Source: Dysgonomonas mossii DSM 22836
GTDB lineage: Bacteria > Bacteroidota > Bacteroidia > Bacteroidales > Dysgonomonadaceae
Direction of reading: 5' to 3'
Assembly (NCBI RefSeq): GCF_000213575.1
Contig: NZ_GL892004.1
Location: 186,001 to 250,000, forward strand
DNA: 64,000 nt
Position 1 is the stretch's first letter; the number at the start of each line of letters is the position of its first letter. Both the position numbers and the translations under genes were made by a program. Shown piece after piece: positions 1 to 64,000 of the stretch. The notes under the pieces were generated by a model that had not been told where the DNA came from, ran no database searches, and worked only from the letters and a program-made list of their open reading frames with translations.

Positions 1-840
1 CCATTCACTCAAGGCTCTCAGTACCAAAACATAGGAAGTATGGAGAGTAAAGGATGGGAATTTGAAATTGGTGGAGACATTATCCGTACTAAAGATTTCA
101 CATGGAACAGTAATCTCAACCTAGGCCACAACTCGGGTAAGATTCTTACACTTTGGGGTAATAATACATATTACAACGGAAATGGTTTCCCTGCTCCGGG
201 TAGCCCGGGAGATGCAGCACGCATACAAGAAGGTTCTACAATAGGCGCATTCTATCTTTGGAAGTTTGCGGGATTCGACGATGATGGAAAATTCTTACTC
301 TACAACAAAGAAGGAAAAATAATACCGGCATCGGAAAAAACCGAAAACGATAAACAATATATCGGAAATTATACACCTAAGCTCATCCTCGGATGGAGAC
401 ACACCTTGCAGTATAAAAATCTCGACATGGGAATCAGTTTGCGAAGCTGGATCGACTTTGATGTATACAATGCTTTAAACATGTACTTCGGAATTCAGGG
501 ACAGGGAAATACGAATGTATTAAAATCAGCATATGGCGAATTCAACCACATTAAAGGGGAAAAACAAATCTGTGACTACTATCTCGAAGACGGTACATTC
601 TTAAAGATAGATGCTATCACACTCGGGTACACCCTTCCTATGAAGAAATATACGAAACTGATAGACCGCGTACGCATATACGGAACCGTAGGCAATGTTT
701 GCACCATTACCGGCTATAGCGGCATGAACCCCCAAGTGAATATCACAGGATGGGAAGGTGGTACGGAAAAATTCTGGTCAAGAGATGATTTTTACCCTAC
801 AACCCGCACTTATACATTAGGTCTTCAGTTAAATTTCTAA
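1..840 (+). CDS. SusC/RagA-type TonB-dependent outer-membrane transporter, C-terminal fragment
   Basis: The reading frame is open from base 1, so the gene starts outside the window and only about the last 279 residues are seen. The fragment has alternating aromatic strands of an outer-membrane beta-barrel, the segment FLKIDAITLGYTLP typical of late SusC strands, and ends in an aromatic residue (LQLNF), the usual C-terminal signal for barrel insertion. A SusD lipoprotein begins 13 bases downstream, which is the diagnostic SusC-SusD arrangement. Such pairs import glycans or oligosaccharides across the outer membrane. The substrate cannot be read directly, but the downstream oxidoreductase/DUF1080 genes suggest a glycoside. 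The family call is firm, the substrate is inference. Confidence 0.93.
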   Translation, partial: PFTQGSQYQNIGSMESKGWEFEIGGDIIRTKDFTWNSNLNLGHNSGKILTLWGNNTYYNGNGFPAPGSPGDAARIQEGSTIGAFYLWKFAGFDDDGKFLLYNKEGKIIPASEKTENDKQYIGNYTPKLILGWRHTLQYKNLDMGISLRSWIDFDVYNALNMYFGIQGQGNTNVLKSAYGEFNHIKGEKQICDYYLEDGTFLKIDAITLGYTLPMKKYTKLIDRVRIYGTVGNVCTITGYSGMNPQVNITGWEGGTEKFWSRDDFYPTTRTYTLGLQLNF

Positions 841-853
841 ACATACACAAAAG

Positions 854-2566
854 ATGAAAAAATTTAAAATATATAATTCCGTCTTAGTCGGGATTACAAT
901 TTGTCTATTCGCAATTACTTCGTGTAGCGTAGAACCTACATTTTATTCACAGGTAGTGCCTGAGACATTCTATACTTCTCAGGAAGCTGTTTGGGAACGT
1001 TTCAACCGCCCATTTACACATTGGCGCTGGTATATTGCCAACAATGAGCCTCGCTGGATGTTGCAAGAATTAGGTACCGATGAATTTTGCTTGCCTACAC
1101 GTGGTAGCGACTGGTATAATGGAGCCCTGTATCAAAAATTCCATCACCATGAATATACAGAAGACATGGCATTCATAGAAACAGGATGGACTAACTTTGC
1201 TATGGGAGTGGCTCTTGCTTGGGATGCCCTTGAAGATCTGGAAAAAGTAAACTTCGATGCTTTGGGCTTTGCAGAAGGTACACGAGAATCGATGCTAAAT
1301 CAGCAAAAGGCACTTGTAGCATCTTTCTATCTGGATGGTTTGGATTTCTTTGGAGGAGTACCTCTATATACTACTACACAGAGTGAAGTAAAAGGACGCT
1401 CTACAGATAAAGAGACTTTCGATTTTATAGAGAAATTACTCAAAGAGGCAATCCCCAACCTCCCAGTAAAAGAAGAGCTTGGCGGATTGGAAAACGGGAG
1501 TATCAATCGGGCTGCCGGAGCAGCTTTACTGGCTCGCCTTTATTTTAACGCCAAATCATATATCGGCGAAGAAAAGTATTCAGAAGCAGCAACAATCTGC
1601 CAGGATATCATTGACGGAAAATACGGCAAATATAAACTGGATACAGACTGGACAAATATATTCGGATTCGATAACGAAACTAGTCCCGAAATTATTTGGT
1701 CTGTACCAAGCGAGAATGCCAAGCTCGAAACTGACGGTATGTACTGGAGCTATATGGTGCCTTACAACTACAAGAATTATTTAGGAGGACTAGAAGGCTC
1801 AGGCTCTAATAACGGAATTGGACTTATACCAAGCCTCGATCCGACAGGTAAAAAATATTCTTACAAATTGGGTGGAGCTTATGCCAAGTTTAACGATAGC
1901 GATATTCGCAAACAACTATATGTATACGAAGGAGCCGGCAAGTATCGTGGAATGTTTATTGTAGGAGAACTTGTAAATCCTACAAATCCAAGCTGGACAT
2001 GTACAGGGAGCCGTGAATACAGCGGAAAAACACTCGTTGTAAGAGATCAGGTTGCTTATTTTGCAAAAGTTGGATCGGCAGAATATCCGACATTGGAGTC
2101 ATTGCCATCTACAATTGCGACAGCAGAAGAAGCTTCTTGTGTGCGTGTTACTAAACGTAGCCCACGTCCTAATCAGAGCGAGAAAAACCGTAAATTCGAT
2201 CCGGACGTGCCTGTTATTCGCCTTGCCGAAATTTATTATACATTAGCTGAATGCAAAATGCGGGCAGGAGACAAAGATGGCGCAGCCGAATTGATCAATA
2301 GTGTACGCAAACGCTATTTTGTAAATGGCAACGACCCTGACCCTGTAACGGGCTCTAAGCTGGATAAATACCGCATGCTGGATGAATGGCAAGTAGAATT
2401 CCTGGCAGAAGGCAGAAGACGAACCGATTTAGTACGCTGGGATGCCTATGTAACAGAAAATTGGTGGGATCATAAAGCAACTAACAATACAGACCTGAAT
2501 AGATTCCCTATTCACTATAGTCTGATAGGGGCGAACAACTTATTGAAGCAAAATCCCGGATATTAA
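854..2566 (+). CDS. SusD/RagB family surface glycan-binding lipoprotein
   Basis: 570 residues, a normal length for the family. The N-terminus is a lipoprotein signal ending in the lipobox AITSC, so the mature protein starts at Cys24 or close by and is anchored to the outer membrane. The C-terminal region carries family hallmarks: RLAEIYYTLAECKMRAGD followed by a short helix ending in an NSVRKR-like segment, then EWQVEFLAEGRRRTDLVRW. It follows the SusC gene directly and forms the lid/binding partner of that transporter. An inverted repeat follows the stop codon, so this is probably the last gene of its transcript. Confidence 0.95.
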   Translation: MKKFKIYNSVLVGITICLFAITSCSVEPTFYSQVVPETFYTSQEAVWERFNRPFTHWRWYIANNEPRWMLQELGTDEFCLPTRGSDWYNGALYQKFHHHEYTEDMAFIETGWTNFAMGVALAWDALEDLEKVNFDALGFAEGTRESMLNQQKALVASFYLDGLDFFGGVPLYTTTQSEVKGRSTDKETFDFIEKLLKEAIPNLPVKEELGGLENGSINRAAGAALLARLYFNAKSYIGEEKYSEAATICQDIIDGKYGKYKLDTDWTNIFGFDNETSPEIIWSVPSENAKLETDGMYWSYMVPYNYKNYLGGLEGSGSNNGIGLIPSLDPTGKKYSYKLGGAYAKFNDSDIRKQLYVYEGAGKYRGMFIVGELVNPTNPSWTCTGSREYSGKTLVVRDQVAYFAKVGSAEYPTLESLPSTIATAEEASCVRVTKRSPRPNQSEKNRKFDPDVPVIRLAEIYYTLAECKMRAGDKDGAAELINSVRKRYFVNGNDPDPVTGSKLDKYRMLDEWQVEFLAEGRRRTDLVRWDAYVTENWWDHKATNNTDLNRFPIHYSLIGANNLLKQNPGY

Positions 2567-2576
2567 AAATTAAAAA

Positions 2577-2614
2577 TCTCTGTAGTGCATCCGTCTCTGT
2601 TTGCACTACAGAGA
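2577..2614 (+). terminator. Stem-loop after the SusD gene
   Basis: Perfect 13-base inverted repeat: TCTCTGTAGTGCA at 2577-2589 pairs with TGCACTACAGAGA at 2602-2614 across a 12-base loop. It begins 10 bases after the SusD stop codon. The run that follows is A-rich rather than T-rich, so it may act as a transcript-end stabiliser rather than a classical intrinsic terminator. Confidence 0.6.
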
Positions 2615-2729
2615 AAATAATTGATAAAATGACAACCAAAAGCCCTGAAACTCTCTAAAATTCTTTAATTAGACAGTATTTTAAGAACAAATGAGATATT
2701 TTCATCTAGTTCCTTAAATAATAAATATT

Positions 2730-2737
2730 TACCTTTG
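2730..2737 (+). promoter_or_regulatory. Bacteroidetes -7 promoter box
   Basis: TACCTTTG matches the Bacteroidetes sigma-ABfr -7 consensus TAnnTTTG exactly and lies 22 bases before the start of the next gene. It suggests that the cytosolic Gfo/Idh/MocA gene starts a transcript separate from SusCD. No clear -33 TTTG box is seen. Confidence 0.55.
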
Positions 2738-2759
2738 TCTTTCTATAAATATATTATAT

Positions 2760-3773
2760 ATGGAATCTTTGGAAAATGGCTCATTTAAGGTACGCTTCGG
2801 AGTTATAGGCACAAATTTTATAGTAGACAAAGTTCTGGAAGCAGCGAGACTTGACCATCGTTTCGAACTTGCAGCAATCTATTCCCGTACACAAGAACGT
2901 GCAGATGAATTTGCGAAGAAGCACAACGTTCCCCATACGTTCACTTCTCTTGAAGATATGGTTTCGAGCAATTTGATAGACGCAGTGTATATTGCATCAC
3001 CAAATTCGCTACATGCTTCGCAAAGTATATTGTGTATGCAACATGGCAAGCACGTATTTTGTGAAAAACCATTTGCGTCGAATGCACATGAGGTAAAAGC
3101 CATGATAGCAGCAGCCAAGAAGTACAATGTAACGCTAATGGAAGCGATGAAGCCGACAATGACTCCAAACTTCTCTGTAATAAAAGACAACCTAAAAGAG
3201 ATAGGCACAGTACGTAAATATTTTTCATGCTACTGCCAATACTCCTCTCGGTACGACAAACTAAAAGAAGGTGTTATATTAAATGCTTTCGACCCGTCGT
3301 TATCTAACGGAGCAGTAATGGATCTGGGCGTATATACCATATATCCGATGGTAGTCTTATTCGGGCGACCAAAAAAAATTAGCGCTACAGGCCTTAAACT
3401 GTTTACAGGAGCTGATGGACAAGGAAGTGTTAATTTTGAATATGAAGGCATGGATGCAACAGTCATGTATTCCAAAATAGCAGATTCGAGCCTACCAACA
3501 GAAATACAGGGAGAAGAGGGGACAATAACTGCCGACCGGATAAATATTATAAACAAAGTAACACTAAAAAAACGAGGAGGAGAGGAAACTATAATAAGTA
3601 ACCCCAATCCTACACATGAGTATTATTTTGAAGTTGCAGAATTCATTGATCTAATCCAAAAAAATGAAAAAGAATCTACAATTAATAGTCTTGAAAATTC
3701 ATTAATTACGATAGAAATTATTGATGAAATAAGAAAACAATTGGAGATAATTTATCCTGCAGATAGCATATAA
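2760..3773 (+). CDS. Gfo/Idh/MocA family oxidoreductase, cytosolic
   Basis: 337 residues with an N-terminal Rossmann fold (VRFGVIGTNFIVDKVLEAA, about residues 11-29) and the family signature EKPF near residue 102, whose lysine is the conserved catalytic residue. The C-terminal half is the usual alpha/beta dimerisation and substrate domain. There is no signal peptide, unlike the two related enzymes downstream, so it should act in the cytoplasm on a sugar or sugar-derived diol with NAD(P). It resembles the branch that includes dihydrodiol and deoxysugar dehydrogenases, but the substrate is not determined. A -7 promoter box lies just upstream; about 380 non-coding bases follow. Confidence 0.88.
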   Translation: MESLENGSFKVRFGVIGTNFIVDKVLEAARLDHRFELAAIYSRTQERADEFAKKHNVPHTFTSLEDMVSSNLIDAVYIASPNSLHASQSILCMQHGKHVFCEKPFASNAHEVKAMIAAAKKYNVTLMEAMKPTMTPNFSVIKDNLKEIGTVRKYFSCYCQYSSRYDKLKEGVILNAFDPSLSNGAVMDLGVYTIYPMVVLFGRPKKISATGLKLFTGADGQGSVNFEYEGMDATVMYSKIADSSLPTEIQGEEGTITADRINIINKVTLKKRGGEETIISNPNPTHEYYFEVAEFIDLIQKNEKESTINSLENSLITIEIIDEIRKQLEIIYPADSI

Positions 3774-4153
3774 TATTAAATTGTCACAAATACGCGTTTA
3801 TTTTATTACATTATTTTGAATAAAAAAAGATTTTTGCTCTAAGAGATTTACTATTGTTATACAATTTATTATAAATGCCAACTTTTTTTAACAGTAATGA
3901 GAGATTTACTTATTTAAAATATTCCTAGCTTTATTCCGCATTTTCATTTATTTTTTTAGATTGAATAAATGCTACCGTGATTGCACATTATAGCACTCAT
4001 TAACAAAAACTTAAAGCCGTCTTGTTTGTCTTTGACAAAATAGGCTCATGACAACAAGAAAAATGCTCAGCTTTTTTATAAATTATATGAACAATTAAAC
4101 AATCTATATTTTAACTTTCTTGAAAAAAGACAGAATTTATTATTTACTAACCC
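3774..4153. other. Non-coding gap, AT-rich, with a short direct repeat
   Basis: 380 bases with no convincing ORF in any frame. AGAGATTTACT occurs twice in direct orientation (3842-3852 and 3900-3910). A TAACTTTC sequence at 4112-4119 is one base off the -7 consensus and could be the promoter of the DoxX operon, but that is weak. No riboswitch or RNA fold was recognised. Confidence 0.4.
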
Positions 4154-4648
4154 ATGAATAAACTAACATCTTATTCGCGCCCTCAGACCCTCTGGCTGGT
4201 AATACTCAGATTACTGATTGGCTGGCACTTTTTATACGAAGGTCTTGTAAAACTCTTCAGTTCAAGTTGGACTGCTTATCCTTACCTCATGGATTCACGA
4301 GGATTTCTAGCAGACTTCTTCCACACTATTGCCGAAAACGCAGAATTTCTAGCCTTTTCGAATTATGTTAATATCTACGGATTAACACTTGTCGGACTCG
4401 GACTTATACTTGGTTGCTTTTCGCGTTATGCATCTATCGGAGGTATCGTTTTTCTTAGCCTATACTATTTGTCTCATATACCTTATATAGGGGCAAACTC
4501 TATGATGCCCACCGAAGGCTCTTATCTATGGATAGACAAGAACCTGATAGAGATAGGAGCATTGATGGTATTAATATATTTCCCTACCTCACACATTATC
4601 GGATTTGACCGATATATTTCAAGATTATTAAAACGCAAAACAGCTTAA
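4154..4648 (+). CDS. DoxX family membrane protein
   Basis: 164 residues with four predicted membrane helices and the opening WLVILRLLIGWHFLYEGLVKL, which is typical of DoxX/DoxD-like proteins. Characterised relatives are quinone-linked subunits, for example of thiosulfate:quinone oxidoreductase, or redox-stress membrane partners. The stop is only 5 bases before a Tat-signal Gfo/Idh/MocA gene, so the two are almost certainly co-transcribed. The context suggests a redox role in the glycoside-oxidation locus, such as passing electrons from exported dehydrogenases to the quinone pool. That role is inference; the family assignment is secure. Confidence 0.88.
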   Translation: MNKLTSYSRPQTLWLVILRLLIGWHFLYEGLVKLFSSSWTAYPYLMDSRGFLADFFHTIAENAEFLAFSNYVNIYGLTLVGLGLILGCFSRYASIGGIVFLSLYYLSHIPYIGANSMMPTEGSYLWIDKNLIEIGALMVLIYFPTSHIIGFDRYISRLLKRKTA

Positions 4649-4653
4649 CAAAC

Positions 4654-6348
4654 ATGACATCCGAAGATAAGATAGTTCCAGAGCCAAATAAAGATAAAAA
4701 TCAAGCTCAGTCTAACGACAGTCAACTGCCCGAATCACAAGGCAGGCGAGAAGCATTGAAGGCATTAGCAACGGTTCCTGTATTGGGAGCTTTAGCCTAT
4801 GGTGTTTATAAGAAGCAAAAATATGATAAGACGATGCACGATGTGAGCGACGTCTTTAAATTAAGTAAAGAAACAGCAACTATCCCCGAACTACAGCCAA
4901 ACGGAAAACAGATTCGATTAGGGATTATCGGTTGCGGCATCAGAGGAAAACAATTGTTAAGAGCTGCTGGATTTGCAACCCCAGATTCTCTCCAAAAGCT
5001 AATTGACTCTTCAAAAAAAGACAAAAAGGATAGTAGATATCAACTATTTAGAGAACAAGAAAACCTCAATATCGCATTAACAGGCGTGTGCGACATATTC
5101 GATACATTTGCCGAAGAAGGTATTGCAGCCGGATCGAATATAAACAGGGAAGGTGTAGGCGGTAAGCTGGGACCTGCTCCAAAACGATATCGCCACTATC
5201 AGGAAATGCTTGCAGCCGACGACATCGACGCTGTTATTATTGCAACACCCGATCACTGGCACAGTACAATGGCTATGGATGCAGCAAAAGCAGGAAAACA
5301 TGTGTATGTAGAAAAACCGCTTTCGTGGACTGTACCCGAAACGTACATGATAAGAGAGGTTATTAAACAGACCGGCGTAGTTTTTCAGCTAGGGCATCAA
5401 GGCAGACAGGTAGACAGCTATCATAAAGCTAAAGAAATATTAGACAAAGGATTGCTCGGTCATGTTTCGCTTATTGAAGTTTGTACAAATCGTAATGATC
5501 CTAACGGAGCTTGGGTTTATGATATTCATCCTACAGCAAACCCACAGACAGTAGACTGGAAACAATTTGAGGGTGATCCTGAAAGAGTAAAAGAATATAT
5601 GGACTATATGACAGCGCATAATCTTGCCAAATATGTAGGTCCGGATGCTAGAGATAAGTTTAGCCTCGAACGTTTCTTCCGTTGGCGTTGCTGGTGGGAT
5701 TACAGTACAGGGCTGAGTGGAGACTTGCTTACACACGAGTACGATGCTGTAAACCAATTGATGGGCGTGGGCATTCCTCATTCTGCAACATCTTCGGGTG
5801 GTGTTTATTTCTTCAAAGATGGAAGAACCGTTCCGGACGTACTGCAAACAACATTCGAATTCCCTGACAAAGATATGACAATGCTATATAGTGCAACATT
5901 AGCCAGCAACCGCAACAGGGGGAAAGTAATCATGGGACACGATGCATCGATGGAAGTTGGGGATACACTAACCGTTAAAGTAGATAGCGGATCGACAAGA
6001 TACAAGGAGAAAATCGAGAAAGGAATCATCAAACCCGATGTACCTTTCTATACATACGTTCCGGGTAAAAGCAATGTAGACGCAGTAACTTCTGCCACCG
6101 AGTTGTATTTTGCTCAACGTGGTCTGCTATATTCGTATCTGGGAGGAAAGCGGTATGATACAACATTCCTTCATATCAGAGAATGGTTGGAGTGCATCCG
6201 CGACAACAGTAAGAAAACTTCTTGTGGTATCGATGCGGCGTTCGACGAAGCCATTACAGCACACATGGGAACTCGTGCATATCTGGAGGGTCGTACAATG
6301 TATTGGGATAAAGACAAAGAAGAAATAGTAAGAGGCGAAATAAATTAA
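4654..6348 (+). CDS. Gfo/Idh/MocA family oxidoreductase with twin-arginine signal/anchor
   Basis: 564 residues. A hydrophilic leader of about 30 residues precedes a twin-arginine motif (GRREALK, Arg31-Arg32) and the hydrophobic stretch ATVPVLGALAYGVY, then lysines. This suggests Tat export and perhaps membrane anchoring, because no clear signal-peptidase site is seen. The Rossmann domain (IRLGIIGCGIRGKQLL) follows, then DAVIIATPDHWHSTMAMDAA and the catalytic EKP signature (VEKPLSW). Large inserts make it longer than cytosolic relatives. Related exported enzymes in Bacteroidetes oxidise the C3 hydroxyl of glucosides. It lies 5 bases after doxX and upstream of a second exported paralogue. Confidence 0.9.
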   Translation: MTSEDKIVPEPNKDKNQAQSNDSQLPESQGRREALKALATVPVLGALAYGVYKKQKYDKTMHDVSDVFKLSKETATIPELQPNGKQIRLGIIGCGIRGKQLLRAAGFATPDSLQKLIDSSKKDKKDSRYQLFREQENLNIALTGVCDIFDTFAEEGIAAGSNINREGVGGKLGPAPKRYRHYQEMLAADDIDAVIIATPDHWHSTMAMDAAKAGKHVYVEKPLSWTVPETYMIREVIKQTGVVFQLGHQGRQVDSYHKAKEILDKGLLGHVSLIEVCTNRNDPNGAWVYDIHPTANPQTVDWKQFEGDPERVKEYMDYMTAHNLAKYVGPDARDKFSLERFFRWRCWWDYSTGLSGDLLTHEYDAVNQLMGVGIPHSATSSGGVYFFKDGRTVPDVLQTTFEFPDKDMTMLYSATLASNRNRGKVIMGHDASMEVGDTLTVKVDSGSTRYKEKIEKGIIKPDVPFYTYVPGKSNVDAVTSATELYFAQRGLLYSYLGGKRYDTTFLHIREWLECIRDNSKKTSCGIDAAFDEAITAHMGTRAYLEGRTMYWDKDKEEIVRGEIN

Positions 6349-6434
6349 TATATTTACATATTTAGTAGTGAAAAGTGAAAACTAAAATATACCATTAAAT
6401 CTAAAAACAATATTAACCAAAAAACAAAAAAATT

Positions 6435-7910
6435 ATGGCATCAGACATTTCGAGAAGAAAGTTCCTCTCAACAGGAGCAAAAGCCGCTATTGGACTGACG
6501 ATCATCCCAAGCACTGTATTGGGGAAAAACTTTGGGCATGTAGCTCCGAGTGACAAATTGAATATTGCTGCTGTTGGTATTGGCGGCATGGGACATGCTA
6601 ACATCAAAGCTGTGGAAGCTACAGAAAACATAGTAGGACTATGTGACGTAGACTGGAAATATGCTAAAGGCGTATTTGAAAGATTCCCAAATGCAAAAAA
6701 ATATTGGGACTTCCGTAAGATGTACGACGAAATGGGTAAATCCATTGATGCGGTAATAGTAGCAACAGCAGACCATACACATGCTATCGTCTCTGCCGAT
6801 GCAATGACAATGGGCAAACATGTATACTGTCAAAAACCGCTTACTCATACAGTTTATGAATCACGCTTGTTAACTAAGCTTGCTAAAAAACATAAAGTCG
6901 CTACTCAAATGGGTAACCAAGGCTCATCGGGAGAAGGCGTTAACCTGGTTTGCGAATGGATTGCAAATGGCGAGATAGGTGAAGTAACAAAAGTTGAATG
7001 TGCTACTGACCGTCCTATTTGGCCACAAGGACTGAATGCTCCTGAAAAAGTAGATAAAATACCAAGCACCCTAAATTGGGATTTATTTTCAGGCCCTGCA
7101 AAAGTGCGCCCTTATAATGCTCTATATACTCCTTGGAACTGGCGTGGCTGGTGGGATTATGGTACAGGTGCATTAGGCGATATGGCTTGCCACATCATGC
7201 ATCCGGTATTCAAAGGCTTGAATTTGGGCTACCCTACTAAAGTACAAGGTTCATCTACCCTGCTGTTGCAAGATTGCGCACCACAGGCACAACACGTTAA
7301 ATTGACATTTCCTGCTCGCGATAATATGCCGAAAGTGGGTATGCCTGAAGTGGAAGTACATTGGTATGATGGCGGTATGATGCCGGATCGTCCGAAAGGT
7401 TTCCCTCAAGGAAAACAATTAATGGGTGAAGGCGGTGGATTGGTTATCTTCCATGGAACAAAAGATACGCTGATTTGCGGATGCTATGGAGTAAATCCTT
7501 GGTTGTTGTCGGGTCGTGTTCCGAAAGCGCCTAAAACACAACGCCGTGTAGAAACATCTCACGAAATGGATTGGGTACGCGCTTGTAAAGAAGATGCCTC
7601 TAGTCGTGTAATGACTAAATCCGATTTCAGCGAAGCAGGTCCATTCAACGAAATGGTAGTAATGGGAGTATTGGCGATTCGTTTGCAGACCTTGAATAAG
7701 GAATTGTATTGGGATGGAGACAACATGAAGTTCACAAATATCGATCCTAACGAACAGATTAAGATATTAGTTAAGGATGACTTCAAGATCGTTGACGGCG
7801 ACCCTAAGTTCAATAAGATCTGGACTGATCCTATCAATGCTCAGGAGTTTGCAAATGAACTGATCAAGCATACATATCGTCAGGGATGGAAGTTGCCTGA
7901 TATGCCATAA
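6435..7910 (+). CDS. Gfo/Idh/MocA family oxidoreductase with Tat signal peptide
   Basis: 491 residues. The N-terminus SRRKFLSTGAKAAIGLTI is a textbook twin-arginine signal (SRRxFL plus hydrophobic core), so the folded, cofactor-loaded enzyme should be exported. The Rossmann domain begins at LNIAAVGIGGMG, followed by DAVIVATADHTHAIVSADAM. The family EKP signature reads QKP here (YCQKPLTH): the catalytic lysine is kept but the preceding glutamate is glutamine. The motif RGWWDYGTGALGDMACHIMH resembles RCWWDYSTGLSGDLLTHEYD of the preceding paralogue and is likely part of the substrate/metal site. It probably works with its neighbours in 3-keto-sugar chemistry. Confidence 0.92.
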   Translation: MASDISRRKFLSTGAKAAIGLTIIPSTVLGKNFGHVAPSDKLNIAAVGIGGMGHANIKAVEATENIVGLCDVDWKYAKGVFERFPNAKKYWDFRKMYDEMGKSIDAVIVATADHTHAIVSADAMTMGKHVYCQKPLTHTVYESRLLTKLAKKHKVATQMGNQGSSGEGVNLVCEWIANGEIGEVTKVECATDRPIWPQGLNAPEKVDKIPSTLNWDLFSGPAKVRPYNALYTPWNWRGWWDYGTGALGDMACHIMHPVFKGLNLGYPTKVQGSSTLLLQDCAPQAQHVKLTFPARDNMPKVGMPEVEVHWYDGGMMPDRPKGFPQGKQLMGEGGGLVIFHGTKDTLICGCYGVNPWLLSGRVPKAPKTQRRVETSHEMDWVRACKEDASSRVMTKSDFSEAGPFNEMVVMGVLAIRLQTLNKELYWDGDNMKFTNIDPNEQIKILVKDDFKIVDGDPKFNKIWTDPINAQEFANELIKHTYRQGWKLPDMP

Positions 7911-7948
7911 CTAAGTAATATTGTTTTAATTTAAAAATCAAAATAAAG

Positions 7949-8836
7949 ATGAAAAAAATTATCTATTCATTAAGCTGTTGCATGATTGCCGGAGCATTTA
8001 TCGCTTGTGGCGGTGGGGCTAAGAATGCTGAGAAAAAAGGGACTGATACTGATTCAACAAAAACAACTGAAGCAATGAAACCTGAATATACTGTATTAGA
8101 CAAACCTCAAGTAGACCTGTCTAAATTCAAAAAAGATAAAGACGGTTATATCGTTATCTTCGATGGCAAAACATTCGACGGATGGCGTGGTTATGGAAAA
8201 GATGCTGTTCCGGGAAAATGGGTTATCGACCAAGGAGCTATCAAATTTAATGGTAGCGGCGGCGGAGAAGCTCAAGAAAAAGACGGTGGCGACATTATCT
8301 TTGCTCACAAATTCAAAAATTTCGAATTGGAACTAGAATGGAAAGTGGCTAAAGGAAGTAACTCCGGTATTTTCTATCTGGCACAAGAAGTTCAAACAAA
8401 AGATCCGAAAACCGGAGAGATGAAAATGGAACCTATCTATATTTCAGCTCCTGAAGCTCAAGTATTAGACAATGCTAATCACCCTGATGCAAAAATGGGT
8501 AAAGACAACAACCGTCAATCAATGTCATTGTATGATATGATTCCTGCTAAACCACAAAACGCTAAACCATTCGGCGAATGGAACAAAGCAAAAGTTATGG
8601 TTTACAAAGGAACTGTAGTTCATGGCCAAAATGGCGAAAACGTAGTTGAATATCACTTATGGACTCCACAATGGACAGAAATGCTTCAAGCAAGCAAATT
8701 CAGCGAAGAAAAATGGCCTTTGGCTTACGAATTGCTGAATAACTGTGGAGGACCTAACAGAGAAGGATATATTGGTCTTCAAGATCATGGTGATGATGTT
8801 TGGTTCCGTAATATCAGAATCAAAATCCTTGACTAA
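7949..8836 (+). CDS. DUF1080 lipoprotein, probable 3-keto-glycoside lyase/hydrolase
   Basis: 295 residues. A lipoprotein signal ends at the lipobox FIAC, followed by GGG and a hydrophilic linker. The DUF1080 concanavalin-like fold follows, with the typical motifs VIFDGKTFDGWRGY, FELELEWKVAKGSNSGIFY and YEVQVLDN-like EAQVLDNANHPDAKMG, and ends in GPNREGYIGLQDHGDDVWFRNIRIK. DUF1080 proteins act on 3-keto-glycosides; in the B. thetaiotaomicron pathway the homologue is a 3-keto-beta-glucoside 1,2-lyase. It sits between the Tat-exported oxidoreductases and the isomerase-like lipoprotein, as in that locus. A stem-loop after the stop may limit read-through to the next gene. Confidence 0.92.
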   Translation: MKKIIYSLSCCMIAGAFIACGGGAKNAEKKGTDTDSTKTTEAMKPEYTVLDKPQVDLSKFKKDKDGYIVIFDGKTFDGWRGYGKDAVPGKWVIDQGAIKFNGSGGGEAQEKDGGDIIFAHKFKNFELELEWKVAKGSNSGIFYLAQEVQTKDPKTGEMKMEPIYISAPEAQVLDNANHPDAKMGKDNNRQSMSLYDMIPAKPQNAKPFGEWNKAKVMVYKGTVVHGQNGENVVEYHLWTPQWTEMLQASKFSEEKWPLAYELLNNCGGPNREGYIGLQDHGDDVWFRNIRIKILD

Positions 8837-8864
8837 TAACTAGTTTTTTCTATTAAAATATCTT

Positions 8865-8906
8865 CCAAATCCTTGAAGGGCTTGCCCCTTCTTGGATTTG
8901 GCTTTT
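8865..8906 (+). terminator. Stem-loop terminator/attenuator after the DUF1080 gene
   Basis: CCAAATCC (8865-8872) pairs with GGATTTGG (8894-8901), and the inner AAGGG (8876-8880) pairs with CCCTT (8886-8890), with two central mismatches. The stem is followed by CTTTTAAAT. It lies between the DUF1080 and isomerase genes of one operon, so it may set a lower level for the downstream gene. Confidence 0.65.
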
Positions 8907-8924
8907 AAATAATCTTACATTATC

Positions 8925-9815
8925 ATGAAAGTATCAATTATTATAGCTACTACTCTCCTTATGTTAGCCTCTTGCAATCCAAAAGCAGATGCAACTCAGC
9001 AACAAGCTGCACCTGTAAAGAAAGATATTTCTCTACAATTGTACTCGTTGAGAGACGACATTGCTAAAGACTATGATGCAACAATCAAGAAAGCCGGAGA
9101 AATGGGATTCACATCGGTAGAGGCTGCCAACTATGCAGACGGAAAATTCTATGGAAAAACACCTGAAGAATTTAAGGCAAGCATAGAAAAAGCCGGAATG
9201 AAAGTGCTTTCTTCTCATACAGGAAAAGGCCTTACAGAAAAAGAACTGGCTTCTAAAGATTTTACAGAAGCACTTAAATGGTGGGATCAATGTATTGCAG
9301 CGCACAAAGCAGCAGGAATGAAATACATTGTAACTCCATGGATGGATACACCTAAAACATTGAAAGACTTACAAACATATTGTGAGTACTATAACGAAAT
9401 AGGGAAAAGATGTAAAGAAAACGGCATGCTCTTTGGCTATCACAATCACGACTTCGAACTGAAAAATAAGATCGAAGATAAGGTTATGTACGACTACATG
9501 CTAGAAAACACAAACCCTGAATATGTATTCTTCGAAATGGATGTATACTGGGTAGTAAGAGGTGGAAAAAGCCCTGTAGATTATTTCAATAAATATAAAA
9601 ACCGTTTCACTTTGCTGCATATCAAAGACAACAGAGAACTTGGACAAAGTGGTATGGTAGGCTTTGACGCCATCTTCAACAACACTGATGCTGCAGGAGT
9701 TAAACATCTTGTGGTAGAAGTAGAGCAATACAGCTTTACCCCTGAGGAAAGTGTAAAGAAAAGCCTTGACTATTTATTAAATTGTCCTTTAGTAAAAGAA
9801 AGCTACGACAAATAA
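8925..9815 (+). CDS. Sugar phosphate isomerase/epimerase-like TIM-barrel lipoprotein, probable 3-keto-glucal hydratase
   Basis: 296 residues. A short lipoprotein signal ends in LMLASC, then a linker leads into an AP-endonuclease-2-like TIM barrel starting at ISLQLYSLRDDIAKDYDATIKKAGEMGFTSVEAANY. Metal-binding positions are visible as GYHNHDFEL, FFEMDVYWV and LLHIKDN. In the analogous B. thetaiotaomicron cluster the homologue hydrates the 3-keto-glucal made by the DUF1080 lyase. The lipid anchor places it with the DUF1080 protein, not in the cytoplasm. Function by context is likely; the fold is certain. Confidence 0.9.
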   Translation: MKVSIIIATTLLMLASCNPKADATQQQAAPVKKDISLQLYSLRDDIAKDYDATIKKAGEMGFTSVEAANYADGKFYGKTPEEFKASIEKAGMKVLSSHTGKGLTEKELASKDFTEALKWWDQCIAAHKAAGMKYIVTPWMDTPKTLKDLQTYCEYYNEIGKRCKENGMLFGYHNHDFELKNKIEDKVMYDYMLENTNPEYVFFEMDVYWVVRGGKSPVDYFNKYKNRFTLLHIKDNRELGQSGMVGFDAIFNNTDAAGVKHLVVEVEQYSFTPEESVKKSLDYLLNCPLVKESYDK

Positions 9816-9955
9816 GAAAAATTAGATATGCTTTTGTCAGATTGGACGGAGTGGTTTGAAGATCTATTTAGCAAATGTATATTTCTTTAAAGAAATTCTT
9901 CTCTCCGTTCATCATGACAAATCGCATTACGAAGAATAAGCATATAAGCGAATAG

Positions 9956-10924
9956 ATGAACGCAATAATGGCCGACAACGGCTCCTTCTACTACAATATA
10001 CAAGGTAGAGCCGAAGGAACTAGTTATAATATTATATATCAAGATAGTGAAGATAGAGATTTTCAATCTGAAATAGAAGAGCTGCTTGCCAATTTCGAAA
10101 AATCATTATCAGTATATGACAATGAATCCATTATTTCGCGAGTCAACAGAAATGAAGATGTAGAAATAGATGATTATTTCTATACAGTCTTCTCCAGAGC
10201 AAAAGAAATAAGTGCCCAAACAGAAAATACTTTCGACATCTCGGCAGAGCCGCTATTCAGGGCTTGGGGTTTTAGCTCTCAAGACAAATGTCCCCCCAAC
10301 AGAGAGCAGATAGAAGAGATGAGAAAGTATATAGGAATGGACAAAATAAGCATCAAGGACAGACGCATTGTAAAAGATCATCCCAATATTGTATTGAATG
10401 TAAATGCTATTGCAAAAGGGTACTCCGCTGATATTGTAGCTTTATTCTTGGAACAGCATGAATGCCCTAATTATCTTGTAGAGATCGGAGGAGAAATTCG
10501 AGTAAGAGGAGAAAACCCTCATGGCGAAGGCTGGAGAATAGGTATTGACCGTCCATCCGAAAGCAACCTTATTCCGGGACAAGATATGCAAGCTATTTTA
10601 CAAATTACAAATAAAGGAATAGCGACTTCCGGAAATTACAGACAATTTTATATCAAAAATGGAGAAAAAATAACGCATACAATCAATCCGGCAACAGGCT
10701 ATCCGGCACAGCATAATCTACTATCCACAACAGTGATAGCGAACGACTGCCTCACAGCAGATGCCTATGCCACAGCATTTCTGGTTGCGGGAGTAGATAA
10801 GTCGCTGGAATGGATAAATAACAACGCTGAGATTGAGGCTATATTTATCTGTGACGAGGATGGAGAATATAAAATGTACTGTACTCCGGCATTAGAAGAC
10901 AAGATCATTCAAGGAGACGAATAA
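9956..10924 (+). CDS. apbE: ApbE family FAD:protein FMN transferase, lacking a visible export signal
   Basis: 322 residues. ApbE attaches FMN to threonines of respiratory proteins (Nqr/Rnf type), normally in the periplasm. Seen here are QGRAEGTSYNIIY at the start of the fold, LNVNAIAKGYSADIVA, YLVEIGGEIRVRG, ITHTINPATGYPA and the metal-binding TADAYATAFLVAG. Homologues usually carry a lipoprotein signal, but this frame starts with MNAIMADNG and has none. A TAG codon directly precedes the ATG, and the same frame upstream (from 9875) encodes 26 residues that also do not look like a signal. Either the protein is cytosolic or the signal has been lost. The tat genes follow. Confidence 0.88.
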   Translation: MNAIMADNGSFYYNIQGRAEGTSYNIIYQDSEDRDFQSEIEELLANFEKSLSVYDNESIISRVNRNEDVEIDDYFYTVFSRAKEISAQTENTFDISAEPLFRAWGFSSQDKCPPNREQIEEMRKYIGMDKISIKDRRIVKDHPNIVLNVNAIAKGYSADIVALFLEQHECPNYLVEIGGEIRVRGENPHGEGWRIGIDRPSESNLIPGQDMQAILQITNKGIATSGNYRQFYIKNGEKITHTINPATGYPAQHNLLSTTVIANDCLTADAYATAFLVAGVDKSLEWINNNAEIEAIFICDEDGEYKMYCTPALEDKIIQGDE

Positions 10925-11059
10925 GATGCCTTTCTTACTGTGTTAAAAAGAAATAAATATTAAAACATATCCGCTTTGTTAGATATTATTTGTATTATTT
11001 TGTCAACTGAAAACAATCTAACAAAATAATATCATAAAGCACTAAAAAAAACAAAAATC

Positions 11060-11263
11060 ATGAATACCTTATTATTTTTAGGAAATCTGGGAACAGGTGA
11101 AATCATCATCATAGCCATAGTTGTACTTTTACTTTTCGGGGGACGCAAAATACCTGAACTAATGAAAGGATTAGGAAAAGGTATTAAAAACTTCAAAGAG
11201 GGAGTTAAAGGTATAGAAGATGATATAACCGGGGATAACGATACAACAACTAAAAAAGATTGA
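11060..11263 (+). CDS. tatA: Sec-independent protein translocase TatA
   Basis: 67 residues: one N-terminal membrane helix ([14 protein letters not shown]), the conserved hinge [21 protein letters not shown] forming the amphipathic helix, and a charged tail. It forms the pore component that moves folded Tat substrates. tatC starts 14 bases downstream and no tatB is present nearby, as in minimal TatAC systems. TTATTTTG at 10995-11002, one base off the -7 consensus, with TTTG at 10975 is a possible promoter. Two proteins with twin-arginine signals are encoded a few kilobases upstream. Confidence 0.96.
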
Positions 11264-11277
11264 TGTAGTATACTTCT

Positions 11278-12141
11278 ATGGAAGAGAACAGTGGAGGAAT
11301 GTCCTTTTGGGATCATTTAGAAGAACTACGGTGGACCCTTGTCAGGTCTATCATTGCCTTATTTGTTTTTGCGATACTTGGTTTTGCAATCATGCCATAT
11401 ATATACGACAGCTGGATAATGGGTCCTACCCGTGCCGACTTTGTATTGTATAAATATCTATGTTATGTGACATCATCCGTGCCATTCATGCCCGACTTCT
11501 GCGATGATACATTTCATATTAAGATTATAAATTATAATCTTACTTCGCAGTTTTTCAGGCACATGACCACTTCATTCTGGTTTGCTCTAATATTGACATT
11601 CCCATACCTTGCATTTGAAGTGTGGCGCTTTGTAAGCCCTGCTCTCTATTCTAATGAGAAGAAGAGTATCAGATGGGTATTTATGTTCGGAACAGCTATG
11701 TTCTTTATCGGATGTGCTGTAGGATATTTTCTTGTATTTCCTATGACATTCCGATTCTTATCGACATACCAATTAAGTGAGATGATCGAGAATACGATTT
11801 CACTCGATTCGTATATGGATAATTTCCTTACGTTAATATTCATCATGGGAATTGTATTCGAACTACCTTTGGTATCGTGGCTCCTATCTCAATTGGGCTT
11901 TTTAAATAGATCTTTCTTTAAGAAATTTAGAAGACATGCCATTGTTGGACTATTGGTATTATCAGCCATAATCACTCCATCAGGAGATCCATTTACCCTT
12001 TCGGTTGTATTTGTGCCGCTTTATATGCTCTTTGAATTGAGCCGCTTTATGGTAAAACCTGCACCGAAAGAAACGGATGAGGAAGATGAGGATGAGGATG
12101 AGGATGAAGATACTGCCGATATAGAAATAAAGACTTCGTAA
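11278..12141 (+). CDS. tatC: Sec-independent protein translocase TatC
   Basis: 287 residues with six predicted membrane helices. The N-terminus has the receptor motif FWDHLEELRWTLVRS, with the Glu-Leu-Arg that contacts twin-arginine signals, and EVWRFVSPALYSNEKK in the first periplasmic/cytoplasmic loops. TatC recognises Tat substrates and recruits TatA. The tail is unusual: a strongly acidic Glu/Asp run encoded by a GAGGAT-type repeat at about 12074-12110, absent from E. coli TatC. The stop is followed by a strong terminator. Confidence 0.96.
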   Translation: MEENSGGMSFWDHLEELRWTLVRSIIALFVFAILGFAIMPYIYDSWIMGPTRADFVLYKYLCYVTSSVPFMPDFCDDTFHIKIINYNLTSQFFRHMTTSFWFALILTFPYLAFEVWRFVSPALYSNEKKSIRWVFMFGTAMFFIGCAVGYFLVFPMTFRFLSTYQLSEMIENTISLDSYMDNFLTLIFIMGIVFELPLVSWLLSQLGFLNRSFFKKFRRHAIVGLLVLSAIITPSGDPFTLSVVFVPLYMLFELSRFMVKPAPKETDEEDEDEDEDEDTADIEIKTS

Positions 12142-12214
12142 TAGTAAATATTACTTGGGAGAGAAATCATCAAAAGAATCTGCATTTCTATTAAAAGATA
12201 AAATATCGATAAAT

Positions 12215-12247
12215 AAAAACCCCGATTGGTAACCAATCGGGGTTTTT
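12215..12247. terminator. Bidirectional intrinsic terminator between tatC and pnp
   Basis: Perfect 15-base inverted repeat (AAAAACCCCGATTGG at 12215-12229, mirrored at 12233-12247) with a TAA loop. A-tract on one side and T-tract on the other let it stop transcription from both converging genes. Confidence 0.92.
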
Positions 12248-12272
12248 ATTATATATAAGATTTCTTATGCGC

Positions 12273-14444
12273 TTAAGCCTCTGCCGGAGCATCTCCGTTT
12301 GCCTTCTGTACAGGTCTTTCCGGTCTTGGAGGACGAGGAAGAAGAACCTTACGAGATAGTTTAAACTTACCTGTCTTAGGGTCGATATCGATGAGTTTCA
12401 CCTCAATCTTATCACCTTCTTTCAATCCTACTTTTTCCATATCTTCTACGCGATCCCACGAAATTTCAGAGATATGAAGCAATCCGTCTTTTCCTGGAAG
12501 GAATTCACAGAACGCACCGTAAGGCATTACCGAACGTACTTTTGCAGTATACACCTCTCCTACTTCGGGTACAGTAACTATTCCTCTAATCTTAGCCATT
12601 GCAGCGTCGATAGCAGTTTTGTTAGTAGCTGAAACTTCAACGCGTCCATAACCATCAATCTCTTCGATAGTAACAGTTGCTCCTGTTTCTTCCTGAATAC
12701 CTTGAATGATTTTACCTCCGGGTCCTATTACAGCTCCGATAAATTCTTTGCTGATAATTAGCACTTCGATACGTGGAGCATTTTCTTTAAAGTCGGCACG
12801 TGGTTCAGGTAATGTCTCAAGGATTTTACCCATAATATGTAGACGTCCTTCACGAGCCTGATTTAATGCCTTTTCTAAAATCTCATAAGAAAGTCCGTCT
12901 ACTTTTATATCCATCTGAGTAGCCGTAATACCATCTTTTGTTCCACAAACCTTGAAGTCCATGTCTCCTAGATGATCTTCGTCACCCAAAATGTCTGAAA
13001 GCACAGCAAAGTTAGTACCTTTCTTTTCAGAGATAAGCCCCATTGCTATACCTGTCACCGGCTTTTTGATTTTCACCCCTGCATCCATTAATGCCAATGT
13101 ACCGGCACAAACTGTAGCCATAGATGAAGAGCCGTTCGACTCCAATATATCTGATACCACACGTATAACGTAAGGATAATCGGAAGGGATCATTGGTTTC
13201 AATGCACGGTGTGCCAGATTTCCATGACCGATTTCACGACGACCTACTCCTCGTTGTGGTCTTGCGTCTCCTGTTGAGAATGGAGGGAAATTATAATGTA
13301 GAAGGAATCTCTCCTTACCATTGTTCAATACATCATCAATGATCTTCTCATCAAGCTTTGTACCTAATGTTACAGTTGTCAATGATTGTGTTTCACCACG
13401 TGTGAAAACAGCCGATCCGTGAGCTCCCGGAAGATAATCTACTTCGCTCCAGATAGGACGTATCTCTGTTGTTGTACGACCATCAAGACGTTTTCCTTCG
13501 TCTAAGATAGAACGACGCATCGCTTCTTTTTCTACATCATGGTAGTAACGAGAAATCAATGCACCTTTTTCTGCAAGCTCTTCCTCAGTAAGGTTGGCTT
13601 TATATTCTTCTTCTATAGCCTTGAAGTTATCTACACGCTCATGTTTGTTTGTATTTCCTGATGCTGCTACAGCATAAGCTTTATCATAGCATTTTTCCCA
13701 AACGTCTTTACGTAGATCTTCATCATTTGTTTCGTGGCTATATTCACGTTTTTTTGTAGTACCAACAAGCTCCATCAATTCGATCTGAGCCTGACATTGT
13801 ACTTTTATTGCTTCGTGAGCAAACTTGATAGCTTCCAGCATTTCTACTTCCGAAACTTCTTTCATTTCTCCTTCTACCATCATGATGTTATCAATAGTAG
13901 CACCTACCATGATGTCCATATCAGCTTTAGCTAATTGAGAAAATGTTGGATTTAAAATGAATTGTCCGTCAACACGAGCTACTCTCACTTCGGAGATAGG
14001 ACCATTGAACGGTATATCTGAAACAGCTAAAGCTGCTGAAGCTGCCAATCCGGCCAATGCATCAGGCATATCTTCACCGTCTGAAGAGAATAGAGTCACA
14101 TTAACAAATACTTCCGCATGATAATCGTCCGGAAACAATGGACGAAGGGCACGGTCTACCAAGCGGCAAACCAATATTTCGTAATCTGAAGCACGTCCTT
14201 CTCGGCGTTGAAAACCTCCCGGGAAGCGGCCATATGCTGCAAATTTTTCTTTATACTCTACCTGTAAAGGCATAAAATCAACACCCGGATTTGCATCTTT
14301 TGCGGCACATACAGTGGCTAATAACATCGTATTACCCATCCGTACCATTACAGACCCATCAGCCTGTTTTGCCAATTTTCCGGTTTCAATGGTGATAGTC
14401 CTTCCATCACCTAAATCGATACTCTTTGTAATCGGATTAATCAT
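12273..14444 (-). CDS. pnp: Polynucleotide phosphorylase
   Basis: 723 residues with the start at 14444 ([20 protein letters not shown]). PNPase degrades RNA 3' to 5' with phosphate and is a core degradosome enzyme. Order of domains: first RNase PH domain, all-alpha linker, second RNase PH domain ([32 protein letters not shown]), KH domain ([23 protein letters not shown]) and S1 domain ([21 protein letters not shown]). An upstream in-frame ATG at 14558 would add 38 residues, but they resemble nothing in the family and the candidate promoter lies inside that stretch, so it is rejected. Ends at a terminator shared with tatC. Confidence 0.97.
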
Positions 14445-14474
14445 AAATTTTTTTCTTAACGTCTTAAAATCAAA

Positions 14475-14482
14475 CAAAGGTA
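14475..14482 (-). promoter_or_regulatory. -7 promoter box for pnp
   Basis: TACCTTTG on the minus strand matches TAnnTTTG exactly, 31 bases before the chosen pnp start. It supports the 14444 start, because the longer frame would begin upstream of it. Confidence 0.6.
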
Positions 14483-14644
14483 AGTAAAGTTTTTGAAAAT
14501 TAAGGGAATGGAGATCGAAAACTCCACTCAAGAAAGCGAAATACAATAATAATATCAAGGTTTTCTTTTAGTTAATTTCACTCATCTACTCATCGGTTTA
14601 AGCTCACTATTCGTATTCTAGGATTATTCTGATAATAAAAAATA

Positions 14645-14660
14645 TCACTACATCTAGTGA
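14645..14660 (+). promoter_or_regulatory. Candidate operator upstream of the TonB receptor-hemN operon
   Basis: TCACTA (14645-14650) and TAGTGA (14655-14660) form a 6-base dyad with a 4-base spacer. It lies immediately upstream of TTG at 14661 (a -33-like position) and about 24 bases before the -7 box, where a regulator would block or assist polymerase. The regulator is unknown; an iron- or heme-sensing one would fit the genes. Confidence 0.4.
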
Positions 14661-14683
14661 TTGACTGTTGTTTTAAGTTTTCA

Positions 14684-14691
14684 TACATTTG
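14684..14691 (+). promoter_or_regulatory. -7 promoter box of the TonB receptor-MFS-hemN operon
   Basis: TACATTTG matches TAnnTTTG exactly. TTG at 14661-14663 is 20 bases upstream, an acceptable -33 element. The receptor start codon lies 42 bases downstream. Confidence 0.65.
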
Positions 14692-14733
14692 CAGCTCAAC
14701 TAAAAACTATAAATATCAACACATTAAGAAATA

Positions 14734-16830
14734 ATGAGATCAAAGTCTTTTCTTTTGTTGACCCTCTTATTCTGTGCCATTATCAATAATACTTATGCTG
14801 ATGATATTGTCATTGACAATGATACTATCAAAATGAAATATACAGCAAAAGAGGTTGTAATAGAATCATTTAAGCAAAACAGTGATTTATCGATACAACC
14901 TGTCTCAGCATCCGTTCTATCTGAAAGTATTATTAAAGAAAATAATATAACTAACATAAAAGAGGTGACGGCTTTTGTGCCTAACCTATTCATGGTAGAC
15001 TATGGTTCTAAAATGTATTGCCCGGTTTTTATACGAGGAATAGGTGCCGCAAAAAACACGCCTTCTGTAGGGCTATATGTAGATGGAGTCCCTTATTTCG
15101 ACCGCTCAACGTTTGATATAAACATCAGTGATGTAGACCGCATTGAAGTTCTGCGAGGGCCACAAGGAACTATCTATGGCAGAAATACGATGGGGGGCAT
15201 TATTAATGTTTTCACAAAATCCCCATTAAAGACAAAAGGAACTTATTTGAATCTCTCCGCCGGCAATTACAATGCCTATCAGACCGGAATTTCGCATTAT
15301 GGAAATGTAGATAATAAAGTAGGCTATTCACTATCCGGTAATTATTCCCATTTGGGAGGCTACTTTATGAATAAAACCACAGGAAAACGAGCCGACCCGA
15401 TCGATGGTGTTTCTACTCGTGCCCGACTAAGCTGGCGCATTATGCCACGGCTGACGATGAACCTTATTTTTGCTTATGAATATTCCGATCAGGATGGTTA
15501 CCCTTACCGTATCTATGATAAGAAAACAGGCAAAATAGAAGATATAAATTATAATGAACGAAGCTTCTACCGTCGCAATATGTCTAACAATGGACTGAAT
15601 ATAGAATATGTTACAGATAATTTCAAACTGAGTTCGCAATCTTCTTTTCAGTTTTATGATGGGAAACAAGGTATCGATCAGGACTTTTCGCCCAAAGACC
15701 TTTACTACGTAAATTTCTATCATCGTCAGCAAATGTACTCTCAGGAATTCAATATCAAATCAATAAAAGAAGACAGCAAGTATAAATGGCAGTTTGGAGT
15801 ATTTGGATTCAACCAGAATTATTTCCAAACAAACGATACTGACTACCGCACATCAGGAAAACATGCAATCCAAAATGTAAACAATCCGACCGAAGGAATC
15901 GCCCTATATCATCAGTCTACTTTGAATGATATTTTCATCCCGGGATTATCAGCTACTCTTGGGATTCGCTACGACTGGGAGAAAACAAAATCTTCATTGA
16001 TACGCATCACTGCAAATCCGAATGTAGAACCTGTTGTCGATCCCGAAGTAAAGGCTAAGGACGATTTTTCTCAAATTACACCAAAAGCATCTATCCAATA
16101 TGCGTACAGTCAGGATGGATTGACATATTTATCTGTAAGTAAAGGATATAAAACAGGAGGTTTCAACAATACGGCCGATGAAGATAAAGACCGTACGTTT
16201 GATCCTGAATATAGCTGGTCTTACGAATTAGGAACAAAATCAAGCTTTCTGAACAACTTGCTTTATCTCGACTTCAGCCTCTTTTATATTAGATGGAGCA
16301 ACCAACAAATTTCGCAGGTTAAACCCACAGGACAAGGCTTTTTGACTCGCAATGCAGGTAAATCGGAAAGCAAAGGCTTTGAATTGACAACTCAGATAAA
16401 CCCTTCGAGAAATCTGAACTTCCAGATAGCCTATGGCTATACGCATGCTAAATACAAAGAGTATAAAGAAAGTGAGACAGTAAATTATAATAATAATTAC
16501 TTGCTCATGGTGCCTAAACATACATTGGCGATATCTGCAAATTACACCATAGACACAAACCTGAGATGGCTCGACAATGTTGTGCTTAACGCTCAATATA
16601 CAGGAGTAGGCAAATTATATTGGAATGATGCCAACGATGTAGAACAACCATTTTATGGAGTGTATAATGGGAAAGTTTCTTTCGTTAAAAAACAATTTTC
16701 ACTAGATTTGTGGGCTAAAAATATAGGAGCTAAAGATTATATCGCATATTACTTCGCAACATCAGGTAATAATTTTGTACAAAAAGGGAAGCCTTTCACA
16801 TGTGGATTAAATCTGAACCTTAAATTCTAA
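14734..16830 (+). CDS. TonB-dependent outer-membrane receptor (siderophore/porphyrin type)
   Basis: 698 residues with a signal peptide (MRSKSFLLLTLLFCAIINNTYA). The plug has a possible TonB box (EVVIESF), IRGIGAAKNTPSVGLYVDGVPYFDR, and VDRIEVLRGPQGTIYGRNTMGGIINV. The barrel follows and ends in LNLNLKF. It lacks the SusC N-terminal extension and resembles FyuA/pesticin-type receptors, so a small iron chelate or tetrapyrrole is more likely than a glycan. The stop is one base before the start of an MFS permease, and hemN follows, so the ligand probably feeds heme metabolism. Ligand identity is inference. Confidence 0.92.
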   Translation: MRSKSFLLLTLLFCAIINNTYADDIVIDNDTIKMKYTAKEVVIESFKQNSDLSIQPVSASVLSESIIKENNITNIKEVTAFVPNLFMVDYGSKMYCPVFIRGIGAAKNTPSVGLYVDGVPYFDRSTFDINISDVDRIEVLRGPQGTIYGRNTMGGIINVFTKSPLKTKGTYLNLSAGNYNAYQTGISHYGNVDNKVGYSLSGNYSHLGGYFMNKTTGKRADPIDGVSTRARLSWRIMPRLTMNLIFAYEYSDQDGYPYRIYDKKTGKIEDINYNERSFYRRNMSNNGLNIEYVTDNFKLSSQSSFQFYDGKQGIDQDFSPKDLYYVNFYHRQQMYSQEFNIKSIKEDSKYKWQFGVFGFNQNYFQTNDTDYRTSGKHAIQNVNNPTEGIALYHQSTLNDIFIPGLSATLGIRYDWEKTKSSLIRITANPNVEPVVDPEVKAKDDFSQITPKASIQYAYSQDGLTYLSVSKGYKTGGFNNTADEDKDRTFDPEYSWSYELGTKSSFLNNLLYLDFSLFYIRWSNQQISQVKPTGQGFLTRNAGKSESKGFELTTQINPSRNLNFQIAYGYTHAKYKEYKESETVNYNNNYLLMVPKHTLAISANYTIDTNLRWLDNVVLNAQYTGVGKLYWNDANDVEQPFYGVYNGKVSFVKKQFSLDLWAKNIGAKDYIAYYFATSGNNFVQKGKPFTCGLNLNLKF

Positions 16831-16831
16831 T

Positions 16832-18082
16832 ATGGGAATAAACATTCAAAAAGGAGAAAAGCTATTTACATTCTTTTGCCTGTACATTGCACAATCGATA
16901 CCGATGAGTTTCTTCTCTACGGTGATACCTGTAATTATGCGGCAACAAAACTTCTCGCTCGAAAGTATAGGTATGCTCCAATTGCTAAAACTCCCTTGGA
17001 TACTAAAATTCCTATGGTCTCCTGCGGTAGACCGTTCCACATTTAGAATAGGTGATTTTAAAAGATGGATTTTCTCCTCAGAATTAATATATGCATCCAT
17101 CATATTTGCGGTCTCATTTCTCGACTTTCAAACCACACCTTATCTTATTATTGGACTTGTAGTATTATCTTTTATCGCTTCAGCCACACAAGATATTGCA
17201 ACCGACTCGCTTGCTGTTCTGTCTTTTAGCAAAAAGGACAAGAGCCTTGCAAACAGCATGCAGTCGATGGGAAACTTTGCAGGTGCTATGATTGGCAGCG
17301 GCATATTATTGTTACTCTATCATAAATTCGGGTGGGGAAATCTATTACCATTCCTTGCTGTATTTGTGATTATAGCTCTGATCCCTCTAATATTTTTCAA
17401 GAGAGGGCATAACCAAGTAATCATAAAAGCAAAACAAGAGAAGAAGCCAACCCCGGACGATCTTTTTGGCTTTTTCAAACAAAAAGGTATCTGGAAACAG
17501 GTCTTCTTCCTATTTGTATATTATGCAGGACTTATTGGTGTGTTAGCCATGCTAAAGCCTATGCTGGTAGATTATGGCTACAATATGAAGGAAATAGGTG
17601 TCATGTCGGGGATTGTGGGTACATCCATCGGCTGCCTAGCCTCTTTTGGCGGTGGCTTTATCGTTCGAAAAATAGGCAGACATTTCGCACGGATATTGTT
17701 TGCTGTTTTCACATTGATGACTACTATTTATTTCTGCCTGTTAGTATCTGCTCTTCCGGTAAATATAGCAACTCTGCATTTGGGTATCTCGTTACTTTGG
17801 GCAAGTTACGGCATGGCCGTTATTGTTGTATACACCACAGCTATGGACTGTGTGCGCCCCGGATTTGAAGGAACAGACTTCACAATACAAACTGTGATTA
17901 CACACCTGAGTGGGATTATTATGGGAGTAAGCTCCGGCAAAATAGCAGCAATGATAACATACAAGGGACTCTTTGTTGTGGAAATGTGTATCGCTGCAAT
18001 ATCTCTGGCATTTATATTATTTGCCTTCAAACTTAAAGCACCGAAAGAACAAAATGAAACAAGAATTACTGAACAAATATAG
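16832..18082 (+). CDS. MFS permease, AmpG / RhtX-FptX-like
   Basis: 416 residues, 12 predicted membrane helices. The motifs LLKLPWILKFLWSPAVDRS and SFIASATQDIATDSLAVL are typical of the AmpG-like MFS branch, which includes both muropeptide permeases and the single-component siderophore importers RhtX/FptX/YbtX. With a FyuA-like receptor one base upstream, the siderophore or porphyrin importer role is more likely than muropeptide recycling. The 3' end overlaps hemN by 29 bases, showing tight coupling. Confidence 0.88.
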   Translation: MGINIQKGEKLFTFFCLYIAQSIPMSFFSTVIPVIMRQQNFSLESIGMLQLLKLPWILKFLWSPAVDRSTFRIGDFKRWIFSSELIYASIIFAVSFLDFQTTPYLIIGLVVLSFIASATQDIATDSLAVLSFSKKDKSLANSMQSMGNFAGAMIGSGILLLLYHKFGWGNLLPFLAVFVIIALIPLIFFKRGHNQVIIKAKQEKKPTPDDLFGFFKQKGIWKQVFFLFVYYAGLIGVLAMLKPMLVDYGYNMKEIGVMSGIVGTSIGCLASFGGGFIVRKIGRHFARILFAVFTLMTTIYFCLLVSALPVNIATLHLGISLLWASYGMAVIVVYTTAMDCVRPGFEGTDFTIQTVITHLSGIIMGVSSGKIAAMITYKGLFVVEMCIAAISLAFILFAFKLKAPKEQNETRITEQI

Positions 18083-19421
18083 TCTCCCGGTTCCAAGATA
18101 TACGAGTTATCCTCCGGCTAACTTTTTTAATGAATCATTTACTGCCGATTCATATAAGGAAGCTATTATCGAATCGAATAAACAAAATCCTCAGCATATA
18201 TCCATCTATATACATATCCCTTTTTGCTATCACATGTGCTATTATTGCGGCTGCAATTCACAGCTGCTCAAAGACAAGAATGTGGTAAAAGAGTATATAG
18301 AAACCTTGAAAAAGGAGATACGGATGGTGCTTCCCCTACTCGACCATAGTCGTAAAATATCACAAATACACTATGGCGGAGGAACACCCACGTCACAACC
18401 TGTCTCCGTACTAAAAGAAATCAACCGGATAATCTTATCCGAATTTGAATGCATCGAAAATCCGGAAATTGCAATAGAGTGTCATCCCGGATATCTGGAT
18501 GAAGACTATTGGAATGATCTGATTAATGCAGGATTCAATCGAATAAGCATTGGCATTCAAGATTTTAACGAAGAGGTTTTGAAGGCTTCCGCCCGTAAGC
18601 CATCACGAATGGCGATAGAGGATATAATACACATACTCAGGAGTAAAGGTATATCTGTAAATATGGATTTTATATACGGACTGCCTCTACAAACTCCTGA
18701 ATCCTTTGCAGAAACTATCCGAAAAGCAATATCCCTCAAGCCGGACAGGATCGTCACTTTTTCTTACGCCCATGTTCCTTGGGTAAATGAGTTGCAAAAA
18801 AATCTCGAAAAAGTAGGCTTGCCATCAGTCTCTACAAAAAACGAAATATACGAAACAGCTAAGAAATTGCTGATAGATGCAGGATATAAAACGATAGGGC
18901 TCGACCACTTTGTATTAGCAAACGACGAGCTATACGAGGCTTTACAGACAAAATCACTGCATCGCAACTTTCAAGGGTACTGTACCCGCCGCACTACAGG
19001 TCAGGTTTATGCATTCGGAAATACCGGGATCAGCCAGCTATCTACAGCTTACAGCCAAAATGCAAAAGACCTGAACACATACATGTCATCCGTAAATGAG
19101 AGTAAGTATCCCATAACTAAAGGGTATATACTGAATAAGGAAGAGCAAATTACCCGTGAAGTAATTGCTTCACTAATGTGTAACTATACAGTAAGTTGGT
19201 CGGATATAGCACGTCGGATGAATATCTCTGAAAAGGAAGTAAGAAATGCTCTAAATTATAACAAAGAGCAGCTCTGTGATTTTCAAAAAGATGGAATTAT
19301 CGAATTTTCGGAAGATTACATTACTGTATTGCCGGAGGCTGCACCCTTTGTCCGCAATGTTGCTGCTTCGTTGGATAAACTGATGGTAAATAACGAGAAA
19401 CGTTATTCCAAATCGGTATAA
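18054..19421 (+). CDS. hemN: Oxygen-independent coproporphyrinogen III dehydrogenase
   Basis: 455 residues, the size of E. coli HemN. Start at 18054 (MKQELLNKYSLPVPRYTSYPP); an ORF extension upstream is only frame overlap with the permease. Radical-SAM cluster cysteines C58, C62, C65 plus C67 follow the HemN pattern CxxxCxxCxC, and RYTSYPP is a HemN hallmark that HemW lacks. IHYGGGTPTSQP binds SAM, and the HemN C-terminal domain (ITREVIASLMCNY) is present. It converts coproporphyrinogen III to protoporphyrinogen IX. In an operon with an outer-membrane receptor and a permease, it may act on imported precursor. Confidence 0.95.
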   Translation: MKQELLNKYSLPVPRYTSYPPANFFNESFTADSYKEAIIESNKQNPQHISIYIHIPFCYHMCYYCGCNSQLLKDKNVVKEYIETLKKEIRMVLPLLDHSRKISQIHYGGGTPTSQPVSVLKEINRIILSEFECIENPEIAIECHPGYLDEDYWNDLINAGFNRISIGIQDFNEEVLKASARKPSRMAIEDIIHILRSKGISVNMDFIYGLPLQTPESFAETIRKAISLKPDRIVTFSYAHVPWVNELQKNLEKVGLPSVSTKNEIYETAKKLLIDAGYKTIGLDHFVLANDELYEALQTKSLHRNFQGYCTRRTTGQVYAFGNTGISQLSTAYSQNAKDLNTYMSSVNESKYPITKGYILNKEEQITREVIASLMCNYTVSWSDIARRMNISEKEVRNALNYNKEQLCDFQKDGIIEFSEDYITVLPEAAPFVRNVAASLDKLMVNNEKRYSKSV

Positions 19422-19426
19422 TAAAA

Positions 19427-19455
19427 AAATGGCTTCAATAATTTTGAAGCCATTT
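19427..19455. terminator. Bidirectional terminator between hemN and fabG
   Basis: AAATGGCTTCAA (19427-19438) pairs with TTGAAGCCATTT (19444-19455) across a 5-base loop, with A-runs upstream and T-rich sequence downstream. It lies between two converging genes. Confidence 0.85.
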
Positions 19456-19476
19456 CTATTTTGATACAATATGTTT

Positions 19477-20217
19477 TTACATACCTCCTGTAACAGGAAT
19501 AACTTCTCCTGTAACATAAGCAGACAAATCCGATGCAAGGAATACAGCAACATTAGCTACATCCTCAGGTGTTCCTCCACGACGTAACGGAATTTGTTCT
19601 GCCCATTTTTTCTTTACATCTTCAGACAATACTCCGGTCATTTCTGTAATGATGAATCCCGGACAAATACAGTTTGCACGAACATTTCTCGAACCCAGTT
19701 CTTTTGCTACAGATTTAGCCAAACCAATCATCCCTGCTTTAGATGCAGAATAGTTAGCTTGTCCGGCATTACCGTTAAGACCAACTACGGAACTCATATT
19801 TATGACATTTCCGCTCTTTTGCTTCATAAAGATCGGAGTAAGTGCATGGATAAAGTTGAATGCAGACTTTAGGTTTATATTGATTACCATGTCCCATTGC
19901 TGTTCAGTCATACGCATCAACAGTCCGTCACGGGTAATCCCTGCATTATTTACAAGAATATCTATCTGTCCGAAGTCTTTTGCAATTTCTTCTACCACTT
20001 TATGAGTGTCTTCAAAATTTGCAGCATTAGATGCATATCCTTTTGCTTTCACTCCAAATTTAGCAATCTCTGCTTCAGTCGCTTTTGCATTGTCATCTAT
20101 AGCTAAGTCAGTAAATGCAATATTTGCTCCCTGCTCTGCAAATTTAAGTGCGATGGCTTTACCTATACCACGAGCTGCACCTGTAATAATAGCGGTTTTA
20201 CCTTCTAGTAATTTCAT
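19477..20217 (-). CDS. fabG: 3-oxoacyl-[acyl-carrier-protein] reductase
   Basis: 246 residues, a classical short-chain dehydrogenase. The cofactor motif TGAARGIGKAIA is near residue 12, NNAGITRDGLLMRMTEQQWD near residue 90, the catalytic Ser-Tyr-Lys appear in NMSSVVGLNGNAGQANYSASKAG, and the end AYVTGEVIPVTGGM is typical of FabG. It reduces 3-oxoacyl-ACP with NADPH in fatty-acid synthesis. It lies 37 bases after a tetR-type gene on the same strand and is likely controlled by it. Confidence 0.94.
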   Translation of the reverse strand: MKLLEGKTAIITGAARGIGKAIALKFAEQGANIAFTDLAIDDNAKATEAEIAKFGVKAKGYASNAANFEDTHKVVEEIAKDFGQIDILVNNAGITRDGLLMRMTEQQWDMVININLKSAFNFIHALTPIFMKQKSGNVINMSSVVGLNGNAGQANYSASKAGMIGLAKSVAKELGSRNVRANCICPGFIITEMTGVLSEDVKKKWAEQIPLRRGGTPEDVANVAVFLASDLSAYVTGEVIPVTGGM

Positions 20218-20254
20218 AATTTAAAGTATAAATTAAATTTATATAGTTTACAAT

Positions 20255-20848
20255 CTACTTTTTCTTCTTCTTGATTCCTTCAAAGATAAGGTAAGCAATA
20301 TTTTCTCTTTGCGATTCGGTTTGCAGGCTCTCTGCTCTAATCTGCCCTCTGATGTAAGGTACTTCCAATCCTTTGAGCGCATGGTGAAGTATTTCGGCTG
20401 TAGCTTGAGTGTCGGGCATTTCGAAAGTGCCCTCTTCTACTCCTTTGTTCAAAATATCTTTTAATACCTGAATCTCTTTTCTATCAAACGATTTCCTTAC
20501 ATTTTGCACACGCCAGATATCACGGAAGAAATCAGCTTTCAATGTACCATTCCTTGCCACAACATTTTTCACTGTATCAAATCGCGTATAAAAAAACAAA
20601 AGAAGTTTCTCGTCTGCAGGAAGATTCTTATTTGCTACAGTCTGCAAAGCATGGAACATCTGATCGAGCTCCGTCTCCAGAACCGCCTGATACACTTCAT
20701 TCTTATTATTGAAATATGTATATAGTGTTCTCCGCCCTTTGTGCGAAGCTACTGCAATATCATTCATGGTGGTATTTTCCACCCCCAACCTTGCAAATAG
20801 CTGACGAGCTACATCTATCAGGATATTTCGGGTTTTGTTTATGGCCAT
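20255..20848 (-). CDS. TetR family transcriptional regulator
   Basis: 197 residues. The N-terminal helix-turn-helix reads TRNILIDVARQLFARLGVENTTMNDIA, then KGRRTLYTYFNNKNEVYQAVLE, the standard TetR DNA-binding domain. The C-terminal ligand domain is not specific. It is the first gene of a two-gene unit with fabG, suggesting control of fatty-acid synthesis by an acyl ligand, as with FabR/FadR-type TetR proteins (inference). A perfect palindrome overlapping its own -7 box indicates autorepression. Confidence 0.93.
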   Translation of the reverse strand: MAINKTRNILIDVARQLFARLGVENTTMNDIAVASHKGRRTLYTYFNNKNEVYQAVLETELDQMFHALQTVANKNLPADEKLLLFFYTRFDTVKNVVARNGTLKADFFRDIWRVQNVRKSFDRKEIQVLKDILNKGVEEGTFEMPDTQATAEILHHALKGLEVPYIRGQIRAESLQTESQRENIAYLIFEGIKKKKK

Positions 20849-20851
20849 AAA

Positions 20852-20890
20852 CTAAATTTGCACACAAATATTACAAGTGTGCAAATTTAG
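20852..20890. promoter_or_regulatory. Palindromic TetR-type operator overlapping the tetR-fabG promoter
   Basis: CTAAATTTGCACAC (20852-20865) is mirrored perfectly by GTGTGCAAATTTAG (20877-20890) with an 11-base spacer. It begins 4 bases before the tetR start codon. On the minus strand the distal arm contains TAAATTTG (20882-20889), an exact -7 box, so a protein bound here would occlude the promoter. Confidence 0.8.
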
Positions 20891-21066
20891 CATAAAAATA
20901 TTGAATACATAAGATTTTCCTTTGGTTTTATAACTTTTAGGAATTTTATACATACAGGATAAGTATAAATCTACTCAGACTTTTTCATACTGTCGACTGC
21001 GTATATATCAATAGCAAATGCTAAATATAATCAAAATAGACAAGTTATTACCGGAGGTTCTAAGGG

Positions 21067-21858
21067 TCAAAAACCTCTCTGTCTCATCGCCTCGAACGTT
21101 AGGATAGCAGTAGAAACAGACACATTGAGCGAATCGATCTTGCCCCTCATCGGAATCTTTACACGATAGTCAGCATTATCGAGCCAAAAGAGAGTCAGAC
21201 CATCGGCTTCTGTACCCATGACGATAGCGGAGGGTTTAGTAAAATCAGTATCCTGATACCATTGTGAAGCGTTTAGTTCAGCAGCATACGCTTTTATATT
21301 TCTGCTTCTCAAATAGCTCAATGCTTCCTGAGATGTACAAACGGCTGTCTGCACAGTAAAAACACATCCTACGCTAGAGCGTATTGCATTCGGATTATAG
21401 ATATCAGTAGCTGGATCGCAAACAATTACAGCATCAGCTTGCGCTGCATCGGCCGTACGTAGAACGGCACCTAAATTGCCGGGTTTTTCTACAGATTCGA
21501 GTATAATAAGGAACGGGGTATCTGAAAGTTTAAGATCTGTCAACGTATGACCTTTGGGTTTAGCCAAAGTTAAAAGTCCGTCTGAGCCTTCACGATAGGC
21601 TATTTTTTCGAAAACGGCTTCCGAAACTTCAAATTTTTTATTGTCAGATATAGATTCAAGAACATGGGGATAATCTGTTTTCACAAACAGTTCGGGACAT
21701 ACAAACACCGAGTCAACCTCATAGCCCGCCATCAGAGCAAGATTTAATTCCCTAGCTCCTTCTATTATAAATAAATTTTGCTCTCTTCGTTCTTTTGCTT
21801 TCGAAAGCTTTACAATATTTTTTATCCTTGTATTTTGCAGGCTGACAATTTTTTCCAT
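21067..21858 (-). CDS. TrmH/SpoU family RNA 2'-O-methyltransferase
   Basis: 263 residues. An N-terminal substrate-binding domain (IVKLSKAKERREQNLFIIEGARELNLAL) precedes the SPOUT knot fold: ILESVEKPGNLGAVLRTADA (motif 1), AIVMGTEADGLT (motif 2) and KIPMRGKIDSLNVSVSTAIL (motif 3). It methylates a ribose 2'-OH in rRNA or tRNA; which position cannot be told. It is transcribed divergently from the lipoprotein gene at 21986, each with its own -7 box. Confidence 0.93.
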   Translation of the reverse strand: MEKIVSLQNTRIKNIVKLSKAKERREQNLFIIEGARELNLALMAGYEVDSVFVCPELFVKTDYPHVLESISDNKKFEVSEAVFEKIAYREGSDGLLTLAKPKGHTLTDLKLSDTPFLIILESVEKPGNLGAVLRTADAAQADAVIVCDPATDIYNPNAIRSSVGCVFTVQTAVCTSQEALSYLRSRNIKAYAAELNASQWYQDTDFTKPSAIVMGTEADGLTLFWLDNADYRVKIPMRGKIDSLNVSVSTAILTFEAMRQRGF

Positions 21859-21882
21859 TATATCCTAATTGTTATCATAATG

Positions 21883-21890
21883 CAAAAATA
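21883..21890 (-). promoter_or_regulatory. -7 promoter box for the SpoU methyltransferase gene
   Basis: Minus-strand TATTTTTG matches TAnnTTTG exactly, 25 bases before the start codon. Confidence 0.55.
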
Positions 21891-21923
21891 AGAATTAATT
21901 ACCGACAAAATCCTGTTATTTTA

Positions 21924-21931
21924 TACCTTTG
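21924..21931 (+). promoter_or_regulatory. -7 promoter box for the DUF5715 lipoprotein gene
   Basis: TACCTTTG matches TAnnTTTG exactly, 55 bases before the start codon. With the minus-strand box at 21883-21890 it makes a compact divergent promoter. Confidence 0.55.
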
Positions 21932-21985
21932 TAAGCTTTATTAGACAATCAATTTATATATACAACTCTAAACGATAATTATTTT

Positions 21986-22642
21986 ATGAGATATATCTGG
22001 ATGCTTTCCGTTGGTATTCTATTCTTAATAAGTTGCAGCACAAAAGGAAAAAATAAAGAAGAGGTTCCAACCGAGCCAAAGAAATATACTCGTTTCAACG
22101 GGAATTACAATCTCACATTCAACGATTTACCCGACTTACACATAGAGGCTGCCGAAGCAAACGGCGTTGGGCCTTTGGAGACAAGAGCAGATACGGCATT
22201 ATATCAAGACAAGCTTGTACGTATCCCAATCGAACTGGATATCTACCGTGTTGATAAGCTTACACACTCAATGCCTTTTCTAGTTCCTAAAGCAGCAAAT
22301 TTACTATCCGAAATCTGTATCAACTTCAGAGACTCACTCATTAGTAAAAAAATGCCGCTTTATAAGCCGATCATTACGAGCATAACACGTACCAATGATG
22401 ATGTAAAAGGCCTAAGCAGAAGAAATAGAAATGCAAGTGATAATTCTGCGCATCGCTATGGAACAACAATAGATATAGCGTGGACACGATTTGACAAAGT
22501 GAACCCAACAGACAGTCGGGTTTTGGACGACGGCAGGCTAAAAGCCATATTGGGGCAGGTTTTGCATGATCTGCATGAACGCGACAGGTGCTATATAAAA
22601 CATGAGAGAAAACAATCTTGCTTTCATATCACGGTAAGATAA
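21986..22642 (+). CDS. DUF5715-like lipoprotein with M15/DD-carboxypeptidase-type motifs
   Basis: 218 residues with a lipoprotein signal ending FLISC. The C-terminal half has SAHRYGTTIDIAW, matching the SxHxxGxxxD zinc motif of M15/VanY D,D-carboxypeptidases, and ends in SCFHITVR, whose histidine fits the third zinc ligand. The upstream segment SLISKKMPLYKPIITSITRT also fits the fold. It may trim or bind peptidoglycan peptides in the periplasm, but some relatives are only annotated DUF5715 and activity is unproven. Confidence 0.8.
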   Translation: MRYIWMLSVGILFLISCSTKGKNKEEVPTEPKKYTRFNGNYNLTFNDLPDLHIEAAEANGVGPLETRADTALYQDKLVRIPIELDIYRVDKLTHSMPFLVPKAANLLSEICINFRDSLISKKMPLYKPIITSITRTNDDVKGLSRRNRNASDNSAHRYGTTIDIAWTRFDKVNPTDSRVLDDGRLKAILGQVLHDLHERDRCYIKHERKQSCFHITVR

Positions 22643-22676
22643 TTTTTAAATAAGCAATTAGCCGACTGCTAAAAAT

Positions 22677-23429
22677 ATGAGACGCTACTTTATATACCTT
22701 GCATACAATGGAGAGAATTACTGTGGTTGGCAGATACAGCCGAATGGCGTATCGGTACAAGAAGCCATAGAAAAAGCTCTCACAACGCTACTGCGTACTC
22801 CCATAGCAATAGTGGGTGCAGGGCGTACCGATGCGGGTGTACATGCGCGAATGATGGCAGCACATTTTGACTATGAGGCTGCAAATCTTGATTTGCCCCT
22901 TCTCGCAAAAAAACTAAATAGCATACTCCCCAAAGATATTTCGATATATAATATTGTAGAGGTAAAACCCGATGCTCACGCACGTTTTGATGCAACAAGC
23001 AGACTATACAGGTATTATATCACTACAGAAAAAGATCCTTTCCTGTATCATTTGAAATATAAAGTACATGGAAATCTTGATATAGATAAAATGAACGCAT
23101 GTGCTGATATCTTATTCGAATATGAGGATTTTACGAGTTTTAGCAAGTTGCATACCGATGTAAAGACCAATAATTGTACTATTCTCGCTGCACAATGGGA
23201 GAAAAAAGGCAATGATTACATCTTCACCATCAAGGCAAATCGCTTCCTGCGCAATATGGTACGCTCCATAGTGGGCACATTGCTGGAAGCAGGAAAAGGA
23301 AAGATAGATTCGGGAGAAATGCGAAGGATTATAGAAGCTAAAAACAGAGGTGAAGCCGGAATATCCGTTCCGGGGCATGCTCTTTTTTTAGAAGAAATAG
23401 AATATAATAATGATATTTTTATACAATGA
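22677..23429 (+). CDS. truA: tRNA pseudouridine(38-40) synthase TruA
   Basis: 250 residues. [20 protein letters not shown] opens the enzyme, and [19 protein letters not shown] holds the catalytic aspartate (GRTDAGVHA). [11 protein letters not shown] and [23 protein letters not shown] are further TruA signatures. It isomerises uridines 38-40 in the anticodon stem. Its stop overlaps the nhaA start (ATGA), so the two are translationally coupled. Confidence 0.97.
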
Positions 23430-24595
23430 GAATAAATATTCTTAGCGGCAGGACATTAAGAGGGTTCATGGAAAGTGAAAAGTCAGGAGGGCTTGTGCTT
23501 ATCGTTTGCACAATCGTCTCCATACTTTTGGCAAATTCATCATGGATCGGAGAACAATACAGAAGCATCTGGGAATTTGGAGTAGGAAGCCATAGCGTTG
23601 CCGAATGGATAAACGATGGTTTGATGGCGGTATTCTTCCTATTGGTAGGACTTGAACTTATACAGGAAATATACGAAGGAGAGCTGTCTAATATAAAACG
23701 TGCGATGCTGCCCATATCCGGCGCATTAGGCGGCATGTTAGTACCGGCAGGTATTTATATGTTTCTCAACCATGGCACACCTACCCTATCGGGTTTTGGT
23801 ATTCCTATGGCTACTGATATTGCTTTTGCATTGGGTATTTTATCCTTGTTGGGCAATCGTGTGCCTACTTCCTTAAAGGTATTCCTCACAGCTCTGGCTG
23901 TTATTGATGATCTGGGCGCAATTATCGTAATTGCCATATTTTATACATCCTCTCTATCGTGGGTCAGCTTGCTGATGGCTTTAGGAATATTTGCTCTTTT
24001 ATTATTATTGAATAAAAAATTCTATGTGTATAATATGATCCCTTACATTGTGGGGGGGATCTTCATGTGGTATTTTATGCTCAACTCGGGTGTACACGCC
24101 ACTATTGCAGGGGTATTATTAGCTATAACTATTCCTTTCAAGAAAGGAGAGAAGAAATGTATGTCGAATCGTTGGCAGCACTTTTTGCACTATCCTATAG
24201 CTTTCGGAGTATTACCTTTGTTTGCTTTGGCCAATACAGCAATGATTATAGAAGGAAACTGGGATCAGTCGATAGGTGAACCTTTCGCACAGGGTATCCT
24301 GCTAGGGCTCATTGTAGGAAAACCAATCGGAATCACTCTCTTTAGTTTTATCTTTGTGAAAACAGGTATTTGTGCCTTGCCAAGAGGAATCAATTGGAAG
24401 GGGTTATTGGGTGCCGGCATGCTTGGAGGAATCGGATTCACAATGTCCATTTTCATTACCCTCCTTGCCTTCGATGATATACATTATATCAACGAATCAA
24501 AATTGATGATACTGCTGGCATCGTTGGCTTCAGGTATTATTGGTTATACATGGTTAAACTTCGTCATGAAAAAAGAAAGAGAACGAATTTCATAG
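23426..24595 (+). CDS. nhaA: Na+/H+ antiporter NhaA
   Basis: 389 residues, 12 predicted membrane helices. [23 protein letters not shown] opens the protein, and [20 protein letters not shown] contains the paired aspartates of the ion-binding site (D163/D164 in E. coli). The C-terminus [12 protein letters not shown] is family-typical. It exchanges internal Na+ for external protons at alkaline pH. The start overlaps the truA stop. Confidence 0.97.
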
Positions 24596-24613
24596 ATAAT
24601 AAGATTTAAATAA

Positions 24614-25513
24614 ATGTGGCTAGCTCTCGCCTTTGTTTCAGCGTTCTTTCTTGGATGCTATGATATTTGTAAAAAAAAATCAGTAGATAGAAATGCAGTA
24701 ATCCCCGTATTGTTTCTTAACACACTTTTTTGTTCCTTACTACTGCTTCCGCTGGTGGTTATATCAAAGATATCACCCGATTCGCTGTATGGAACAATCG
24801 GATATGTACCGTCCGTTTCGATAGAAACTCATGGATACATCTTTGTAAAGTCTGTTATTGTACTTACATCATGGATATTCGGCTATTTCGCCATAAAACA
24901 TCTTCCTCTGACAATTACAGGGCCGATAAACGCTACACGCCCCGTTATGACTCTGGTGGGAGCATTGTTGATATTCGGTGAGAGACTAAATCTATATCAA
25001 TGGATAGGAGTGATTATCACTATTATTTCATTTTTCCTGTTATCTCTTTCGGGCAAAAAGGAGGGAATCAGCTTTCACAAAAACAAGTGGATATTCTTTC
25101 TGATTTTGGCTGCTATAGCCGGTGCAGCAAGCGGGCTATATGACAAATTTCTGATGCAGAAATTTAGTTCTACCGCAGTTCAGTTCTGGTTCAACTCGTA
25201 CCAATGTCTACTGATGCTGATCGTGATGGTTGTACTATGGTATCCTAAAAGGAAGAATAATACTCCCTTCAGATGGAAATGGAGTATCATTCTGGTTTCT
25301 GTTTTCCTTACGATAGCAGACTTTGTGTACTTCTATGCCCTTACAGACCCGGATGCAATGATCTCAATCGTATCTATGGTAAGGCGCAGCAGCGTGCTTG
25401 TTTCTTTTGCCGGAGGAGTACTCTTATTCCATGAAAAAAACTTAAAAGGAAAAGCGATAGACCTTGTTTTAATAATCATAGCAATGTTTTTCCTATATTT
25501 GGGGACAAAATAA
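24614..25513 (+). CDS. EamA/DMT family transporter
   Basis: 299 residues with ten predicted membrane helices in two EamA repeats (LPLTITGPINATRPVMTLVGALLIFGERLN and, in the second half, DPDAMISIVSMVRRSSVLVSFAGGVLLFHEKNLKGKA). Drug/metabolite transporters export small metabolites; the substrate is not evident. It is 18 bases after nhaA and 11 bases before the next gene, in a same-strand run from truA. Confidence 0.88.
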   Translation: MWLALAFVSAFFLGCYDICKKKSVDRNAVIPVLFLNTLFCSLLLLPLVVISKISPDSLYGTIGYVPSVSIETHGYIFVKSVIVLTSWIFGYFAIKHLPLTITGPINATRPVMTLVGALLIFGERLNLYQWIGVIITIISFFLLSLSGKKEGISFHKNKWIFFLILAAIAGAASGLYDKFLMQKFSSTAVQFWFNSYQCLLMLIVMVVLWYPKRKNNTPFRWKWSIILVSVFLTIADFVYFYALTDPDAMISIVSMVRRSSVLVSFAGGVLLFHEKNLKGKAIDLVLIIIAMFFLYLGTK

Positions 25514-25524
25514 TTCGATACAAA

Positions 25525-26166
25525 ATGAGAAAGTTTATACTTGCAATTATTATCATATTGAGCATTGTTTCCGGAGTTTCGGCTCAGGATCTGAAAACAA
25601 TTTTTCTTGCTATGCCCGAAAACATGATTACAGGACTCGATGCAGCCGGAAAAGAGAAACTGCTTTCCAATCCGAATGATACTACAGGCATTACAGCTCC
25701 AAGGGGTTCTTTTGGAGAAGTAGAAAGAATTAGTATTTCTTCTGATTACATATCTCTGCAAACTTCCGAGGCAGGAACAGTTCAGATAAAACTCTTGCCT
25801 TTGATAAACGAGTCGAAGATAATTTGCGTTGTGAAGACTGTTTGTGGAAAAGCGTGTGACAGTCAAATACAGTTTTATACTACACAGTGGTTTCCGATAC
25901 CTCAAAATGATCTGTTTCCGAAGATAAACAAGGATACTTTCATTATAGCAAATACAGACAAGAATAGCCAAGAATTTCGCAACGCTTATGCAGCACTGGA
26001 TATGAATCCGATAACAATAGATCTTTCGCCCGACAGCACATCGTTAGAAATAAGTTACGATATAGAGAATTATCTTACCGTCGAAGATTACAAGATGATA
26101 GAGCCTTTCCTTATAGAAAATCCTAAACGCTATACATGGGATAAGCTCTCTTTCAAGCCCGAATAA
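25525..26166 (+). CDS. DUF3256 family secreted protein
   Basis: 213 residues with a cleavable signal peptide (MRKFILAIIIILSIVSGVSA-Q). Bacteroidetes-specific family of unknown function. The conserved features LDAAGKEKLL, GEVERISISSDYISLQTSEAGTVQIKLLPL, CVVKTVCGKACDSQIQFYTTQW are visible, including a cysteine pair that could form a disulfide in the periplasm. It ends 4 bases before the rsmE stop of the opposite strand. Confidence 0.88.
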   Translation: MRKFILAIIIILSIVSGVSAQDLKTIFLAMPENMITGLDAAGKEKLLSNPNDTTGITAPRGSFGEVERISISSDYISLQTSEAGTVQIKLLPLINESKIICVVKTVCGKACDSQIQFYTTQWFPIPQNDLFPKINKDTFIIANTDKNSQEFRNAYAALDMNPITIDLSPDSTSLEISYDIENYLTVEDYKMIEPFLIENPKRYTWDKLSFKPE

Positions 26167-26170
26167 AGTG

Positions 26171-26875
26171 CTACCAGTTTAGCACATGTATAGAATGACA
26201 TGCGGCTAATGCGGCAGTCTCGGTACGCAAGCGGCTTTCCCCTAAGGTGACAGGTTGAAAGCCATTTTTCATTGCCTCTTCTACTTCCTGCTCCGAAAAG
26301 TCGCCCTCAGGGCCAATCAAGATCAGAACATTCTCCCCTAATTTATAAGCATCCTTCAAGGATTTCTTTTCAGAGGGGTAGCAATGAGCTATAAATTTTT
26401 GAGCTTCAAAATCTTGTTTAACAAACTTCGAAAAAGATTGCATTTCATCCAATTGAGGAAGAATTGCTTTCTGCGATTGCTTCATTGCCGAAACGAGAAT
26501 CTTCTCAATTCGCTGAAGCTTTATTTCCCTGCGCTCCGAATGGTGACATAGAAGCGGAGAAAATCGATCTACACCAATTTCTGTTGCCTTCTCGGCAAAC
26601 CATTCGATGCGATCTATATTTTTTGTAGGGGCAAAAGCAATATGAATATTACATTTCCAGTTTTTTGGTTGTACTATTGTTTTCAGGATATTTACGTGAC
26701 AATGTTTAGGGTTGGCCTGTATGATTTCAGCATCATAAAAACTCCCTTTCCCATCTGTTAAAAAAATCTCATCCCCCTCCTTTTTACGCAATACCTTTAT
26801 ACAATGTTGCGCTTCCTCGAGAGGTAACTCGGGATTACTCAATATATCGGGTGTATAGAAAATTGTCTTATCCAT
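26171..26875 (-). CDS. rsmE: 16S rRNA (uracil1498-N3)-methyltransferase
   Basis: 234 residues, SPOUT fold. HCIKVLRKKEGDEIFLTDGKG is the N-terminal PUA-like domain; KATEIGVDRFSPLLCHHSERR, KQSQKAILPQL, LIGPEGDFSEQEVEEA and LGESRLRTETAALAA are the RsmE methyltransferase motifs. It methylates U1498 in the small-subunit rRNA. Minus-strand promoter just upstream. Confidence 0.96.
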   Translation of the reverse strand: MDKTIFYTPDILSNPELPLEEAQHCIKVLRKKEGDEIFLTDGKGSFYDAEIIQANPKHCHVNILKTIVQPKNWKCNIHIAFAPTKNIDRIEWFAEKATEIGVDRFSPLLCHHSERREIKLQRIEKILVSAMKQSQKAILPQLDEMQSFSKFVKQDFEAQKFIAHCYPSEKKSLKDAYKLGENVLILIGPEGDFSEQEVEEAMKNGFQPVTLGESRLRTETAALAACHSIHVLNW

Positions 26876-26901
26876 TCGTCTTAAAAATCAGATCCTCTTT
26901 A

Positions 26902-26909
26902 CAAAGATA
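26902..26909 (-). promoter_or_regulatory. -7 promoter box for rsmE
   Basis: Minus-strand TATCTTTG matches TAnnTTTG exactly, 27 bases before the rsmE start. Confidence 0.6.
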
Positions 26910-26959
26910 CATACTTCTTCATAAAGAGGACACTACCAAAATGTTTAAATCACTTACTT

Positions 26960-27529
26960 CTATTCTTCAAAAATAATTTTATTCGCTCCTAATTCTTTTA
27001 TTTTAGCTAACGACTCTACATGAATCCCCAGCTCGCGCAAGCGTCGTCCACCATCCTGAAAGCTTTTCTCGATGATAAAGCCCATACCGTATAGTTCAGC
27101 GCCTGATTGCTTAATAAGATCATATATGCCTACCGCAGCATTCCCGTTTGCAAGAAAGTCATCAATAAATACCACCTTATCGTCCTTTGTAAGAAAATCA
27201 CCACTGACCGATACAGTATATTCCTTGTCTTTTGTAAAAGAATATACGGTGGTAGACAACATATTCAACATTGTTTTAGGTACAGCCTTCTTTACAAAAA
27301 CAACAGGCAACTCGAGTAAGTATCCCAGCATAATAGCCGGAGCAATACCGCTAGCCTCAATTGTAACAACTTTGTTGATAGGCATATTCCCAAAACGACG
27401 AACAAACTCAACGCCTATCGATTTCATCAGGATAGGATCCATCTGATGATTGATAAAACTATCTACTTTAAGGATTCCTCCTTCAAAACTTTTTCCGTCT
27501 CTTAGAATACGATCTTTAAGTAATTTCAT
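26960..27529 (-). CDS. xpt: Xanthine phosphoribosyltransferase
   Basis: 189 residues, the B. subtilis Xpt type. [32 protein letters not shown] opens the enzyme, [20 protein letters not shown] follows, and the PRPP loop is [17 protein letters not shown]. It makes XMP from xanthine and PRPP. The start is 12 bases after the stop of a nucleobase permease, so uptake and salvage are coupled. No purine riboswitch was recognised in the leader. Confidence 0.95.
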
Positions 27530-27541
27530 TGTAATATTTTT

Positions 27542-28924
27542 TTATTCCTTAATACGGATAACAACATTCGCTATTATAGCAACGACACCTCCTGTAGTAA
27601 TACCGGATGAGAAAATACCGCTTATAGCAGCAGGCATCTGCGAAAGAATATTAGGTACTAGTTCAACTCCCAGCCCACATGCAAAGCTTACAGCAAGTAC
27701 AAGTATTGCTTTTCTGTCGATATTCTGAGAAGCAATAATACGCACACCTGATGCAGCTACTGTTCCGAACATCAAGAGTGTAGCTCCACCCAATACAGGC
27801 TCAGGCATAATAGAGAATATACCTCCAACAAAAGGAAAGGCACTCAGAATAACCAGAAATGCGGCAATATAATAACCTACACGGCGACTGGCAACACCTG
27901 TCAACTGTATCAAACCATTGTTTTGAGCAAATATTGAATTCGGGAAAGAGTTGAGCACCCCTGCCAAAGCAGAATTTATACCATCGGCCAATACGCCTCC
28001 TTGTACACGTTTCATAAATTTAGGACCTTCAATAGGTTCTCCACCAATCATCGAGTTGGCTGTAATATCTCCATAAGCTTCTATCGAAGTTATAAAGTAG
28101 ATAAGAGCAACGGCTATAAATGCCGACAGGTCGAAGCCCAAACCGTACTTAAACGGCTGAGGAATTGTTATTGCCCCTATCGCTCCCATCTTAGAGAAAT
28201 CTACCCAGCCCATAAAATAAGCAGTCACATAGCCTATTATAATACCGATGATAATAGAGCTCATGCGGATATATTTATTTCTGATACTGTTCAGCACAAG
28301 TATAGAAACAAGAACAAGAGCTGCCAGACCTAAATTCTGCATACTGCCAAATGATCTTGCACCCTCAACACTCATTGCATTGAAACCTCCGCCACAAGAA
28401 ATAATAGCTACTTTTATAAGAGAAAGTCCTATCATTGTAACCACGATGCCAGAAACAAGCGGAGTGATAATCTTTTTTGTATATTTAAGTAAGCGGCTAA
28501 CTATCATTTCCACAGGTGATGCAGCAATACATACACCAAATATAGCAGCAAGTATCGCAGCTTCGCCCATATCACCTTTGGCGGCAAAACTAGCGGTAAG
28601 CGCACCAATAAAGGAGAAACTTGTTCCTTGTATACAAAGTAGTCCACAACCTACAGGGCCAAACTTACGGCATTGCACAAATGTAGATATACCTGATGCC
28701 AATAAAGCCATAGAAACAAGGAATCCTGTTGTTTCGACAGTAAAATTTAAAGCTTGGGAAATAATCAACGGAGGAGTTATGATTGCTATAAATATAGCCA
28801 AAAGGTGCTGTAGACCGGCAAAGACAGCCTCTTTAAATGGAGGATTATCTTCTATCTGATAAATAAGATCTGTTTTACGAATCGGTTGGATAAATTTATC
28901 AACCTCATTTTCTGTCTTTTCCAT
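27542..28924 (-). CDS. NCS2 family nucleobase (xanthine/uracil) permease
   Basis: 460 residues, about 14 membrane helices. Opens with YQIEDNPPFKEAVFAGLQHLLAIFIAIITPPLII, the NCS2 signature, and has the substrate-site region VALIYFITSIEAYGDITANSMIGGEP (Glu in TM8) and SFPNSIFAQNNGLIQLTGVASRRVG. It probably brings in xanthine or uric acid with protons for the adjacent xpt. It follows the DUF2625 gene by 23 bases. Confidence 0.93.
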   Translation of the reverse strand: MEKTENEVDKFIQPIRKTDLIYQIEDNPPFKEAVFAGLQHLLAIFIAIITPPLIISQALNFTVETTGFLVSMALLASGISTFVQCRKFGPVGCGLLCIQGTSFSFIGALTASFAAKGDMGEAAILAAIFGVCIAASPVEMIVSRLLKYTKKIITPLVSGIVVTMIGLSLIKVAIISCGGGFNAMSVEGARSFGSMQNLGLAALVLVSILVLNSIRNKYIRMSSIIIGIIIGYVTAYFMGWVDFSKMGAIGAITIPQPFKYGLGFDLSAFIAVALIYFITSIEAYGDITANSMIGGEPIEGPKFMKRVQGGVLADGINSALAGVLNSFPNSIFAQNNGLIQLTGVASRRVGYYIAAFLVILSAFPFVGGIFSIMPEPVLGGATLLMFGTVAASGVRIIASQNIDRKAILVLAVSFACGLGVELVPNILSQMPAAISGIFSSGITTGGVVAIIANVVIRIKE

Positions 28925-28947
28925 TTGAGCCTCCTTCTTTTTGATTA

Positions 28948-29616
28948 TTAACCTTTTATATTCATCGATTCCATATTGAAGCTATATACTTCTTCAATCG
29001 GAATAGCATTTCTCTCTATAGTATTGATATCTGTTGCTTCTTCAGTCCACAAAAAAGGGAAAAAACTATATGCATAGTCAGGGCGCAAATCCATTACATC
29101 CTGTTGCCAGCCATCCCATCTGAGACCGGGATAAAACTCATCCAGATCTGTCTCGAAGCAGAATAAAAGGAATCGGCTATATTCCATTTCCAAAGGAATC
29201 CATTGAAGCATATCGGGGGCAAAGTAGTATAGGTTTCCGGTGTCTTCTCCAAGAAAACCTCCGTTAATTGCATAAAACCCGCCGATAGCATCGTCTGCAA
29301 CCAGTAGGTATGGTGCAGGTTCTCCAAATTCAGAAAAAGATTTGCCCTTATTCCAGTCGGGAAGAGTTCTTTTCATACGATCACTACCTGATCCAAGAAT
29401 ACGAATCCATCCATTGTCGATTAACAGCCCGCCTGTTTCGTAGATAATTGCTCCCATCAGAGAGCGTGTGGTAACTTGTGTGTGTATCAGACTTTTTTCG
29501 GCTCGTTGACGCTCGCAAGGCAGAATTTCCACCTTGTTTTTGGCCTGATCAATCCATTTTTTTACAATCGGCCAACCCGGGTCTTCCGTGTTTACAAGCT
29601 CTTGTAGCGTACGCAT
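28948..29616 (-). CDS. DUF2625 family protein
   Basis: 222 residues from ATG 29616 (MRTLQELVNTEDPGWP); a GTG six bases upstream is an alternative. The family-typical blocks are HTQVTTRSLMGAIIYETGGLLIDNGWIRILGSGSDRMKRTLPDWN and YLLVADDAIGGFYAINGGFLG. These proteins are soluble, SUKH/SMI1-like in overall look, and of unknown function; some relatives sit near polymorphic toxin immunity genes. Here it leads a unit with the nucleobase permease and xpt, 23 bases apart, so a link to purine salvage is possible but may be accidental. Confidence 0.8.
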   Translation of the reverse strand: MRTLQELVNTEDPGWPIVKKWIDQAKNKVEILPCERQRAEKSLIHTQVTTRSLMGAIIYETGGLLIDNGWIRILGSGSDRMKRTLPDWNKGKSFSEFGEPAPYLLVADDAIGGFYAINGGFLGEDTGNLYYFAPDMLQWIPLEMEYSRFLLFCFETDLDEFYPGLRWDGWQQDVMDLRPDYAYSFFPFLWTEEATDINTIERNAIPIEEVYSFNMESMNIKG

Positions 29617-30073
29617 TGGCACATATACTGATGGTAAAACGTCGTTTACCTCATTTTTTAATTAAGGTGCAAAAGTAGTATATTTATAGGTATTCTCTAA
29701 ATAATTAATGAAAGAATAATAGAATATATCCGCACACACCACTAAACATCAATTTAAACAGCTGATTATAAATACAAAACATCAAATTAATCAATCATAA
29801 AATAATACAATAATCCAGCTGTTTACAGTATTAAAAATCACATTCAACAAAAAAAGAATCTCAAAGTTCCGACAATTTATATTAAATTTATACCCATAAA
29901 AGCGTGAAATACTGTATTTTTAACCATTTCCTAATTGCTAGGATTACCGAAGGTTTAAATTATATTCACAAATAATAGATTATATAGAGCATTCATTTGT
30001 AGATAAATAAACTATCCACATGAAACAGTTTTGTCTAAAAAGAAAGTTCTAGTTCACATATAAAATAAAAATA
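29617..30073. other. Divergent intergenic region with long-range inverted repeat
   Basis: About 457 AT-rich bases between diverging genes, with no supportable ORF. TAAACAGCTG (29755-29764) and CAGCTGTTTA (29816-29825) form a perfect 10-base inverted repeat 51 bases apart. Each arm holds the palindrome CAGCTG, so they could be two binding sites for one regulator. No clear + strand -7 box was found for the antiporter gene. Confidence 0.45.
29670..29677 (-). promoter_or_regulatory. -7 promoter box for the DUF2625-permease-xpt unit
   Basis: Minus-strand TACTTTTG matches TAnnTTTG exactly, 54 bases before the chosen DUF2625 start. Confidence 0.55.
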
Positions 30074-32395
30074 ATGACTCATTTACCATCTATAATTAGC
30101 GATTTAGCTTTTATATTGATAATTGCGGGAATAATAACCATCATATTCAAGTGGTTAAAACAACCTTTAGTATTAGGATATATAGTTGCAGGATTCTTGA
30201 CAGGGCCGCACTCCAGTTTTTTCCCTACAGTTACCGATTCAGAAAATATAAGTATCTGGGCAGAGATTGGCGTTATATTTCTCTTATTTGGTATGGGGCT
30301 TGAATTTAGCTTCAAGAAACTCATCAGCAACGGAAAGACAGGATTTATAACCCTCATCATGATTGCCATAGGGCTCGGTGTATCCGGTTACTTTATAGGA
30401 TTATGGCTCGGATGGGGTACGTGGAACAGCCTTATACTGGGCTGTATGCTGTGTTTGTCGTCCACTACTATTATCGTAAAAGGATTTGAAGATCCGAGAT
30501 ACAAAGGTAAACGTTTTACAGAAGTAGTTTTCGGTATACTTATCTTCGACGACCTTTTTGCCATCCTCGTCATGGTATTTATGGGAACGATTGCCGTAAG
30601 CCGACACTTTGAAGGCACCGAAATGTTGCTCAGTTTAGGGAAACTGATCTTCTTTATGGTCGTATGGGTTGTATGTGGTATCTTCCTTATACCTACCTTT
30701 CTCAAAAAAGCAAAAAAATGGCTCAATGATGAAACACTGCTTATCATTTCCCTAGGCTTATGTTTGGGTATGGTAGTCTTTGCTACAGAGGTTGAACTTT
30801 CTTCTGCATTGGGGGCATTTATCATGGGTTCTATTTTAGCAGAAACAATAAAGCTTGAGAAAATAGAAACCCTCACCAAACCGATAAAAGATTTTTTCGG
30901 AGCTGTCTTTTTTGTTTCGGTGGGTATGATGATGAATCCTACCGTAATACAAGAGAACTTTGTAAGTGTAATCATAATTACATTGGCTGTTTTATTAGGA
31001 AAAATAATATTCACTGCTATAGGCGCACGCTTATCGGGCGAATCGATGTTAGTATCCATTCAGTCAGGGTTCAGTATGGCTCAGGTTGGCGAGTTTGCTT
31101 TTATTGTGGCAAGTTCGGCGATAGCCTATCAGTTGGCCGACAATTTTATTTATCCTATCATTATTGCCGTTTCTATACTTACTACATTTACTACTCCATA
31201 CCTTATGGCTGCAAGCATCCCTTTCTATAATTGGATGATGAAAACCATACCCGACTCATGGAGGCAGAAAATACTTGAAAAAGACGAAAGGCTTGAAAAT
31301 CCTAAAAATCAAAGCGACTGGAGTGTGTTTTTAACTAATTACATATCGAATGTCATTGTTTTCATATCATTATGCATTGGTGCTATTATCGTTACATCGA
31401 GCTTCATCGCTCCATTTATCAACGAACATATAGCAGAACCTTGGGGAAATATTATTTGCCTTGTAATCACTTTTCTGGCTATCTCTCCAATTCTCAAAGG
31501 GCTTGTCTATAGAGGAGGACAACAGCCTTACCTGATATTGAAACTTTGGCAACGAAGTGTAAGAAACCGGATTATACTATCTTCTTTAATACTCCTTCGG
31601 TTTATCATTGCCTTTGCTTTTATTTATGTTCTCTTATGGCTGTTTCTAGCTATCCCTGTTTGGGTATCGGTACTGATTGCTGGCGTGCTTATCTTCCTTG
31701 TGATACAGTCGAAGCACCTGCTCAAGCTATATTGGAAAATAGAATACAGGTTTGTAGTAAACTTTAACCAGAGGATATTGGAAGAAAGACGAAGAAATTC
31801 CCTAAAGCAGAACGGTGGAGTAGTCGTTTACGATCTCGACAATACAAACTGGATAGAAAGCAACCTGTATGTAGGGAAATTCAAACTGGAACCCGGTTCT
31901 GAATATGAGCATAAAATGCTTAAGGATACGGACTTCAGGCAACGGTATGATCTGATCATCATCACAGTACGTAGAGGCGAAGAAGATCTATATTTTCCCA
32001 ATGGAGACTTTGTGCTAGAGTCCGGCGATCTGCTCTTAGTGGCCGGAAACATTATGAATATCGACCGCCTGATGACTATGAAGAATTGCATAACAATGTT
32101 CAAGAGCACCTTGCGGACAATACACGAATTCTCTAAGCAGCAAGACAATGATCCGCATTCTAACATCAAATGCATATCCCTCATCGTGGAAGAAAATTCT
32201 GTTCTGAACAACAAAAGCCTATACGAATCGGAAATGGGCAAAGAAAAGAAATGCTTTGTCGTGGGATTTGAAAGTAAAGGAACTGTTAAGATCAACCCTC
32301 CGGCAAATACAAACTTCTCTACAGGAGATATTTTGTGGATTATCGGAGATAAGCAAAGTATATATGGTTTTGTAAAAGAAAATCTTCATCTTTAA
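30074..32395 (+). CDS. CPA2 family cation/proton antiporter (KefB/YbaL-like) with C-terminal TrkA-C domains
   Basis: 773 residues. The first 380 residues form the Na+/H+ exchanger domain: LPSIISDLAFILIIAGI, QPLVLGYIVAGFLTGPH, LLFGMGLEFSFKKL and SSALGAFIMGSILAETIKLEKIETLTKPIKDFFGAVFFVSVGM. A second membrane block covers about 415-560. Two TrkA-C-like modules end the protein (LEPGSEYEHKMLKDTDFRQRYDLIIITVRR... and IKCISLIVEENSVLNNKSLYESEM...). No NAD-binding TrkA-N domain is seen between them, unlike E. coli KefB/KefC, so gating is likely by another ligand. It exports K+ or Na+ against protons. Confidence 0.9.
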   Translation: MTHLPSIISDLAFILIIAGIITIIFKWLKQPLVLGYIVAGFLTGPHSSFFPTVTDSENISIWAEIGVIFLLFGMGLEFSFKKLISNGKTGFITLIMIAIGLGVSGYFIGLWLGWGTWNSLILGCMLCLSSTTIIVKGFEDPRYKGKRFTEVVFGILIFDDLFAILVMVFMGTIAVSRHFEGTEMLLSLGKLIFFMVVWVVCGIFLIPTFLKKAKKWLNDETLLIISLGLCLGMVVFATEVELSSALGAFIMGSILAETIKLEKIETLTKPIKDFFGAVFFVSVGMMMNPTVIQENFVSVIIITLAVLLGKIIFTAIGARLSGESMLVSIQSGFSMAQVGEFAFIVASSAIAYQLADNFIYPIIIAVSILTTFTTPYLMAASIPFYNWMMKTIPDSWRQKILEKDERLENPKNQSDWSVFLTNYISNVIVFISLCIGAIIVTSSFIAPFINEHIAEPWGNIICLVITFLAISPILKGLVYRGGQQPYLILKLWQRSVRNRIILSSLILLRFIIAFAFIYVLLWLFLAIPVWVSVLIAGVLIFLVIQSKHLLKLYWKIEYRFVVNFNQRILEERRRNSLKQNGGVVVYDLDNTNWIESNLYVGKFKLEPGSEYEHKMLKDTDFRQRYDLIIITVRRGEEDLYFPNGDFVLESGDLLLVAGNIMNIDRLMTMKNCITMFKSTLRTIHEFSKQQDNDPHSNIKCISLIVEENSVLNNKSLYESEMGKEKKCFVVGFESKGTVKINPPANTNFSTGDILWIIGDKQSIYGFVKENLHL

Positions 32396-32466
32396 AACGT
32401 TAGTTTTTTTTAGAGCCTTCATATACATCCATGCGCTTAAAATTATGACAGACAAAAACAATCATC

Positions 32467-32474
32467 TATTTTTG
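32467..32474 (+). promoter_or_regulatory. -7 promoter box for the dicarboxylate transporter gene
   Basis: TATTTTTG matches TAnnTTTG exactly, 32 bases before the start codon at 32507. Confidence 0.55.
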
Positions 32475-32506
32475 TCGTTATATTTTAAACATTTTGATCA
32501 CAATAT

Positions 32507-33811
32507 ATGCTGATTCAGTTTCTTTTTATACTTGCCGCAATTATTGTAGGCGCGCGTTTGCAAGGCATCGGACTTGGAGTGATGGGTGGTCTCGGATTAG
32601 CTATTCTGGTCTTCGGGTTTGGTCTCGAACCAACCTCCCCTCCTATCGACGTGATGCTGATGATAGTCGCTGTGATAGCAGCAGCAGGCTGTATGCAAGC
32701 AGCAGGCGGACTCGATCTTATGGTATCCCTTGCCGAAAAATTCCTGCGTAAACACCCCCAACGGATCACACTGTTCAGCCCAATCGTCACATATCTATTC
32801 ACGTTCGTAGCCGGAACAGGGCATGTCGCCTACTCCGTACTGCCGGTGATAGCCGAAGTAGCACGAGAAACGAAAATACGGCCTGAGCGACCTCTTTCAA
32901 TTGCCGTAATTGCTTCACAACAAGCCATAACCGCCAGCCCAATCTCTGCGGCAACGGTTGCCCTATTGAGCATGCTTGCCGGATACAATATATCCTTACT
33001 CAACATTCTAATGATAAGCATACCCTCAACCCTGATAGGTGTACTTCTTGGCGCATTAGTGAGTATGCGTATGGGGAAAGAATTGCATGAAGACCCCGAA
33101 TATCTTAAACGCCTCAGCACAGGAATGTTCAGCCAAGATAAACCCTCTGACAAAAAAAGCTATAGTCTGAAAAGTAAAGCAGGCTTATCTGTCCTTATTT
33201 TTATATTGGCTACCGTTCTCATTATTCTTTTCGGATCTATAGATGGTTTAAAGCAGATAGGAGGTAAAACACTCAACATGCCCATCATTATAGAAATACT
33301 GATGCTTTCGGCTGCTGCACTCATCCTGCTCTTAACACGTACCGATGGGATAAAAGCGGCTCAGGGGTCTGTATTCGTTGCAGGAATGCAAGCGGTAGTT
33401 GCCATCTTTGGTATTGCATGGATGGGAGATACTTTTATCAACGGCAACATGGAGCAACTTCGTACTTCTATAGAAGGGGTTGTTACCTCCATGCCCTGGA
33501 TATTTGGTGTCGCCTTATTTGTTATGTCGATTCTATTATACAGCCAAGCTGCAACCGTACGGGCTTTGATGCCATTAGGTATTGCTTTGGGAATATCGCC
33601 CTGGATGCTTATCGCATTGTTCCCTACAGTAAACGGTTACTTTTTCTTACCCAACTACCCAACAGTAGTGGCTGCTATCAACTTTGACCGTACAGGAACA
33701 ACCCGCATCGGACGATGGGTACTCAATCACTCGTTTATGATTCCAGGGCTGGTGGCTACGATCACGGCTGTATGCGTAGGGTTATTAATCATCACTTTAA
33801 TAGGTCTATAA
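32507..33811 (+). CDS. dcuB: Anaerobic C4-dicarboxylate transporter, DcuA/DcuB family
   Basis: 434 residues, about 11 membrane helices. GARLQGIGLGVMGGLGLAILVFGFGLEPTSPPIDVMLMI and VTYLFTFVAGTGHVAYSVLPVIAEVAR are hallmark Dcu segments, and ASQQAITASPISAATVALL follows. It exchanges fumarate/aspartate for succinate in anaerobic growth, which fits the succinate-producing fermentation of Bacteroidales. DcuA and DcuB are hard to tell apart here. An acetyltransferase gene follows after 9 bases. Confidence 0.95.
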   Translation: MLIQFLFILAAIIVGARLQGIGLGVMGGLGLAILVFGFGLEPTSPPIDVMLMIVAVIAAAGCMQAAGGLDLMVSLAEKFLRKHPQRITLFSPIVTYLFTFVAGTGHVAYSVLPVIAEVARETKIRPERPLSIAVIASQQAITASPISAATVALLSMLAGYNISLLNILMISIPSTLIGVLLGALVSMRMGKELHEDPEYLKRLSTGMFSQDKPSDKKSYSLKSKAGLSVLIFILATVLIILFGSIDGLKQIGGKTLNMPIIIEILMLSAAALILLLTRTDGIKAAQGSVFVAGMQAVVAIFGIAWMGDTFINGNMEQLRTSIEGVVTSMPWIFGVALFVMSILLYSQAATVRALMPLGIALGISPWMLIALFPTVNGYFFLPNYPTVVAAINFDRTGTTRIGRWVLNHSFMIPGLVATITAVCVGLLIITLIGL

Positions 33812-33820
33812 AATATCAAA

Positions 33821-34411
33821 ATGAAAACAGAGAAAGAAAAAATGCTGGCAGGCGAATATTATGATCCGGGAGATACCGAATTGATTACACGCTGGCATTT
33901 AGCAAAAAAACTAACACAGCAATACAATCAAACAGCAAGCGACGATAAAGAAACGCTAGATAAATTGCTCGGTCAGATCCTTGGATCGAAAGGAGAAAAC
34001 GTTTGGATTACTGCACCTTTTTATGTCGATTATGGTGAAAATATCCATATTGGAGACAATTGCGAAATCAATATGAATTGTGTGTTTCTTGATTGCAACA
34101 AAATAACAATCGGGAATAATACAGGTATAGGCCCCAATGTACAGATATACGCTGTTTCACATCCCGTAAATCCGAATGAACGCTTATCTTACAATACCGA
34201 TGAGAATGCAGCACCTTCGTTCTGGAAAATAGATTCGGCACCGGTAACTATCGGTTCCAATGTATGGATATGCGGGGGATCTATTATACTTGCCGGTGTA
34301 ACTATCGGCGACAATACTACTATCGGAGCAGGGAGTGTGGTCACAAAATCGATTCCTGCAAATTGCCTTGCAGCAGGCAATCCATGTAAAGTAATAAGAG
34401 AATTAAAGTAA
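33821..34411 (+). CDS. Sugar O-acetyltransferase, maltose/galactoside acetyltransferase-like (LbH hexapeptide fold)
   Basis: 196 residues. The N-terminal Mac domain (EKEKMLAGEYYDPGDTELITRWHLAKKLTQQYN) is followed by the left-handed beta-helix: NVWITAPFYVDYGENIHIGDNCEINMNCVFLD, the catalytic histidine segment YAVSHPVNPNERL and GSNVWICGGSIILAGVTIGDNTTIGAGSVVTKSIPANCLAAGNPCKVIR. It transfers acetyl from acetyl-CoA to a sugar hydroxyl. Nine bases after dcuB, so probably co-transcribed without an obvious functional link. Confidence 0.94.
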   Translation: MKTEKEKMLAGEYYDPGDTELITRWHLAKKLTQQYNQTASDDKETLDKLLGQILGSKGENVWITAPFYVDYGENIHIGDNCEINMNCVFLDCNKITIGNNTGIGPNVQIYAVSHPVNPNERLSYNTDENAAPSFWKIDSAPVTIGSNVWICGGSIILAGVTIGDNTTIGAGSVVTKSIPANCLAAGNPCKVIRELK

Positions 34412-34498
34412 ATTGAGTTTGCTTTTCGTTTTTTTAATTACATTTACACCGATACTCTACAACAAAACATTATTACACCAGAAATAAACTGTAAAATA

Positions 34499-37063
34499 TT
34501 GCTTAAACCACTCCTGAAATATTACATCACAATATTCAGCTTTATCTGCTTACACTTTACTTCGCTAAATGTATTGGCACAAGATAATGCGGATGATTCT
34601 ATACCTGTGCGCATTGGGCAAAATATAGAAAAACCCATCTACTCTAAGGAAAAGAAAAAGCACAGTTCGTTTTATACCTGGGCATGGGGAAAACATTACA
34701 GAGACGTATACTACAAACCCATCACAGCCAAAGCAGCGTCTTTAGATTCTTCTTATGGAGGACTATCCATTATCAGCGAACGCCCGATGCTTCATGCGTT
34801 TATTCTGAAGAACAAACGAGACCAACTCTTTATGCTAAAGCCTCTTGGCGGTTCTTCAAGCTTCTTGGAGTCCAAATTTTTCAGGGATGTATATCATCAT
34901 GAAGATTTTAAAGATACATATCTGGATGATTTTATTACTGAAGCGTATACAATCGTTCATCCATATATGTTTCTTGTGTCGGAAAAGTTGGCAAGGTCGG
35001 CAAATATCTGTTCAATGAATACCCGTATTTACTACATGCTTGACGACAGAACGGACACAATTATAGACGATAATCAACTAAAGAATAAGCTCGTGAGTAT
35101 ATCAGAGCTGCCCGCTTTGAAGAAGAAAAAGATTCTCACAAATGTAGAGACATTAATAGATAGCCTCCACAGCACGAGCCCTACATCAGTAGATCAGGAC
35201 TTATATATCAAGATGCGATTGTTTGATATGCTTATCGGTGATTGGAACAAAGTATCGGAAAACTGGTACTGGATATCAACTCCGAAAGGTGATTCCGTTG
35301 TATATCAACCTCAGGTGATAGACAGAAGCCATGCCTTCTCTAAGGTAGACGGTTTTCTCTTCAAAGGACTATTAGGAATGCTGGGTGTAGGTTTTATTAC
35401 CAATTATGAAGCTCATATAAAAAATATCAAGAAAATAAACACACTGGCTCAGCCTCTCGATATTGCAATTACGCAAAGAAGCACAGCCGAAGACTGGCAA
35501 GAGCAAGCACGAATATTAAAATCAGACTTAACAGATAGGGATATAGACAATGCGTTTTCGGCACTACCGAAAGAAATGCAAAATGAGGATATCACCAAAC
35601 TAAAAGAAAGACTTAAAGCCAGAAGAAAAAATCTGGAGGATATCGCTTTAAAATATTATATCACTCTACAAAAGAATCCGGTTGTAACGGGAACAGATAG
35701 AAGCGAGAAGTTTGTAATAGATCAGAATGGAAAAGAATTGCACATACGCATCTTTGATAAAAACACCAATAAACTAACTTTCGATAAGAAGTATTCACCA
35801 AAACGAACAAAAGAAATATGGCTATACGGGCTAGGAGGTGAAGACAGTTTCGAGGTAAATAAACGAAGAAGAAATATTGCGATCTTACTTATTGGGGGTA
35901 ACGATAATAACGACTATGAGGTAAAACAGGGTAATAACGTATTTATTTACGAGTCGAAGTCGGAGAAAGAACAGCTAAAAGCCACCAAGAACGCAAAAGT
36001 AATTATCCCTAACGACGAAAGTGCGTTGGAGTATGACTATCAGCGATTGAGACACACATCACTTTCTGTGACGCCGATAGGAATCTATGACTCCGATTTG
36101 GGTTTGAATCTCGGGACATCATTTTCTTACACCGTATACGGTTTTAGGCGAGCTCCTTATACCCGAAGACATCAGATAAGCTACGATTTAAATAATGGGT
36201 TTATATATCAGGGGATTTTTCCGAGCTATGATGAGAAGAAAAGCCTGCACGTATTAGCCCTGTTGGGTAGCCCTTCTTATTTTAGCAACTTCTTCGGGTT
36301 CGGCAACAACACGGATGGTTATAAAAATGAGAACAAGAACTACAATCGTGTTAATATCAAAAAGTACATGCTAAAGCCGTCTTTGTATTACAATATCAAC
36401 AAAGACCAGACATTCAATATCTACACTTCCATAGAATCGTATAAAGTGAAGAACCCTAAAAATCGTGATCGCTTCATCAATACATTCTACGATGATGACA
36501 ACTCAATATTCTCTACCAAATACTTTGTTGATCTTGGGGCGGCGTATGAGTTCAATAAGAAAATGCAATCCTTTGTTTCGTCTGTCAAATTCTCCGTTTC
36601 GTCGGGTTGGACTGTAAACGTAACCAAACCTCAGAACAATTTTGCTTATACAACAGGAGAATTCGGGTTCAATCTTAAACTAACAGACAGAATTACTTTT
36701 GCTACTCTACTTAAAGGAAAGAGCCTGTTCTCTGATAAATATGATTTCTTTCAGGCAGCAACAACCGAGCTGAGAGGATATCGGAGCAACCGCTTCATCG
36801 GTCGTCATTCATTCTATCAATATTCGGATATACGGCTCGATATGGGACGGCTCAACAATCCCCTCACTCCGCTTAACTATGGAGTATTTCTTGGAGTAGA
36901 TCATGGTCGTGTATGGTATCCTGAGGATGTTTCACAAAAATGGCATTCCTCTTATGGAGGAGGATTCTGGTTAACATTACTCCGCAAATTCACAGGTAAA
37001 TTCTCTTATTTTGGTTCGAGCGATGCCAACAGGCTAATGTTTGAGCTTGGTATGGGATTTTGA
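34499..37063 (+). CDS. Large outer-membrane protein: periplasmic kinase-like region plus BamA-type barrel
   Basis: 854 residues from a TTG codon; no in-frame ATG precedes the signal peptide (LLKYYITIFSFICLHFTSLNVLAQD), so TTG is the best start. Residues about 60-480 form a soluble region; 515-854 read as beta-strands ending in LMFELGMGF, a surface-antigen-like barrel. The middle segment MRLFDMLIGDWNKVSENWYW lines up with a GDWDRHxDQW motif recalled from longer Bacteroidetes phosphoesterase-barrel fusions, but the Asp-Arg-His are changed, so any catalysis is doubtful. VIDRSHAFSKVDG may be the second motif. Function unknown; surface secretion or assembly is possible. Confidence 0.75.
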   Translation: MLKPLLKYYITIFSFICLHFTSLNVLAQDNADDSIPVRIGQNIEKPIYSKEKKKHSSFYTWAWGKHYRDVYYKPITAKAASLDSSYGGLSIISERPMLHAFILKNKRDQLFMLKPLGGSSSFLESKFFRDVYHHEDFKDTYLDDFITEAYTIVHPYMFLVSEKLARSANICSMNTRIYYMLDDRTDTIIDDNQLKNKLVSISELPALKKKKILTNVETLIDSLHSTSPTSVDQDLYIKMRLFDMLIGDWNKVSENWYWISTPKGDSVVYQPQVIDRSHAFSKVDGFLFKGLLGMLGVGFITNYEAHIKNIKKINTLAQPLDIAITQRSTAEDWQEQARILKSDLTDRDIDNAFSALPKEMQNEDITKLKERLKARRKNLEDIALKYYITLQKNPVVTGTDRSEKFVIDQNGKELHIRIFDKNTNKLTFDKKYSPKRTKEIWLYGLGGEDSFEVNKRRRNIAILLIGGNDNNDYEVKQGNNVFIYESKSEKEQLKATKNAKVIIPNDESALEYDYQRLRHTSLSVTPIGIYDSDLGLNLGTSFSYTVYGFRRAPYTRRHQISYDLNNGFIYQGIFPSYDEKKSLHVLALLGSPSYFSNFFGFGNNTDGYKNENKNYNRVNIKKYMLKPSLYYNINKDQTFNIYTSIESYKVKNPKNRDRFINTFYDDDNSIFSTKYFVDLGAAYEFNKKMQSFVSSVKFSVSSGWTVNVTKPQNNFAYTTGEFGFNLKLTDRITFATLLKGKSLFSDKYDFFQAATTELRGYRSNRFIGRHSFYQYSDIRLDMGRLNNPLTPLNYGVFLGVDHGRVWYPEDVSQKWHSSYGGGFWLTLLRKFTGKFSYFGSSDANRLMFELGMGF

Positions 37064-37098
37064 TTTACAACCCGAATAAGGAATAAGCTTATTTACAA

Positions 37099-39147
37099 TT
37101 ACCTTTCTGCTAACAAAGCTATCTGAAAGTCCAATAAATCTCGCTTGGATAAAAAGTAACTCCTCGATATAAAGTAATAATAATAATTTACTGCTTGAAA
37201 CATTGTATCTAAATACTCCTGATCAGAGTCCGGATTTTTTGAATAAGACCAATTTCCTTCGAAGTAATTACTCAGGTTATCATTCATCGTTTTTGTAATT
37301 TCCTGTGCCAAAAGATTTTTTTTCAAAAATTGTTTTAGCTCTTGCTTCAATATTATTTCCAATTCAGAAAACTCTCTAAATATATCTTCCACCTGTTCAT
37401 CTGATGTTGCCCGCCCCAAGGAATCGGCTTGTTCTGTAAACTTCGAGAAAAGCTGGAACTTTTTTTCGTAACCCATATCCTCATCAAAAAGAGTAATATA
37501 TTTAGTCTTCAATTCACTTTCGATCCCTCTTATTTTCGCCTGATTATAGAAAAAGCGATAAATAGCTATATCGTTCTTTTTTATTTCTGCCTTAAGAGCT
37601 TGCATTTCGGCATCTAGTTTTACCTCCAACGCTCCGGCTTCCTTTCTCATATATTTCTTTCCATCATATTCAAACCTTTTGATAGGAACTTTCTTTGTGT
37701 AAATATTATTCAACGTGTTTCTATCTGCTTCTATCGAAATATAACTATAGACCATATCAACCTTTTCTTTCGCAAATAATCTATCCATTGCCTCTATTTG
37801 TGAAAAATCTGTTATCTCCGATAGGTCAAACGGAATAATATTCTTTTCATCATAATAACCATTATACTGTTTTGGAAAAGTATTTTTATTATAATCGTCT
37901 ATAAACTCTTTCTTAAATTCGTCTATAGTCAAGCGTCTGACATCTTTGTCGAACGTAGAATAATAAAAGACTTTTACAGTCATTTTTTTCTCGATTGTAC
38001 CATCATTCGAAAACAAATCTATTGCCAGATTATTCTTTACACTATCCTTCGTGATATTAATCTCTATCAAGGCATTTACTCTTTCCTCTGTAGTTGGATG
38101 CGAAGCCCATTGATCATCTACATTTAGCTTAGACTTATTGTATTTCCTGAGGTCTTCTAATGCAACCAGTGGTAAGTTATTTTTGAGTGGCGTATTATTT
38201 TCCTTTACAAGAATATCTAAAACAAACAATTGATCTTGATATAGATTCTCACTTATTATCTTATCATCGCTCTTCTTTTCATAAAAGTTGATCGCAAGAT
38301 TATAAGCATGTTGCGCAAGATCGAGCCTCACCAATGATTCCTGAAGTGCTAGGCTACCTGCTACATTAGCAGCTACCTGATCGGCGTGAAATTCCATTTC
38401 TCTTGATAGTGCTAAATGTTTCAGGTTAACATAATCATATAATTTTCTCAATACCCACTGAATTCCCTGAATCACTTTGACGGCTATAATCACAAAAATA
38501 GAAAAATAGCCTGTGATACTTGCCCAGCCACTTATCATCTTGTCGAACGACTCATTTTCGTACAGCATGTTATAGATTACCTGATTCACGTTGTATACAT
38601 AGCTGCCTACACTCATACTGCGTTGAGAAAAGTGCCCGAACTCATGGGCTAGTATTGCTTTCAGTTCTTGTTCTGTAACTGTATTTACAAGCCCCATGCC
38701 TATTTGCAGATTTTTAGAAATAGGGAAAAACATACTCCAGAAACTGGAATCATAAAATACGGCAGCATTTACATCACTCGACATATATACTTTCTTAGGA
38801 AACTTTGTTCCCACTTCTACTACTATTTCTTCTATCATACCAAACAACCGAGGATAGTCTTTAGAGGTAATTTCTTCTAAATGACTCCTATCTACGGAGT
38901 GTTCTTTAAATAAAAATTTAAATAAGAAAAACAGAATTATAATTCCAAAACTGGCCAACCCTATTCCTAATAAAATAGTTATAAATTTAGGAAAGTTTAC
39001 TATAAGCATAATACCCCCATAGGCACATAATGCAGTAAGCATTATAGCGAGGATAAGCAACATTATATAAACAATAATGAAAACGACTATAGAAAAAATA
39101 GCACCAAGTGTTTTCTTCCTGAAATTATCAGATAACTGTATGTTCAT
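37099..39147 (-). CDS. M48 family membrane metalloprotease
   Basis: 682 residues. Two N-terminal membrane helices, then VYMSSDVNAAVFYD, the zinc motif ILAHEFGHFSQRSM (HExxH) near residue 167 and the third ligand in SREMEFHADQVAANVAG, typical of HtpX/Oma1-like M48 enzymes. A third hydrophobic segment (YFSIFVIIAVKVIQGIQWVL) lies between the zinc motifs. The long C-terminal region after residue 300 (SHPTTEERVNALIE, then a helical part) is not found in HtpX. Probable role: quality control or processing at the inner membrane. Confidence 0.9.
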   Translation of the reverse strand: MNIQLSDNFRKKTLGAIFSIVVFIIVYIMLLILAIMLTALCAYGGIMLIVNFPKFITILLGIGLASFGIIILFFLFKFLFKEHSVDRSHLEEITSKDYPRLFGMIEEIVVEVGTKFPKKVYMSSDVNAAVFYDSSFWSMFFPISKNLQIGMGLVNTVTEQELKAILAHEFGHFSQRSMSVGSYVYNVNQVIYNMLYENESFDKMISGWASITGYFSIFVIIAVKVIQGIQWVLRKLYDYVNLKHLALSREMEFHADQVAANVAGSLALQESLVRLDLAQHAYNLAINFYEKKSDDKIISENLYQDQLFVLDILVKENNTPLKNNLPLVALEDLRKYNKSKLNVDDQWASHPTTEERVNALIEINITKDSVKNNLAIDLFSNDGTIEKKMTVKVFYYSTFDKDVRRLTIDEFKKEFIDDYNKNTFPKQYNGYYDEKNIIPFDLSEITDFSQIEAMDRLFAKEKVDMVYSYISIEADRNTLNNIYTKKVPIKRFEYDGKKYMRKEAGALEVKLDAEMQALKAEIKKNDIAIYRFFYNQAKIRGIESELKTKYITLFDEDMGYEKKFQLFSKFTEQADSLGRATSDEQVEDIFREFSELEIILKQELKQFLKKNLLAQEITKTMNDNLSNYFEGNWSYSKNPDSDQEYLDTMFQAVNYYYYFISRSYFLSKRDLLDFQIALLAER

Positions 39148-39184
39148 AGTATAATAGATATAGTTTTATTTCTACTTGAGAAAA

Positions 39185-39192
39185 CAAAAATA
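39185..39192 (-). promoter_or_regulatory. -7 promoter box for the M48 protease gene
   Basis: Minus-strand TATTTTTG matches TAnnTTTG exactly, 38 bases before the start codon. Confidence 0.5.
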
Positions 39193-39298
39193 TTAAATAA
39201 AATGAGATACAAAACAGACTGTGTTTTATAATCCATAATTTATCTTATATCAGTTGCTGATCGGAACAAAAAGGTGACGGATAAGAACAAGCAAAAAA

Positions 39299-39318
39299 GT
39301 GTCACTTTTGTCACCTTT
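39299..39318 (+). repeat. GTGAC-type dispersed repeat, copy 1
   Basis: Twenty bases identical to the reverse complement of 58346-58365. It holds two GTCAC cores 9 bases apart. Located upstream of the OPT transporter gene. May be a regulator site or a dispersed repeat family. Confidence 0.6.
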
Positions 39319-39477
39319 TCTGCTCAAAACAGCGAGTAATAATATTATAATGTGACACTTAACGAGAGTATGAGATTATCATATAAAAGTTGTATTCTGT
39401 CACTTTTTAAGCTTTATGATGTTGGGAATAAAAAAGATGTTGGAATAAGTTCTTTTTCATAACTGTAAAAAATAATG

Positions 39478-39485
39478 TAGATTTG
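39478..39485 (+). promoter_or_regulatory. -7 promoter box for the OPT transporter gene
   Basis: TAGATTTG matches TAnnTTTG exactly, 51 bases before the GTG start. Confidence 0.6.
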
Positions 39486-39536
39486 TATCTGTAATACTTT
39501 CAGAGGAAATTTGTAACCAAAAAAAATAGTTAGCCC

Positions 39537-41564
39537 GTGAAAACAGAAAATGAAGACAAGATAAGCGGATTACCTGAAAACGCTTTTCATGAGCTCAAAG
39601 AGGGAGAAGAGTACAACCCCATAATGTCTCCCAATAAGCAATACAAAGAAGTTACGCCATGGTCGGTTATGTGGGGACTGCTAATGGCCGTTTTGTTTAG
39701 TGCTGCAGCAGCCTATCTGGGTCTGAAAGTAGGACAAGTATTCGAAGCCGCTATCCCTATCGCTATTATTGCCGTAGGGCTATCGAGCGCCACCAAGCGT
39801 AAAAACGCACTTGGAGAAAATGTCATAATACAGTCTATTGGGGCAAGTAGCGGGGTTATTGTAGCCGGCGCTATATTCACCCTGCCTGCACTTTACATCC
39901 TGCAAGCTAAATATCCCGATATTTCGGTCGATTTCTTTCAGGTATTTCTTAGTTCGTTGCTCGGAGGTATTTTAGGAATCTTGTTCCTTATTCCTTTCCG
40001 CAAATATTTTGTTTCCGATATGCACGGAAAATATCCTTTCCCCGAAGCTACCGCTACTACACAAGTGCTGGTATCAGGCGAAAAAGGAGGAGATCAGGCC
40101 AAACCGCTTATTATAGCCGGGCTGATCGGAGGACTTTATGACTTTGTTATAGCCACATTCGGTACATGGGGCGAAACCTTCACATCACGTGTAATCCCTT
40201 ACGGTGAGACCTTAGCCAATAAAGTGAAGATGCTATTCAGCGTTAATGTTGGAGCAGCAGTTCTCGGCTTGGGATATATCGTAGGACTAAGATACGCCGC
40301 TATCATCTGTGCCGGCTCTGCATTGGTTTGGTTTGTACTTGTTCCTCTTATGCCATTATTAGGAGACACGACACTGCAAATGTTAAATCCCGCCCCTTAT
40401 TTGCCCGGAGGAGGGCTTATTGACGGAATAGCATCTGCCAGCCCTGAAGTGATATTCTCATCTATGGCACGCCATATTGGTATCGGAGGTATTGCAATGG
40501 CGGGGATAATCGGCATCATCCGATCATGGCCTATTATCAAAAGTGCTGTAGGACTTGCTTCTAAAGAATTTAAAGGAGGGAGTAAAGATGCATCGAAGAT
40601 AGATAAGCGTACTCAGCTTGATCTCCCAATGAAAATAATTTCTATCGGAGTAATAGTAGCGTTGCTTGCAACATTCATCTTCTTCTATCTGGGTGTAATG
40701 CATAATCTGTTTTACGCTGTCATAGCTATTCTTGTGGTAGCCATAATTGCTTTCTTGTTCACCACCGTAGCTGCCAATGCCATTGCGATAGTGGGTACAA
40801 ACCCTGTTTCGGGAATGACACTGATGACCCTTATCCTTGCTTCTGTTATCATGGTAGCCGTAGGACTAAAAGGTACATCTGGGATGGTGGCAGCGCTGAT
40901 TATGGGAGGAGTTGTATGTACAGCCCTATCTATGGCGGGTGGATTTATAACCGACCTTAAGATCGGCTATTGGCTGGGAACTACTCCGGCTAAACAACAA
41001 TCGTGGAAGTTTCTAGGAACACTCGTTTCTGCTGCAACAGTAGGAGGAGTAATGATCATATTGAACGATACGTACGGCTTTACAGGAGAGGGAGCTCTTG
41101 TAGCTCCACAGGCTAACGCAATGGCTGCCGTTATAGACCCGTTGATGTCGGGTACAGGTGCACCATGGATACTATATGGCATTGGAGCATTGATCGCTCT
41201 ATTGCTTACATTCTTCAAAGTGCCGGCTCTTGCCTTTGCTTTAGGAATGTTTATCCCGCTTCAGCTGAATGTGCCGCTATTGGTTGGTGGTGCAGTAAAC
41301 TGGTATGTAGGTAGTCGCAGTAAAGATAAAGCATTAAATTCGGCACGATTGGATAAAGGAACATTATTGGCTTCAGGATTCATTGCCGGAGGTGCTTTGA
41401 TGGGGGTTGTTAGCGCAACCTTACGTTTCGGAGGAGTTGATCTTGTTGACAAAGAGTGGTTAGACTCTGCCGGCTCACAATGGCTCGCATTGTTGATGTA
41501 TGCGGTAATCATATTCTATCTGGGCTATTCTTCAATGAAAGCGAAGAAAGACGGACTGAAATAA
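39537..41564 (+). CDS. OPT family oligopeptide (or metal-chelate) transporter
   Basis: 675 residues from a GTG start (MKTENEDKISGLPENAFHELKEGEEYNPIM); there is no ATG before residue 29, which is inside the conserved N-terminus. About 14-16 membrane helices. AAAAYLGLKVGQVFEAAIPIAI, SIGASSGVIVAGAIFTLPALY and GKYPFPEATATTQVLVSGEKGGDQAKPL are hallmarks of the bacterial OPT branch, with GTNPVSGMTLMTLILASV later. Import of small peptides with protons is likely; metal-siderophore transport cannot be excluded. Confidence 0.95.
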   Translation: MKTENEDKISGLPENAFHELKEGEEYNPIMSPNKQYKEVTPWSVMWGLLMAVLFSAAAAYLGLKVGQVFEAAIPIAIIAVGLSSATKRKNALGENVIIQSIGASSGVIVAGAIFTLPALYILQAKYPDISVDFFQVFLSSLLGGILGILFLIPFRKYFVSDMHGKYPFPEATATTQVLVSGEKGGDQAKPLIIAGLIGGLYDFVIATFGTWGETFTSRVIPYGETLANKVKMLFSVNVGAAVLGLGYIVGLRYAAIICAGSALVWFVLVPLMPLLGDTTLQMLNPAPYLPGGGLIDGIASASPEVIFSSMARHIGIGGIAMAGIIGIIRSWPIIKSAVGLASKEFKGGSKDASKIDKRTQLDLPMKIISIGVIVALLATFIFFYLGVMHNLFYAVIAILVVAIIAFLFTTVAANAIAIVGTNPVSGMTLMTLILASVIMVAVGLKGTSGMVAALIMGGVVCTALSMAGGFITDLKIGYWLGTTPAKQQSWKFLGTLVSAATVGGVMIILNDTYGFTGEGALVAPQANAMAAVIDPLMSGTGAPWILYGIGALIALLLTFFKVPALAFALGMFIPLQLNVPLLVGGAVNWYVGSRSKDKALNSARLDKGTLLASGFIAGGALMGVVSATLRFGGVDLVDKEWLDSAGSQWLALLMYAVIIFYLGYSSMKAKKDGLK

Positions 41565-41597
41565 AACGAGATATATGTTAGTTTGAAACAAAAGCAG

Positions 41598-42347
41598 ATG
41601 ATTGATGATTTTGTAAACTTAACAATAGAAAACCTTACCAATGAGCACTTATGCTGCATTATCCGCAGTAAAAAGACTCATCAAGGTATTGAAGCAAAAA
41701 GACAATGGCTCTCAGACAGGCTGAATGAGGGCCATGTCTTTAGAAAACTAAATGCAAAAGCTACCGTTTTTATTGAATACGCCCCTCTCGAAACAGCTTG
41801 GGTTCCCATAATCGGCGACAACTATTACTATGTATATTGCTTGTGGGTTTTAGGCAATTACAAAGGAAAAGGGCATGGAAGATCGCTGATGGAGTATTGC
41901 CTGGCTGATGCAAAGAAAAAGGGCAAATCAGGTATCTGCATGCTCGGAGCGCAAAAACAAAAATCGTGGCTCTCTGACCAATCATTTGCAAAAAGATTTG
42001 GATTCGAGGTTGTTGATACAACCGACAATGGATATGAATTACTGGCACTTTCTCTTGACGGAACAACACCAAAGTTTGCACGAAATGCCAAGAGCCTGAA
42101 AATAGAAAACAAGGAGCTTACAATTTATTATGATATGCAATGTCCCTACGTCTATCAAAGTATTGATATGACAAGAGAGTATTGCGAAACAAACAATGTC
42201 CCGGTGTCATTCATTAAAGTGGATACGCTGCAAAAGGCAAAAGAGCTGCCTTGCGTTTTCAACAACTGGGGAGTGTTTTATAAAGGAACTTTTGAGACTG
42301 TGAATCTATTAGATATATCCTACTTGAAGAGAATACTCAAAGGCTGA
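41598..42347 (+). CDS. GNAT family acetyltransferase with C-terminal YoaP domain
   Basis: 249 residues from ATG 41598; a TTG at 41583 is an alternative. FVNLTIENLTNEHLCCIIRSKKTHQGIEAKRQWL and VFRKLNAKATVFIEYAPLETAWVPI are the YoaP-type N-terminal GNAT features; acetyl-CoA loop WVLGNYKGKGHGRSLMEYC. The C-terminal YoaP domain has IYYDMQCPYVYQSIDMTREYC with a conserved cysteine and then VFNNWGVFYKGTFETVNLLD, thioredoxin-like. Substrate unknown. Confidence 0.9.
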   Translation: MIDDFVNLTIENLTNEHLCCIIRSKKTHQGIEAKRQWLSDRLNEGHVFRKLNAKATVFIEYAPLETAWVPIIGDNYYYVYCLWVLGNYKGKGHGRSLMEYCLADAKKKGKSGICMLGAQKQKSWLSDQSFAKRFGFEVVDTTDNGYELLALSLDGTTPKFARNAKSLKIENKELTIYYDMQCPYVYQSIDMTREYCETNNVPVSFIKVDTLQKAKELPCVFNNWGVFYKGTFETVNLLDISYLKRILKG

Positions 42348-42359
42348 AGATACAGGTTC

Positions 42360-43268
42360 TTATGCAACCTTTTTCTTCAACCCAAATCTGAATCCTTTCT
42401 CGGCAACATACACACCAAATAGAATAAACACAGAACCTAGAAGAGCAACCAATGTAATATGTTCATCTATTACAATGGCAGAAGTAAGCAGTGTTACCAG
42501 CGGTACAAAGTAGATATAGTTAGATGTCTGGACAATACCAAGTTCTTTCACGGCCGTGTTCCATGCTATAAAACAAAGCAAGGAAGCAATCAGGCCTAAG
42601 AACAACAGATTGGCTATAATGACAGGCTGCACAAGCAATTCAGGATGAAGGGATGAAGGGCTAAGAGCAAGAAAAGGCAGCATGGTAATTATACCATAAA
42701 TAAATACCTTACGGGTAATAAAAAGTGTTGAATAACGCCCGTTGACTTTGCGCAATACAATCCCATAAAAAGCCCACGACAGGGCAGACAATATTGTCAG
42801 AATATCACCTAGAGGATTGATCTGCAAAATAAAGCTACCGTTGAAAACAACCAAGCCAACCCCTAGCAGAGCGGTGAGCGAGCCAAATATAAGGGATGCT
42901 TTCAACTTTTCCTTTCGGTACATCAAGTAGGAAAGGAAGGCGGTAAATATAGGAGAAGTACATATAATGAGAGATACATTGGATGCCAGCGTTATTTGCA
43001 GTGCCGTATTTTCGAATACAAAATAGAGGGAACCACCGCATAGTCCGGCAGCAACAAACAAAAGCTCATCTTTAACTGATTTAGCAAACAGCCTTTTCGG
43101 GCAGACAAACCAAATACCTATATATGCCAACAGGAAGCGATAGATCAGAATTTCGGAAGGAGATAATCCATATCCTATAAGAACCTTTGTGGAAACAAAG
43201 GTAGTACCCCAAACAATCACTGTGAGAATAGCAATAGTATGATACCAGTAGTGTTTAGATATAGCCAT
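42360..43268 (-). CDS. EamA/DMT family transporter
   Basis: 302 residues starting MAISKHYWYHTIAILTVIVWGTTFVSTKVLIGYGLSP. A longer frame from 43304 would begin inside the -7 box, so the inner ATG at 43268 is chosen. Ten predicted membrane helices in two EamA repeats (ALQITLASNVSLIICTSPIFTAFLSYLMYRKEKLK; VQTSNYIYFVPLVTLLTSAIVIDEHITL). Probably exports a metabolite or amino acid; substrate unknown. Confidence 0.9.
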   Translation of the reverse strand: MAISKHYWYHTIAILTVIVWGTTFVSTKVLIGYGLSPSEILIYRFLLAYIGIWFVCPKRLFAKSVKDELLFVAAGLCGGSLYFVFENTALQITLASNVSLIICTSPIFTAFLSYLMYRKEKLKASLIFGSLTALLGVGLVVFNGSFILQINPLGDILTILSALSWAFYGIVLRKVNGRYSTLFITRKVFIYGIITMLPFLALSPSSLHPELLVQPVIIANLLFLGLIASLLCFIAWNTAVKELGIVQTSNYIYFVPLVTLLTSAIVIDEHITLVALLGSVFILFGVYVAEKGFRFGLKKKVA

Positions 43269-43301
43269 AGCGTTTTGTTGAGATAAACCTGAATGAGATT
43301 G

Positions 43302-43309
43302 CAAAAGTA
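43302..43309 (-). promoter_or_regulatory. -7 promoter box for the EamA transporter gene
   Basis: Minus-strand TACTTTTG matches TAnnTTTG exactly. It overlaps an upstream in-frame ATG (43302-43304), showing that this ATG cannot be the start if the box is real. Confidence 0.6.
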
Positions 43310-43501
43310 ATAGGTATTATCTCATACGGCAACGATCTGCTAAACAATCTTTCCAACAGAGTTCAAAAAGAATTATATCTGTCTATATATTAAGATGGTA
43401 TAAAGCATATCGAGAGTGGAAACAAACAGCCTTTCTGATTTGTTTTAATTAAAATATATTCGGATATTAGAGGATAGTATTCATAAATATAATAACATAT
43501 C

Positions 43502-44158
43502 ATGAAATTCTTTATCGACACAGCGAATTTGGATCAAATCCGCGAAGCTAACAATTTAGGAGTGTTAGACGGAGTAACCACCAATCCATCCCTTATGGCA
43601 AAGGAAGGAATAAAAGGTGTAGAAAATCAACGGAATCATTATCTGGAAATCTGCAAAATTGTAGATGGAGATGTAAGCGCAGAAGTGATCTCCACAGATT
43701 ATGAAGGGATGATACGCGAGGGTGAAGAGCTTGCGGCTTTACACAAAAACATTGTTGTGAAAGTCCCTTGTATAGAGGATGGAATCAAGGCTATTAAATA
43801 TTTCACGAAGAAAGGAATCCGTACCAACTGCACATTGATATTTTCTGTTGGTCAGGCTTTATTAGCAGCAAAAGCTGGGGCTACCTATGTCTCTCCATTT
43901 GTTGGACGCCTTGATGATATTTCAAGTGATGGCATCGAGCTAGTAAGTAAGATCGTAGATATGTATACTACTTATGATATGTCTACTCAGGTGTTGGCTG
44001 CATCTATACGCAGTACGCAACATATTATACAGTGTATCGAAGTAGGGGCTGATGTTGCTACTTGCCCATTGTCTGCAATCAAAGGATTACTAAAACACCC
44101 TCTTACAGATAGCGGATTAGCCACATTCCTTGCTGATTATAAAAAGGTAAACGGATAA
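43502..44158 (+). CDS. fsa: Transaldolase / fructose-6-phosphate aldolase family protein
   Basis: 218 residues, the short TalC/FSA type. [36 protein letters not shown] opens the TIM barrel; [17 protein letters not shown] holds the Schiff-base lysine near residue 86; [13 protein letters not shown] and [22 protein letters not shown] follow. Most Bacteroidetes proteins of this type act as transaldolases in the non-oxidative pentose phosphate pathway, and the exact activity is not settled by sequence alone. Confidence 0.94.
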
Positions 44159-44175
44159 ATCTGAAATATCTTTCG

Positions 44176-44247
44176 TTGTTCTGAGTGAAGTGAAGAATCT
44201 ATTTTGAGTCTGGCTCTAAAGATGCTTCGTTTCCCTCAGGATGACAA
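44176..44247. repeat. REP-like palindromic element
   Basis: The left arm (44176-44200, core CTGAGTGAAGTGAAGAATCT) and the reverse complement of the right arm (44218-44247, core CTGAGGGAAACGAAGCATCT) match at 16 of 20 core bases, giving a long imperfect hairpin. The core resembles the widely dispersed TCCTGAG-CGAAG-ATCT palindromic repeats of many bacteria. It sits between converging fsa and phoR genes, a usual place for such elements. Confidence 0.65.
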
Positions 44248-44289
44248 AGAGATTATAACTAAAGTTTTAATATATAATCAGATATTCTA

Positions 44290-45996
44290 CTACTTCTTTA
44301 GCTTGAATAAGAATTCCAAACCACCCTCTTTTCTATTTTTAGCAATAATAGAACCATTGTGAAATGCGATGGCATTCTTAACGATAGAGAGCCCTAAGCC
44401 AGAGCCCCCTGTATCACGTGTACGGCCTTCGTTGACTCTATAGAAGCGTTCGAATAAGCGTTTCAGGTGTTTTTCATCAGAGATTCCTACTCCTGTATCG
44501 TAGAATGAGAAGTAATAATAGTCTTTGTCTTCGTTGTATACACTTACACAAATCGTTACATCTTCTCCTGCATAGCGAATGACATTATCCACCAAATTAC
44601 GAAAGATGGAATATAACAAACTCCTATTCCCATTTATCGTGAGACTTTCGGGAATATTATTGGTTGTCATCACTATATTTCTGCTCTGCAAGGCAGTAGC
44701 AAGATCGTCGTTCAATTCATTAAGCAACTGATAAATGTTCACTTCTTCTTTTCGGAAAGAAGTGGGAGCTTCTTCTATTTTAGTTATCAGACTCATATCT
44801 CCGATCAATTCCGAAAGGATAATCGTCTGATTGTAAGCCTTGTTTATAAAGTGTTGTTTCTTATGTTCGTCTAAGGTCGATTGTACAAGCACTGTTTCGA
44901 GATATCCCCGTATGCTTGTTACAGGTGTACGCAACTCGTGCGCTATATTGCTTGTCATTTCCTGTTTCAGCAGTCGGGTTTTCTCTTCCTCTGTCATATC
45001 ATTCAGTACGATCTCAAAACTACGGTCTTCGAATATATTCAGCCGCAGAATAAAGAACCGCCCATGCTTTCTTATATGTATCTCAAAATAATTTTCTTCC
45101 TTATCCTCGCGCGACAGAAAATCATTGAGCTCATCAAAAGCACTATCTGAGAATATTTCTTTGGGGTTGCTGTTGGGCTCACTGGAAATTGTGTTAAGAT
45201 ATTGAATAAATAGCCCATTATAAAATTCAACATTTCTATCTGCCGAAAAGAAACAAATTCCTTCTTCGGATGAATGAACGTGTTGCAATAACTTCTCTCG
45301 TTCGAGAGCTATTCGCTTTTGGCTTCTCCTTAACTGTTTGTAATTTTCTACAAGCTTCGTACTTATTTGCCCCAATTCATCATTCGGAAAATCAAGCTTC
45401 GGAAGTTTATCACTATTTGAAGTCATTACAAAATCTCGAAGCTGCCTGATCGATTTTCCAAAACGGTTTGTTATAGCATTCAGCAGAATGAGTATAATAA
45501 AGAAAAATGCTAATATAAAATATAAAAATAAATTATCAGGCTCCAAAAAACGCCGTGTTTGTATATCATACGGAAGGGCTACCCGCACATATCCGGTCCC
45601 TATTTTTTTTGCATAATATAGATATTCCTTGTTGAGAGAAGCAGACAGTCTTATATCACTCCCCCGTCCTTTTGCTATTGCTGTTTGTACTTCGGGGCGC
45701 ATTGTATGATTTTCGAGAGAATGTACATCTTTAACAGAGTTGTCGTACAATACATTCCCATCATTATCGATTAAGGTCAGGCGTATATTTGAAGGAAGAA
45801 GCTGTTCGAGGCTATCCAGAGATAAGAAGCCATGACTGGAGTTAATGATTTCGGCATAAGCATCCAATTTTTCCTCCAATGCTTCAGTTCTTAACCTCCG
45901 CTCTCTCGACTGCTCGAAAACAAAGATCCCGGCAGTAAATAGAGTGAAAATAATAGCAAAGTATAAAAATAATCGTTGCTTATAAGTCAGCTTCAT
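44290..45996 (-). CDS. phoR: Two-component sensor histidine kinase, PhoR-like
   Basis: 568 residues. TM1 (LFLYFAIIFTLFTAGIFVF), a periplasmic domain, TM2 (LFLYFILAFFFIILILLNAI), a HAMP-like segment, a PAS region (EEGICFFSADRNVEFYN), then the kinase core: H-box SNIAHELRTPVTSIRGYLE, N-box RNLVDNVIRYAG, G-boxes DTGVGISDEKHLKRLFERFYR and GGSGLGLSIVKN. It senses phosphate status together with the Pst-PhoU complex and phosphorylates PhoB. Its start overlaps the phoB stop by one base. It closes the phosphate operon, before the REP-like element. Confidence 0.93.
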   Translation of the reverse strand: MKLTYKQRLFLYFAIIFTLFTAGIFVFEQSRERRLRTEALEEKLDAYAEIINSSHGFLSLDSLEQLLPSNIRLTLIDNDGNVLYDNSVKDVHSLENHTMRPEVQTAIAKGRGSDIRLSASLNKEYLYYAKKIGTGYVRVALPYDIQTRRFLEPDNLFLYFILAFFFIILILLNAITNRFGKSIRQLRDFVMTSNSDKLPKLDFPNDELGQISTKLVENYKQLRRSQKRIALEREKLLQHVHSSEEGICFFSADRNVEFYNGLFIQYLNTISSEPNSNPKEIFSDSAFDELNDFLSREDKEENYFEIHIRKHGRFFILRLNIFEDRSFEIVLNDMTEEEKTRLLKQEMTSNIAHELRTPVTSIRGYLETVLVQSTLDEHKKQHFINKAYNQTIILSELIGDMSLITKIEEAPTSFRKEEVNIYQLLNELNDDLATALQSRNIVMTTNNIPESLTINGNRSLLYSIFRNLVDNVIRYAGEDVTICVSVYNEDKDYYYFSFYDTGVGISDEKHLKRLFERFYRVNEGRTRDTGGSGLGLSIVKNAIAFHNGSIIAKNRKEGGLEFLFKLKK

Positions 45997-46682
45997 TATT
46001 CTCCTATATTAAATCTATAACCATAGCCCGACCGATTGGCGATAAGTGAGGAGTACTCTCCCATTTTTTTCCTCAGGCGGGCAATATGCACATCCACAGT
46101 CCGCTCTGTAATATAAGGAGTTTCGCGCCATACTGTTTGAATAATATCTTCACGAGAAAATACCTTATCTACATTTGTAGCCAATAAGGCAAGTATCTCA
46201 AACTCGGTTTTTGTAAGTGCTACTTTTTCGCCATCAACAGTTAATTCTTTTTTGTCCATATTGATCACAATACCGGCAAAGGTTAACTCAGTAGTTGACT
46301 CCTTTGTATTCTTTTTGACTTCGAGTCTTTTTACCACAGCCTTGATACGGGCAATGACTTCCTTTATGGAGAATGGCTTGGAAATATAATCATCTCCTCC
46401 CACTGAGAAACCTGTAAGCATATCATTCTCGGTATCTTTGGCTGTTAAGAAAACAATAGGAATATTATTCCCTTCTTTCCTCAGCTTTTCCGCCATTTTG
46501 TAGCCGGACATTCCACCCATCATCACATCGAGGAGGATAAGAGAAAAATCGGGGTTCAATTTTTTTAGGGCTTCTTCTGCCGAATAAGCCAATTCAACGT
46601 CAAAGCCTTCGTTGCTTAAATTGAATTCTAATATCTCGCAAATGTCTTTCTCGTCATCAACGATCAGGATCTTATTTCCCAT
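45996..46682 (-). CDS. phoB: Response regulator, PhoB/OmpR family
   Basis: 228 residues. The receiver has acidic residues in IVDDEKDIC, the phospho-acceptor in LILLDVMMGG (Asp near 53), conserved Thr/Lys in FLTAKD and YISKPFS. The C-terminal winged helix ends in RTVDVHIARLRKKMGEYSSLIANRSGYGYRF, the OmpR type. It probably activates the pst operon through the repeats upstream of pstS. One-base overlap with phoR; a -7 box precedes it, so it may have its own promoter besides read-through from phoU. Confidence 0.94.
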   Translation of the reverse strand: MGNKILIVDDEKDICEILEFNLSNEGFDVELAYSAEEALKKLNPDFSLILLDVMMGGMSGYKMAEKLRKEGNNIPIVFLTAKDTENDMLTGFSVGGDDYISKPFSIKEVIARIKAVVKRLEVKKNTKESTTELTFAGIVINMDKKELTVDGEKVALTKTEFEILALLATNVDKVFSREDIIQTVWRETPYITERTVDVHIARLRKKMGEYSSLIANRSGYGYRFNIGE

Positions 46683-46703
46683 ACATTCTGTATTTACTCT
46701 TTA

Positions 46704-46711
46704 CAAAGATA
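46704..46711 (-). promoter_or_regulatory. Internal -7 promoter box for phoB-phoR
   Basis: Minus-strand TATCTTTG matches TAnnTTTG exactly, 22 bases before the phoB start and after the phoU stop. It would allow phoBR expression apart from the pst genes. Confidence 0.6.
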
Positions 46712-46725
46712 AGCTATTCAAGAAA

Positions 46726-47424
46726 TTACTCATCTTTTTTTTCAATTTTTCCTATTTTACCCGAGTGTTTAAGGACTTTGGCATCAACATAAAAGACAAT
46801 CTCTTCTACGATATTGCTACAATGATCTCCAATGCGTTCCAACTTGCGAATAAGCAATAAAAGCTTCAAACCGCAATATATAAAAGTAGGATTCTTTTCC
46901 AGATAGAGTGTCAATACATCTATGGCATTGCGATAGATATTATCTACCTCTTCATCTTTGGCTAATATTTTACCGGCTATTTTTGTATTCTCCGACTCTA
47001 GAGCTACAAATACATCCGAAAGCATTCCTATCAGCACATCGAATACTCTTTCTAATTGCAACTCTTCCAACAATTCCGAGCCCGGCTTATTACAGTCATC
47101 ATCGATCACATATCGGGCAATTCCATCACAGAAATCACCAATACGTTCCAACGTGCTACTAATCTTTATGAGTGATAAGATCAGCCTTAGGTCTACAGCT
47201 ACAGGACTGTAAAGAGCAATATAGTTTTCACAATCGCTATCTATTTTCAGTTCGAATGCATTCACGCGCTTCTCACGGCTTACAATCTCACGGGCAAGCT
47301 CTACATCTCCATTAAGAAAAGATTGTTTTGCTTTTTCTAACTGAGATATAACCAGCCTCCACATCTGATTTACCTCTTCTCTCAGAGCTAACATTTCCCG
47401 TTCTGTATGTTTCATCATATTCAT
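46726..47424 (-). CDS. phoU: Phosphate signalling protein PhoU
   Basis: 232 residues, all helical. Two PhoU repeats are visible: AREIVSREKRVNAFELKIDSDCENYIALYSPVAVDLRLILSLIKISSTLERIGDFCDGIAR and AKDEEVDNIYRNAIDVLTLYLEK...LLLIRKLERIGDHCSNIVEEIVF. The E/DxxxD-type metal sites are present. It links PstB to PhoR and keeps the regulon off when phosphate is plentiful. Located between pstB and phoB. Confidence 0.95.
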   Translation of the reverse strand: MNMMKHTEREMLALREEVNQMWRLVISQLEKAKQSFLNGDVELAREIVSREKRVNAFELKIDSDCENYIALYSPVAVDLRLILSLIKISSTLERIGDFCDGIARYVIDDDCNKPGSELLEELQLERVFDVLIGMLSDVFVALESENTKIAGKILAKDEEVDNIYRNAIDVLTLYLEKNPTFIYCGLKLLLLIRKLERIGDHCSNIVEEIVFYVDAKVLKHSGKIGKIEKKDE

Positions 47425-47479
47425 CTCTTCCTTCTTTTAATTGTAATTTTAAGAAACTAATTTTAATTAAACCTCCTTC

Positions 47480-48226
47480 TTAACCGAATCTTCCGGTTAT
47501 ATAATTTTGAGTTTCCTGCTTTTGCGGATTTAAGAACATCTTTTTTGTCTCACTGAATTCAACCAATTCTCCTAACATAAAGAATCCGGTTTTATCACTT
47601 ACCCGCGCCGCTTGTTGCATATTGTGAGTAACAATAACAATTGTATAGTCTTTCTTAAGATTGTGGATAAGTTCCTCTATTTTTGAAGTAGAAATCGGGT
47701 CAAGAGCCGATGCCGGCTCGTCCATCAACAAGATAGAGGGAGAAACGGCTAATGCCCGTGCAATACAAAGACGTTGCTGTTGTCCTCCCGATAATTCGAA
47801 TGCCGATTTCTTTAGTTTATCTTTTACCTCATCCCATAAGGCCGCTGCCTTGAGTGACTCTTCAACTCGCTGATCCAAGTCTTTTTTACTAGCCATGTCA
47901 TTTACGCGCAAGCCATAGGCTACATTTTCAAATATCGATTTGGGAAAAGGATTAGGTTTCTGAAAAACCATCCCTACTCTTTTTCTCAATTCATCTACCT
48001 GAACTGTCTTATCGTATATATTTTCATTTTCAATTAAACACTCTCCGGTAAGTCTTGTTCCGTCGATAAGGTCATTCATCCTATTAAAGAGACGTAGGAA
48101 TGTAGACTTTCCACATCCTGAAGGTCCGATGAAAGCCGTAATAGTATTGGCCTCCATTTTCATATTTATACCCTTCAATGCATGAAAGTCTCCGTAATAA
48201 AAATCTATGTTTTTTGCTTCAATCAT
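47480..48226 (-). CDS. pstB: Phosphate ABC transporter ATP-binding protein PstB
   Basis: 248 residues. Walker [11 protein letters not shown]-loop [24 protein letters not shown], signature [16 protein letters not shown], Walker [14 protein letters not shown] and H-loop [16 protein letters not shown] are all intact. It drives phosphate import together with PstA and PstC. The gene starts 14 bases after pstA. Confidence 0.97.
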
Positions 48227-48240
48227 TTTTCTTATTCTAA

Positions 48241-49095
48241 TTAATTAGTCTTTACTTTTTTGCCGAAGTAACGTCTTAAAATAGTAGCTAAAATATTCAT
48301 AAACAATACAATGACAATCAACACCAATGCTGTTCCGTAAGCAATAGGACGAGAGGCCTCTATATCGGTACCACTGGTTGCTATTACATACAGATGGTAT
48401 GGTAATGCCATCACCTGATCATACATACTTTCGGGCAACTTAGGCAAGAAATAGGCTGCAACTGTAAATAGAATCGGAGCAGTTTCTCCTGATACACGCC
48501 CTATAGACAGTATTAAACCGGTAGTTATATTGGGAAGAGCAGCAGGCAAAACAACCCTGCGAATGGTTTGTAATTTAGTTGCTCCCAGTGCCAGACTTCC
48601 CGTACGGTACGAATCGGGTACAGCTTTGAGTGCTTCTTCGGTAGTACGGATAATGAGAGGTAGAACAAGCAAGCCGAGTGTTAATGACCCGGCAATAATA
48701 GAATCGCCAAAACCAAGTGTATTCACAAATAAAGCCATACCAAAAAGTCCAAAAACAATGGAAGGAATACTTCCCAGATTATTGGTCATAACACGTATGA
48801 ATTTTACAATCCAACTGTTTCCGGCATATTCATTTGTATAAATAGCAGACATTACTCCCAATGGAAAAGCAAATATCATACTGCCTATAATCAGATACAT
48901 AGTTCCTACAATAGCGGGGAATATTCCACCCGAAGTCATACCTTCTGTTGGGGCTGAAGTTAAGAACTCCCAATTGATAACTCCTACGCCGTTGTAGATA
49001 ATAAATCCTAATATCCAGAAAAGGATTGCTACTACAGCCATGCCTAGTACACGAAATATAATAAATGCAATGCGCTGACTTAATTTCTTATCCAT
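48241..49095 (-). CDS. pstA: Phosphate ABC transporter permease PstA
   Basis: 284 residues, six predicted helices. The permease EAA-type loop [56 protein letters not shown] and [20 protein letters not shown] are PstA hallmarks. It forms the inner-membrane channel with PstC and starts 2 bases after the pstC stop. Confidence 0.97.
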
Positions 49096-49097
49096 AA

Positions 49098-50306
49098 CTA
49101 TAGTCCTTTATTATATTGCTTTTTAGAAATTGCCTCAGCTGTTATGCTGATAATCATAGTTATCACAAACAGAATACATCCGAGCAAAAATAAAGCCTGA
49201 TAATGAGCTCCTCCTGCCGGAGCTTCACCTAATTCGGCTGCTATAGTTGCAGGAATTGTCCGCACCGATTGAAACACAGAGTGTGGTATTATAGCTGCGT
49301 TGCCCGTAACCATCAACACTGCCATAGTTTCACCTATAGCCCTGCCTATACCTAATACAACTGCGGCTGATATACCCGATATCGAATATGGAATAACTAC
49401 TTTGTAAACCGTTTGCCAATGGGTAGCACCCAATGCCAAACTTGCTTCACGCATAGCCCGAGGCGTATTACGCATCGCATCTTCGGCAACAGTTATGATG
49501 GTAGGTAAAGCCATAATAGCAAGGATAAGGCTACCTGTAAATGCAGTTTCGCCGACAGGTAAGTGAAAAGTTTTTTGCACAATGGGAACCAAGACAACTA
49601 AGCCGAAGAAACCATACACTACAGACGGAATTCCGGCCAATAATTCAATTGTTGGTTTCATAAGCTTGCGTGTTCGTTCATTAGCCAGTTCTGATATATA
49701 TATAGCGACTCCGAGCCCTAAAGGAAGCGCTATCAGAATAGCAACTATACTCACAAGTAGAGTTCCCAATATCAAAGGCAATACCCCGAATAAAGGAGCT
49801 GGCGTTGCTGTGGGCATCCATTGCTTCCCTCCAAAAAAATCCTCAACATTAATATTCCCTGTTGTAATCACCTTTACTCCGGGCATATTTGTTGGAGCAT
49901 ACTTTTCGGGTAAAAATGCTATGATATTCGGGTTCTCGGCAATCACTTCGCCTAGCTTTTGCGGTAATAGAGCATAATCTTCTCCAAATTCTTCTTCAGA
50001 ATACATATTGAAAATATCATCTATTCTGAAAATCTTTATTTCTTCATTTGCTCCGCCAAGTTCTGCCCAATTGGTTATTTCTGAATCAAATATTTCTTTT
50101 ATTTCAAAAACATTTAATTTGTTAACTGCATTCTTAGAGTTTACAACAAGTGTATAGCCATGTTCGACAGAAGGAGAATTAAACAATCCGAATCCTTCTT
50201 TGAATAAGAATATTACGATAAGGAGTATAGCGATGCTTGTTACAGCACCGCTAACTGTTAGTATGCTTTCAACTATCCGCTCTAATATTCGTTTTAGTTG
50301 TTTCAT
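49098..50306 (-). CDS. pstC: Phosphate ABC transporter permease PstC with inserted PstS-like domain
   Basis: 402 residues, about 100 longer than E. coli PstC. After the first helix (IAILLIVIFLFKEGFGLF), residues about 45-145 form a soluble segment including TLVVNSKNAVNKLNVFEIKEIFDSEITNWAELGG that resembles part of a phosphate-binding protein (compare LTREQLEGIFTGKITNWKQVGG in the adjacent PstS). The remaining helices carry the permease loop AMRNTPRAMREASLALGATHWQTVYKVVIPYSISGISAAVVLGIGRAIGETMAVLMVTG. It imports phosphate with PstA/PstB. Confidence 0.95.
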   Translation of the reverse strand: MKQLKRILERIVESILTVSGAVTSIAILLIVIFLFKEGFGLFNSPSVEHGYTLVVNSKNAVNKLNVFEIKEIFDSEITNWAELGGANEEIKIFRIDDIFNMYSEEEFGEDYALLPQKLGEVIAENPNIIAFLPEKYAPTNMPGVKVITTGNINVEDFFGGKQWMPTATPAPLFGVLPLILGTLLVSIVAILIALPLGLGVAIYISELANERTRKLMKPTIELLAGIPSVVYGFFGLVVLVPIVQKTFHLPVGETAFTGSLILAIMALPTIITVAEDAMRNTPRAMREASLALGATHWQTVYKVVIPYSISGISAAVVLGIGRAIGETMAVLMVTGNAAIIPHSVFQSVRTIPATIAAELGEAPAGGAHYQALFLLGCILFVITMIISITAEAISKKQYNKGL

Positions 50307-50331
50307 GTTATTCCTTTTGTTTCTGAAATCG

Positions 50332-51147
50332 TTATTTTACAGGGATAAATCCAACGTCCGATACTATTTTCTGTCCTTTAGCTGACAATACATAATCAAC
50401 AAAAGGTTTTACTGTTTTCTCTGATTTTGCTTCGTAATAGAAGTATAGCGGACGTACAACCGGATAAGTCTTACTCTTGGCATTGGCTACTGATGGTTCT
50501 ATGAATTTCTTCCCGCCGTCATACGATACATGTATTGCTTTTACAGATTTATTAATATAGGCAAGCCCTACATAACCGATAGCTCCCTTTGTTTGTCCTA
50601 CTGACTGGATAATGGCTCCTGTTGCCGGCAAGCTCATTATTCCGTTTACATAATTTTTATTTGCCAAAACATGCTCTCTAAAAAATTCGTACGTACCCGA
50701 TGATGTTTCGCGAGAATAAGGAACGATCTTCAGGTCTGCTCCACCTACCTGTTTCCAGTTGGTTATCTTTCCGGTAAAAATACCTTCAAGTTGTTCGCGA
50801 GTTAAGTTTGATACTTTATTAGAAGGATGTACTACTACTGCAAGTGCATCATAAGCAACAATTACCTCTTTCGCCTCTTTCCCTTTATCTTTTAACTGCT
50901 GTCTCTCCGAGAATTTAATTTTTCTTGAAGCTTGTGCGATATCGGTAGTTCCTGCCAAAAGCGAAGATATACCAACTCCACTTCCTCCCCCTGTTACCGT
51001 AACAGTTCTGGATGGATTTGCCTTCATAAAACTTTCTGCTTCTTTTTGTGATAAAGGCAATACTGTGTCCGAACCTTTAATCTTTTGAGCACTAACACCA
51101 ATACTTAATGATAGTAATGCTATAGAAACCAAAATTGTTTTTTTCAT
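50332..51147 (-). CDS. pstS: Phosphate-binding protein PstS
   Basis: 271 residues with a cleavable signal (MKKTILVSIALLSLSIGVSA). KIKGSDTVLPLSQKEAESFM, VTVTGGGSGVGISSLLAGTTDIAQASRKI and YSRETSSGTYEFFREHVL are the phosphate-contact loops of PstS. It is the first gene of a leftward phosphate operon, 25 bases before pstC, and its promoter carries candidate PhoB boxes. Confidence 0.96.
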   Translation of the reverse strand: MKKTILVSIALLSLSIGVSAQKIKGSDTVLPLSQKEAESFMKANPSRTVTVTGGGSGVGISSLLAGTTDIAQASRKIKFSERQQLKDKGKEAKEVIVAYDALAVVVHPSNKVSNLTREQLEGIFTGKITNWKQVGGADLKIVPYSRETSSGTYEFFREHVLANKNYVNGIMSLPATGAIIQSVGQTKGAIGYVGLAYINKSVKAIHVSYDGGKKFIEPSVANAKSKTYPVVRPLYFYYEAKSEKTVKPFVDYVLSAKGQKIVSDVGFIPVK

Positions 51148-51194
51148 AATCTTTTTATTTTTAGTGATATTTTATTCCCTAGTTTTTACAGCAA

Positions 51195-51202
51195 CAAAAT
51201 TA
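51195..51202 (-). promoter_or_regulatory. -7 promoter box for pstS
   Basis: Minus-strand TAATTTTG matches TAnnTTTG exactly, 48 bases before the pstS start. It overlaps the nearest Pho-type repeat and has no -33 TTTG, as expected for an activator-dependent promoter. Confidence 0.65.
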
Positions 51203-51240
51203 TTACACTGTTGTTACAGCCTCTTTTCTATTTTGTTACA
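51201..51240 (-). promoter_or_regulatory. Candidate Pho box: phased TGTAACA direct repeats
   Basis: On the minus strand TGTAACA occurs at 51240-51234 and again at 51218-51212, with TGTAATA at 51207-51201. The spacings are 22 and 11 bases, the helical-turn phasing of PhoB half-sites. They lie just upstream of and overlapping the -7 box. Confidence 0.7.
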
Positions 51241-51308
51241 TTTACGTTAAGATTTGTTTAGGCGAAAGTCTATCACTCGCCTATCATTCGTCTGTAATAT
51301 TGATATTT

Positions 51309-51473
51309 ATGAAAAAATATTTGATGGAAGGCCCTATCTATCCAAGGGTACATCCACGAGAAGTTTCTCTAAGATTTAAGATGGTTTTTAGAGTGGCGGG
51401 TGATAAGGAGGAGTTGACAATAAGATACTATTTTCATCTTATATTTTCAATCGTATTTGACAGACAACGATAG
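51309..51473 (+). CDS. Small hypothetical ORF, 54 residues
   Basis: Runs from ATG (MKKYLMEGPIYPRVHPREVS) to a TAG stop; the C-terminal half (YYFHLIFSIVFDRQR) is hydrophobic and aromatic. It is not recognised as any family. It is on the strand opposite both neighbours, has no exact promoter box, and could be a gene remnant or chance ORF. Confidence 0.25.
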   Translation: MKKYLMEGPIYPRVHPREVSLRFKMVFRVAGDKEELTIRYYFHLIFSIVFDRQR

Positions 51474-51622
51474 AAAAGGCAATATAAAACATCATAATAG
51501 TGACGTTTTTGTTTATATCATTTATATTGTGAAATCTCTAAACAGTTATTATATGACACAAACATCTCACAATCAATTTATTGAATTGTAAGATTTGAAG
51601 TAATTATATATATTTTAATAAT

Positions 51623-53182
51623 TTATTTTATATTATCATGAAAATCTGATAATTCTAAAATTGCTCGACGAATTGCTCTATAATCATTACGAGGGACATT
51701 AACAAATTCAGATGATAATCCTTCTTCTGTTTCAACTTCAAATAAACCTTTAGGAGCCTTACTTGTATTTATTAAATCAACATAACAGCCAAAATCAATA
51801 CTATAGACATTATATCTAATACCAGGAGTATCTTTTCCTGAAACACTCTGCTTTATTAAATGCAATACTCGAGCATCGTATAGATAATTTATTAGATCAC
51901 TTTCTGTATCGGTTCTTAGTAAAAATGCTCGCGCATTCCTATTTTTTATAACCACATCAATAATCCATCTTAAAAGTTGAAGTGCTGTCACATTTGATGA
52001 TATCGACTTCTCTTTATCCCGATTATACCAAGTTCTAGCAGAATCTCTAATATGAAAAATCGAGATCTTATCACTTCCAGCTTTCATTGCAGCATTAACC
52101 AAAATATTAATAGCATCTCTTGGAACGCCTTCTGATGCCCGAACAAATTCCTCAAAAGCATTTATCTGTGTAAATGCAACATTTACAAAATCATCGGCAT
52201 GCTTAACTTTTAAATCCTCCGGAAGAAATGATGAAATATGTCTAAATATTAAATTCTTAAAAAAATCAATTGATAAATATTCATTATTATCAAAAACCAT
52301 AAATTCATCAAGATTTAAACTTGTTACATCAGCTCCTGTTTCGATACCAATGTAATCTGATGCCGATTGAGAAAATCTAAAATTAGATCTATGCTCTATT
52401 GCTCCTATTTTTACGCTAATGCCAAATAACGGGAAAAGCGTCCTTCTAAGTAGGTCTGCTAAAAATGGCTGTAGTTCCATTGGAATCTCTGCCCATTCGT
52501 CTAATATAATCCAAATTTCTTTTGGAGTAATTATTTTTACAATTTTCTCAAAACAAATACGAATAGAAGGAAAATGTATTCTATGTCTTTCTATTCCTGA
52601 TATATTTTCTCTTTTATATGCTTTTTTTACACAAGAATCTTTATTCCCTATACCAAAAAACATATTATCAAGCCCCATGCCCATAGATATATCACTCTCA
52701 GAACTAACGCTATCTTCATATGTCCTTTCTTTTTCAATAGGTCCTAATATCTGAACTTCAGTGATAGCATCTGAAAGTTCATCTAAAACTGGACCTATCT
52801 TAGATAAATCTATCGTATTTTTATCATCTATAGCAAAATCTAATATTTGATTATGTATAACAGATAGACTATCAACTAATAGTCTAGTAGCTCTTTCTGC
52901 AATAGATATAGTAGAGTCTGAATATAGTCCCCCTGTAGAGCCTATTGTTCGTAAGTCAATATTAATACAACAATTTCCTTCTTTCTTTTTTTGCGAATTC
53001 AAAAAGCTTAATATATGAGTTTTTCCCGTACCTCGTCTTCCATATAAAATCTGATGATCAGGATTAGTTAGTAATGTAAATAATGAACCAACATCAACAA
53101 AAGTTTTAATCAATTGATCTTCGGGATATTTCTCTGCACGTTTCCTTAATTGAAGTATTGCATTATTTATAGAACTACTCAT
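51623..53182 (-). CDS. Orphan P-loop ATPase (AAA/STAND-like), function unknown
   Basis: 519 residues. The Walker A motif GRRGTGKT is at 48-55, preceded by FVDVGSLFTLLTNPDHQILY; a sensor-like INIDLRTIGSTG at 73-84; and the Walker B motif WIILDEW at 224-230 with Asp228-Glu229, then an arginine-rich LADLLRRTLFPLFGISVKIGAIEHRS. The C-terminal part has helices (SEGVPRDAINILVNAAMKAG) like the lid and winged-helix region of ORC/Cdc6-type ATPases, then a long tail. Similar proteins exist in distant phyla as unassigned ATP-binding proteins. Base composition looks more AT-rich than the neighbours, suggesting transfer. It may be a defence or signalling ATPase; no target domain is seen. Confidence 0.8.
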   Translation of the reverse strand: MSSSINNAILQLRKRAEKYPEDQLIKTFVDVGSLFTLLTNPDHQILYGRRGTGKTHILSFLNSQKKKEGNCCINIDLRTIGSTGGLYSDSTISIAERATRLLVDSLSVIHNQILDFAIDDKNTIDLSKIGPVLDELSDAITEVQILGPIEKERTYEDSVSSESDISMGMGLDNMFFGIGNKDSCVKKAYKRENISGIERHRIHFPSIRICFEKIVKIITPKEIWIILDEWAEIPMELQPFLADLLRRTLFPLFGISVKIGAIEHRSNFRFSQSASDYIGIETGADVTSLNLDEFMVFDNNEYLSIDFFKNLIFRHISSFLPEDLKVKHADDFVNVAFTQINAFEEFVRASEGVPRDAINILVNAAMKAGSDKISIFHIRDSARTWYNRDKEKSISSNVTALQLLRWIIDVVIKNRNARAFLLRTDTESDLINYLYDARVLHLIKQSVSGKDTPGIRYNVYSIDFGCYVDLINTSKAPKGLFEVETEEGLSSEFVNVPRNDYRAIRRAILELSDFHDNIK

Positions 53183-53188
53183 TGTTTA

Positions 53189-53422
53189 TTAATTTGTAAG
53201 TACACTTTTGGTAAATAAGATAAACAAATATAATAATATTATCTGAAAATAAAACATATAAGATATTGCAATATATTGATAGTGAAGTTTATATTTTCCT
53301 CTCTTACCTTCTGTCTTGTTTGATAAATCTTTTACTCTAACAGATTCTAAATTTTTTAAGTTTTGTCCCTCTGGAATATTCAGAAGTATATCTCCCAGCT
53401 CTTCTAATTCATATTCCCCCAA
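53189..53422 (-). CDS. Possible small membrane protein next to the ATPase
   Basis: An open frame of 77 codons ending 6 bases before the ATPase start. It has a charged part (EYELEELGDILLN, NKTEGKRGKYKLHY) and a strongly hydrophobic end (ISYMFYFQIILLYLFILF) that could span the membrane. The only early start is a TTG that directly follows, in frame, the trhO stop codon, and the ATPase -7 box lies in its last codons. It may be a small partner of the ATPase, or simply open frame after trhO. Confidence 0.3.
   Translation of the reverse strand: MGEYELEELGDILLNIPEGQNLKNLESVRVKDLSNKTEGKRGKYKLHYQYIAISYMFYFQIILLYLFILFTKSVLTN
53225..53232 (-). promoter_or_regulatory. -7 promoter box for the orphan ATPase
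   Basis: Minus-strand TATATTTG matches TAnnTTTG exactly, 43 bases before the ATPase ATG. In such AT-rich DNA chance matches are more likely. Confidence 0.45.
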
Positions 53423-54445
53423 TTAAAGTTTTTGTAAACTTTTCCCTTTTCTAAAAATCATCGTATCATTTTTAATGCCTTTGCGCAATATCTTCCTTTG
53501 CTCTTGAGGTAGCGTGACAATGTTTTTGCAAGCATCGGAACAGCAATTTTGCATCTTTTGGGCGCATTTCGAGCATTGTATAAACAAAAGATGGCAGCCT
53601 TCATTTGCACAATTGGTATGCGTATCACAAGGCTCTCCACATTGATGGCAATGAGCTATAATATCATCGGTGATTCGTTCTCCGAGACGATTGTCGAAAA
53701 CAAAGTTTTTACCTATAAATCTCGATTTCAATCCTTCCGATTTTATTTGGCGGGTATATTCGATAATGCCTCCCTCTAGCTGATAAACGTTTCGGAAGCC
53801 TTGGTGCTTGAAATATGCACTCGCCTTTTCGCAACGGATACCTCCGGTGCAGTACATCAATAGTTTTTTAGACTCTTTGTAGTCCTTCAACTGCTCATTT
53901 ATAATGGGAAGCGATTCTCTGAATGTAGTAACATCGGGAGTGATCGCCCCTTCAAAATGCCCTATTTCACTTTCGTAATGGTTACGCATATCAATGACGA
54001 TGGTATCAGGGTCGTCCATCATATTGTTAAAGTCTTGTGCTTTCAAATGAACACCTATGTTTGTAACGTCAAAGGTGTTGTCGTTAAGCCCATCGGCTAC
54101 AATTTTGTCTCTTACCTTTATCTTCAATTTGAGGAAAGATTTATTGTCATGTTCTACTGCTATGTTCAACCTAATGTCTTTCAGAAAGGTATAAGTGTCC
54201 AAAAAGTCTTTAAAGGCACTCATATTATGAGCGGGTAATGATAACTGGGCATTAATCCCTTCCTTCGCTACATATATACGTCCTAACACATCCAGTTCGC
54301 TCCATCTGACAAAGAGTTCGTCTCTGAATTGTTGCGGATTGTCGATGTGGGCATAAGCATAAAATGATAATGTAAGCCTGTTTACACCGGCTTGGTCTAT
54401 TAATTTTTCTCTTTCTTCGTTACTTAATGTATTATATAATTGCAT
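53423..54445 (-). CDS. trhO: tRNA uridine(34) hydroxylase, rhodanese-related TrhO (YceA family)
   Basis: 340 residues. An N-terminal acylphosphatase-like domain (LTLSFYAYAHIDNPQQFRDELFVRWSELDVLGRIYVAKEGINAQLSLP) precedes the rhodanese domain (IVIDMRNHYESEIGHFEGAI) with the active-site loop YCTGGIRCEKAS. A cysteine-rich tail (CHQCGEPCDTHTNCANEGC, QCSKCAQKMQNCCSDAC) may bind zinc. It makes 5-hydroxyuridine at wobble position 34. Stop abuts the small open frame downstream. Confidence 0.95.
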   Translation of the reverse strand: MQLYNTLSNEEREKLIDQAGVNRLTLSFYAYAHIDNPQQFRDELFVRWSELDVLGRIYVAKEGINAQLSLPAHNMSAFKDFLDTYTFLKDIRLNIAVEHDNKSFLKLKIKVRDKIVADGLNDNTFDVTNIGVHLKAQDFNNMMDDPDTIVIDMRNHYESEIGHFEGAITPDVTTFRESLPIINEQLKDYKESKKLLMYCTGGIRCEKASAYFKHQGFRNVYQLEGGIIEYTRQIKSEGLKSRFIGKNFVFDNRLGERITDDIIAHCHQCGEPCDTHTNCANEGCHLLFIQCSKCAQKMQNCCSDACKNIVTLPQEQRKILRKGIKNDTMIFRKGKSLQKL

Positions 54446-54496
54446 TTTATATATTAATTAAAATAGTTGAACAGATTATAAGTTTCGATAAGAGTA

Positions 54497-54504
54497 CAAA
54501 TGTA
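54497..54504 (-). promoter_or_regulatory. -7 promoter box for trhO
   Basis: Minus-strand TACATTTG matches TAnnTTTG exactly, 52 bases before the start. Confidence 0.55.
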
Positions 54505-54625
54505 TAATATGATTTACTGATATAAACGAATATTCAATAGATATAATCTATAAATCATAGGTGAGTGTCTCACTTTAAGTGTAGATAGGTATCGTTGTTG
54601 GCTATAAGTTTTTTTTGATTAAGCC

Positions 54626-55153
54626 TTACTGTAAGCTTTTCCCTTTCGGAATTGCTTTAAGAATATTCTTTCTCACCGAACTGATAGCCGGGCATAGTTC
54701 CCCTTCCATCATTTCGAGTATTGTTTCCAATTCCTGTGTTAATTCAGGAATAGTACGACAGAGCTCGTAAGCTATTTTCATACAAAGTGACTGCACTCCG
54801 GGTAGTTCTTTAACTGAGAGCATTCGCTCGAGACAGAAATCCAAAAAATCAACCCTCGGAGGATCTGCCAAAGGCTGTTTATAAAGTAAATTGAGGATAA
54901 CCCTCCGTTTACCTCCATGCTCACATGTCATCACTTCGTCAATAAGCTCATCTTGTTTTTTATACAGCCATTTATTAGCTTCTGCAGAAAAATGTGTCAA
55001 GACCCAAGCGGCGTGGTACCCAATGTTTTCATCTTCTCCAACAACTAAATCATATAACTCTTGCTTTGAGTTGTCACTATTATCTATTAGACGAAGTATT
55101 TCTTTTACATCCTCCATTGCGATACGTTCCGACAGTTTAGCTTTAAAATTCAT
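54626..55153 (-). CDS. HEAT-repeat-like hypothetical protein
   Basis: 175 residues, all helical, with repeated helix pairs such as GYHAAWVLTHFSAEANKWLY and GGKRRVILNLLYKQPLADP, GVQSLCMKIAYELCRTIPEL. No signal peptide or enzyme motif. Short alpha-solenoid proteins of this kind are common as hypothetical proteins in Bacteroidales and likely bind a protein partner. The final residues PKGKSLQ, and the bases encoding them, are nearly the same as the trhO end (RKGKSLQKL). Confidence 0.75.
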   Translation of the reverse strand: MNFKAKLSERIAMEDVKEILRLIDNSDNSKQELYDLVVGEDENIGYHAAWVLTHFSAEANKWLYKKQDELIDEVMTCEHGGKRRVILNLLYKQPLADPPRVDFLDFCLERMLSVKELPGVQSLCMKIAYELCRTIPELTQELETILEMMEGELCPAISSVRKNILKAIPKGKSLQ

Positions 55154-55317
55154 ATAAATGATGGGATTCTTAAATCAAGCTGCAAGTTAATAAAGTATAT
55201 CGAATTTATCTGTCTTTTCAATATCGTTGAAAGATTTGATAATCTATTGAATTGGTATTAAAATATAAAATATCCTACTTTAAGGGCACGCATCGTTGTC
55301 GTAAAATAAATTTAGTA

Positions 55318-56754
55318 TTAGCTGTCATATTTCTTCGTTGCTATGTTTTTTGCCATCCCTTTAAAAATAAAAAAATGAAATGGAAGAACCGAATACCAAT
55401 AGAGCCTTCCCCACAGTCCTAAAGGACGAAATGTAGCTGTTTGAATCAATTCATTGGAACTATTTATTTTAAATTCCAACCAAGCTTCACCCGGTAGTTT
55501 CATTTCAGCATAAAGCAGTAATCGCTTTTTGTCTCTATCAGCGACTAAGACCCGCCAGAAGTCTAAAGCTTCTCCTACGAAGATTTCAGTATCACTTTTT
55601 CTTCCACGTCTAATTCCTGTACCTCCAACAATCTTGTCGAGGAAGCCTCGAATATTCCATAACCAATCGGCGTAATACCACCCTCGTCCTCCCCCAATAG
55701 CAAATATATTATCTAAAGCTATGTTGGGATCATCTAATCTTACTATTTTTTGATCGCTAAAACAACCTTTTGTGGGAACAGAGATATGTGCCGATATGCC
55801 CTTCATTAACACTTGACTGGTTAAAGCATCTGTCCAACTCGATAATACCTGATTTTGTTCTATCCGATCAAATGCCAACTCTATGGCTTCTTTGTAGCTG
55901 ATAAGCTTTATTGGAAATAGCTGAGGGAGCTTATTGGGCTTGCAAACCACTTCTACTCTCATACTTTTCACAAGATTCTTAGCCAACGAAAAGTTAGTTG
56001 ATGTTACGAAATACAGCCAATAGGATGACAGCTTTGGTGTCATAACAGGTACTACAAATATATACCGCTTCAGGTTTCTCACTTGTGCAAACCGGAGTAG
56101 CATTTCTTTAAATGTCAATACATCCGGTCCTCCAATATCAAAGCTCTCATTATAAGTTTCTTTACGAAGTAATATTAGCGATAAATATTCGATCACATTC
56201 CGAATAGCTATGGGTTGACATTTCGTTTTGAGCCATTGCGGAGCAATCATAATGGGTAATTTCTCAACCAAATCGCGCATTATTTCAAAAGAGGCACTTC
56301 CTGAACCAACAATTATACCTGCTCTCAAGGTTGTTAATGCTACTTTAGATTCAGTAAGAATTATCTCTACATCTTTACGAGACTGTAAATGTTTTGACAA
56401 ATGAGCTTCGTTAACGATACCACTCAGATAAATAATCTGTTTGACATTTGTTTCTTCTATTCGCTTGACGAAATTTTGTGCCGACCGTTGTTCCATTTCA
56501 CTGAAGTCGCCAGAAGAAGTAGACATTGAGTGTATAAGGTAATATGCAACATCTATGTCTAAGGGTATATTTGCTAACGATTCGGGTTTTAAAAAATCTA
56601 CTTCTATTTTTGTAACTTGTGTTGTCCAATCATCGTGAATATAAAATCTTTTTACATCACGTACGCAACAGACAATTGTATGTCCAGCATCTACTAAAAC
56701 AGGTAGAAGTCGCTGAGCAATATATCCGGTTGCACCTGTCAATAATATTTTCAT
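55318..56754 (-). CDS. SDR-type NAD(P)-binding protein with C-terminal DUF2867 domain
   Basis: 478 residues. The atypical SDR part opens with ILLTGATGYIAQRLLPVLVDAGHTIVCCVRD and has VDVAYYLIHSM-like DIDVAYYLIHSMSTSSGDF, then IIYLSGIV and TTLRAGIIVGSGSASFEIMRDL. DUF2867 follows from about residue 300 (GTGIRRGRKSDTEIFVGEALDFWRV, FRPLGLWGRLYWYSVLPFHFFIFKGMAKNI). The arrangement resembles E. coli YbjT. Role unknown; quinone or lipid redox has been suggested for relatives. Confidence 0.88.
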   Translation of the reverse strand: MKILLTGATGYIAQRLLPVLVDAGHTIVCCVRDVKRFYIHDDWTTQVTKIEVDFLKPESLANIPLDIDVAYYLIHSMSTSSGDFSEMEQRSAQNFVKRIEETNVKQIIYLSGIVNEAHLSKHLQSRKDVEIILTESKVALTTLRAGIIVGSGSASFEIMRDLVEKLPIMIAPQWLKTKCQPIAIRNVIEYLSLILLRKETYNESFDIGGPDVLTFKEMLLRFAQVRNLKRYIFVVPVMTPKLSSYWLYFVTSTNFSLAKNLVKSMRVEVVCKPNKLPQLFPIKLISYKEAIELAFDRIEQNQVLSSWTDALTSQVLMKGISAHISVPTKGCFSDQKIVRLDDPNIALDNIFAIGGGRGWYYADWLWNIRGFLDKIVGGTGIRRGRKSDTEIFVGEALDFWRVLVADRDKKRLLLYAEMKLPGEAWLEFKINSSNELIQTATFRPLGLWGRLYWYSVLPFHFFIFKGMAKNIATKKYDS

Positions 56755-56844
56755 AGTAACTTGTTATTTAATACAAACAATAAAGTTTTTCTTTTTGTTC
56801 TTAATAATGTTGAAACTATTGAGAAATACCTTTTTACAAAGAAA

Positions 56845-56881
56845 AACAAGGACTAAACTTATATGAAAGTTAGTCCTTGTT
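56845..56881 (-). terminator. Intrinsic terminator of mnmE
   Basis: AACAAGGACTAA (56845-56856) pairs with TTAGTCCTTGTT (56870-56881). Read on the minus strand the stem is followed by TTTTTCTTTG. It starts 24 bases after the mnmE stop. Confidence 0.88.
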
Positions 56882-56904
56882 GTTTATTGATTGTATCAGG
56901 TTAC

Positions 56905-58296
56905 TTACTTACCGATGCAGAACTTACTAAAAATATTACCCAATATCTCATCGGTAGAAATTTGACCTGTAATCTCACCAAGATAATACAGACACTCACG
57001 AATATCTTGCGACAGAAAATCTCCCGATATTTTTAGTTCTAACCCTTCAGAGACACGTTTTATTGCAGTCAATGCATTTTGGAGAGCTTCATAGTGACGA
57101 ACATTTGTAACAATAATATCCTGTTCACTAATTTCGGGAATATTTGCCGTTTTTACCAATAAGTCTTCCAACTGATTAGTCCCTTGCTCATATTTAGCCG
57201 AGATGAAAACCCGTTCAGGAATTTTATCTAATAGAAGCTTTTCTTTTTCTGCTTTTCTTTCTGCCGAAATAATATCAACCTTATTGAATACAAGAACCAA
57301 TTTCCTATCTCCAACTACAGGCAGTATTTTTTGAGACAACTCCTCAATATGCTCATTTATAGTTTCACAATCGGCGACCCACAAAACAATATTCGCTTGT
57401 TCTATCTTCTTAAATGTACGCTCAATGCCAAGGCTTTCTATCTCGTCATGAGTATCCCGTATTCCGGCAGTATCAATAAGCCTGAAGGTCAGTCCTTGTA
57501 TATTAATCGTATCCTCAATAACATCCCTCGTTGTACCATGAATATCGGATACAATTGCTTTTTCCTCATGCAAAAGAAGGTTAAGTAAGGTAGACTTACC
57601 GGCATTTGTTTCGCCTATAATTGCAACCGGAATACCCGATTTAACGGCATTACCTATACTAAAAGAATCTGCCAGCTTCTTTATATGCGATTCTATCTGA
57701 TGTGCTGCCTCTTTGAGGTGATCTCTATTTGCAAATTCAACATCTTCTTCCGAAAAGTCTAGTTCGAGCTCTATCAAAGATGTAAAATTCAGCAGTTCAG
57801 TACGAAGCTCAATCAGCTTATTGCTAAAACCTCCACGCATCTGATTCATTGCCAAGCGATGTGTTGCGGCTGAAGATGATGCTATTAAGTCTGCCACCGA
57901 TTCGGCCTGAGACAAATCCATCTTACCATTTAAGAAAGCTCGTTGAGTAAATTCACCCGGCTGAGCCAAAGACGCTCCTTTTGATATAAGCAGCTGTAAT
58001 ATATTTTGTTGAATATAAATAGAACCATGGCAGGATATCTCTATTATATCTTCGCCGGTAAACGAATGCGGATTTCGGAATACACTAACCAGTACATCAT
58101 CTAAAACGACATTATCTTTAATGAGAGATCCAAAATGAACTGTATAAGCTTTTGCATCCGCAAGCTTTTTCCCCTTAAAGGATCTAAAAACAGCGTCAAC
58201 TAATTCTATACATCCATTTCCCGACAGACGTATAATGGCTATTCCTCCTATACCTGCAGGTGTAGATATAGCTGCTATTATATTGTTTTCTTTCAT
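56905..58296 (-). CDS. mnmE: tRNA modification GTPase MnmE
   Basis: 463 residues from ATG 58296 (MKENNIIAAISTPAGIGGIAIIRLSG); a TTG six bases upstream is less likely. The N-terminal tetrahydrofolate-binding domain (SFTGEDIIEISCHGS, QPGEFTQRAFLNGKMDLSQAE) precedes the G domain: GETNAGKSTLLN, GTTRDV, DTAGIRDT, FNKVD. It ends in the conserved FCIGK with the catalytic cysteine. With MnmG it makes 5-substituted wobble uridines. It ends 24 bases before a terminator; its leader holds the 9-bp GTGAC repeats. Confidence 0.96.
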   Translation of the reverse strand: MKENNIIAAISTPAGIGGIAIIRLSGNGCIELVDAVFRSFKGKKLADAKAYTVHFGSLIKDNVVLDDVLVSVFRNPHSFTGEDIIEISCHGSIYIQQNILQLLISKGASLAQPGEFTQRAFLNGKMDLSQAESVADLIASSSAATHRLAMNQMRGGFSNKLIELRTELLNFTSLIELELDFSEEDVEFANRDHLKEAAHQIESHIKKLADSFSIGNAVKSGIPVAIIGETNAGKSTLLNLLLHEEKAIVSDIHGTTRDVIEDTINIQGLTFRLIDTAGIRDTHDEIESLGIERTFKKIEQANIVLWVADCETINEHIEELSQKILPVVGDRKLVLVFNKVDIISAERKAEKEKLLLDKIPERVFISAKYEQGTNQLEDLLVKTANIPEISEQDIIVTNVRHYEALQNALTAIKRVSEGLELKISGDFLSQDIRECLYYLGEITGQISTDEILGNIFSKFCIGK

Positions 58297-58340
58297 AATC
58301 AATTATTAATACGAATCAGTAATATGTTAAGTCCTAAAAA

Positions 58341-58365
58341 GTGACAAAGGTGACAAAAGTGACAC
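58341..58365. repeat. Tandem GTGACA repeats, copy 2 of the dispersed element
   Basis: GTGAC cores at 58341, 58350 and 58359 recur at exactly 9 bases. Bases 58346-58365 equal the reverse complement of 39299-39318. Located in the mnmE leader, between its promoter and start codon. Confidence 0.65.
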
Positions 58366-58475
58366 GTTTTTACACTCTTTTTCCTGTCATGTTTCTGCTT
58401 ACAAAGCTCGGTTTTCAGGATCACCTCAAATAGATAAAATTATACAGATCAAATAACTATTGCAAATTAATAAAA

Positions 58476-58483
58476 CAAAGATA
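58476..58483 (-). promoter_or_regulatory. -7 promoter box for mnmE
   Basis: Minus-strand TATCTTTG matches TAnnTTTG exactly, about 180 bases before the mnmE start, giving a long leader that includes the GTGAC repeats. Confidence 0.5.
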
Positions 58484-58552
58484 TTAAATTGTTGGTTGGT
58501 TCTGAAATTATCCGACTTTCAAGAATATAATAAATTGATTATAAAATATATG

Positions 58553-59326
58553 TTATTTCGGGTTTTCCTCGTAATTCTTTACTTCATAGAAATATACATT
58601 CTCACCCATCTCATTATGCTCCAGATTTTCTCCCACTACTCTTATTATCCGATATGGTTTATCGGATTTCTCTTTGGGCAATTCTGTCTCGATAATATAA
58701 GCACCCATGCTGGGATTATCTTTCCCTACATATTCCTGCACACGTTGTACAGAGTTGATCACAGCCTCTTTATCATCAATATATACCCTCACCTTGAAAA
58801 ATTCAGGTTTAACTGATATATTCACTTCTTTCTCTGCCTTAGCTTTGTTTAGCTGCAATTCTTTGGAATACGTAAGTAATTTCGCCACACTCATAGGTCG
58901 TGTGTATATAAAGAGGCCATTATACCCTCCCTCTACTTTGAATGCGTTTGTTCCGTAAAGCTCCAGACGGTGATAACGAGGATTTATCGTCAGATCTCGA
59001 TCTGCTATTACATTCCATGCCCAAAACTCAAGACGTTTGTCGTCATCCGCCACTGCATCTCTCCGAGGATACTCTTTGGGGCGAAGTGCATACAATGACT
59101 TGTATTTCCCTTTCTTTACATTCTCCAGAGAGTAATAGCCGTCTTTATCTGAATACGTTTGATAAGCAGGCGAAAAATCCGAATAATTAAGTCCTATCCA
59201 GCAACTGTCGATAGGATTTCCGTCGAAATCTGTAACCCGTCCTGATATTGTTACAAATTCTTGAGAATAAATGTTGCTGATACCTACTACGAATAAAATT
59301 AACAGAAATAGTCGAGTTCTTTTCAT
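58553..59326 (-). CDS. Secreted protein with N-terminal carboxypeptidase-regulatory-like domain
   Basis: 257 residues with a signal peptide (MKRTRLFLLILFVVGISNIYS-Q). VTISGRVTDFDGNPIDSCWIGLNY... YSDKDGYYSLENVKKGKYKSLYAL is the CarboxypepD_reg/CNA-B-like beta-sandwich. The rest (PEFFKVRVYIDDKEAVINSVQRVQEYVG, YIIETELP) looks like a further beta domain. Function unknown; similar modules support adhesion or sensing outside the cell. Confidence 0.75.
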   Translation of the reverse strand: MKRTRLFLLILFVVGISNIYSQEFVTISGRVTDFDGNPIDSCWIGLNYSDFSPAYQTYSDKDGYYSLENVKKGKYKSLYALRPKEYPRRDAVADDDKRLEFWAWNVIADRDLTINPRYHRLELYGTNAFKVEGGYNGLFIYTRPMSVAKLLTYSKELQLNKAKAEKEVNISVKPEFFKVRVYIDDKEAVINSVQRVQEYVGKDNPSMGAYIIETELPKEKSDKPYRIIRVVGENLEHNEMGENVYFYEVKNYEENPK

Positions 59327-59400
59327 ATTATATATTTAATGGTTTACATCTTTTAGAATAAGACTACCGTAAGACGAACATGGTTACATGAAAAGTGAAT

Positions 59401-59430
59401 AAAAAAAAGAGCTGATATAAAATCAGCTCT
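59401..59430 (-). terminator. Intrinsic terminator of purF
   Basis: AGAGCTGAT (59408-59416) pairs with ATCAGCTCT (59422-59430) over a 5-base loop. The plus-strand A-run 59401-59408 is a T-tract for minus-strand transcripts. It starts 14 bases after the purF stop. Confidence 0.9.
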
Positions 59431-59444
59431 CTTATATATTACCC

Positions 59445-61340
59445 TTAATAAGAGCGGTTGTTTTTTCCTTCTATATAATTCAAGAAAGCAGTGTTCACCA
59501 TTCTGTTTCCACCCGGAGTCGGATAATCTCCCGAAAAATACCAGTCTCCCTTGTGATTAGGTGTCGCTTTATGAAGGTTTTCAATGCTCTGGAAAACAAT
59601 TTCTATTTCGGCCTTTGTTCCTTTTGGTGTTAGCATTTCAGCCATCTTTTTCGAAATATCTTCGTCTGTAAAAGGAGCATAAATCTCTTTCACATAGTTT
59701 ACTATTTCCTCTTTTGGCTTATCCTTCTGCGCCAAAGATTTATGATACACTTCATCTATCACCGATTGCATTCCTCTTTCTTTCAGCAATTCGATAGCAG
59801 CCCTAAACGCAGCAAATTCATTCATTCTCGACATATCGATACCATAACAGTCAGGATAACGTATCTGAGGAGAAGAAGATACGATAACGATTTTCTTCGG
59901 ATGAATACGATCGAGTATTTTTATTATACTCTGTTTCAATGTAGTACCTCTCACTATACTATCATCGATAACAACCAGATTATCTTCATACGGTCTTACC
60001 GAATCATAAGTAACATCATACACGTGTGCTGCCAAGTCGTCACGTCCCTTATCTTGTGCAATAAAGGTTCTTAGCTTTATGTCTTTTATCACAACTTTCT
60101 CAGTGCGAACCCGCATAGATAAGATTTTCTGTAAATCTTCTTCGGTAATAGATGCCCCTTTTTCCTTTATCTTTCTAAGTTTAACATCATTCATATGTTT
60201 ATTGAATGCATCGGTCATCCCAAAGAAAGCAACTTCTGCCGTATTGGGAATAAAAGAAAATACGGTGTGCTGAATATCCGAATCGATAGCTTTCAGAATT
60301 TGAGGCAAAAGAAGTTCTCCCAATTTTTTGCGTTCGTTATATATGTCAGAGTCTGATCCACGCGAAAAGTAAATACGTTCGAATGAGCACGGAGAAACAT
60401 TTCTAGGCTCTTGTATCTGAGAAAACATAACTGTACCATCTTTCTTTACGATAATGGCCTGTCCCGGGTTTAACTCTTTTATATCGGCAACATCAAGTCC
60501 TAGAGCTGTCTGTATAACAGGTCTTTCTGATGCAACAACAACAATCTCGTCGTCGTTGTAATAGAAAGCCGGACGAATACCCGAAGGATCTCTGTAAACA
60601 AATCCATCGCCACATCCGATAAGCCCACCTATCGTATAACCTCCATCCCATTTCTCACTTGCCTTGTTGAGCATAAAATGGATATCAAGATTTTTCTCTA
60701 TCAGTGTGTTCAGCTCCTCTCCTTTTGCACCGGTACTCTTGTTGTGTTTATCAAACTGATATTGAACTTCTCTGTCGAGATAATGACCAATCGATTCGAG
60801 AAGTACAAATGTATCTGTATAGTCGCGAGGATGCTGCCCTTGTGCCAACAATTCGGCAAACAGTTCATCTACATTTGTCATATTGAAATTACCGGCTAAA
60901 GCCAAGTTTCTTGACCGCCAGTTGTTACGACGCATAAATGGATGAACGTATGAGATTCCGCTTTTTCCGGTAGTGCTATAACGCAAATGCCCTAAAAACA
61001 ATTCTCCGGCAAATGGAAGATTTTTACTGGCATATTCAGTATCATTGAGTTTATCTTCCGATACTTTTTCATAGTTCTGATAAACGTTTGTGAAGATCTC
61101 TGAAATAGCACTTGATCCCACAGCTCTTTCCCTGAAGATGAATTCGCTACCCGGAGGCGAGTCTAATTTTACAACAGCCAAGCCTGCGCCCTCTTGACCT
61201 CGATTGTGCTGTTTTTCCATTAGCAAATAGAGTTTATTCAACCCATATTGCCATGTACCATATTTTTGTTGGTAATATTCGAGCGGTTTTAATAAGCGTA
61301 TCATGACGATACCGCATTCATGCTTTAATGGCTCTGTCAT
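59445..61340 (-). CDS. purF: Amidophosphoribosyltransferase (large Bacteroidetes-type PurF)
   Basis: 631 residues, longer than the usual 460-510. The N-terminal glutaminase has its cysteine at position 9 (HECGIVMI), so an eight-residue propeptide should be removed. QHNRGQEGAGLAVV, LFLGHLRYSTTGKSG, GNFNMTN and DTFVLLESIGHYL follow. The transferase half has FSRGSDSDIYNERKKLGELL and the PRPP loop LVVIDDSIVRGTTLKQSI. It catalyses the first committed step of purine synthesis. Many Bacteroidetes have two purF-like genes, and this longer one is the less studied form. Confidence 0.9.
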   Translation of the reverse strand: MTEPLKHECGIVMIRLLKPLEYYQQKYGTWQYGLNKLYLLMEKQHNRGQEGAGLAVVKLDSPPGSEFIFRERAVGSSAISEIFTNVYQNYEKVSEDKLNDTEYASKNLPFAGELFLGHLRYSTTGKSGISYVHPFMRRNNWRSRNLALAGNFNMTNVDELFAELLAQGQHPRDYTDTFVLLESIGHYLDREVQYQFDKHNKSTGAKGEELNTLIEKNLDIHFMLNKASEKWDGGYTIGGLIGCGDGFVYRDPSGIRPAFYYNDDEIVVVASERPVIQTALGLDVADIKELNPGQAIIVKKDGTVMFSQIQEPRNVSPCSFERIYFSRGSDSDIYNERKKLGELLLPQILKAIDSDIQHTVFSFIPNTAEVAFFGMTDAFNKHMNDVKLRKIKEKGASITEEDLQKILSMRVRTEKVVIKDIKLRTFIAQDKGRDDLAAHVYDVTYDSVRPYEDNLVVIDDSIVRGTTLKQSIIKILDRIHPKKIVIVSSSPQIRYPDCYGIDMSRMNEFAAFRAAIELLKERGMQSVIDEVYHKSLAQKDKPKEEIVNYVKEIYAPFTDEDISKKMAEMLTPKGTKAEIEIVFQSIENLHKATPNHKGDWYFSGDYPTPGGNRMVNTAFLNYIEGKNNRSY

Positions 61341-61390
61341 AAAAAGATCTCCTTTGTTGGAATTGTGAGAATAATTTTTTTTTGAGGCTA

Positions 61391-61398
61391 CAAAGATA
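61391..61398 (-). promoter_or_regulatory. -7 promoter box for purF
   Basis: Minus-strand TATCTTTG matches TAnnTTTG exactly, 51 bases before the start. Confidence 0.6.
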
Positions 61399-61511
61399 GC
61401 ACGATTTTTCCTCTCGTCCTAGAAATATATTTATTTTAAACCTTCGAGGTTTTTATCTAAAATTTTTATTTTGTCCTACCTTCTCAGTCTAACTCTTTTT
61501 GTAATTTCTCA

Positions 61512-63275
61512 TCATGATAACTCCAGGCCAAACTCATCTTTCAACCTTCGTAAACTTTCGTTTTCTTCCATCATCAGATTAAACTTCTCGGCAGGGGTAA
61601 AAGCTAATTTTTTCTCATTATTTTCACTTATTCTGATCTCCATCCTCAGATGAGTATTGCGAAGTTGTGCTCTCAACCTTGACAATATATCCATCTGATA
61701 TTCAAGAAGACGTTGTTCCTGAACGGGATTATTCACAATCACCTCAAACACCGTATTGGCGATAAGATTAGGAAGACAATTGAGCATTGTATTTCTCAGA
61801 TGGAGCTCTTCGGTCAAGCTCTCAGCATACGCTTTCCATTCGTTGATAAGTTGGAGTGGAGTAAATCTCTCGTTAAGGACTTCTATTGTTATATCAGCTT
61901 TTGTTGTTTCCTCATCTTTTTTCTTTCCGAATGCTGAGATAGAAACACCAAAACCTCCGGCATTCGGTGTTGTTTTAGCAGGCTCTACACTGACTGTCGG
62001 CTCTTTGGCTGCTACAGAAGGTGTTACCCTTTGCTGAACGGGAGGTTGTTGAGCAGGCTGCGGGCTCTGCGCCGCGGGCCTCTGATTTGTAGTCGGTGCA
62101 GCCGCTTGTACAGGTTGTTCCTGCTTGGAGAAAATCGGATCAATTACCTGCTTTTTTTTTTGATCTTCAATTCCTGCTTGAGGTGAAGATAATTGGCAAA
62201 GCCTAATTATTGTCAAGTCGGAGAGTAATCGCTTATTTCGGCTATATTTATAATTAAGGTCACTTTCGTTGACCAACTCGATGGCTTTATACAAAAATTC
62301 GTTAGTACATTTTTTCGCTGTTTCTATATAACGATCTCTGATGGAAGCTCCTACTTCAAACAGTTCTGCGGTCTTGGCATCTTTGCAGAGCAATAAATCC
62401 CTAAAATGCGAGGCAATACCTGTTATCACATTATTACCATCAAAACCTTTGCTAAGGATCTCATTCAGAATCAACAAACCCTCTACCACATTGTTGGTTA
62501 AAATAGAATCTGTCAATCGGAAATAATATTCATAATCCAGAACATTCAGATTCTCGATAACAGCTTTGTACGTTACATTACCCCCTGTAAAACTTACTAC
62601 CTGATCGAAGATAGACAAGGCATCACGCATTCCTCCATCTGCCTTTTGAGCCAAAACGTTCAAGGCTTCGGGCTCTGCCTTTACATGCTCCTGATCGGCC
62701 ACATACTGAAGGTGCTCTACTGTATCTTTGATTGTAATACGGCTGAAATCGTATATCTGGCAACGAGAAAGTATTGTTGGAAGTATCTTATGCTTTTCGG
62801 TTGTAGCCAATATAAAAATAGCATGGTGAGGCGGTTCTTCCAATGTTTTCAGGAAAGCGTTAAATGCAGCCTGCGAAAGCATGTGCACCTCATCTATTAT
62901 ATATACCTTATATTTTCCTATCTGCGGAGGGATGCGCACTTGCTCGATCAAAGATCGGATATCGTCTACCGAGTTGTTAGACGCAGCATCCAATTCGTGT
63001 ATATTGAAAGACCGCTGTTCGTTAAAGGCAACACACGATTCGCACTGATTACAAGTTTCGCCATCGGGAGTTGGAGAGAGGCAATTTATGGTTTTCGCAA
63101 AAATACGGGCACATGTTGTTTTACCAACACCTCTAGGTCCACAAAAAAGATATGCATGAGCCAGCTTGCCCGACATTATCGCATTCTTTAGTGTAGTGGT
63201 TAATGCCCTTTGCCCCACAACCGAGTTGAAAGTCATAGGACGGTATTTCCTTGCCGAAACTATATAATTATCCAT
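61512..63275 (-). CDS. dnaX: DNA polymerase III subunit gamma/tau
   Basis: 587 residues. YIVSARKYRPMTFNSVVGQ opens the AAA+ clamp-loader domain: Walker A GPRGVGKTTCAR near 46-57, zinc cysteines in CLSPTPDGETCNQCESC, Walker B YIIDEVHMLS, sensor 1 LATTEKHKILPTILSRC and sensor 2 GGMRDALSIFD. A Pro/Gln/Ala-rich linker (about 375-440) leads to the tau-specific C-terminal domain (FTPLQLINEWKAYAESL). Codons 372-375 are encoded in a run of ten A residues that could give a short gamma-like form. It loads the sliding clamp at the replication fork. Confidence 0.96.
   Translation of the reverse strand: MDNYIVSARKYRPMTFNSVVGQRALTTTLKNAIMSGKLAHAYLFCGPRGVGKTTCARIFAKTINCLSPTPDGETCNQCESCVAFNEQRSFNIHELDAASNNSVDDIRSLIEQVRIPPQIGKYKVYIIDEVHMLSQAAFNAFLKTLEEPPHHAIFILATTEKHKILPTILSRCQIYDFSRITIKDTVEHLQYVADQEHVKAEPEALNVLAQKADGGMRDALSIFDQVVSFTGGNVTYKAVIENLNVLDYEYYFRLTDSILTNNVVEGLLILNEILSKGFDGNNVITGIASHFRDLLLCKDAKTAELFEVGASIRDRYIETAKKCTNEFLYKAIELVNESDLNYKYSRNKRLLSDLTIIRLCQLSSPQAGIEDQKKKQVIDPIFSKQEQPVQAAAPTTNQRPAAQSPQPAQQPPVQQRVTPSVAAKEPTVSVEPAKTTPNAGGFGVSISAFGKKKDEETTKADITIEVLNERFTPLQLINEWKAYAESLTEELHLRNTMLNCLPNLIANTVFEVIVNNPVQEQRLLEYQMDILSRLRAQLRNTHLRMEIRISENNEKKLAFTPAEKFNLMMEENESLRRLKDEFGLELS
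62152..62161 (-). promoter_or_regulatory. dnaX: A10 slippage site inside dnaX
   Basis: Ten consecutive A residues on the coding (minus) strand, read CAA AAA AAA AAG at codons 372-375, containing the slippery heptamer A AAA AAG. Gain of one A or a -1 shift gives ...KKKAGN-stop; loss of one A or a +1 shift gives ...KKSR-stop. Both end the protein at about residue 376-378, just after domain III. Confidence 0.65.
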
Positions 63276-63300
63276 TCTTGATTTTTCTTCTTTGGTATCA

Positions 63301-63308
63301 CAAAGCTA
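63301..63308 (-). promoter_or_regulatory. -7 promoter box for dnaX
   Basis: Minus-strand TAGCTTTG matches TAnnTTTG exactly, 26 bases before the start. Confidence 0.55.
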
Positions 63309-63412
63309 TGAAAAAAAATGGAAAGATAAAATGTAAAAGAAAGCGAGATGGTGACCTTTTTAGCATCTAAAATGTTATATTGATATCAACGTTTTTAAAA
63401 CTATCATCTATT

Positions 63413-63607
63413 ATGGAAAAGGATGAAACATTATTGAAAATCAAAGTGATTCCTAATGCGCCGCTATTGGTGGAAGGAACTGTAGAACTAATTTTAGCAG
63501 ACGGAACCTCAGTGATTAAAGACAAACCGCATCTTTGCCGTTGTGGCGGATCGCAAAACAAACCGTATTGTGACGGTACACATGCTAAAATTGGCTTTAA
63601 AGGCTAA
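63413..63607 (+). CDS. CDGSH iron-sulfur domain protein
   Basis: 64 residues from ATG 63413 (MEKDETLLKIKVI); the frame opens earlier at 63380 but the extra residues are not conserved-looking. CRCGGSQNKPYCDGTH matches the CxCx(2)Sx(3)PxCDGxH ligand pattern for a 2Fe-2S cluster (three Cys, one His). Small single-CDGSH proteins are redox-active and their role in bacteria is unsettled. Confidence 0.93.
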   Translation: MEKDETLLKIKVIPNAPLLVEGTVELILADGTSVIKDKPHLCRCGGSQNKPYCDGTHAKIGFKG

Positions 63608-63688
63608 TTTATAAGAATTTATTTACGGGATAAGAGCATCTAAATTAAAATATTAGTTTAAATGCCCTTATTTTTTTATGATTAAGTG

Positions 63689-63718
63689 TTGGATGAAACA
63701 CATTTTATTATATCTTTG
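63689..63718 (+). promoter_or_regulatory. Promoter of tRNA-Leu
   Basis: TATCTTTG at 63711-63718 matches the -7 consensus exactly, and TTGG at 63689-63692 fits the -33 box with an 18-base spacer. The tRNA begins 23 bases after the -7 box. Confidence 0.65.
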
Positions 63719-63740
63719 TACCCGCTAACGCAAATTAGCC

Positions 63741-63822
63741 GCGGATGTGGCGTAATTGGTAGCCGCGCCAGACTTAGGATCTGGTGCCGAGAGGCGTGGG
63801 GGTTCGAGTCCCTTCATCCGCA
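63741..63822 (+). tRNA. tRNA-Leu, anticodon UAG
   Basis: Acceptor arms GCGGATG (63741-63747) and CATCCGC (63815-63821) pair fully. The anticodon stem CCAGA/TCTGG (63768-63772, 63780-63784) closes the loop CTTAGGA with anticodon TAG at 63775-63777. GGTTCGAGTC is the T loop region, and an extra arm (TGCCGAGAGGCGT) gives the class II form expected for leucine. CCA is not encoded; A63822 is the discriminator. Confidence 0.95.
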
Positions 63823-63827
63823 CAGAG

Positions 63828-63858
63828 AGCCTGACAGAGAAATCTGCCGGGCTTTTGC
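63828..63858 (+). terminator. Intrinsic terminator of tRNA-Leu
   Basis: AGCCTG-A-CAGA (63828-63838) pairs with TCTG-C-CGGGCT (63843-63853) around a GAAA tetraloop with one internal mismatch and one G-U pair, followed by TTTTGCTTTT. Confidence 0.8.
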
Positions 63859-63895
63859 TTTTGTAAATAGTTACTGAAAATATTTTTAAACGTAC

Positions 63896-63918
63896 CAGCG
63901 TGCAATTTTTGCACGCTG
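63896..63918. terminator. Hairpin near the right edge
   Basis: CAGCGTGCAA (63896-63905) pairs with TTGCACGCTG (63909-63918) over a TTT loop. It lies 5 bases after the stop of a possible minus-strand gene entering from the right edge, and may end that gene. Confidence 0.55.
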
Positions 63919-63923
63919 ATAAA

Positions 63924-64000
63924 TTAATCATTATCATTTGCCCTATCAATATATCTAAAAAAATTACCATTTTTAACAGGCTCACAACTTCTTACCATTC
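63924..64000 (-). CDS. Possible 3' end of a gene continuing past the right edge
   Basis: One minus-strand frame is open from base 63998 to a TAA stop at 63924-63926, encoding a hydrophilic tail that ends KNGNFFRYIDRANDND. A hairpin follows directly. Only about 24 codons are visible, so it is not identified and could be chance. Confidence 0.3.
   Translation of the reverse strand, partial: MVRSCEPVKNGNFFRYIDRANDND

Follow-up and report, generated by a model that had tools for sequence, protein, structure and literature searches.

A TonB receptor-permease-HemN operon of Dysgonomonas mossii with a probable role in the import of a heme precursor

A stretch of 64,000 nucleotides from Dysgonomonas mossii DSM 22836 (the window) carries a gene for HemN directly behind genes for a TonB-dependent receptor and an inner-membrane permease. 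What does this pair carry, and why is it joined to an enzyme of heme synthesis? The earlier note on this DNA had proposed the uptake and use of a coproporphyrin-like precursor. The proposal is supported by the loss of HemE and HemB from the genome, by the presence of HemH and by comparative data, from which we infer the ligand. That this ligand belongs to the heme-pathway tetrapyrroles appears very likely, and the operon probably imports coproporphyrin(ogen) III specifically and finishes it to heme. The features of the locus are as follows.

14661..14692, + strand, possible promoter: TTG at 14661-14663, 20 bases, and a -7 box TACATTTGC at 14684-14692 (sequence pattern)
14734..16830, + strand, TonB-dependent outer-membrane receptor, 698 aa, FyuA-like (PF00593, PF07715; best solved relative FyuA, 4epa)
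16832..18082, + strand, MFS inner-membrane permease, 416 aa, RhtX/FptX/AmpG-like (TIGR02718 at 163 bits, PF07690, AmpG solved structures)
18054..19421 (ATG at 18054), + strand, predicted HemN of 455 aa, an oxygen-independent coproporphyrinogen III dehydrogenase (TIGR00538, alignment to 1olt)
19425..19457, either strand, stem-loop that separates HemN from the convergent SDR gene and resembles a terminator in both directions (consensus scan)

Layout of the operon and identity of its products

The open reading frames are as the earlier note described them, with a gap of 1 base between receptor and permease and an overlap of 29 bases between permease and HemN. A PNPase gene on the opposite strand lies upstream of the receptor and a convergent SDR gene lies downstream of HemN, so that the operon comprises three genes here. 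The box at 14684-14692 was assigned with what we take to be the Bacteroidota-type -7 promoter consensus; short AT-rich boxes of this kind can occur by chance. A TAnnTTTG box is found 50 bases 5' of the receptor ATG, and at 37-60 bases in many, not all, related loci. The stem-loop scan gave 7 terminator-like sites in the region versus 3.3 expected from shuffled sequences, and an Rfam scan of positions 9000-26000 gave no match.

Of 30 short related loci that were fetched, 26 carry the receptor-permease-HemN trio, which indicates that the arrangement is not due to chance, and a permease/HemN overlap of at least 23 bases recurs in many related loci. Among the departures, the permease has no receptor gene next to it in two loci (L019 and L021), a third stops at a contig edge (L024), and in genome G006 (L025/L122) HemN is on a different contig from the permease. 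Named Dysgonomonas relatives of the permease show 69-86% identity to it. The two closest named relatives (91 and 88% identity) come from draft assemblies named Prevotella, whose HemN and permease group among Dysgonomonas in the trees. The Parabacteroides/Tannerellaceae loci L125-L127, L130, L133-L135 and L160 carry an additional, more distant TonB receptor gene directly 5' of the operon receptor.

The HemN product is a predicted coproporphyrinogen III dehydrogenase. Its full-length match to TIGR00538 scores 458.7 bits, above the curated cut-off of 324.95, and its score against the HemW model TIGR00539 (156.2 bits) lies under the cut-off of 205.4, which bears out its earlier designation as a true HemN and not HemW. 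Its alignment to E. coli HemN (1olt, 299.6 bits) covers residues 5-444, almost the whole length. A CX3CX2CXC motif, presumably the cluster motif expected of HemN, begins at residue 58, and the residues matching E. coli E145, F310 and Q311, which we take to be important, are conserved. ChuW/HutW proteins are HemN relatives, and a HemN that is a remnant or a moonlighting radical SAM enzyme, for example in anaerobic heme degradation, would be in keeping with the 163.6 bits scored against TIGR04107. This is very improbable, as the cut-off of that model is 400 whereas the HemN cut-off is exceeded, the three residues are retained, and oxidase genes co-occur with HemN.

The names FyuA-like and RhtX/FptX-like hold as statements of nearest relative (120.7 bits to 4epa and 163 bits to TIGR02718, respectively), but not as family membership. 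The receptor scores 170.3 bits against TIGR01783 (TonB-dependent siderophore receptor; cut-off 223.5), and the permease stays under the curated cut-off of 356.15 for the RhtX/FptX siderophore transporters. The two proteins therefore resemble a siderophore pair and are not assignable as its members. These closest relatives would suit a pair that imports the ferric siderophores of other organisms, with HemN co-regulated in an iron/heme regulon. Furthermore, the nearest characterised transporters carry siderophores or muropeptides, which counts against porphyrin import. The scores under the siderophore subfamily cut-offs argue the other way and, together with the gene linkage and distribution given below, make iron uptake unlikely. 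The receptor is also under the cut-off of the B12 receptor model, and its 56.8 bits against TIGR01785 (TonB-dependent heme receptor) are far under the cut-off of 316.85. The latter score argues against a broad import through the pair of heme, of protoporphyrin IX or of porphyrin mixtures, with HemN serving a minor coproporphyrin fraction only, a reading for which the reported requirement of Bacteroides for PPIX or heme (in a passage of PMC4696147) can be adduced.

Heme pathway genes and distribution of the permease

The earlier note had pointed to hemA-hemE, hemG and hemH as the genes that bear on its proposal. In a profile search of the window's genome (3.95 Mb assembly, 99.99% complete) that covered HemE and HemB of the early steps, neither was found, in agreement with the note's proposal. 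HemH is present once (G000:C3:707352-708305), and HemN is a single-copy gene (search at E <= 1e-60). Since HemE and HemB are absent and HemN and HemH are kept, the substrate of HemN should come from outside. In the place of hemG, canonical HemY and HemJ were not found, and the candidate is a diverged HemY-like protein.

In the import of coproporphyrin(ogen) III that we favour, the TonB receptor would take up four-carboxylate coproporphyrinogen III or coproporphyrin III from neighbouring microbes across the outer membrane, and the MFS permease would pass that porphyrin through the inner membrane; both the inward direction and the redox state of the ligand are what we infer. HemN would convert coproporphyrinogen III to protoporphyrinogen IX, the diverged HemY-like oxidase encoded elsewhere (P0004) would convert this to protoporphyrin IX, and HemH would insert the iron. 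The reduced form would be ready for HemN and stable without oxygen; the oxidised form would require an additional reductase. HemN requires reduced porphyrinogen and exported porphyrin is usually met oxidised, which counts against this scheme.

The permease was found in 42 of 81 genomes (E <= 1e-20). Without G059 (61% complete), HemN is present in 46 of the remaining 80 genomes and HemE in nine above the cut-off of 302.95, the sub-threshold matches to the HemE model reaching 109.3 bits at most. Permease genes are found in 37 of the 38 genomes with HemN and without HemE, versus one of the eight with both (Fisher test, p about 1e-6, relatedness of the genomes ignored). The genomes are related, as the trees show, and these counts therefore stand for a few evolutionary events and not for 46. 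The HemE-lacking exception, G001, is 51% complete and has no permease ahead of HemN on its contig. The HemE-bearing carrier of the permease, G061, is 79% complete, with an adjoining receptor match of just 59 codons and HemE on a separate contig. Iron uptake would not predict such a pattern of the permease with the absence of HemE among the HemN-bearing genomes.

Among the 34 genomes without HemN, only four have the permease (in two, the contig stops behind it) whereas 14 have HemH, so that presumed users of PPIX or heme mostly manage without the permease; this reduces an import of heme or mixed porphyrins to an improbable alternative. Two genomes bear on it from the other side: in G079 (L065) and G095 (L138), the permease adjoins HemY and the genome has no HemN match, which suits entry of protoporphyrin(ogen). 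For these two, entry at protoporphyrinogen is possible. HemH is also without match in G079, and L138, a short contig of a draft assembly, starts at the permease. Against the import that we favour count this lack of HemN and HemH in G079 and the six of the 46 HemN-bearing genomes in which HemH gave no match, including the near-complete G011, G035 and G052. Genome G036, which also counts against it, has a permease homologue (L066:6815-8029, 45% identity) with neither a receptor nor a linked heme enzyme, and its HemY is on a separate contig.

HemB was considered as a marker of heme synthesis and dropped. In the named set, six of the 42 genomes covered have it (L125 left out), and among the 80 it occurs in four permease-bearing genomes (G004, G014, G048 and G061); both counts weigh against the import scheme. 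In G014 and G048, of the Dysgonomonas family, HemB belongs to hemL-hemA-hemB sets (L178 and L179; gene names read by eye) and HemE is absent. The G048 set adjoins sulfate-assimilation-like genes, also named by eye. These gene sets suggest siroheme synthesis in both genomes.

The linkage with heme enzymes extends across lineages. In the 63 loci of the named set, HemN lies directly 3' of the permease in 46, HemE is linked in eight (one of them, L153, also with HemN adjoining HemE), HemY only in one, and no enzyme in eight. The last are L123, L145, L157, L164 and L165 (contig ends or fragments, the L165 permease fragment being on a short draft contig), L151 and L152 (TonB-MFS-HemD-like) and L122. 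Beyond Dysgonomonas the usual order is TonB-MFS-HemN-HemY, the set recurring in Dysgonomonas, Parabacteroides and some Bacteroides, with exceptions to that order in L136, L139, L140, L149, L150, G029, G035, G042 and G048. A HemD-like gene follows this order in L144, and HemH is close to the operon in L062, L063, L064 and L068. Partners of this kind (HemE, HemN, HemY, sometimes HemH or HemD-like) argue against iron uptake and fit the import of a heme precursor.

Oxidase candidates and the HemE-linked branch

No canonical HemY above the cut-off was found in Dysgonomonas, and HemJ (PF03653) reached its cut-off in none of the 32 of 81 genomes searched. PF12724, a broad flavodoxin model for flavodoxin-type HemG, matched 30 of the 32 genomes searched. 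Its best match in D. mossii (47.9 bits) resembles an ordinary flavodoxin and was rejected as the missing oxidase. Stronger matches (79-104.6 bits) occur in six genomes, including G003 and G014 of the same genus, whose flavodoxin-like genes (L087, 94.9 bits, and L086, 104.6 bits) possibly encode a flavodoxin-type HemG. The candidate that we retain lies outside the window, about 134 kb from the operon.

G000:C1:67702-68913 (L098:3700-4914), - strand, P0004, diverged HemY-like Amino_oxidase protein, 404 aa

P0004 is present in 23 of the 80 genomes. The 46 HemN-bearing genomes comprise 22 with HemY, 22 with P0004, two with neither (G001 and G004, 51 and 71% complete) and none with both. Thus, P0004 occurs in 22 of the 24 genomes with HemN and without HemY, and in no genome with HemY. 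In the remaining P0004 genome, G020, HemN was not seen and the contig stops inside the permease. Two P0004 genomes lie beyond Dysgonomonas, G035 and the HemE-bearing G063 (34% identity), and HemN, permease and P0004 are all absent from G017 (98% complete). Relatives of P0004 adjoin the receptor gene on the opposite strand in 10 loci of eight genomes, and one lies 1.3 kb 3' of HemN in L124.

Against the HemY model TIGR00562, P0004 scores 77.0 bits in one partial stretch (cut-off 97.85). The predicted model of its L104 homologue, built from a nine-sequence alignment (pLDDT 85.9), was compared with PDB chains, and the best seven were PPO/CgoX chains (2ivd, E 6e-26, TM 0.83 by query), with monoamine oxidases from rank 8. 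Monoamine oxidases share this fold, and the fold alone therefore leaves the function of P0004 unfixed. The model and the distribution support P0004 as a candidate protoporphyrinogen oxidase of Dysgonomonas.

One Prevotella/Xylanibacter clade in the permease tree comprises 11 loci (L151-L159, L161 and L163). All 11 genomes have HemE (nine above the cut-off of 302.95 and two slightly under it, 296.9 and 292.2), which adjoins the receptor in eight and HemN in three (L168, L169 and L173). A HemD-like gene, called by a PF02602 scan in two of the loci, lies directly 3' of the permease in 10 loci, and the eleventh stops at a contig edge. HemE-TonB-MFS-HemD-like operons of Prevotella and Xylanibacter ruminicola were found in L154, L155, L156, L158, L159, L161 and L163. 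HemN is a single-copy gene in all 11 genomes and has HemY adjoining it (in L173 cut by the contig end). HemB is present in one of them, G115 (Prevotella sp. MA2016), where hemL-hemB-hemD-hemA-like genes lie together (L177; hemB by model, the rest by eye) and the HemE-TonB-MFS set (L159) is also found; early genes beside an import operon count against a strict rule of complementarity.

On the basis of this gene content, with HemB as the one other early gene searched, HemE and the permease in the clade can be read as entry one step earlier in the pathway. In the tree, the permeases linked to HemE in seven loci group together with support, and midpoint rooting places this group and the Prevotella-type clade inside the HemN-linked permeases. 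Basic residues are found in 11 of 11 clade permeases and in none of 65 others (G275H, W323K, Y326H and K53 as H), these four being picked from 26 listed differences within what is a single clade. They might be what an eight-carboxylate ligand needs. The clade receptor shows no parallel gain of basic residues, and R231 is lost. Tentatively, and with somewhat more doubt than confidence, we suggest a modular salvage of precursors in Bacteroidales, in which a carboxylate-tuned receptor-permease lineage would be joined to the first enzyme kept (HemE for uroporphyrinogen, HemN for coproporphyrinogen and HemY for protoporphyrinogen). If so, gut and rumen communities would share porphyrinogens as a common good, and the protoporphyrinogen oxidase of Dysgonomonas would belong to a subfamily that has not been recognised so far.

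Relation to known systems

For many gut Bacteroidota heme is growth-limiting, and heme is what the uptake systems in the papers cited here import. Import of an intermediate, if true, would explain the isolated late enzymes kept in gut Bacteroidota and make porphyrinogen cross-feeding testable genetically. Bacteroides, Prevotella and Porphyromonas are described in a passage of PMC6460266 as being without most ring-synthesis genes, and its authors state there that HemH homologues are absent from Bacteroides and Prevotella. Use of coproporphyrinogen and uroporphyrinogen by ferrochelatase-bearing bacteria is stated in a passage of PMC8699415, citing Caldwell et al. 1965 and another paper, and coproporphyrins appear as growth factors for a Leucobacter in part of PMC11139205. 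No bacterial coproporphyrin(ogen) importer was found among the matches listed from the open-access literature, a coverage outside which most subscription papers lie.

The operon is like an RhtX/FptX permease with a FyuA/FptA-type TonB receptor in having one MFS permease, one receptor and the nearest sequences; it differs in its tie to heme-pathway enzymes and in scores under both siderophore cut-offs. The P0004 family is like the HemY/CgoX protoporphyrinogen oxidases in predicted fold, whereas its identity to the solved PPOs is about 15%, and P0004 itself, with 404 aa, is under the TIGR00562 cut-off. Porphyromonas gingivalis retains only HemD, HemN, HemG and HemH of the pathway, according to a passage of PMC13227078. 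The terminal heme genes of such heme-auxotrophic Bacteroidota, as far as described there, are alike in that the early pathway is lost and late enzymes are kept; the operon described here, in contrast, couples the enzyme to a receptor and a permease, while the comparison with P. gingivalis concerns the retained enzymes only.

The last comparison is with tetrapyrrole use by Bacteroides ruminicola, which reportedly grew on copro- and uroporphyrinogen in work attributed, at second hand, to Caldwell in 1965. The likeness lies in copro- and uroporphyrinogen as tetrapyrrole sources, so far as that report is relayed. B. ruminicola offers a phenotype without genes, and the Xylanibacter ruminicola loci with a HemE-TonB-MFS-HemD-like set (L156, L161 and L163) may provide the candidate genes for this rumen phenotype.
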